Source of the DNA: Bacteroidia bacterium
GTDB taxonomy: Bacteria > Bacteroidota > Bacteroidia > Flavobacteriales > Flavobacteriaceae
Assembly: GCA_030429835.1 (NCBI GenBank)
Contig: JAUIGC010000016.1
Location: 1 to 33,684 of the forward strand
Direction of reading: 5' to 3'
DNA length: 33,684 nucleotides
Position numbers and translations under genes: made by a program. Positions within the stretch are counted from its first letter, which is position 1. The number at the start of each line of letters is the position of its first letter. This document shows positions 1 to 33,684 of the stretch, one piece after another. The notes beneath the pieces were generated by a model. The model saw only the letters and a list, made by a program, of their open reading frames with translations. It did not search any database and was not told where the DNA came from.

Positions 1-90
1 ACGGTTTATTCACCTTTATAAACAAAATAAGTAAGGTTTAGTGTAATTAAAATGTACTTTTATAACAAGTGCATAATACAGATTACCATG

Positions 91-1440
91 AAAGAAAACC
101 TGAATCCTTGGGCAAATTTTAAATTAACGCCATTTCATAAAAATTGGATACCCCTTTTTGCTATCCTTGTTTGCAACGCATTATATTCCCAAAGGGAAAA
201 AGATTCCCTAGAAATTACCAAGCTCTTGGAAAAGGAAGGACTCACCTGGCGTTTAGGCGATAAGGAAAGACATGCCGAATGTTGGAAGGCCACTCCAAAT
301 GGTATCATGGCCATGTCAACAGCGGATGGCAATTTAATAAACATTCCTATTGAGATGGTAATAAATCCTTCGCCCAATATGATTGGAAACGGTGGATTTG
401 CCTTTCATTTCAATCATAAAATGCACATCGGTGAAAATTCGGCCTGGGTAGGTCATGATGAAGTTTCCGTGGATACCTTAGGGCGAGAAACACTTTCTTA
501 TGAAGTGCGATTTTTAAATAAATTCGATGATGCATGGAAACTGGTTGGCCAGTCCATGCATTTTTACAACCATCCACCTGAAAATAAAATAGATACCACC
601 AGTTACATCCAAACTGTTGATATAGAAACTGGCCGAATTGAGACAGTACTGCGTATTAACGAACATTTTGAAGCACCCAATTGGCATCCGGAAGGTTATT
701 TGATCGTGAACAGCAAGGGGAAACTATATACCCTGTACCTTACCACGAAAAAATTGAACCTGCTTGATACTGGCTTTGCCAATCAGTGCAACAATGACCA
801 TGGCATTTCACCAGATAACAAGTGGTTGGCCATAAGCCACAACGACAAAGAAAACCCTTCCTCCAAGTCCTATAAATCGGCCATCTTCATCATGCCCATA
901 AAGGGCGGGGAACCAAAGCGCATAACCGCTAACGTCCCTTCGTATTGGCATGGCTGGTCACCAAACGGAAAAACTTTAGCGTACTGTGCCGAACGTAAAG
1001 GCAACTATGACGTGTATACCATAGGGGTCAATGGCGGAAAGGAAAAAAGACTAACCACTACAGAGGGATTGGACGATGGTCCGGAGTATTCCCCGGATGG
1101 AAAGTACATATACTTTAATTCCTACAGAACAGGCCACATGCAAATTTGGAGGATGAATGCAAATGGTAAAAGACCTGAACAGCTGACTTTTGACGAAAAC
1201 TCCAATTGGTTCCCACACCCCTCACCTGATGGAAAATGGATTGTTTATATTGCATATACCTCTGACCAAAAACAAAGTCACCTGTTCGGAAAACAGGTCA
1301 AACTCAGACTTATGGACGTGGAAACCAAGGAAATTCGTGATATTACCCCAGTTTTCTTTGGGGGTCAAGGAACCATAAACGTACCCTCTTGGAGCCCGGA
1401 CAGCAAAAAATTGGCCTTTGTAAGTTATTCGGTCAATTAA
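91..1440 (+). CDS. TolB-like / WD40-like (PD40) beta-propeller exported protein
   Basis: ORF 52..1440. Repeated 'SPDGK..I' blades ([73 protein letters not shown]). N-terminal hydrophobic segment. ATG at 91 is a more plausible start than 52. Confidence 0.75.
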
Positions 1441-1469
1441 AAGAAGAGCAATTCTTAAAAAAATCAAGA

Positions 1470-1503
1470 AGCCCTGAAACTTTCGTTAACAGGGCTTTTC
1501 CTT
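1470..1503 (+). terminator. Putative rho-independent terminator
   Basis: AGCCCTG-aaactttcgttaa-CAGGGCT followed by TTTCCTTT, just after the stop at 1440. Confidence 0.6.
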
Positions 1504-1507
1504 TAAG

Positions 1508-1589
1508 TACTCGAGGTGGGAATCGAACCCACACTCCCGAAAGAACTGGATTTTGAATCCAGCGCGTCTACCAATTCCGCCACTCGAGC
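1508..1589 (-). tRNA. tRNA-Leu (anticodon CAA)
   Basis: The reverse complement GCTCGAGTGGCGGAATTGGTAGACGCGCTGGATTCAAAATCCAGTTC...GGTTCGATTCCCACCTCGAGTA has a 7-bp acceptor stem, anticodon stem-loop CTGGA-TTCAAAA-TCCAG (CAA) and T-arm GGTTCGATTCC. CCA is not encoded. Confidence 0.95.
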
Positions 1590-1678
1590 TTGTAAAACAG
1601 GACTGCAAAACTAAAAAATATTTTTATTTCCACACCAAAAAATTCAACAATTATCCTTTAGCAAGACAAATTAATTTC

Positions 1679-1686
1679 TAAATTTG
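1679..1686 (+). promoter_or_regulatory. Candidate Bacteroidota -7 element (TAAATTTG) upstream of prs
   Basis: TAAATTTG matches the TAnnTTTG consensus about 65 bp upstream of the prs start. The -33 element is unclear. Confidence 0.4.
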
Positions 1687-1752
1687 CACCTCCTTAGAAA
1701 ACAGGGACTTTACAGTTTCTTTTTCCAATAGGAAGATTCAAGAAAATAAGAC

Positions 1753-2694
1753 ATGCCATACAGCGTTCCAGAACCTAAATTTTTCGCCTGTACACAAAGT
1801 AGTGTGTTAGGGGAAAAAATTGCCAAGGCCTATGGCGTGGAAATGGGTAAAGTCATTTTTTCCCGATATAGTGATGGTGAGTTTCAACCTTCCTTTGAGG
1901 AGTCTATAAGGGGTACTCGAATTTTTATTATCGGTTCCACCCACCCAGGACCTGAAAATCTCATGGAAATGTTGTTGATGATCGATGGTGCCAAAAGGGC
2001 CTCCGCACGTCATATAACCGCTGTAATGCCATATTTTGGTTGGGCCAGACAGGATAGAAAGGACAAACCCAGGGTGCCCATAGCGGCGAAACTAGTTGCT
2101 AAAATGTTGGAGACGGCCGGAGCTACGAGAATCATCACCATGGATTTGCACGCAGACCAGATTCAAGGGTTCTTTGAAAAACCGGTCGATCATTTATTTG
2201 CCTCTACCTTGTTCCTGCCTTATTTACAAGATTTAGGATTGGAAAACCTCACTATAGCTTCTCCGGATATGGGCGGATCTAAAAGGGCCTATGCCTATTC
2301 CAAGGCATTGGACAGCGATGTGGTGGTTTGTTACAAACAAAGGGCAAAGGCCAATATTATTTCCCACATGGAATTGATTGGGGATGTACAAGGAAAGAAC
2401 GTGGTGTTAGTGGATGACATGGTGGATACCGCTGGCACATTGACAAAGGCGGCAGATTTGATGATAGAGAGAGGCGCTATAAGCGTAAGGGCCATTGCGA
2501 CCCATGGTTTGTTATCTGGCAATGCTTATGAGAAAATAGAAAAGTCCAAACTTACGGAATTGATCATTACAGATTCTATTCCTTTGGAAATAAAAAGTGA
2601 TAAAGTAAAAGTACTTAGCTGTGCCGATTTGTTTGCGGACGTTATGCACAAAGTACACAATAACAACTCCATTTCGTCAAAATTTTTGATGTAA
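1753..2694 (+). CDS. prs: Ribose-phosphate pyrophosphokinase
   Basis: Motifs FSDGE-like 'RYSDGEFQPSFEESIRGTRIFIIGST', 'ITAVMPYFGWARQDRKDKPRVPIAAKLVA', and PRPP loop 'NVVLVDDMVDTAGTL'. Confidence 0.97.
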   Translation: MPYSVPEPKFFACTQSSVLGEKIAKAYGVEMGKVIFSRYSDGEFQPSFEESIRGTRIFIIGSTHPGPENLMEMLLMIDGAKRASARHITAVMPYFGWARQDRKDKPRVPIAAKLVAKMLETAGATRIITMDLHADQIQGFFEKPVDHLFASTLFLPYLQDLGLENLTIASPDMGGSKRAYAYSKALDSDVVVCYKQRAKANIISHMELIGDVQGKNVVLVDDMVDTAGTLTKAADLMIERGAISVRAIATHGLLSGNAYEKIEKSKLTELIITDSIPLEIKSDKVKVLSCADLFADVMHKVHNNNSISSKFLM

Positions 2695-2744
2695 CCAAAA
2701 AGCGGAATGGCAACCTTTTGAATTATTAATTATTAATATATATA

Positions 2745-3392
2745 ATGAAGTCAATTACAATTAAAGGATCAGAAAGAGAAAGCGTGGGCAAGAAGTCGAC
2801 AAAGGCCCTACGTAATGCTGGAAAGGTTCCTTGCGTAGTATACGGAGGGGATAAACCATTGCACTTTTCAGCAGACGAACTAGCGTTCAGAGACTTGGTT
2901 TACACCGCCAATGCGCACACAGTTGCAATTGAATTGGATAATGGGACCAAAGTGAACGCAGTAATGCAGGACATTCAGTTCCATCCGGTTACTGATAGTA
3001 TCATGCACATAGATTTCTATCAATTATTCGAGGACAAACCTGTAACCATGAACATTCCTGTTAGGTTGCAAGGTAATTCCCCTGGAGTTAGGAATGGTGG
3101 ACGTCTATTGTTCAGAAAAAGAAAATTGGCCATTAAGGCTTTACCGGATAAATTACCGGATTTCTTTGACGTGGACATTTCCAAGCTTAGGATTGGACAG
3201 AATATTTCCGTAGCCTCACTTTTAAGCGACGATTTTACGATTCTTCACCCAGATTCCACAACAGTAGTTCAAGTTAAAACTGCTCGTACTGCTATTGTTA
3301 CGGATGATGAAGATGAAGAAACGGATGAAGAAGGTGCAGAAGCAAGTGCAGAAGGAGCTGAGGCTCCAGCTGAAGAAGCTGCCCAAGAATAA
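2745..3392 (+). CDS. rplY: 50S ribosomal protein L25 / general stress protein Ctc (long form, acidic Ala/Glu-rich tail)
   Basis: [35 protein letters not shown]..., '[18 protein letters not shown]', low-complexity [24 protein letters not shown] tail. Directly downstream of prs and upstream of pth. Confidence 0.93.
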
Positions 3393-3411
3393 ATTTGATT
3401 CATCAAAACAA

Positions 3412-3446
3412 GAAGCACCTCGGTTTTATTATCGAGGTGCTTTTGT
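3412..3446 (+). terminator. Putative rho-independent terminator after L25/ctc
   Basis: AAGCACCTCG-gttttatta-TCGAGGTGCTTTT: about 9-bp stem plus T-tract. Confidence 0.75.
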
Positions 3447-3475
3447 ATTTTTAAGGAATCGTTCAAAGATTAAAA

Positions 3476-4108
3476 ATGTACAGGTTTCTTAAAAAATTAA
3501 TGGGTAGTGCTGAACCGCCCTTATTTGCGAATATTGACACTATGAAAAAGTATTTAATCGTTGGCCTGGGAAACATAGGTGAAGAATATGCAGAAACCCG
3601 ACATAATATCGGATTTAAGATATTGGATGCCTTGGCGAATGAAAAAGAATTTCATTTTGAAACCCAAAAGTTAGGGGATGTAGCCTCTTATAAATTGAAA
3701 GGTAGAAGTATCCTTTGCTTAAAACCTTCCACCTATATGAACTTAAGCGGTAAGGCGTTGCGATATTGGATGGAAAAGGAAAAAATCCCTTTGGAAAATG
3801 TTCTCGTGATCACGGACGATATTAATCTTTCTTTTGGCACACTCAGATTGAAAACCAAGGGAAGCGATGGCGGACATAACGGTTTAAAGGATATTCAGCA
3901 CGTATTGCAAACTACCCACTATAATCGATTCAGGTTTGGAGTAGGTGCAGATTTTGGCAAAGGTAGACAAGTAGAATATGTTCTGGGGCAATGGAATGAT
4001 GAGGAAAAATCCAATATGAAGGAACGAATGGAAAAATCCGTGGCGCTCATTGACTCTTTTGTACTTTCGGGAGTAGCTAGAACCATGAACCAATTTAACG
4101 GAGTTTAG
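3476..4108 (+). CDS. pth: Peptidyl-tRNA hydrolase (true start may be ATG 3542)
   Basis: 'YLIVGLGNIGEEYAETRHNIGFKILDAL', 'LKPSTYMNLSGKA', 'DDINLSFGTLRLKTKGSDGGHNGLKDI'. The ~22 aa before MKKYLIVGLG are atypical. Confidence 0.93.
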   Translation: MYRFLKKLMGSAEPPLFANIDTMKKYLIVGLGNIGEEYAETRHNIGFKILDALANEKEFHFETQKLGDVASYKLKGRSILCLKPSTYMNLSGKALRYWMEKEKIPLENVLVITDDINLSFGTLRLKTKGSDGGHNGLKDIQHVLQTTHYNRFRFGVGADFGKGRQVEYVLGQWNDEEKSNMKERMEKSVALIDSFVLSGVARTMNQFNGV

Positions 4109-4114
4109 AGTCTA

Positions 4115-4798
4115 CTAAAGCACACTGAAAACATAGACTCCGGAATTTGTTGCATTGCCTTCCAAATCCTTGGTAACCACACTCCAGTAATAGGTTGTGC
4201 CCGACAACACGGACACTTTCAATGAAGTTGCCGTTGCGGACAAGGTTGCTTCCAGATTTTGTGGAGGATTCTGTTCCGAAAAATATACCTCTATATTTTC
4301 AATATCATTGTCCAAATCTGATGCCGACCATGAAAGAGTCACTTCGTTGTTGATGTCCTTGAACACTTTTTCGGACATATCCGGTGTCAATATTTCTGCT
4401 GGGAATGGGGCGAAGGTGGTCCTTGAGCCCGCATTATAAAAACTCCATACTTCACTTGAAATCGTATTGTTCACCTGATTATTTCTAGATCGTACCAACC
4501 ATGAATAAGGCTGACCTTTTAACAACGGTAAGCTTGAGGTAGTGGCCGAAGTTGAGATGGTCTGTACCGTATTAGTATTGAGATTGGTAACCCTAAGCTC
4601 GTAACTATCCGTATTATCGGCCCTTTGCCAGCTAAAGGATACCCTGCTCGTAGTGGCGTCTTGATCAATACCAGTGGTACATTCAGAATTCTTTTCTGGA
4701 AATAATAGCCGTACCTGTTCCGGAGGATTTGGACTGTCTTTCTTTTTACAACTAAACACCGTAAAAAGGCATACAAGAAGGAATATTTTTCTCATCAT
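4115..4798 (-). CDS. Putative lipoprotein with fibronectin type III-like domains
   Basis: Signal peptide with lipobox-like Cys (MMRKIFLLVCLFTVFSCKKKDS). Two FN3-like units ('SFSWQRADNTDSYELRVTNL...YSWLVRSRNN', 'TLSWSASDLDNDIENIEVYFSEQ...YYWSVVTKDLEGN'). Confidence 0.75.
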   Translation of the reverse strand: MMRKIFLLVCLFTVFSCKKKDSPNPPEQVRLLFPEKNSECTTGIDQDATTSRVSFSWQRADNTDSYELRVTNLNTNTVQTISTSATTSSLPLLKGQPYSWLVRSRNNQVNNTISSEVWSFYNAGSRTTFAPFPAEILTPDMSEKVFKDINNEVTLSWSASDLDNDIENIEVYFSEQNPPQNLEATLSATATSLKVSVLSGTTYYWSVVTKDLEGNATNSGVYVFSVL

Positions 4799-7700
4799 CT
4801 TTTTAAAATCTTAGTCGTTTTTTTAGCTCCCCTATTTTCGTTCTGCAAATAATACATTCCAACGGGTAAAATACTCAAATCGAATTCCTTTGAAGATAAA
4901 CCGTCCTCTATTTTTTCCATTCTTATCAATCTGCCATCCGAACTGAACAAAGTCATCGAGGCACGCTCTGTTGGAACATCAAAATAGATTTGAATCAAAT
5001 CTTGAAAGGGATTTGGATAAACCACGGGACCACTAGAGACAATAATTTCCTCCTCGTAAATTCCTTGGCAAAGAATATCGGTATATACCTTTAGAAAATT
5101 AATGCCCTTAGACAAATCCAAAGTAATGCTTTTATCTATGGTATACGTTGTCTCCCCGTTCAGCTCAACATAATACCCATAAGCTCCTTCCAGGTCCATG
5201 ACCACCTGGGAAGCCTGTAAAAGCACCTTGGAGGTTACACTCAATGGAGCCGGTTCTGATATGACTACCGACAAGCAAAACGGTTCATAGGTGATAGTAC
5301 CATCTGTTCCAGATATACAAATATCATAAGTTCCCGAACTTAAGTCCGTTAGGTTAAAACTATTGGAAAAATTATCGGTAATATTAACTCCATTCCCATT
5401 TACGGTAATTTCATAATCCAAGAAAACTTTGGGCTCTATCCTTATGGCACCATCATCATTGGTCCTACAGGACTCGCTCTCCAGACTTACGTTAAAATTC
5501 TCTTGGGTAAACCTATAAATGGCACAACCGTTCCCATCCACCTCTTGCCCCAGTGGTGTTCCAAGGCATAGATCATCACCATCGTCAAAAACCCCATCCT
5601 CATCCTCGTCCGGCCTAAAGTCTCCCTCCACGCAAACCTCCAAAGAAAAATGATTCAACCTACCTCCATCGGCGGCAACATTATCCTTAACTTCCAAAGT
5701 CCACTCACCAAGTATGGATTCCCCATAGAATGAACTTAAGGTGCCAACGGGACGCACCATACCGCTTATAGCAGGAGAACCCGAACATGAAAAAGTACTC
5801 GCCGCTTCATCATCAAAAACGGCATTGATATCAGAATTATTACCACAAGCACTTGAAACTAAAACCACAGTGGTTCCTGCGGGCGATGTTAGGCTGATGA
5901 CCAAGTCAGAAAGATAGGTATGTTCTATATCCAGGTTTACGTTGATATCGGCCAAATTTAAATCCTGGTAAAAGAAAATCCTGGAACTTATAATAGGTGT
6001 TTCTACGGGAGAAATGCTAATTGGAACGGCACTACTAGCCTTGGTAATACAATTGAATTGGATGGTCGTGAAACTAAAGGGGGCTCCAAAGATTCCCTCC
6101 CCACAGCTGTTTGTGGGCTTAACCCTCCAGAAATATTGTGTTTCATTCAAAAGGGAGGTAGGTTCGAAAGAATTGACATCGACCGTTTTCGTTTCCACAA
6201 TATTGGTAAACCCGGCATCTGTGGCTATTTCAACAGTATACGAGGTGCTTGACAAATCTGGTTCCCATTCCAGTAATACGTTCTTGGAAACATCCAGGCT
6301 TCCATTGGATGGAGCCGTTAGTACAACCTCAGAAAAGTTGGTATCGAACACATTAAATTGCAAGGTCGTACTTTTCACCACAGAAGCGGAAGTGGCCACT
6401 ACTTCCAACAGATAACTTCCTATAGACAAATTATCTGTTCCAGAAAAAGTAATGTCTATTGACGTGTTTGAAACAGACACCGTATCCTGCGAAAAAACTG
6501 CTGTTAAGCCTGCAGGCAAAGAACCTATGCTAAGCGTACTCTCCTCCATAAAATCCAAATACGTTTCGTAGTTAAATCCAACAATGAGATCGTCGGGTTT
6601 ACATACCTCATAATTTAAATCATCAAAATTAAGTACCACTTCGGATTCCATGATGGAAAAATCAGCTGCATTTACTGCCAAGAAAATATTATTGGAGGCC
6701 TTAACCATGAACCTACCAGAGTTAGTACTGAAACCACCTGGAATCACCAAGGCATGACTTCCGTCATTGTCCACATTTTGAGCGATTAAATTGGGAAAGG
6801 TCAACCCGCCATCGGTCGATAGAAAGATATCCACGGTCTCAGCGCCTATTGGAAGTACATTGGTATTGGCCACATCCCAGGTAATGGTTTCCGTTTCCCC
6901 CGCAACGAAAGATACTGTAGTTGATTGGGACGTTACTGCAAATGGGCCTGCTTCCCGGTTAACAAAAACGGTAACCTCATCGGACACGGATTGGCCACCA
7001 TTTAAAACATTGTCCCTCACCGTCAAAGAAAAGTTCAATTCTCGCTGTACATTGGACACCGTTTCCCAAGCGCCACCCTTTATAGGCATCGTTTGGGTAA
7101 GATTACCGGAGAGTATTCTGCTCAACCTTGGAAAATAGCGCTCTGGAGCTACTGATGGAGGCAAAGAACGAAACATGGCGCCTGTTGGATTATTGGGGCC
7201 AAAGGTTGCCTGGGTAACAATACCATTATCAATCTGTTCCCAGGTATATGTTAGCACATCTGTAGGATCTGGATCATTCGCATTACCCGTTAATACGAAA
7301 GCCGTGCCTATGGGAATCGTATAGTTGCTTACCGGATTTATTATGGGGGCATTATTGGTCAACGGTATAGTTTCCCCACAACTAATGGTCTCCAGATATT
7401 CCCGAATCTGGACAATGCTTACATAATGGAAATAATCATCAGAATTGGTAGCAACGTCATTGGCGTCCGTAATTCCAGCATACCCCATAATGGTGGTACC
7501 ACTAGCAGGTTCCACTTGCACCAAAGTTCCTTCGGACAAATAAGAAAATGTATGGTTAGCACCGAATTGGTGCCCCATTTCGTGGGCTACGAGATCAATA
7601 TCGAACTGATCGCCCTGAGGTGAAAACAAAGTGGTATAAGCACTTCCTTTTCTATTATTCTGACATACAGACCCGATAAAACCGGAATTTCCATCCAAGG

Positions 7701-8580
7701 TACCATCTTGCTGGTTGAACAAATGGCCTATGTCATAATTCTCCTCTCCAATAATGTTGGTCAGTGTATTTTGTGTCTGGGAACTTAGTCCTCCCGAAAA
7801 TGGATCTGTATCGGGATTAGTATAAATGACCTGATCGGTGTTATCTATCAATTCTAAGGTAACTCCTAGGTCCCTTTCAAAAACTCCGTTTACTCTTGTT
7901 AAAGTGGCATTGATTGCGGCGAGCGCATCGGCAATAGTTCCACCATGGAATTGCGTATATTCCCCTGATGCCGCTATGGCGACTCTAAATTTTCGTAGAG
8001 TTTGATCATCTACCAACTTTGCGGTCGATGGATTTGACCTGGAGGTAAATGCATCAGGATCAGTTTTACAGATAAAGTCCAATTTTTGGGTCAGATGATC
8101 TTTACTATTGTAAATAACATAATTTCCGCTTGCACTCTTTTCCATAAAAACGGTTCCTTCCTTCCCCGGGTCCATAATCATGGTTTGGATTCCTTTGTGA
8201 GAAACGCTGAAGTATATTTTTTGTTGACCTGGCCCCAATCCAATGCCCTTGTATGACTTTATATTGGGATATTTTTTTGCCAACCCAGGGGCAAAAACTT
8301 TGTATTCTTCCACACGAAAGGGAACCAAGTTACCTTCCCCATCCGGAAAATACAGGGTCTTGAAAGAATTTTTAGCTTTGGAAACACTTGATAGCTCACC
8401 TCTAAAGGCAATTTCATCCAAGGTAAATGCCCTAGCCTTTTGTACATCCAATCGCTTTAATGTTATCTGCTTGTCCTGATTATTGAGATCCACACCATGC
8501 CAATATTTGGTCTGTGCAACCCCATAAAAGGAAAGAAATGCTATGGTAATTGAAAAAACAAGACGTAATTTAGCAGTCAT
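4795..8580 (-). CDS. Secreted reprolysin-like (M12B-type) zinc metalloprotease with FN3, proprotein-convertase P-like domain and T9SS C-terminal sorting domain
   Basis: Signal peptide (LRLVFSITIAFLSFYGVAQ). Zinc motif HEMGHQFGANH with downstream 'TTIMGYAG' Met-turn candidate. FN3 'NVLLEWEPDLSSTSYTVEIATDAGF'. P-domain-like 'DLNLADINVNLDIEHTYLSDLVISLTSPAGTTVVL...GEWTLEVKDNVAADGGRLNHFSLEVC'. CTD 'VVYPNPFQDLIQIYFDVPTE...LPVGMYYLQNENRGAKKTTKILKR'. Confidence 0.9.
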   Translation of the reverse strand: MTAKLRLVFSITIAFLSFYGVAQTKYWHGVDLNNQDKQITLKRLDVQKARAFTLDEIAFRGELSSVSKAKNSFKTLYFPDGEGNLVPFRVEEYKVFAPGLAKKYPNIKSYKGIGLGPGQQKIYFSVSHKGIQTMIMDPGKEGTVFMEKSASGNYVIYNSKDHLTQKLDFICKTDPDAFTSRSNPSTAKLVDDQTLRKFRVAIAASGEYTQFHGGTIADALAAINATLTRVNGVFERDLGVTLELIDNTDQVIYTNPDTDPFSGGLSSQTQNTLTNIIGEENYDIGHLFNQQDGTLDGNSGFIGSVCQNNRKGSAYTTLFSPQGDQFDIDLVAHEMGHQFGANHTFSYLSEGTLVQVEPASGTTIMGYAGITDANDVATNSDDYFHYVSIVQIREYLETISCGETIPLTNNAPIINPVSNYTIPIGTAFVLTGNANDPDPTDVLTYTWEQIDNGIVTQATFGPNNPTGAMFRSLPPSVAPERYFPRLSRILSGNLTQTMPIKGGAWETVSNVQRELNFSLTVRDNVLNGGQSVSDEVTVFVNREAGPFAVTSQSTTVSFVAGETETITWDVANTNVLPIGAETVDIFLSTDGGLTFPNLIAQNVDNDGSHALVIPGGFSTNSGRFMVKASNNIFLAVNAADFSIMESEVVLNFDDLNYEVCKPDDLIVGFNYETYLDFMEESTLSIGSLPAGLTAVFSQDTVSVSNTSIDITFSGTDNLSIGSYLLEVVATSASVVKSTTLQFNVFDTNFSEVVLTAPSNGSLDVSKNVLLEWEPDLSSTSYTVEIATDAGFTNIVETKTVDVNSFEPTSLLNETQYFWRVKPTNSCGEGIFGAPFSFTTIQFNCITKASSAVPISISPVETPIISSRIFFYQDLNLADINVNLDIEHTYLSDLVISLTSPAGTTVVLVSSACGNNSDINAVFDDEAASTFSCSGSPAISGMVRPVGTLSSFYGESILGEWTLEVKDNVAADGGRLNHFSLEVCVEGDFRPDEDEDGVFDDGDDLCLGTPLGQEVDGNGCAIYRFTQENFNVSLESESCRTNDDGAIRIEPKVFLDYEITVNGNGVNITDNFSNSFNLTDLSSGTYDICISGTDGTITYEPFCLSVVISEPAPLSVTSKVLLQASQVVMDLEGAYGYYVELNGETTYTIDKSITLDLSKGINFLKVYTDILCQGIYEEEIIVSSGPVVYPNPFQDLIQIYFDVPTERASMTLFSSDGRLIRMEKIEDGLSSKEFDLSILPVGMYYLQNENRGAKKTTKILKR

Positions 8581-8633
8581 TTAGGGGCTTTTATCTCCAA
8601 ATCAAATATAGTTCTTTTTATTTTCTAGCGCAG

Positions 8634-9563
8634 TTGATTACAGTTCAAAGCATTTCCAAATACGATGAAAAACACCCTGTTGCCATAACCATTGGCACCT
8701 TTGACGGAGTACACATCGGTCACCGTAAAATATTGGAAAAAGTCATAAACCATGCCAAGAATTCTAATCTAAAGTCAGCGGTGCTTACTTTTTTTCCACA
8801 CCCCAGAATGGTGCTCCAAAAGGATGCCAACATCAAACTTCTTAATACCATAGACGAAAAGAAATGGATTCTTGAAAAAATGGGACTTGATATTTTGGTC
8901 ATCCATCCATTTACCAAGGAATTTTCCAGACTTACCGCAACAGAATTTGTTCGTGACCTTTTGGTCAATAAACTAAAGGCCAAGAGAATCATCATTGGAT
9001 ATGACCATAGATTTGGAAGAAATAGAACCGCCAACATAAACGACCTAATCGCTTTTGGAAACACCTTGGACTTTTCCGTTGAGGAAATTCCCGCACAGGA
9101 AATAGATGAAGTATCGGTTAGTTCCACTAAAATAAGAAAGGCCTTGGAACAGGGGGATGTAGAAACTGCAAATTCCTATTTGGGCTATGAATATATGCTC
9201 ACGGGAACTATAAAGAAAGGTAAGGGATTGGGAAGAAAAATACATTTTCCAACGGCAAATGTGAATATAGAGGAAACCTATAAACTCATACCCAAGAACG
9301 GCTCTTACATTGTGAAGAGCAACATACATGCACAGGATGTTTTTGGCATGATGAACATAGGTTACAACCCTACCGTAAATGGGACCTCAAAAACCATAGA
9401 GGTTCATTTTTTTGATTTCGATGAAAATCTATACGGTAAAAAACTTCAGATAGACCTGCTTTCTCGACTTAGGGAAGAAAAAAAATTCGAGTCCTTGGAA
9501 GAACTTAAATTACAATTGGCCAGGGACAAGGAAAAATCTTTACAATTCATATCCAATAGGTAA
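8634..9563 (+). CDS. ribF: Bifunctional riboflavin kinase / FAD synthetase
   Basis: 'AITIGTFDGVHIGHRKIL', 'IIGYDHRFGRNRTANI', 'SSTKIRKALEQGDVETANSYLGYEYMLTGTIKKGKGLGRKIHFPTANV'. Track start is TTG. Confidence 0.95.
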   Translation: MITVQSISKYDEKHPVAITIGTFDGVHIGHRKILEKVINHAKNSNLKSAVLTFFPHPRMVLQKDANIKLLNTIDEKKWILEKMGLDILVIHPFTKEFSRLTATEFVRDLLVNKLKAKRIIIGYDHRFGRNRTANINDLIAFGNTLDFSVEEIPAQEIDEVSVSSTKIRKALEQGDVETANSYLGYEYMLTGTIKKGKGLGRKIHFPTANVNIEETYKLIPKNGSYIVKSNIHAQDVFGMMNIGYNPTVNGTSKTIEVHFFDFDENLYGKKLQIDLLSRLREEKKFESLEELKLQLARDKEKSLQFISNR

Positions 9564-10882
9564 TGCTAAATAGGTTGTTTTTTCAAAGAATCGACAACAG
9601 CCCTTTAATTATCTTTCGTATTTTTTTTGGTATCCTTGTAGCTTTGGAATGTTTTGGTGCCATCGCCACAGGCTGGGTGAAACGGAACCTTGTAGAACCC
9701 AAATACACCTTTCCTTTTATTGACTTTTCTTGGCTGGAAGTGTTCACGGGAGAGGGAATGTACCTATACTATTTCCTTATGGGAATTTTGGGAATATCCA
9801 TTGCCATTGGCTTGAAGTATCGGCTTTCCATAATAGGGTTCACACTGCTTTGGACCGGGAGCTATTTAATGCAAAAAACCGCCTACAATAACCATTATTA
9901 CCTACTTATCCTTATTTCCTTTTTGATGTGTTTCTTTCCGGCGCATAAAGATTATTCCCTAGATGTAAGAATGGGAAATAGCAAAAGGGAAAATTCCATG
10001 TACGGCTATATCAAATGGATTATAGTGCTTCAATTATTCATCGTGTATACGTATGCTTCCATTGCCAAATTGTATGGCGATTGGTTGGACTTTGGTATGA
10101 TAGAATTACTTATGAAACCGAAATCTGACTACCCTGTGGTGGGAGCTTTATTACAGGAAGCATGGGTGCATAAAATTATAGGGACTTGTGGGATTCTATT
10201 CGACCTGCTCGTCATACCAGCATTACTTTGGAAACCAACCCGAAAATGGGCATTTTTTGCTTCTATATTCTTTCATTTGTTCAATTCCATTATATTTCAA
10301 ATTGGCATTTTCCCTTACCTGTCCTTAGCCTTTAGTGTGTTCTTTTTTGAACCGGAGACCATACGCAAGCTCTTTTTCAAAAGGAAAGTTCCATTTCAAG
10401 CCCAGAAAACCATTGTTCCAAACTATAAAAAAACTTTTCTGATTGGTTTTTGTTCTTATTTTCTATTGCAGCTGATTCTTCCCATTAGGCATTATTTTAT
10501 CAAGGACGATGTTCTATGGACAGAAGAAGGTCATAGAATGAGCTGGCGTATGATGCTCAGGGACCGTCGAGGAACCGGGCAATTTAAGGTGGTTAGAAAG
10601 AACGGTGGTGAAATTTTTGTGGATATCCAAACACTGCTTACCAAAGGCCAGCAAAGAAAAGTATTAGCCTATCCTGACTTTACATGGCAATTGGCTCAGT
10701 ATTTAAAACGCGATTTGAAGGAAGAAAGCGAGGAAATATCGGTATATCTTATTGATTCCAAAGTGAGTATCAATGGTAGGCAGCCCGCTCCCTTTATAGA
10801 TCCTACCATAGACTTGGCTAATATCCCTTGGTCCCCTTTATCGCATAGCGATTGGATTTTACCTTCAAATTTGGAAGACTAA
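9563..10882 (+). CDS. HTTM / vitamin K-dependent gamma-carboxylase-like membrane protein
   Basis: Multiple TM segments with 'RIDNSPLIIFRIFFGILVALECFGAIATGWV', 'TAYNNHYYLLILISFLMCFFPAH', 'YTYASIAKLYGDWL', followed by a soluble C-terminal region ('SWRMMLRDRRGTGQFKVV'). Overlaps the ribF stop as TAATG. Confidence 0.82.
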   Translation: MLNRLFFQRIDNSPLIIFRIFFGILVALECFGAIATGWVKRNLVEPKYTFPFIDFSWLEVFTGEGMYLYYFLMGILGISIAIGLKYRLSIIGFTLLWTGSYLMQKTAYNNHYYLLILISFLMCFFPAHKDYSLDVRMGNSKRENSMYGYIKWIIVLQLFIVYTYASIAKLYGDWLDFGMIELLMKPKSDYPVVGALLQEAWVHKIIGTCGILFDLLVIPALLWKPTRKWAFFASIFFHLFNSIIFQIGIFPYLSLAFSVFFFEPETIRKLFFKRKVPFQAQKTIVPNYKKTFLIGFCSYFLLQLILPIRHYFIKDDVLWTEEGHRMSWRMMLRDRRGTGQFKVVRKNGGEIFVDIQTLLTKGQQRKVLAYPDFTWQLAQYLKRDLKEESEEISVYLIDSKVSINGRQPAPFIDPTIDLANIPWSPLSHSDWILPSNLED

Positions 10883-11259
10883 AACTTGATGGCCCTTTGA
10901 CATAATTGCAACGGCATGCCCCAAGGATCCCTTAACATGACCAAGTGACTACCGTCTGGCTTATGAACTTCCTCATAAAAGGTTGCCCCTACCCCAACCA
11001 ATCTCTCCATGTCCCTTTTTGCGTTATCAGAAACAAAGGCTACATGAAATGTTAATGGATGTTCTTTCTTAAAATTCTTCATAACGGCATCTTCCCTACT
11101 ATAAAGTTCCAAAACGACCCTGCCGGTGCTATCCGCCAAAAAAGTCATATATGGGGAAACTTTCTGTTCACTGACCACGGTCAAATCCAAATGCTTACAA
11201 TACCAAGTAACCACTTTTTCGATTTCCCTTACATTCAAGGCAAAATGCTCAAAAACCAT
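10879..11259 (-). CDS. VOC/glyoxalase-like family protein
   Basis: 'EHFALNVREIEKVVTWYCKHLDLTVV...', 'GSHLVMLRDPWGMPLQLCQR'. Confidence 0.85.
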   Translation of the reverse strand: MVFEHFALNVREIEKVVTWYCKHLDLTVVSEQKVSPYMTFLADSTGRVVLELYSREDAVMKNFKKEHPLTFHVAFVSDNAKRDMERLVGVGATFYEEVHKPDGSHLVMLRDPWGMPLQLCQRAIKF

Positions 11260-11311
11260 AAACCTTTCTTTTAGGATCTAAAAGTATACCTTTTAAATGA
11301 TAAGTTTAACT

Positions 11312-11319
11312 TAAATTTG
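11312..11319 (+). promoter_or_regulatory. Candidate Bacteroidota -7 element (TAAATTTG) upstream of serS
   Basis: TAAATTTG matches TAnnTTTG about 20 bp before the serS start at 11340, consistent with a short leader. Confidence 0.4.
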
Positions 11320-11339
11320 CTGCCAAATTATACGGAGCA

Positions 11340-12611
11340 ATGCTACAGTTACAGGTCATACGAGAGGAAAAGGATAACATCATCAAAGCCCTTAAGAAAA
11401 GAAATATTGATGCCGAATCCATGTTGAACGGCGTACTTCTTTTGGACGAAAAAAGACGTGCTACCCAAACACGATTGGATAATATCCTAGCAGAATCCAA
11501 CAAGCTTTCCAAGGAAATTGGCATGCTTTTCAAATCGGGAAAGGCACAAGAAGCCAATGCCTTAAAGGAAAAAACATCTACCCTAAAGGATGAATCCAAG
11601 CAATTGGGGGAGGACTTGGCCAATACGGCAGAAGAACTTCAATCCCTTCTGTATCAGATACCAAATGTTCCACATCATTTGGTTCCCGCAGGTTGTTCTG
11701 AGGAGGACAATGAAGAAGTTTTTAAGGAAGGTGATATTCCCAAATTAGTAGATAATGCCTTACCCCATTGGGAGCTTGCCAAAAAATACGATATAATCGA
11801 TTTTGAGCTTGGGGTCAAGATTGCCGGAGCAGGATTCCCAGTCTATAAAGGAAAAGGAGCCCGTTTACAGCGAGCGTTGATTTCCTATTTCCTTGATAAA
11901 AACACCAATGCCGGATATACAGAAATGCAGGTGCCCCATTTGGTGAACGAAGCTTCAGGATACGGTACCGGACAATTGCCTGACAAGGAAGGCCAGATGT
12001 ACCATGTAACCGCAGACGACCTTTATTTAATTCCTACTGCCGAAGTTCCGGTCACCAATATTTTTAGGGACACCATTCTGCAGGAAAGCGATTTTCCTAT
12101 TCAATATACGGGTTATACCCCATGCTTTAGAAGAGAGGCGGGAAGTTATGGTGCACATGTACGTGGCCTAAATAGATTGCACCAATTTGACAAAGTGGAA
12201 ATTGTTCGTGTTGAACATCCTAATAATTCCTATGACGCCTTGGATGCCATGGTAGAACATGTTAAGGACATCTTAAGGGATTTGAAACTACCCTATCGCA
12301 TTCTAAGGTTGTGTGGCGGGGACTTGGGCTTTACCTCAGCCCTAACCTATGACTTTGAGGTTTTCTCAACGGCTCAGGACCGATGGTTGGAAATAAGTTC
12401 AGTTTCCAATTTTGAAACCTATCAGGCAAACCGTCTAAAATTGAGATACAAGGATGAAAACGGCAAAAGCCAATTGGCACATACCCTCAACGGCAGCTCC
12501 TTGGCATTGCCCAGGGTCTTGGCCGGAATATTGGAAAATTATCAAACGGAAAAAGGAATCCAAATACCTGAGGTTTTGGTTCCTTACTGTGGATTTGACC
12601 TCATCGATTAA
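11340..12611 (+). CDS. serS: Seryl-tRNA synthetase
   Basis: MLQLQVIREEKDNIIKALKKRNIDAE coiled-coil start, 'LIPTAEVPVTNIFRD', 'YTPCFRREAGSYGAHVRGLNRLHQFDKVEIV', 'LAHTLNGSSLALPRVLAGILENYQ'. Confidence 0.97.
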   Translation: MLQLQVIREEKDNIIKALKKRNIDAESMLNGVLLLDEKRRATQTRLDNILAESNKLSKEIGMLFKSGKAQEANALKEKTSTLKDESKQLGEDLANTAEELQSLLYQIPNVPHHLVPAGCSEEDNEEVFKEGDIPKLVDNALPHWELAKKYDIIDFELGVKIAGAGFPVYKGKGARLQRALISYFLDKNTNAGYTEMQVPHLVNEASGYGTGQLPDKEGQMYHVTADDLYLIPTAEVPVTNIFRDTILQESDFPIQYTGYTPCFRREAGSYGAHVRGLNRLHQFDKVEIVRVEHPNNSYDALDAMVEHVKDILRDLKLPYRILRLCGGDLGFTSALTYDFEVFSTAQDRWLEISSVSNFETYQANRLKLRYKDENGKSQLAHTLNGSSLALPRVLAGILENYQTEKGIQIPEVLVPYCGFDLID

Positions 12612-12614
12612 CAT

Positions 12615-13922
12615 CTAAAGGTCATTATATTTTAATTCATAGGATTCCCATTGATATCCCATCTGGACACGTCTAAAAGCATAGATGCGTTCACCATCGG
12701 TTCGTACATTGATAATTCCCGGCAAAACCTTTTTAAAACGTTGACGGGCCTCTGAATTTGCGGCAGAATTGGAAAAATCAAGATCATCCAGTGTGGTTAC
12801 TTCTGAATCTGAATGTACTTGTGCCTCTACATCCCCCGCATCAATAAATAGGGCCGATAGTTCCGTAGAAAAAATGAGTGGCATTCTTCCTCTACCTGCT
12901 AATCCCAACCCTCCCAAAAACACCGCTCTGGGATGGCCATGGTCCGGTGTTTCCCCTGAGGAAACTACAGTAACCATGGGATTTACATGATTCAGTAAAT
13001 CTTGTGAAAATTCGTGGCTTCCATGATGCGGCGCCTTAAAAATATGGGCATTGACCTTTAAGGTATTTCCTGGTATACTTAAAAGATGTTCACTGCCTTC
13101 AATGTTGAGATCCCCCGAAAAAAAGGTTCTTACATGGCCATAGTCCATTCTAAAAATCAATGAATGACCATTAATGGTATGTGATTTTCCATTAAACCAT
13201 TTCAAGGTATTGTCCTGTTCCAGAGTGGGTCCCAAAATTTCCAATTGTACACTGGCATCCCCTATGGGCAAATAGCGATCCGAAGCATCTACCCTTTTAT
13301 AGGTGGCATCCGATGCGCTTACGGCATCTATCCAAGTCTTAAAACTATCTTTTAATTTTTGACCTGATAAATCTTGCACAGTGTCATGAAGGGTCACTAA
13401 TTTTTCACCCTGCACGGTTCCCAATTCTGTGTTATGCCCATCGGAAAATAATCCAATGCCATTGTGGTAAATATGTTTGACTGTAATTTTAGGATGGTTC
13501 AACAGTGGCGCCAAGCCTTCTATATGATCTTTATCCGCATGGCTTAAAAACAAATGGTCTATAACCACGCTAGTATCGGGCTGGTCCAACCTATATTTCC
13601 AAATTAAAAATCCAAGAGCCCTGTCCTTTAACCCGCCATCTACCAAAATCTTTATGTTATCCGGAGTAACGGTAAACGAGGCGTCTCCTTGACCAATGTC
13701 CAAAAAATAGAACTCAAGGCTTCTCTTTTTTATTAAGGTAGTATTTGACGCTATTTTGCCCGTTCTTCCCCTGTATATGGCCGTTCTATAATTCTCGGCA
13801 ACATTGTCCTCCAAGGGTTCTACCTGTAGCTCATCCCCATAAATCACCACATAACTAACATCCTCTACTCCATTGTTAAAATAAAAGCGCTTTGTCTTAG
13901 ACCCTAAAAATCTGGTTTCCAT
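12615..13922 (-). CDS. Stand-alone ComEC/Rec2-like metallo-beta-lactamase-fold hydrolase
   Basis: 'LEFYFLDIGQGDASFTVTPDNIKILVDGG', metal motif 'LFLSHADKDHIEGLAPLL', 'KAPHHGSHEFSQDLLNHVNPMVTVVSSG'. No ComEC membrane domain. Confidence 0.85.
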   Translation of the reverse strand: METRFLGSKTKRFYFNNGVEDVSYVVIYGDELQVEPLEDNVAENYRTAIYRGRTGKIASNTTLIKKRSLEFYFLDIGQGDASFTVTPDNIKILVDGGLKDRALGFLIWKYRLDQPDTSVVIDHLFLSHADKDHIEGLAPLLNHPKITVKHIYHNGIGLFSDGHNTELGTVQGEKLVTLHDTVQDLSGQKLKDSFKTWIDAVSASDATYKRVDASDRYLPIGDASVQLEILGPTLEQDNTLKWFNGKSHTINGHSLIFRMDYGHVRTFFSGDLNIEGSEHLLSIPGNTLKVNAHIFKAPHHGSHEFSQDLLNHVNPMVTVVSSGETPDHGHPRAVFLGGLGLAGRGRMPLIFSTELSALFIDAGDVEAQVHSDSEVTTLDDLDFSNSAANSEARQRFKKVLPGIINVRTDGERIYAFRRVQMGYQWESYELKYNDL

Positions 13923-14127
13923 TTAAATGATATTTGAATTGAGAGGTTTCTCTTATGAATTACAAGCTACGATATAATCCTATTCCTACATATTAAAAAA
14001 TTATATTCGGTTGAGTATTTTGTGTTTTTTGCATATTGCCAAGGGATATACATGCGGGCTTACCCTAATTATGCTTCACTTAACAGATTCTTTTAATAAG
14101 CTTCCTTAAATTTGATAAATTTCAAGT

Positions 14128-15912
14128 ATGAAGTTTTCTGTTTTTTTATTGGCTCTTCTTCTTTCCATGGGTATTTTCGCCCAGAACGACTTTTTGGCCA
14201 AGCAGTATTTTGAGGATGGTGACTTTGAAAAGGCCGTGGTATTTTATGAAAAGTTGGCCAAGGAAAACCCTAGACGCACAGATTATCTGCAAGGTCTAAT
14301 AGCCTGCTATCAACAATTGGAACGGTACGATGATGTTGAGGCCTACTTAACCGAACAGTTAAACCAAAGAAACCCTCATCCTACCTTGTTGATTGAAATG
14401 GGATATAACTATTCCCTTCAGAATTTGCCGGATAAGGCGGATGAGTATTATGACAAAGCCTTAAGGTTCATAGAGGAAAATCCAAACTATGGATATGCAC
14501 TGGGTTATCAATTCCAAAAATATACTTTATTGGATAGGGCCATTGCGGCCTTAGAAAAGGCCATGGAACTAAACCCAACCTTGGACTACAACTATCAATT
14601 GGCCAGAATTTACGGAGAACAAGGTGATATTGAACGTATGTACAGTTCATATTTGGAACTTTTAATGAACAACAAAACATCAAAATCCAATATCCTTAGA
14701 AGTATTGATGACTTTATAACCCAAGACCCGGAAGATGTAAATAATCAAACCTTAAGAGTTCTCATACTTCAAAAAGCACAGAAAAATCCGGATGTCCTGT
14801 GGAACGAACTTCTTAGCTGGTTGTTTGTTAAACAAAAACAATTTAGTAATGCCTTTAGGCAGGAAAAGGCCATATTCAAACGTATGGAAGGAAGTTCCAC
14901 AGGAAGGTTGGAAAATTTGGGGGCTGTAGCCCTTGAAGAAAGTGAAAACCAGGTGGCCAAGGAAATTTTTGAATACATAAAGGACGTAAGTGGCGACCCT
15001 ATTGTGCAATTGAACGCAGAGTTGCATCTGATAGATATTGTACTGGAAGAGGCTGGTAAGAATCAGTTGGACAATATTCAAAAACAATATGAGGCGCTCA
15101 TTGATCGATATGGATACCAAACCCAAACGCTTCAGCTTCAAGTGGCCTATGCCAGATTTCTTACGTTTAAAAAGGATGACCCTGATCCTGCGATTGAACT
15201 TCTTAAAAATAGTTTGGAGCTTCCCTTGAACGAAAGAAGCAAGGCCTATATAAAATTGGCCTTGGGGGATATTTTAGTATACGATAGGCGATTTAACGAG
15301 GCCCTTATTTACTTTTCCCAGATTCAGGATAAGTTAAAAAATGATGTAATGGGACAGGATGCCCGTTATAAAGTGGCAGAGACCAGTTTTTATAAGGGCG
15401 ATTTTGATTGGGCGTTGACACAGCTCAAAGTCCTTAGGGGGTCTACTTCCCAGCTTATAGCAAATGATGCCATGCAATTGAGCCTGCTCATTTCCGATAA
15501 TTCCTTGGAAGATTCTACACAAACAGCTTTAAAAAAGTATGCTCGGGCAGACTTTTTGGCCTATCAGAACAAAACCGACGAAGCCATTACGGCTTTGGAT
15601 GACATTCTCCAGAACCATAAAGGGGAAAAAATAGAAGACGAAGCCCTGCTAAAACAGGCCCAACTTTACGAATCTAAAAAAGAGTATGAAAAAGCGGAGC
15701 TGAACTACTTAAAGATTGTAGAATTCTACGGAAATGGCATCTTAGCCGATGATGCCTATTTCGCCCTAGGGGAATTGTACAGAAATGTTTTGAACGAAAA
15801 GGAAAAAGCCAAAACGTATTATGAACGCATCATCTATGACTATCAGGACAGCTATTACTTTCCGCAGGCCAGAAAGAATTTTAGGTTGTTAAGGGGTGAT
15901 GCCATAAACTAA
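14128..15912 (+). CDS. Tetratricopeptide repeat protein with signal peptide
   Basis: MKFSVFLLALLLSMGIFAQ signal peptide. Many TPR-like units ('AKQYFEDGDFEKAVVFYEKLAKENP', 'AQLYESKKEYEKAELNYLKIVEFYGNG', 'ALGELYRNVLNEKEKAKTYYERIIYDYQDS'). Confidence 0.88.
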   Translation: MKFSVFLLALLLSMGIFAQNDFLAKQYFEDGDFEKAVVFYEKLAKENPRRTDYLQGLIACYQQLERYDDVEAYLTEQLNQRNPHPTLLIEMGYNYSLQNLPDKADEYYDKALRFIEENPNYGYALGYQFQKYTLLDRAIAALEKAMELNPTLDYNYQLARIYGEQGDIERMYSSYLELLMNNKTSKSNILRSIDDFITQDPEDVNNQTLRVLILQKAQKNPDVLWNELLSWLFVKQKQFSNAFRQEKAIFKRMEGSSTGRLENLGAVALEESENQVAKEIFEYIKDVSGDPIVQLNAELHLIDIVLEEAGKNQLDNIQKQYEALIDRYGYQTQTLQLQVAYARFLTFKKDDPDPAIELLKNSLELPLNERSKAYIKLALGDILVYDRRFNEALIYFSQIQDKLKNDVMGQDARYKVAETSFYKGDFDWALTQLKVLRGSTSQLIANDAMQLSLLISDNSLEDSTQTALKKYARADFLAYQNKTDEAITALDDILQNHKGEKIEDEALLKQAQLYESKKEYEKAELNYLKIVEFYGNGILADDAYFALGELYRNVLNEKEKAKTYYERIIYDYQDSYYFPQARKNFRLLRGDAIN

Positions 15913-15975
15913 GGAGGATTTCGCATCAAGTAGCCAAAAGCTCTAAATACCATACCAACAGTATCATTATTGACC

Positions 15976-16605
15976 ATGTATATATATAACGTTACCACCA
16001 ATATTGAGGATAAAGCCCATGAAAAATGGCTTCAGTGGATGAAAACGACCCATATTCCCCAAGTGCTTTCCACAGGTAAGTTTTTGAGTGCTAAAATGAC
16101 CAAAGTACTTGCAGAGGAAGGTACCGGACAAACGTATTCCGTACAATATACGGTAGCGAGCAAGGAAATTCTACAGGCATACTACGAGGAAGATGCACCA
16201 AAACTTAGGGAAGATGCCCTTCGGCTCTTTGCGGACCAAATAATTTCCTTTAGGACAGAGCTGGAGGTAATTGATGAATTTTTCGTTCATCGGAATACCG
16301 CTACACATCACCTCTTCACGTATGGAACCCTGAAGGAAAAAGAAGTGCAGTTGGGTGTATTTTCGAGGTTACTGGGTGGTTTTGATGATATACTGCAAGG
16401 ACATAAAATATCAGAATATAAAGTCGCGGGGCTATATCCAACAATAGAAACAAGTCAAAATCCGGAGGATTTGATTAAGGGAACGGTGTATGTCCTTACC
16501 GATGAGGAACTTCAGAAGGCCGACAATTATGAAGGGGATGCCTATGAACGTAGGGAAGTCCTTCTCAGTTCGGGAAAAAAGGCCTGGGTATACCTAGCAA
16601 AATAA
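15976..16605 (+). CDS. DUF4286 domain fused to gamma-glutamylcyclotransferase (GGCT/AIG2-like) domain
   Basis: N-terminus 'MYIYNVTTNIEDKAHEKWLQWMKTTHIPQVLSTGKF...YTVASKEILQAYYEEDAPKLREDALRLFADQIISFRTELEVI' is DUF4286-like. C-terminus 'HLFTYGTLKEKEVQLGVF...GTVYVLTDEELQKADNYEGDAYERREV' is GGCT-like. ATG at 15976 preferred over the TTG at 15970. Confidence 0.8.
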   Translation: MYIYNVTTNIEDKAHEKWLQWMKTTHIPQVLSTGKFLSAKMTKVLAEEGTGQTYSVQYTVASKEILQAYYEEDAPKLREDALRLFADQIISFRTELEVIDEFFVHRNTATHHLFTYGTLKEKEVQLGVFSRLLGGFDDILQGHKISEYKVAGLYPTIETSQNPEDLIKGTVYVLTDEELQKADNYEGDAYERREVLLSSGKKAWVYLAK

Positions 16606-16619
16606 ACGCCTAAAGAGAT

Positions 16620-17492
16620 GTGATGGGAAAGAAAAGAAAGAAAAACAAGAATGGGCGTTATGACAAGGTCAAAATCCAAGAACAGGAAGGTCCGGTTAGG
16701 GCCAAAAAACACCTTGGCCAACATTTCTTGAAGGACGAAGCCATTGCCCAAAAAATTGCTGAAACCCTCTCTTTGGAAGGTTATCAAAATGTGTTGGAAA
16801 TAGGTCCTGGAACAGGGGTTCTCACCAAATACCTTTTGAACCGGGGGATTGACCTTGTCGCCATGGATCTGGATGCGGACTCTATCATCTATCTTAACCA
16901 CAGCTTTCCCTTGGAACATGCCAAGGTCCTTCAAGGCAACGGTTCCCTTAAAGTCGTGGAAGCGGATTTTCTTAACTATGACCTACAAACCCTGTTTGGC
17001 AATAAGCCGTTTGCCATAACCGGAAATTTCCCTTATAATATTTCCACACAAATTGTTTTCAAAATGCTGGAAATGAGAGATCAGATACCAGAATTTTCAG
17101 GAATGTTTCAAAAGGAAGTGGCCCAACGTATATGTGCCAGCGAAGGAAACAAGACCTATGGTATCTTATCGGTTTTGACGCAGGCCTTTTATGATGCCGA
17201 ATATTTATTTACGGTACATCCCCAGGTTTTTGACCCACCTCCCAAGGTGCAGTCTGGGGTATTGAACCTTACTCGGAAAAAAGAATATATTCTGGATTGT
17301 GATGAAAAATTGTTGTTTACAGTAGTCAAGACCGCCTTCAACCAAAGAAGGAAAACGATGCGCAACAGTTTAAAAACACTTGGACTTTCAGATAATCTTA
17401 AAGAAGATGCTATATTTGACCAACGTCCGGAACAGCTTTCCGTCTCCGGGTTTATTGCGTTGACGAAGAAGATAGCAAATGACACCGTTTAA
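16620..17492 (+). CDS. rsmA: 16S rRNA (adenine(1518)-N6/adenine(1519)-N6)-dimethyltransferase
   Basis: '[24 protein letters not shown]', '[16 protein letters not shown]', '[18 protein letters not shown]'. Lys-rich N-terminal extension; start may be ATG 16623. Confidence 0.96.
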
Positions 17493-18831
17493 ACTCACAG
17501 AGGAACTCATAGCCCAAATAGAGGAGCTCATTGAAAACCAAAGGGATACCGAGTTAAATTCCCTATTGGGGGACGTACATTATGCCGATATCGCAGAAAT
17601 CATCAATGAACTGAACGAGGACGAGGCCACTTATCTTATAAAACTTCTGGATAGTCATAAAACCTCCGATGTCCTAACCGAATTGGATGAAGACGTGCGA
17701 GAGGCCATTCTTGGAAATCTTTCCTCCAAGGAAATCGCTGATGAGCTAGGAGAATTGGATACGGACGATGCCGCCGATATCATTGGGGAACTCCCACAGG
17801 AGATGATACAGCAGGTCATCTCTGAAATTGAGGACCGGGAACATGCCAAGGACATTGTAGACCTTTTACGCTACGATGAAAACTCCGCTGGTGGTCTTAT
17901 GGCCAAAGAGTTGGTGAAAGTGAGGGAAAACTGGAACGTGTTGACCTGTGTAAAGGAAATGAGGGCACAGGCAGAAAATGTGACCAGGGTGCATTCCATC
18001 TATGTTGTGGACGAAGAGGATAAACTTATTGGAAGACTGTCCCTAAAGGATTTATTGACTACTTCCACCAAAACCCATATCAAGGACGTTTACATAGCAA
18101 AGGTAGATTCCGTAAACGTTAATGAAAAACCGGAGGAGGTCGCCAAAATCATGTCAAAATACGATTTGGAAGCCATTCCCGTAGTAGATGAGATTGGCAG
18201 ATTAGTAGGACGTATTACCATAGATGATATTGTGGATGTTATCCGGGAAGAAGCTGATAAGGACTATCAAATGGCCGCCGGTATTTCCCAAGATGTGGAA
18301 GCCGATGATGGTGTATGGGAATTAACCCGTGCCCGGCTACCATGGTTGATTTTGGGATTATTTGGAGGCTTGGGCGCAGCCGCTATTATGGGAGGTTTTG
18401 AGGAAATGATCGCAAAACATGCCGTACTTTTTTTCTTCACTCCCTTGATTGCCGCCATGGCCGGAAATGTAGGGGTACAGTCCAGTGCCATTATCGTTCA
18501 AGGTCTGGCAAACGATGACCTTAAGGGCAGTATAAGTAATAGACTTGTAAAGGAAATGCTTCTGGCCTTACTTAATGGAGTCATACTGGCTACAATTTTA
18601 CTTTTATTTACTTGGGTGTGGCAAGGAGCCTTTCTTTCCTCGCTGGCTATTTCCATATCCTTGATTGCGGTTATTGTAGTGGCCGGTTTTATTGGAACCT
18701 TCATTCCCCTCTTCCTTCATAAAAGAGGGATAGATCCCGCAATCGCTACGGGTCCTTTTATTACTACCAGTAATGATATTTTTGGCATTCTTATTTATTT
18801 CATGATCGCCAAACTTATCTTGGGTATATAA
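17479..18831 (+). CDS. mgtE: Magnesium transporter MgtE
   Basis: MgtE N domain ('[26 protein letters not shown]'), CBS pair ('[27 protein letters not shown]'), and TM domain ('[23 protein letters not shown]', '[32 protein letters not shown]'). Overlaps rsmA by 14 bp. Confidence 0.96.
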
Positions 18832-18928
18832 GTCTCAATGGAAAGTGAATGTTTAACTACTTTTTTACTTAAATTAAAGGTGCCAAAAACATCGGCAATA
18901 TATCCAGTAAGAACATTAAATATCTATT

Positions 18929-20671
18929 ATGAACCGATTTCTCCAAGTACCTATTCTTCTTTTACTTTTATGCCTTGGATGTCAAGAGGAAAAAAAACAA
19001 GCCCCTAAAGACGAAGGAATGGACTTGAATAAAAAATGGTGGAAAGAGTCTATAATATATCAAATCTACCCAAGAAGCTTTAAGGATACCAACGGAGATG
19101 GCGTGGGAGACCTTAGAGGCATAATTGAAAAGTTGGACTACATTAAAAGTTTAGGGGTAACGGCTGTATGGCTCAACCCCATTTATAGTTCCCCAAACGA
19201 TGATAATGGTTATGATGTAAGCGATTACCGTGACATCATGGCGGACTTTGGCAATATGGAAGATTTTGATGCCATGCTCCAAGGAATGCACGAGAGGAAT
19301 ATAAAACTGATTATGGATGTGGTGGTGAACCATAGCAGCGACGAACATGAATGGTTCAAACAATCCAGAAGCTCTAGGGACAATCCGTACAGGGATTACT
19401 ATCATTGGTGGCCCGCTGAAAAGGGAAAACCAAATTACAGATATAGTTTGTTCGACGAAAACGGAGATGCATGGAAGTACGATTCGATCACTGATTCCTA
19501 CTACCTCCACTACTTTTCCGTAAAGCAACCTGACCTGAATTGGGAAAATCCCAAAGTACGTCAGGAAGTTTATGACATCATGAAATTCTGGGCAGAAAAA
19601 GGGGTAGACGGTTTTCGATTGGATGCCTTCCAATTTGCCGCAAAGGATACCAAATTCCCTGCAATTGATGATGATTTGGAAAAGAACTTCATACAACATT
19701 ATGCCATGCAAGATGGTCTACACACCTATCTACAGGAAATGAACGAAGAAGTTCTTAGCAAGTACGATGTGATGTCCGTTGCGGAAGGAGCAGGAAGAAA
19801 CTTTGAAGATGCTCATAATCTGGTAGATGCGGACCGTAACGAATTGAATATGGCCTATGCCTTTGAGGGGGTGGACATAGCAAAATCTGATGGGTATGAA
19901 CTATCCACTTTAAAGGAAGTTTTTACAAAATGGGACAGGGAGTTCGCAAAAGAAGGATGGCTCTCCATATTTTTGGCCAACCATGACCAAGCACGTTTAG
20001 TAAGTAGATATGGAAATGACACACCAGAATTTAGGGCAGCTTCCGCAAAATTGCTGAACACATTTATATTAAGTATGCGCGGCACGCCCTATTGTTATTA
20101 CGGGGATGAGCTAGGTATGACCAATATTGGTTTTGAGACCATCGAGGAATATCAGGATATTGCCGCTATAAACGGATACAAAAAGGTAGTTAACCAAGGG
20201 GGTGATGTTGAGGCATATATGAAAAACCTCAAATTCTCTTCCCGGGATAACGGAAGAACACCCATGCAGTGGGATACTTCGGCTAATGCTAATTTTACAA
20301 GTGGAACCCCTTGGCTTCCAGTCAATGAAAACTATAAAGAAATCAATGTGGCTTCAGAAGAAATGGACCCAAATTCTGTATTGAACCATTTTAAGGCCAT
20401 GACTAAACTTAGAAAAAACAACGATGTGCTTGTATATGGAAGTTATGAGCTTATAGCCAAGGAACATCCTAGCATTTATGCCTATACCCGTACACTTGGT
20501 AATGAAAAAGTAGCGGTACTCCTAAACTTTTCAACGGACAAGGCCACCATGGAGCTACCCGAAGGGTGGAACTTGGGTGAAGAATGGATAAACAATCTAC
20601 AGCCCATTAAAGCAAATGATAATCAAATAGAATTGTTACCCTATCAGGCGGTCATCATTTCATTGAACTAA
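18929..20671 (+). CDS. GH13 alpha-glucosidase / oligo-1,6-glucosidase-like lipoprotein
   Basis: Lipobox 'LLLLCLGCQEEKK'. 'WWKESIIYQIYPRSFKDTNGDGVGDLRGIIEKLDYIKSLGVTAVWLNPIYSSPNDDNGYDVSDY', 'DVVVNHSSDEHEWF', 'GVDGFRLDAF', 'FLANHDQARLVSRYG'. Confidence 0.93.
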   Translation: MNRFLQVPILLLLLCLGCQEEKKQAPKDEGMDLNKKWWKESIIYQIYPRSFKDTNGDGVGDLRGIIEKLDYIKSLGVTAVWLNPIYSSPNDDNGYDVSDYRDIMADFGNMEDFDAMLQGMHERNIKLIMDVVVNHSSDEHEWFKQSRSSRDNPYRDYYHWWPAEKGKPNYRYSLFDENGDAWKYDSITDSYYLHYFSVKQPDLNWENPKVRQEVYDIMKFWAEKGVDGFRLDAFQFAAKDTKFPAIDDDLEKNFIQHYAMQDGLHTYLQEMNEEVLSKYDVMSVAEGAGRNFEDAHNLVDADRNELNMAYAFEGVDIAKSDGYELSTLKEVFTKWDREFAKEGWLSIFLANHDQARLVSRYGNDTPEFRAASAKLLNTFILSMRGTPYCYYGDELGMTNIGFETIEEYQDIAAINGYKKVVNQGGDVEAYMKNLKFSSRDNGRTPMQWDTSANANFTSGTPWLPVNENYKEINVASEEMDPNSVLNHFKAMTKLRKNNDVLVYGSYELIAKEHPSIYAYTRTLGNEKVAVLLNFSTDKATMELPEGWNLGEEWINNLQPIKANDNQIELLPYQAVIISLN

Positions 20672-20677
20672 TTTTAG

Positions 20678-21043
20678 ATGAAATCAATAAATCTTAAGGA
20701 AAAACATTCCCTGTTCACCAACCATTGGCATCCTCAACAAATCGCCGTGGTAGATAACATGCAGGTGCTTTTGGCAAAGCTAAAAGGTGAATTTGTCTGG
20801 CATGCCCATAAGCATGAGGATGAATTGTTCCAAGTGTTAAAAGGAACAATATATATGCAGTTTAGGGACAGGACAGAAGTGGTAAACGAAGGGGAACTAA
20901 TTGTTGTTCCCAAGGGCGTAGAACACTGCCCTATGACCAAAAATGATGAAGAAGTTCACGTGCTTTTATTTGAAAAACTTTCCACGGCCCACACTGGAAA
21001 CGTTGAACACGAAATGACCCAAACCCATTATCCAAAAATATAA
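20678..21043 (+). CDS. Cupin domain protein
   Basis: 'FVWHAHKHEDELFQVLKGTIYMQFRDRTEVVNEGELIVVPKGVEHCPM'. Confidence 0.88.
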   Translation: MKSINLKEKHSLFTNHWHPQQIAVVDNMQVLLAKLKGEFVWHAHKHEDELFQVLKGTIYMQFRDRTEVVNEGELIVVPKGVEHCPMTKNDEEVHVLLFEKLSTAHTGNVEHEMTQTHYPKI

Positions 21044-21051
21044 AAGACCTT

Positions 21052-21996
21052 ATGAAAGTGCTCCATGTAGATGTTAACCACCCTTTGATTATAGAGCAGT
21101 TCAATGAATTAGGCTTTGAGAACGATGAGGATTACACATCATCAAAAGAAGATATTGAAGATAAAATAGCAGCGTATGACGGACTCATTATCCGGAGTAG
21201 GTTTACCATTGATGCTTCCTTTTTGGATAAGGCAAAAAACTTAAAGTTCATAGGCCGATTGGGCGCGGGACTGGAAAATATTGATACCAGATATGCCAAG
21301 TCGCTGGGTATATTCTTGGCCGCCGCTCCGGAAGGTAACCGTAATGCGGTAGGTGAACACGCCTTGGGTATGTTATTGTCATTGTTCAACAATCTTAACA
21401 AGGCAGACAACGAAGTTAGAAGCGGCAAATGGGACCGCGAGGGAAATCGAGGTATTGAACTGGAAGGCAAGGTCATAGGCATTATCGGGTATGGAAATAT
21501 GGGTAAGGCCTTTGCGAAAAAGTTAAAAGGATTTGATGTTGACGAGGTGATCTGCTATGATATTGAAGGTGGCGTGGAAGACGAAAACGCCAGACAAGTG
21601 GGCATCATGGAATTACACCAGCGCACCGATGTGTTGAGCTTACATGTTCCACAGACGGCATCGACCATAGGTATGATCAATTCGGAATTTTTAAATAAGT
21701 TCCATAAAAATATCTGGATCATCAATACGGCCAGGGGAAAATGCATTAAGACCGAGGATTTGGTAAGTGCACTACAATCAAAAAAAGTATTGGGTGCGGG
21801 ATTGGACGTTCTCGAATACGAAAAATCCTCTTTTGAAAATATGTTTACCGGGGACGGACTTCCAGAGGCTTTTAAATATTTGACCAAAGCCAACAACGTA
21901 TTGTTATCTCCCCATGTAGCCGGATGGACGGTAGAGAGCAAAATCAAGTTGGCGCAGACCGTGGTAGACAAAATCAAAAATAAATTTGTAGTTTAA
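21052..21996 (+). CDS. D-isomer-specific 2-hydroxyacid dehydrogenase (phosphoglycerate dehydrogenase-like)
   Basis: 'KFIGRLGAGLENIDTRYAKSLGI', 'VIGIIGYGNMGKAFAKKLKGF', 'IWIINTARGKCIKTEDLVSAL', 'NVLLSPHVAGWT'. Confidence 0.9.
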   Translation: MKVLHVDVNHPLIIEQFNELGFENDEDYTSSKEDIEDKIAAYDGLIIRSRFTIDASFLDKAKNLKFIGRLGAGLENIDTRYAKSLGIFLAAAPEGNRNAVGEHALGMLLSLFNNLNKADNEVRSGKWDREGNRGIELEGKVIGIIGYGNMGKAFAKKLKGFDVDEVICYDIEGGVEDENARQVGIMELHQRTDVLSLHVPQTASTIGMINSEFLNKFHKNIWIINTARGKCIKTEDLVSALQSKKVLGAGLDVLEYEKSSFENMFTGDGLPEAFKYLTKANNVLLSPHVAGWTVESKIKLAQTVVDKIKNKFVV

Positions 21997-22028
21997 GGAA
22001 TTGAAAGTCAACCTTAAACACCTAGAAA

Positions 22029-22400
22029 ATGAACTTAGGCACTTTTTCCATCAGCCTTTCTGTAAAAAACATTAGAGCTTCCAAAGAATTTTATGAAGCC
22101 TTGGGTTTCTCGGTTTTCCATGGCGATATTGAACAAAATTGGCTGATTCTAAAAAATGAAACCTCTACCATAGGACTGTTCCAAGGTATGTTCGAAAAGA
22201 ACATCCTAACCTATAATCCTGGATGGGACTCCAATGCCAATACCCTCGATACCTTTACCGATATTCGAGAACTTCAAAAAAAGTTAAAAGCCAAGGGATT
22301 AAATTTGGTACATGAAGTTGATGAAGGCACATCCGGTCCGGCAAGTATTACAATTTTGGACCCAGATGGAAATCCTATCCTTATAGATCAACACGTATAA
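22029..22400 (+). CDS. VOC family protein
   Basis: '[28 protein letters not shown]', '[17 protein letters not shown]'. Confidence 0.88.
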
Positions 22401-22401
22401 G

Positions 22402-22860
22402 ATGCAGTACAAGGCCGAATCCCCTGAAGACTATATTTCCCAATTGCCCGAAGAAAGAAGGGAAGTGATTTCTGGAATTAGACAGCAAATTCTAGAAAAT
22501 CTACCTGAGGGTTTCGAGGAACAAATGAGTTATGGTATGTTGGGTTATGTAGTACCCCACTCCATATACCCGAAAGGATATCATGTAAAACCGGAGCTTC
22601 CCCTACCCTTTATAAATCTAGCATCACAGAAAAACTTTATCGCACTGTACCATTCCGGCCTTTATGCCGATCCCGCACTCTTGGAATGGTTTATTTTGGA
22701 ATATCCAAAACATTGTAAACGTAAACTGGATATGGGCAAAAGTTGTGTTCGATTTAAATATATGGAGGATATCCCCTATGACCTTATAGGGGAATTGAGT
22801 GGTAAAATGACGGTACAGGAATGGGTTTCTTTGTATGGGAAAAACATTTCAAAAAAATAA
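22402..22860 (+). CDS. DUF1801 (YdhG-like) domain protein
   Basis: 'SPEDYISQLPEERREVISGIRQQILENLPEGFEEQMSYGMLGYVVPHS...FINLASQKNFIALYHSGLY'. Confidence 0.82.
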   Translation: MQYKAESPEDYISQLPEERREVISGIRQQILENLPEGFEEQMSYGMLGYVVPHSIYPKGYHVKPELPLPFINLASQKNFIALYHSGLYADPALLEWFILEYPKHCKRKLDMGKSCVRFKYMEDIPYDLIGELSGKMTVQEWVSLYGKNISKK

Positions 22861-22876
22861 TATTCAATTTAAATAA

Positions 22877-23263
22877 ATGAAAAACAGGGTAACTGGTTTG
22901 GGTGGTTTCTTTTTTAAGACTTCAGACCCCGACAAAACTAAAGAATGGTATAAAAATCATTTAGGCTTGAATACCGACCAATATGGCTGTACATTTTGGT
23001 GGAAAGACAAAGAGGGCAATGACTGCTCAACGCAGTGGAGTCCCATGAAAAATGACACAAAGTATTTTGAACCTAGCAAGTCCCAATTTATGATGAATTT
23101 TAGGGTAGAAAACTTGGTCGAACTTTTGAATGTCCTGAAAGAGGAAGGAGTAACTGTAGTAGGCGAAATTGAGGAATATTCCTATGGTAAATTTGGATGG
23201 ATATTAGACCCCGACGGCAATAAATTGGAACTTTGGGAACCCATAGACAAAGCATTTTTGTGA
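22877..23263 (+). CDS. VOC family protein
   Basis: 'GGFFFKTSDPDKTKEWYKNHLGLNTDQYG', 'FGWILDPDGNKLELWEP'. Confidence 0.9.
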   Translation: MKNRVTGLGGFFFKTSDPDKTKEWYKNHLGLNTDQYGCTFWWKDKEGNDCSTQWSPMKNDTKYFEPSKSQFMMNFRVENLVELLNVLKEEGVTVVGEIEEYSYGKFGWILDPDGNKLELWEPIDKAFL

Positions 23264-23316
23264 TATCATTTTATTCTTTACATTTAGGATGCAATTAACC
23301 ACCTAAAAACAATACC

Positions 23317-23697
23317 ATGTCAGAAGAAAATAAAGATTTTGGAGATAAGGCAGAGGATGCTGCCAACGATTTCGCCAAAGAAGCAAAAAAGACTGCCAAT
23401 GAATTCTCAGAAGGTGCCAAGGAAGCCTTTTCAGGAGTTGGAGGCGAGAATAAAAAACTTTTAGCCGGAATTTTGGCTATAGTTTTGGGAGGATTTGGAA
23501 TTCATAAATTTATTTTGGGCTATACCAAAGAAGGAATCATTCTTTTAGTGGCTACCTTAATATTGGGGATTCTTACATGTGGGCTTGCCGGATGGGTCGC
23601 CTGGGTCATTGGACTTATAGAGGGAATAATTTACCTTACCAAATCGGACGAAGAATTTTACAACACGTATCAGGTAGGTAGAAAACCCTGGTTTTAA
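23317..23697 (+). CDS. TM2 domain protein with charged, Ala/Lys/Glu-rich N-terminal region
   Basis: 'NKKLLAGILAIVLGGFGIHKFILGYTKEGIILLVATLILGILTCGLAGWVAWVIGLIEGIIYL' TM2 signature; preceded by KAEDAANDFAKEAKKTANEFSEGAKEAF. Confidence 0.88.
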   Translation: MSEENKDFGDKAEDAANDFAKEAKKTANEFSEGAKEAFSGVGGENKKLLAGILAIVLGGFGIHKFILGYTKEGIILLVATLILGILTCGLAGWVAWVIGLIEGIIYLTKSDEEFYNTYQVGRKPWF

Positions 23698-23708
23698 AAA
23701 TTTAAAGG

Positions 23709-23732
23709 GCCTTTTTTAAAAAGGCTTTTTTT
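23709..23732 (+). terminator. Putative rho-independent terminator after the TM2 gene
   Basis: GCCTTTTT-T-AAAAAGGC stem followed by a T-tract, 10 bp after the stop. Confidence 0.6.
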
Positions 23733-23744
23733 ATTAAATTTATA

Positions 23745-23776
23745 ATCGTAATATTGCAATATACAAATATTACGAT
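23745..23776. promoter_or_regulatory. Perfect 11-bp inverted repeat, probable ArsR-family operator
   Basis: ATCGTAATATT (23745-23755), 10-nt spacer gcaatataca, AATATTACGAT (23766-23776). The right arm overlaps the ATG at 23775. Confidence 0.75.
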
Positions 23777-24098
23777 GGGAGTTACCAAAACACAAATTTT
23801 TAACGAAAAGCAAAACGCACTAGCCGTCATATTTAAGGTGTTGGCCAATCCGGCAAGGATTGCGATACTGGAATACATAAGCAAACAGGAAGCCTGTATA
23901 TGCAATGATATTGTTGACGAAATTGGTTTGGCCCAGCCCACCATTTCCCAACATCTAAAAGAGTTGAAGAGTATTGATCTAATTTCTGGCGAGATAGAGG
24001 GCAAAAAAGTATGCTACTGTATCAATCTTAAAAAATGGTCTGCCATACAAGAATTGTTAAACTCCTTTTTTAATTCGACCAAAACAAATTGCTGTTAA
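23775..24098 (+). CDS. ArsR/SmtB-family winged-helix regulator (metalloid-type)
   Basis: Track ORF 23754 uses TTG; ATG at 23775 preferred. 'VIFKVLANPARIAILEYISKQEACICNDIVDEIGLAQPTISQHLKELKSIDLISGEIEGKKVCYCIN', C-terminal NCC. Confidence 0.9.
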   Translation: MGVTKTQIFNEKQNALAVIFKVLANPARIAILEYISKQEACICNDIVDEIGLAQPTISQHLKELKSIDLISGEIEGKKVCYCINLKKWSAIQELLNSFFNSTKTNCC

Positions 24099-24113
24099 CT
24101 AAATAATTTCATC

Positions 24114-24599
24114 ATGAAAACTAAAGAACTTTTAAACATCCTCCAGGAAAATTCAGGTAAGAACTTACTTTTTGAATATATCCCTGGACAATTTGTGGGA
24201 GCCAATTATCACATTACGGAAGTTAAAAATGTGACCGTTGATGCTATAGATTGCGGAGCCCGACCAGACTTCTGGAAAGAAACCGTGATTCAGTTATGGG
24301 AAAGCCCAAAAGAAAAAGGAAAAAGAGATTACATGTCCGCCTACAAGGCACTTTCCATCCTAAACAAGGTGGACAAAATAAAGCCCATGGAACGGGAAGT
24401 AGAAGTAAAGTTTGAATATAGTAATGCCTCCTTTCACACTGCACAACTGTATGTGAACGATTATCAAGTCAGCGGCGAAAATTTAATCTTTAAGTTAGGC
24501 GTGGAACAAACGGATTGTAAGGCTAAGGAAACTTGCGGTATTCCAGAAACCGTTGCCGAAACGGTATCAGAATGTGCTCCTGGTAGCGGTTGCTGTTAA
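24114..24599 (+). CDS. DUF6428-like protein with Cys-rich C-terminal tail
   Basis: 'LLNILQENSGKNLLFEYIPGQFVGANYHITEVKNVTVDAIDCGARPDFWKETVIQLWE'. Tail TDCKAKETCGIPETVAETVSECAPGSGCC. Directly downstream of arsR. Confidence 0.7.
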   Translation: MKTKELLNILQENSGKNLLFEYIPGQFVGANYHITEVKNVTVDAIDCGARPDFWKETVIQLWESPKEKGKRDYMSAYKALSILNKVDKIKPMEREVEVKFEYSNASFHTAQLYVNDYQVSGENLIFKLGVEQTDCKAKETCGIPETVAETVSECAPGSGCC

Positions 24600-24616
24600 A
24601 ATCCCTATAGGTTACA

Positions 24617-25111
24617 ATGCTTATAATAAGAACAATGGATTCCTTTGATTGGAGTCAAGTGTCCAAAATTTACAAGGAAGGTATAGAAACGGGTATGGCC
24701 ACCTTTGAGACTATAGTTCCCAGTTATGGGAAGTGGGACAGCGCCCATCTAAAGAATTGCAGATTCGTTGCAGTCTATAACAAACAGATTGCCGGATGGG
24801 CAGCGCTATCCACTGTTTCCAGCCGACAGGTTTACAGGGGCGTTGCAGAAGTAAGTGTATACATTGGCAAAAGCTATAGGGGCTTAGGAATGGGAAAGGC
24901 CTTGATGCAGCATTTGATTTTGGAAAGTGAGAAAGAAGGTTTTTGGACCCTACAGTCCGGAATTTTTCCAATGAATACACCAAGTATAAGTCTTCACGAA
25001 AAGGTAGGATTTAGAAAAATAGGGTATCGGGAGCGTGTTGCTCAATTACATGACGTTTGGATTGATAATGTTTTGTTTGAACGGAGGAGCAAAGTAATCG
25101 GCACAGAATAG
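24617..25111 (+). CDS. GNAT N-acetyltransferase, phosphinothricin/arsinothricin acetyltransferase (Pat/ArsN)-like
   Basis: 'IRTMDSFDWSQVSKIYKEGIETGMATFET', 'AGWAALSTVSSRQVYRGVAEVSVYIGKSYRGLGMGKALMQHLI', 'SLHEKVGFRKIGYRERVAQLHDVWID'. Confidence 0.82.
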   Translation: MLIIRTMDSFDWSQVSKIYKEGIETGMATFETIVPSYGKWDSAHLKNCRFVAVYNKQIAGWAALSTVSSRQVYRGVAEVSVYIGKSYRGLGMGKALMQHLILESEKEGFWTLQSGIFPMNTPSISLHEKVGFRKIGYRERVAQLHDVWIDNVLFERRSKVIGTE

Positions 25112-25112
25112 C

Positions 25113-26936
25113 CTATTGATGGCCCTGTTGCGCTTCGGCCATTTTGCGTTCCAATTCGGCCTGGAACTCCTCCATAACCGGTTTTACGGTACTCTCCGGC
25201 AAGTCGGCAATCTTGATGTACATTAATCCATCTACGGAATTGTTGAATAGGGGATCTACGTTAAAAGCTACCACCTTTGCATTTTGTTTAATGTACTTTT
25301 TAATGAGTACGGGCAATCGCAGGCTTCCCGGTTCCACCTCATCGATCATTCTGTCAAATTTATTTAGGTCGGCCTGGGTTTCATCAAAAACAAACTCTTT
25401 GTCCGCATCCTTGAGCTTCACCTTAAATTCTTTTTTGGGTCGTATATACTGTGCCACATAGGGATCCCAATAATTGGATTTCATAAATTCAATCATCAAG
25501 GATTTTGAAAAATTGGAGAACTGGTTGCTTATACTCACACCGCCAATAAGATATTTATGCTCCGGATGTCTCAAGGTGGTATGCACGATTCCTTTCCAAA
25601 GTAAAAACAGGGGCATAGGCTTCTGCTGATATTCTTTGGTAATATAGGCCCTGCCCATTTCAATGGAATTTTTCATCATTCCATACAATTCCGGTTCTAC
25701 CCTAAACAAATCCTGCAAATAAAAACCGTTGATACCGTATTCCGGAAAAATTTCCGAACCCAGTCCCATCCTGTAGGCACCCACAATACATTGTTCCGTA
25801 TCATCCCAAAGAAAAAGATGATAGTAGTAACTATCGAACTTATCAAGATCTATGGAGTTATTTGTCCCTTCCCCTATGGCCCTAAAAGTAACCTCGCGCT
25901 GTCTGCCAATTTCCTTTAGGATAAAAGGCATATCCTTTGCCTTGGCCAAAAAAACCTCGTAGTTCTTGCTCTGTAACAATCGGCAGTCCTTTTCCCTTAG
26001 TTTTTCGATTTCACCCTGCATCACTTCCTTCCGCATGGCCGACGCAATTTTCTTTGGTGGCTTGGGTATTTTTAAGGAGGTAGGGATTTGGTCTATCAAT
26101 CTTTCCTTTTCGTAGGCATTGGAAAGGATATAGGTCTTTCTTCTTAGCAAATCCGAAAACTCCAACATACTCTCCTGTTCCTTTTGTGTTTGAACGGAAA
26201 TGGGTTGACCAATCCTGATTTTTATAGGTCTGTTATGTTGCGAAAATACCTGCGAAGGAATCATGGCTGTCCTAAAAATATCGTTCACCTTGGAAAGCCT
26301 ATAAAAAAGCTTACTATTTCGAGCATGAAAATAAATAGGGACCACAGGTACTTCCGCCTTTCTGATAAGCTTTAGGGCGGCTTCCTCCCAAGGTTTGTCC
26401 ACAATCAATTTTCCATCTCTGTACGTGGACACTTCACCTGCCGGAAAAATACCCAAAGGATGTCCATTTTTTAAATGTTCCAAGGTTTTTTTAAACCCCA
26501 TGACACTACTCTTTACATCCTTACGTCCTTCAAAAGGATTAACGGGAAGGATATAAGGGTCCAAAGGAACCATTCGCTGTAACAGAAAATTGGCCATGAT
26601 TTTAAAATCCGGCCTTTTGGGAAGCATTAGGTCCATTAATAAGACACCATCTATGGCACCCAACGGGTGGTTGCTAATGGTAATGAAGGGACCTTCTTTT
26701 GGCAACCTTTTGAAGTCTTCCTCGGGAATCTCAAAGTCGATTTCAAAATGCTCCAAAACCGCCTTGGTAAACTCTGGCCCCTTTAAATGGGAAATACTAT
26801 CGTAAAACCGGTTAACACCGGAGATGCGCGTGACCTTCATCAATGTCCAACCGATAAAGGTTCCTATAAAGCCATACTTGGACAAGTTAACGGCTTTTGC
26901 TACTTCCTTTGCGGTCACTAAACCCATATATTCCAT
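25113..26936 (-). CDS. Two-domain acyltransferase (PlsC-like N-terminus plus GNAT-like C-terminus), OlsF-like aminolipid synthase candidate
   Basis: N-terminal 'FITISNHPLGAIDGVLLMDLML' (NHxxGxxD variant of the HX4D motif), 'PLGIFPAGEVSTYRDGKLIVDKPWEEAALKLIRKAEVPVVPIYF'. C-terminal half 'EVFLAKAKDMPFILKEIGRQREVTFRAIGEGTNNSIDLDKFDSYYYHLFLWDDTEQCIVGAYRMG' resembles OlsB/hemolysin-type acyl-transferases. Confidence 0.8.
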   Translation of the reverse strand: MEYMGLVTAKEVAKAVNLSKYGFIGTFIGWTLMKVTRISGVNRFYDSISHLKGPEFTKAVLEHFEIDFEIPEEDFKRLPKEGPFITISNHPLGAIDGVLLMDLMLPKRPDFKIMANFLLQRMVPLDPYILPVNPFEGRKDVKSSVMGFKKTLEHLKNGHPLGIFPAGEVSTYRDGKLIVDKPWEEAALKLIRKAEVPVVPIYFHARNSKLFYRLSKVNDIFRTAMIPSQVFSQHNRPIKIRIGQPISVQTQKEQESMLEFSDLLRRKTYILSNAYEKERLIDQIPTSLKIPKPPKKIASAMRKEVMQGEIEKLREKDCRLLQSKNYEVFLAKAKDMPFILKEIGRQREVTFRAIGEGTNNSIDLDKFDSYYYHLFLWDDTEQCIVGAYRMGLGSEIFPEYGINGFYLQDLFRVEPELYGMMKNSIEMGRAYITKEYQQKPMPLFLLWKGIVHTTLRHPEHKYLIGGVSISNQFSNFSKSLMIEFMKSNYWDPYVAQYIRPKKEFKVKLKDADKEFVFDETQADLNKFDRMIDEVEPGSLRLPVLIKKYIKQNAKVVAFNVDPLFNNSVDGLMYIKIADLPESTVKPVMEEFQAELERKMAEAQQGHQ

Positions 26937-27011
26937 CTATTTCGAACTATAAATATAGGAAATAGCAAGTCTAGGTCCTTATTTTATCTAAAGGAAAAGT
27001 ATATATAAACC

Positions 27012-28259
27012 CTATTTGACTACCAACTGTACGGTCTCCTTACCACGTTGTTCCAAAAGGATTTCATGACCATTCTGCAGTGATTCAAGGGCTTGGGTGT
27101 CGAAGTGTCTTATGGTATACAAGGAAACATCCTCATGGTGCACCACCTTAAACTTGCTCTTTAACTGTTGAAGTAAGTCCTCTAGTCCTCCAAACTTGTT
27201 ATCCACACATACGGAAAAACTAATTGCAGAGTTTTGAATTAGATCAACCTTGATCTTATACTCATGGAAGAGCTTAAAAATCTCGCTGATATTGTTTTCC
27301 ACCATGAAGGAAAAATCCAAGGAGGACAGTTTCATGAGAACTTGGTTCTTCTTGACAATGAAACAGGGAACCTTTGGCTCTATACCCATTCCCTTGCCCA
27401 CGGTTGTACCTGGATCTTTAGGCTTTAAAAAGGATTTTACATGAAGGGGAATCTCCTTTCGTTGTAAAGGCTGAAGTGTCTTTGGGTGTATTACGGACGC
27501 CCCATAGAAAGCAAGCTCTATAGCCTCTCGATATGAAATATTGTTCAATAGTTGGGTTTCCTTAAAGTAGCGTGGATCCGCGTTTAAGACGCCGGGAACA
27601 TCCTTCCAAATGGTGACCGAATCGGCATTAAGGCAGTAGGCCAATATTGCGGCTGTGTAATCGGAACCCTCCCTTCCCAATGTGGTGGTGAAATTATTGT
27701 CGTCACTTCCCAAAAAGCCTTGGGTAATATTCAAAACCTTTTTATCTATATCGGAAACATTTTTCTGTGTTTTCTCCCAGTTCACGGTAGTATCCCTATA
27801 ACTATTATCAGTTTTTATATAGTTACGCACATCCAACCAATTATTGGCAATACCTACCTCTTTTAGGTACGCACTGATTATAGTGGTAGAAATTAACTCT
27901 CCATACCCTACAATCTGATCATATACAAAGTTGTAATTGGGGGATTTGTTCCAAACAACAAAGCCGTTGATTTCATCCACTAGCACCTTAAAATCCTTGT
28001 AAATTGAGTGCTGTTTATTTTCGAAAAGTTCAAAAAGAATGTTGTTGTGATATTCTACTATATCAGAAATTTTGGAGGGAATGGCCTGCTTGTCCTTAAA
28101 ATATGCATTGACGATCTCTTCCATGGCATTGGTCGTTTTTCCCATTGCCGAAACCACAAGAAGAGTATTATCATAACCCACCTCCTGCAATACCTTAACT
28201 ACATTTCTAACGGCATCTGCATCTTTTACCGATGCTCCACCAAACTTAAATACTCTCAT
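27012..28259 (-). CDS. lysC: Aspartate kinase
   Basis: 'MRVFKFGGASVKDADAVRNVV', 'TTLGREGSDYTAAILAYCLNADSVTIWKDVPGVLNADPRY', 'ASVIHPKTLQPLQ'. Confidence 0.94.
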   Translation of the reverse strand: MRVFKFGGASVKDADAVRNVVKVLQEVGYDNTLLVVSAMGKTTNAMEEIVNAYFKDKQAIPSKISDIVEYHNNILFELFENKQHSIYKDFKVLVDEINGFVVWNKSPNYNFVYDQIVGYGELISTTIISAYLKEVGIANNWLDVRNYIKTDNSYRDTTVNWEKTQKNVSDIDKKVLNITQGFLGSDDNNFTTTLGREGSDYTAAILAYCLNADSVTIWKDVPGVLNADPRYFKETQLLNNISYREAIELAFYGASVIHPKTLQPLQRKEIPLHVKSFLKPKDPGTTVGKGMGIEPKVPCFIVKKNQVLMKLSSLDFSFMVENNISEIFKLFHEYKIKVDLIQNSAISFSVCVDNKFGGLEDLLQQLKSKFKVVHHEDVSLYTIRHFDTQALESLQNGHEILLEQRGKETVQLVVK

Positions 28260-28281
28260 AAATTATCGTTCTAAATCACTT

Positions 28282-28761
28282 TTAACAATTGGCTAAATAA
28301 TTGGATATGCCTTTTTCGTTCAAATGGACAACATCCCAATCCCGTTTCACATCTGCCCCTTTACTCTCATAAAATTTAATTGCAGGTTCGTTCCAGTCCA
28401 GAACTTCCCAACTTATTCTTTTGACCCCAAGTGCATTTCCATATTTCACCACCTCATCCAATAAAGCGGTTCCCAAACCACTTCCTCTCATATTCTCGGT
28501 TACTATTAAGTCCTCTAGATGAAGTATTGGGCCTTTCCAAGTAGAATATCTTGGATATACCAAGGCCATTCCTACTATAGCCCCTTCCTTTTCTGCAACA
28601 AAGCAATGGAAGAGCTTTTGGTCACCAAAACCGTCTTTCTCTAAATCCGTTATGGTAACATCTACCTCGTTGTCCTCTTTTTCGAACACGGCAAGCTCCT
28701 TGATAAGTTGCAGAACTCTGGACATATCCTCTTTTCTGGACGCTCTTATTGTAAAATCCAT
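28282..28761 (-). CDS. GNAT-family N-acetyltransferase (diamine acetyltransferase-like)
   Basis: 'FTIRASRKEDMSRVLQLIKELAVFEKEDNEV', 'HLEDLIVTENMRGSGLGTALLDEVVKYG', 'WNEPAIKFYESKGA'. Confidence 0.9.
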   Translation of the reverse strand: MDFTIRASRKEDMSRVLQLIKELAVFEKEDNEVDVTITDLEKDGFGDQKLFHCFVAEKEGAIVGMALVYPRYSTWKGPILHLEDLIVTENMRGSGLGTALLDEVVKYGNALGVKRISWEVLDWNEPAIKFYESKGADVKRDWDVVHLNEKGISNYLANC

Positions 28762-28780
28762 ATTTGTTATAAATAAAACA

Positions 28781-28788
28781 CAAAGTTA
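28781..28788 (-). promoter_or_regulatory. Candidate -7 element (TAACTTTG) upstream of the GNAT/lysC pair
   Basis: Minus-strand TAACTTTG matches TAnnTTTG, 20 bp before the GNAT start at 28761. Confidence 0.4.
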
Positions 28789-28870
28789 TAAATTTAAATA
28801 AAGGTTCAAAATACAAACCTCAGAGTTTCACAAAATACCCGATATTTGTAAAGACGTTAACCTTTTATAG

Positions 28871-29881
28871 ATGACAACAAATAGGAAACAAACCTTAGGT
28901 GAGTTCATTATTGAGAATCAAAAATCATTTCAATATTCATCCGGCGAACTTTCAAAACTTATAAATGCGATACGACTGGCCGCCAAAGTGGTTAACCATG
29001 AGGTCAATAAAGCCGGTCTTGTAGATATCATAGGAACTGCTGGCGAGACCAATATACAAGGGGAAAATCAGCAAAAACTGGATGTCTTTGCGAATGAAAA
29101 ATTTATTCAGACACTAACAAACCGCGAAATTGTCTGTGGTATTGCCTCCGAAGAAGAGGATAGCTTTATTTCCATAAACAGTAGTGATGAAAACCATCAG
29201 AACAAATATGTGGTCTTAATCGACCCTTTGGACGGTTCCTCAAATATTGACGTAAATGTGTCCGTAGGTACTATTTTTTCCATTTACAGAAGGGTTACCC
29301 CGGTAGGTACTCCCGTAACCATTGAAGATTTTTTACAACCCGGAAACCAACAGGTTGCCGCTGGTTATGTAGTTTATGGTACTTCCACCATGATTGTCTA
29401 TACTACAGGGCATGGTGTTAATGGCTTTACCTTAAATCCAGCTCTTGGGACTTTTTATTTATCACATCCTAACATGAAATTCCCCGAAACAGGGAAAATC
29501 TATTCCGTGAACGAAGGCAACTATGTCCATTTTCATCAAGGTGTAAAAGATTATATCAAATACTGTCAAATGGAGGAAGGGGACAGGCCTTACACCTCCA
29601 GATACATTGGTTCCTTGGTTTCTGACTTTCATAGAAACATGATCAAAGGGGGTATATATATGTATCCAAAAAGTAGTGTTACAGGAAGTGGAAAACTTAG
29701 GTTACTCTATGAATGTAATCCTATGGCATTTATTGCAGAACAGGCAAATGGTCTAGCGATTGGAGGAAAGACCAGAATTTTAGACATACAACCTACCGAA
29801 TTGCATCAAAGGGTGCCCTTTTTCTGCGGAAGCAAAAAAATGGTTGAAAAACTTCAGGAATTTTTGGAACGTTATCAATAG
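28871..29881 (+). CDS. fbp: Class I fructose-1,6-bisphosphatase
   Basis: '[12 protein letters not shown]', '[29 protein letters not shown]', '[23 protein letters not shown]'. Confidence 0.96.
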
Positions 29882-29883
29882 AA

Positions 29884-29916
29884 AAAGGGAGCACATGCGC
29901 TCCCTTTCTATTTTTT
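29884..29916 (+). terminator. Rho-independent terminator after fbp
   Basis: AAAGGGAGC-acatgc-GCTCCCTTT followed by ctaTTTTTT. Confidence 0.8.
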
Positions 29917-29929
29917 ATTGGACTAGTGT

Positions 29930-30358
29930 TTACTTTTTGACTAAGTAAAGGTAGTCCTCAAAATCCAATTTTCCCCCAAAAATCTGGACGGAACGTTCAA
30001 TAACCTTATCTGCCTTATCTCCATTAAAGCCTAAACCGATTGCATATTTTTTCACCAAGGTTTTTTCCTCTGGATCCATCTCATGGTCGGAATAAACGAT
30101 ACGGAACAGATCATATAGGCGCTCCAATCGTTTTTCAGAATCATGTATTGCTTCAATAGGGTATTTGTTTTCCTTTTTAAGTACCTCATCATATTCGGCA
30201 CGGGTAATATCCAGTTTTGTGGCAAAACGGTCCAACAACTGTTTCTCTTCAGTACTTACTTCACCGTCTACCGAGGCCAAGGTTGCCAAGGCCGCAAAAT
30301 GCGCCAAGTTCCTCCTATGTTCCCCACTGGTGTATAAATCTGCAATGGCCATATTCAA
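29930..30358 (-). CDS. TerB-family tellurite resistance/DnaJ-N-like helical protein
   Basis: 'ALATLASVDGEVSTEEKQLLDRFATKLDI', 'FRIVYSDHEMDPEEKTLVKKYAIGLGF': TerB-like acidic helical repeats. Confidence 0.8.
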   Translation of the reverse strand: MNMAIADLYTSGEHRRNLAHFAALATLASVDGEVSTEEKQLLDRFATKLDITRAEYDEVLKKENKYPIEAIHDSEKRLERLYDLFRIVYSDHEMDPEEKTLVKKYAIGLGFNGDKADKVIERSVQIFGGKLDFEDYLYLVKK

Positions 30359-30374
30359 ATTTTTAATTATTGAG

Positions 30375-30382
30375 CAAATATA
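30375..30382 (-). promoter_or_regulatory. Candidate -7 element (TATATTTG) upstream of the TerB-like gene
   Basis: Minus-strand TATATTTG matches TAnnTTTG, about 17 bp before the start at 30358. Confidence 0.35.
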
Positions 30383-30453
30383 ATTTTTTTAGAGGTCATA
30401 GTTTACATCCGGCCAAACTTTGTTTCAGGGCAAATTTGTAACTTTCCAAGGCT

Positions 30454-31476
30454 ATGAAATCACCCCTCCTACAATTTACCGATAAAGGAATCTATTGTGA
30501 CAAAGCGGACGTTTATCTAGATCCATGGAAACCTGTCGATAAAGCCATCATAACCCATGGCCATACGGACCACAGCCGTTGGGGCCATCAAAAATATATT
30601 ACCCATCAAAGGAATATCCCCATCATTTCACACAGACTGGGAGACATTAATACGGTAGGAATGGAATGGGGCGAGACCTTTACCGTAAACAATGTAAAAT
30701 TTAGCCTACACCCTGCAGGCCATATCATTGGGTCTTCCCAAATTAGGGTAGAACACAAAGGCGAGATTTGGGTCTTTACCGGAGATTATAAGACCGAGGA
30801 CGATGGTATTTCCACTCCATATGAATCCGTTAAATGCCATACCTTCATAACCGAATGTACCTTTGGACTACCAGCTTTTAAATGGATTCCACAAAATGAG
30901 GTGTTACAGGATATCAACGCATGGTGGAAAGAAAATCAAAATGATGGGAAAACTTCCATACTTTTTGGATATAGCCTGGGTAAGGCCCAGCGATTACTGA
31001 AATATTTGGATACCGATATCGGCTCGATTTACACCCACGGGGCCATAGAAAACATGACGGAAGTACTAAGACCCTTAGTCTCATTTCCCAAGACAACACT
31101 GATTACTAGAGAAACCACCAAAAAAGAATTATTGGGCAATATGGTATTGGCACCACCCAGTGCCCATGGAAGCACTTGGATACGAAAAATGGTTCCCTAT
31201 GTCACCGCTTCTGCGAGTGGTTGGATGACCTTTAGGGGGGCACGTAGAAGAAGAGCTATTGATAAGGGGTTTGTACTGAGTGACCATTGCGACTGGCAAG
31301 GATTGTTATCCAGTATTGAGGCAACAGGAGCGGAAAAGGTTATTTGCACACATGGATATAGCGATATATTTTCAAAATACCTGCGAGAATTAGGGTATGA
31401 TGCCAGAACAGAGGCAACACAATATGAAGGGGAACAGGGCGAGATGGAGTCATCAAAATCGAATACAGAGGTATGA
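30454..31476 (+). CDS. Ligase-associated DNA exonuclease (SNM1/beta-CASP-like MBL)
   Basis: 'AIITHGHTDHSRWGHQKYITHQ', 'HPAGHIIGSSQIRVEHKGEIWVFTGDYKTEDDGISTPYE', 'FVLSDHCDWQGLLSSIEATGAEKVICTHG'. Followed by an ATP-dependent ligase in an overlapping frame. Confidence 0.9.
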   Translation: MKSPLLQFTDKGIYCDKADVYLDPWKPVDKAIITHGHTDHSRWGHQKYITHQRNIPIISHRLGDINTVGMEWGETFTVNNVKFSLHPAGHIIGSSQIRVEHKGEIWVFTGDYKTEDDGISTPYESVKCHTFITECTFGLPAFKWIPQNEVLQDINAWWKENQNDGKTSILFGYSLGKAQRLLKYLDTDIGSIYTHGAIENMTEVLRPLVSFPKTTLITRETTKKELLGNMVLAPPSAHGSTWIRKMVPYVTASASGWMTFRGARRRRAIDKGFVLSDHCDWQGLLSSIEATGAEKVICTHGYSDIFSKYLRELGYDARTEATQYEGEQGEMESSKSNTEV

Positions 31477-33143
31477 AAAAATTTGCCCAACTTATAAAGG
31501 CCCTGGACAGTACCAATAAAACCAACTTAAAAGTTAATGCGCTTACCGCGTATTTTCAACAGGCGGATGATAAGGACAAGGTTTGGACCATTGCCATACT
31601 TTCACATAGGAGACCACCAAGACCTGTTAACACCACCTTGCTACGAGAATGGGCTTCTGAACTCGCGAATATTCCACTTTGGTTGTTCGAGGAAAGTTAT
31701 CATATCGTAGGCGACTTGGCCGAAACTATTGCCTTGGTAGTCCCAAATTTGAACAAAACCTCTTCTAAAAGCCTCACATCATTTTTAAAAGAGATAAAAT
31801 CGTTAAAATCCAAACCTGAAGATTTTAAGAAAGCTTATTTACATCAGAATTGGAAATCGCTCAACTACTATGAACGTTTTGTGTTCACTAAATTGATTAC
31901 GGGCGGATTTAGAATTGGTGTAAGCCAAAAATTGATGACTCGAGCACTTTCTAAAGCTACGGAAATCGACGAGGATATTCTGGCCTACAAATTAATGGGA
32001 AATTGGGACCCTGATAAAATTTCATTCCAACAGCTGGTTTTGGAAAAGAACGAAAGTGACTATTTATCAAAACCTTACCCATTTTATTTGGCCTATGCCA
32101 TTGAAGGTGAAGTGGAGGAATTAGGCAATGTATCACAATGGTTCGCGGAGCATAAATGGGACGGTATACGTTCGCAGGTTATCTTGAGAAACGACGAAAT
32201 CTTTGTGTGGAGCCGAGGTGAGGAATTGGTAACGGACAAGTATCCAGAATTTGAACAGTTCATCGGCGTTATTCCCAATGGAACGGTCATTGATGGCGAA
32301 ATCCTACCCTATCCAAAAGGACAAATAGGTACCTTTAACGACCTCCAAAAACGAATTGGCAGAAAGACCATCAGCAAAAACTTACTTAGCAAAGTACCGG
32401 TTGTATTGAAAGCTTATGATCTTTTGGAATGGAAAGGGAAGGATATTAGAAATAAAGCTTTTAAGGAGCGTCGACAACTATTGGAGGACTTGTATGAGAG
32501 TGTGGCTTCGACTACGCTCGGCCAGCAGAAATCAAACGCTACGGAGCAAAGTAGAAATAAGGTCACTGAGCGGAGCCGAAGTGGCCTTCCGCTACAACTT
32601 TCAGAAACCATGGATTTTACCTCTTGGAAAGAAGTTGCCCTAGAAAGAGAACAGTCTCGAGAAAAACACAGCGAGGGACTGATGCTTAAACGAAAGGATT
32701 CTCCCTATCTCGTAGGACGAAAAAAGGGAGATTGGTGGAAATGGAAAGTGGACCCGTTGACCATAGATGCGGTTTTAACCTATGCCATGCGAGGTCATGG
32801 AAGAAGAAGTAATCTATTTACGGACTACACTTTCGCACTTTGGAACGAGAACGAGGAAGGAGAAAGGGAATTGGTCACTTTTGCAAAAGCCTATTCCGGA
32901 TTAACGGATGCCGAATTCAGAAAATTGGATGCTTGGATAAAGAAAAACACTTTGGAGCGGTTTGGTCCGGTACGTAGCGTAACCCCTCACCATGTTTTTG
33001 AAATCGCTTTTGAAGGGATTGCACTTTCCAAAAGGCATAAGAGCGGAGTGGCTACCCGCTTCCCCCGTATGCTACGATGGCGTAAGGACAAAACGATTCA
33101 TGAGGCCAATTCGCTATCGGACCTTAAAGAAATGATACCTTAA
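31473..33143 (+). CDS. ATP-dependent DNA ligase carrying an in-frame repeat-derived segment
   Basis: Motif I 'AEHKWDGIRSQ', 'WSRGEE', 'VIDGEI', 'YDLLEWKGKDIR', motif IV 'SEGLMLKRKDSPY', motif V 'WWKWKVDP'. Starts in ATGA overlap with the exonuclease stop. Confidence 0.94.
   Translation: MKKFAQLIKALDSTNKTNLKVNALTAYFQQADDKDKVWTIAILSHRRPPRPVNTTLLREWASELANIPLWLFEESYHIVGDLAETIALVVPNLNKTSSKSLTSFLKEIKSLKSKPEDFKKAYLHQNWKSLNYYERFVFTKLITGGFRIGVSQKLMTRALSKATEIDEDILAYKLMGNWDPDKISFQQLVLEKNESDYLSKPYPFYLAYAIEGEVEELGNVSQWFAEHKWDGIRSQVILRNDEIFVWSRGEELVTDKYPEFEQFIGVIPNGTVIDGEILPYPKGQIGTFNDLQKRIGRKTISKNLLSKVPVVLKAYDLLEWKGKDIRNKAFKERRQLLEDLYESVASTTLGQQKSNATEQSRNKVTERSRSGLPLQLSETMDFTSWKEVALEREQSREKHSEGLMLKRKDSPYLVGRKKGDWWKWKVDPLTIDAVLTYAMRGHGRRSNLFTDYTFALWNENEEGERELVTFAKAYSGLTDAEFRKLDAWIKKNTLERFGPVRSVTPHHVFEIAFEGIALSKRHKSGVATRFPRMLRWRKDKTIHEANSLSDLKEMIP
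32502..32586 (+). repeat. REP/BIME-like pair of inverted palindromic repeats inside the ligase CDS
   Basis: Left arm TGGCTTCGACTACGCTCGGCCA (32503-32524) and right arm GGTCACTGAGCGGAGCCGAAGTGGCC (32561-32586). Cores CTTCGACTACGCTC (32506-32519) and GAGCGGAGCCGAAG (32568-32581) are inverted copies with 12/14 identity. Each arm also has its own stem (TGGC/GCCA; GGTCACT/AGTGGCC). Confidence 0.8.
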
Positions 33144-33149
33144 AACCTT

Positions 33150-33684
33150 ATGAATAGGCAGGAACTATTTGATATTGCTGAAAATTGGTTCAGGGAACAG
33201 AACTGGAAACCATTTCCTTTTCAAAAAGAAACATGGAAAGCCTTTCTACAAGGAAAGCACGGACTGCTAAATGCCCCTACCGGAAGCGGAAAGACCTATG
33301 CTCTGTGGTTTCCTATTGTCCTCAATTATATCCAACAAAATCCCGATTATAAAAAAAAGCATAAAAAAGGATTAAAAGCGGTTTGGATTACGCCCCTACG
33401 GGCCCTCTCTCAAGAAATAAGACAATCTGCAGAGCGCGTTGTAACGGATTTGGGTACTCAGATGACCGTAGGTATTCGTTCTGGGGATACCTCAACGAAG
33501 GCACGCGCGCAACAAAAAAAACAAATGCCCGATTTGTTGATTACGACCCCAGAAAGCCTTCAACTACTCTTAGCTACAAAAGGGTACGACAAGATATTTA
33601 AGGACTGTACCTCCATAGTTGTGGACGAATGGCACGAAATCTTAGGTACTAAACGGGGGGTCCAGATGGAATTGGCGCTATCCC
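33150..33684 (+). CDS. Ligase-associated DEXH-box (Lhr-like) helicase, truncated by the window edge
   Basis: Not in the ORF track because no stop lies in the window. Translation MNRQELFDIAENWFREQNWKPFPFQKETWKAFLQGKHGLLNAPTGSGKTYALWFPIVLNYIQ...KAVWITPLRALSQEI...PDLLITTPESLQLLLATKG...SIVVDEWHEILGTKRGVQMELALS shows Walker A and DExH motifs. Confidence 0.93.
   Translation, partial: MNRQELFDIAENWFREQNWKPFPFQKETWKAFLQGKHGLLNAPTGSGKTYALWFPIVLNYIQQNPDYKKKHKKGLKAVWITPLRALSQEIRQSAERVVTDLGTQMTVGIRSGDTSTKARAQQKKQMPDLLITTPESLQLLLATKGYDKIFKDCTSIVVDEWHEILGTKRGVQMELALS

Follow-up and report, generated by a model that had tools for sequence, protein, structure and literature searches.

A 27-codon segment of an ATP-dependent DNA ligase gene is very probably derived from an inverted pair of REP-like hairpins that was captured as DNA in an ancestral ligase gene, underwent turnover of a 24-nt unit, and persists in the protein as a tolerated passenger peptide. 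The gene lies in the 33,684-nucleotide stretch of DNA analyzed here (the window), from a Maribacter genome that is 82.6% complete and lies in 337 contigs. The relevant features of the window are as follows.

31473 to 33143, plus strand: gene for a 556-aa ATP-dependent DNA ligase (TIGR04120, the cisplatin damage response ligase family); assigned by TIGR04120, NF006701 and Pfam domains.
32505 to 32585, plus strand: repeat-derived coding insert ASTTLGQQKSNATEQSRNKVTERSRSG, 27 codons, net gain of 23 aa over the family baseline; delimited by slice alignment with orthologues.
32503 to 32524, minus strand: decayed left arm of the hairpin pair, in inverted orientation, TGGC..GCCA stem with one mismatch; identified from sequence and BLAST.
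32538 to 32561, plus strand: decayed direct 24-nt unit encoding ATEQSRNK, which precedes the intact unit by one period; identified by identity to the next unit.
32559 to 32588, plus strand: intact hairpin of repeat family A, AAGGTCACT-GAGCGGAGCCGA-AGTGGCCTT; identified by the genome-wide core and stem covariation.

The ligase ORF scored 622 bits against TIGR04120 and 689 bits against NF006701, and the Pfam ligase N, M and C domains were all present, indicating that the gene is full-length. The closest folds to the ligase model were archaeal DNA ligases. From their sequences, the neighbouring genes appear to encode a metallo-beta-lactamase-like protein (upstream) and a DEAD-type helicase (downstream). 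The first-pass annotation had stated that the frame stays open through the repeat and that out-of-frame TGA, TAG and TAA are avoided in the ligase frame; both statements hold, and the gene is intact. Its estimate of about 27 extra residues is correct for the coding segment (ligase residues 345-371) but not for the net gain: the slice from LLEW to EGLMLK has 67 residues in most Flavobacteriaceae ligases vs 90 in the window. The repeat, previously placed at 32502-32586, was corrected to 32505-32585 for its coding part, which also holds two 24-nt direct units that the first-pass annotation had missed.

Alignment with flavobacterial ligases gave the clean gap anticipated by the earlier annotation: in Flavobacteriaceae orthologues that lack the segment, the site closes to 3-5 residues, mostly ~4. 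The same insert is present in G007, a one-contig genome whose ligase is 97% identical to that of the window, and in M. flavus. Close relatives carrying it include finished genomes and isolates, and an assembly error is therefore excluded; with the frame intact, so is a pseudogene.

From left to right, the insert comprises an inverted copy of the hairpin repeat, a spacer of 9 nt, and a pair of direct units of 24 nt each; its peptide reads, in order, ASTTLGQQ (the inverted arm), KSN, ATEQSRNK, and VTERSRSG. BLAST with the left arm matched other copies in the same genome (query 2-30 and 4-21). The two direct units are identical at 13 of 24 positions (shuffle P 0.0017), and orthologues read ATERIRSE or ATGQSGSG at the position of the first. 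The last unit exactly matches a hairpin repeat present in about a dozen copies in the genome; its hairpin has a 9-bp stem with one G.T pair and a conserved 12-nt loop. The repeat core TCACTGAGCGGAGCCGAAGTG lies at 32563-32583; its chance expectation in the window is 0. Neither TRF nor an inverted-repeat finder flagged the insert, because its units are decayed.

Family A is a short hairpin dispersed in multiple copies, and in this broad sense a REP. Thirteen copies of the core (up to 3 mismatches) were found in the genome of the window, vs none for the reversed control pattern. The loci sampled within the genus contained 149 copies, through which intergenic ones were sampled, and 39 of 121 Flavobacteriaceae genomes, drawn mostly as one per genus, had the hairpin. 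Among 180 distinct genus copies, in which the 12-nt loop GAGCGNAGNCGA was held constant by the search design and the stem was left to vary, stem positions 3, 4 and 5 paired in 92, 93 and 74% of copies, vs 65, 58 and 59% after shuffling; for positions 3 and 4 the shuffle maximum was 65-71%. The covarying pairs were of the AT, CG, GC and TA types. These findings indicate a palindromic stem under covariation. Inverted pairs, the arrangement of paired REPs, were found in the ligase gene, the leucyl-tRNA synthetase (LeuRS) gene, and at C227 2130/2170.

The ligase loop is a recurrent site for this repeat. Family A (up to 3 mismatches) was present in 29 of 111 ligase loops, a set that includes some genomes twice, vs 0 of 555 randomly placed control segments of the same genes. 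Among the 31 Maribacter genomes with a full ligase, 20 carried it in the loop; the four carriers outside the genus were Flagellimonas sp. 389, F. marinaquae, Allomuricauda abyssi, and Croceivirga thetidis. All members of the window's clade (the window, G007, G023, M. flavus, G017, G002) had it, which fits one old insertion in this clade. The loop of the Pricia antarctica ligase (L072 3445-3814) is 55 residues longer, with a best family-A match of 4 mismatches, and is probably extended by a decayed repeat cluster.

Two further families occupy the same loop. Family B (GTCATTTCGA...GAGAAATC) was found in 3 of 111 loops (two Allomuricauda, one Croceitalea; up to 1 mismatch plus exact GAGAAATC) and in none of the 555 controls; at least one carrier had it in both orientations, and one carrier's genome contained 7 matches (control 0). 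Family C (CATTCTGGANTNNATCCAGAATC, exact) was found in 2 of 111 loops (two Aquimarina), again with 0 of 555 controls. Its status as a genomic repeat is less firmly shown than that of B: of the two carrier genomes, one contains a single further copy, TCATTCCGGACTTGATCCGGAATC, whose stem is compensated. Judged by their sequences, which start with GTCATT, families B and C look CGTC-like. One ligase loop has thus been reached by at least three mutually unrelated repeat families across related genera. A ligase tree from which the loop was left out, obtained by a quick search and weak at several forks, requires at least 7 changes on well-supported branches for A, 2 for B, and 1 for C; it does not separate gains from losses.

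Within Maribacter, most differences in loop length are multiples of 8 aa, i.e., one 24-nt unit, and 16 of 20 loop lengths equal 2 or 6 modulo 8 (26, 34, 42, 58, 66; 38, 46, 54). As the unit is divisible by three, its gain or loss never shifts the frame. The M. sedimenticola ligase (L029 3530-3672; L293) contains 6.0 tandem copies of the 24-nt unit (VTEQNQSEVTERSRSE...), in frame and translated as VTERSRSE repeats, a coding minisatellite born from the hairpin repeat. The 24-nt period and the 8-aa ladder would also be expected if the insert were a lineage-specific coding minisatellite produced by slippage of ordinary ligase sequence, its likeness to the repeat being convergent or the genomic copies being derived from the gene. 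We consider this origin extremely improbable. The same hairpin with its covarying stem occurs in the 39 family genomes and at many genus loci outside the ligase; slippage does not produce an inverted copy such as that in the loop; and the sequence-unrelated families B and C lie in the same loop elsewhere. The inverted arm and the presence of the same repeat in unrelated genes largely refute a slippage origin.

The first-pass annotation had suggested that VTERSRS-like peptides might be scattered across unrelated protein families, and family-A-type peptides were indeed found in at least eight. Loci around family-A copies from 24 genomes were surveyed. In-frame copies lay well inside LeuRS (three separate sites), a TonB-dependent receptor, HsdM (three sites), HsdS, a FabF-like synthase, and PurL, and near the N-terminus of methylmalonyl-CoA mutase; these counts are skewed upward, since an insertion that breaks the frame is invisible inside a long ORF. 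One ORF covered by family A (L221) was dropped as antisense to another gene. The frames in use (VTERSRS, SLSGAEV, TSATLSD) are all stop-free. In-frame insertion in conserved protein genes, as known for Rickettsia palindromic elements (RPEs), was observed for the ligase, LeuRS, PurL, FabF, HsdM, HsdS, the mutase, and the TonB receptor. In the receptor, six Maribacter species (L200, L220, L231, L240, L242, L262) use the frame SLSGAEV, some with 24-nt doublets. When VTERSRS, SLSGAEV or similar peptides turn up in Bacteroidota proteins, they are to be read as translated repeats, not as conserved domains.

LeuRS contains the second in-frame family-A pair of the window's genome (G000:C310:12103-12168, VTERSRSDENVISTPVNH; L020, L338). 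The loop has 50 residues there, vs 31-37 in most orthologues without the insert. G007 and M. flavus also carry this insert, at 98-100% DNA identity.

The ligase insert is predicted to form a flexible surface loop of the adenylation domain. In an AlphaFold2 model (42 sequences), pLDDT was below 50 at residues 349-369, as against mostly 72-96 in neighbouring blocks; only this local contrast is informative, the C-terminal domain of the ligase also being poorly predicted. The low-confidence stretch is bracketed by a helix (330-352) and a strand (374-376), both confidently predicted, as would be expected of a disordered loop, a possibility raised earlier.

The insert, presumably translated, keeps its frame in several species, and its peptide is rich in R, S, T, N and Q. 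Both features would fit a peptide recruited for ligase function, e.g., as a basic, disordered tail that binds DNA or a partner; we regard such recruitment as very unlikely. Between the window and M. flavus, the insert had pS 0.27 and pN 0.23, whereas the rest of the gene had pS 0.80 and pN 0.107 (pN/pS about 0.1). The near-equality of pN and pS in the insert is evidence against selection on the peptide, and close species show free variation in both the length and the sequence of the insert.

The insert is presumably neutral, but its synonymous-site conservation exceeds what a passive passenger should show, and this counts against our preferred explanation. Insert pS was 0.16-0.27 vs 0.78-0.80 elsewhere in the gene (binomial P 8e-7 and 2e-8), and in the comparison with M. 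flavus none of 502 windows of the gene had a pS as low. The LeuRS insert, single-copy as a whole in six genomes searched, is identical between G007 and M. flavus over 66 nt, with 0 synonymous changes, while the 50 flanking codons have pS 0.45. Both results favour retention of the inserts for a role at the DNA or RNA level beyond mere tolerance, such as an mRNA hairpin acting on translation or stability, or a protein-binding site. Even so, we judge such a role unlikely: many healthy relatives lack the insert, its unit number is variable, and the window's own inverted pair folds weakly as a unit (z -1.2). Local interspecies recombination could also lower divergence, as could later acquisition, and a stretch of about 37 nt on the upstream side of the LeuRS insert is almost identical too. 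The low synonymous divergence of the inserts could therefore reflect DNA/RNA-level constraint, short interspecies exchange, or later acquisition.

We propose that a pair of inverted family-A hairpins (GAGCGNAGNCGA loop, covarying stem of 5-9 bp) entered the ligase gene of an ancestor of the window's Maribacter clade as DNA. It would have survived because it landed in an adenylation-domain surface loop, in one of four stop-free frames and with a length divisible by three. The hairpin unit may afterwards have been duplicated and lost at the 24-nt period, adding or removing 8 residues while keeping the frame; most likely, the protein simply tolerates the peptide as a passenger. Insertion may have proceeded by a single-strand or nuclease transposition that recognizes hairpins. 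No Y1 (HUH) transposase (PF01797), the enzyme associated with RAYT-mobilized REPs, was found in the window's genome (82.6% complete), and it was rejected as the mobilizer of family A; PF01797 matches occurred in 10 of 36 genus genomes, many of them broken by stops. DUF559 was likewise rejected, as no family-A core lay beside the DUF559 genes examined.

Other elements were found in the same kind of position. In LeuRS of five genus members (L331-L335: G017, G027, G006, G002, G025), an in-frame insert of ~130 aa occupies the same site as the family-A insert of the window's genome; it encodes a DUF559 (Vsr-like) endonuclease domain with GC-rich palindromes on either side. RecG of the window's genome (L347, ORF 151-2697) carries an in-frame DUF559 domain with hairpin-forming ends (G000:C325:3396-3707), inserted between the DEAD and C-terminal helicase domains as in G007, G001 and G018. 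Where DUF559 genes of the genus stand free, GC-rich hairpins in inverted orientation often mark their two ends (TCTCCCCTCTTGGGAGGGGATTAAGGGGTGGGT ... ACCCACCCCTAGCCCCTCCCAAGAGGGGA), and solo copies of these ends lie nearby.

Free-standing hairpin-bounded DUF559 genes: loci L349, L351-L353, L355, L358, L360-L362; in the window's genome, L371.

We tentatively suggest, as a possibility short of an even chance, that loops of some Flavobacteriaceae housekeeping proteins are landing sites repeatedly colonized by unrelated palindromes, and that hairpin-bounded DUF559 genes constitute a REP-like mobile system in which a nuclease replaces RAYT and which spreads in reading frames.

Because the loop, its repeat families, and its 24-nt steps can be recorded species by species in a free-living, culturable group, the capture of palindromes in frame becomes traceable, with the same loop, several families, and countable steps. 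Whether inserts of this type are junk, act as DNA-level elements, or supply raw material for new protein segments is a long-standing question that thereby becomes directly testable in the Maribacter group.

Searches of the open-access literature for the family-A sequence and for DUF559 with palindromic elements returned nothing relevant, which is weak as absence. This kind of insertion is already known; as far as that literature shows, what is new is the family-A repeat, the three-family loop, the in-frame 24-nt ladder, and the DUF559 elements in the LeuRS loop and RecG. Rickettsia and Wolbachia are established cases of in-frame protein-coding palindromes (Ogata et al. 2000, 2002, 2005; via PMC2229807); RPEs are single stem-loops of 105-146 bp (PMC2229807). 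The parallel with RPEs drawn in the first-pass annotation is supported by the multicopy hairpin, the empty sites in orthologues, and the in-frame copies elsewhere: in both systems, palindromic repeats lie within and between genes, add tens of residues in frame to conserved proteins, and form several families per lineage. Family A differs in comprising ~30-nt hairpins, paired or in 24-nt tandem, that are unrelated in sequence and occur in free-living marine Bacteroidota; with a whole element of 81 nt, it falls outside the RPE sequence families and their 100-150 bp size.

Enterobacterial RU/ERIC sequences are small and mobile and have become joined to reading frames (Delihas 2007, PMC2759123, PMC2229807). 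They too are non-autonomous repeats that contribute translated sequence to host proteins, but are MITE-like elements of 103-168 bp, unlike family A. Di Nocera et al. 2013 (PMC3733652) reported REPs in coding regions, over half of them dimers or groups encoding 20-30 aa, with the DNA ligase of Opitutus terrae and several tRNA synthetases among the genes affected, and CGTC repeats in Bacteroidetes. Family A resembles these GTAG/CGTC REPs as a small REP that also forms dimers in coding regions, including those of a DNA ligase and a tRNA synthetase. It differs in its conserved 12-nt loop and in having no GTAG or CGTC tag beyond the stem in the position tables of the 180 copies, and so falls outside those superfamilies, which are defined by an unpaired end tag (PMC3733652). 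The same study described one gene, recB, that different REPs had entered at roughly one position (PMC3733652); here, a single ligase loop has been struck by three families across genera.
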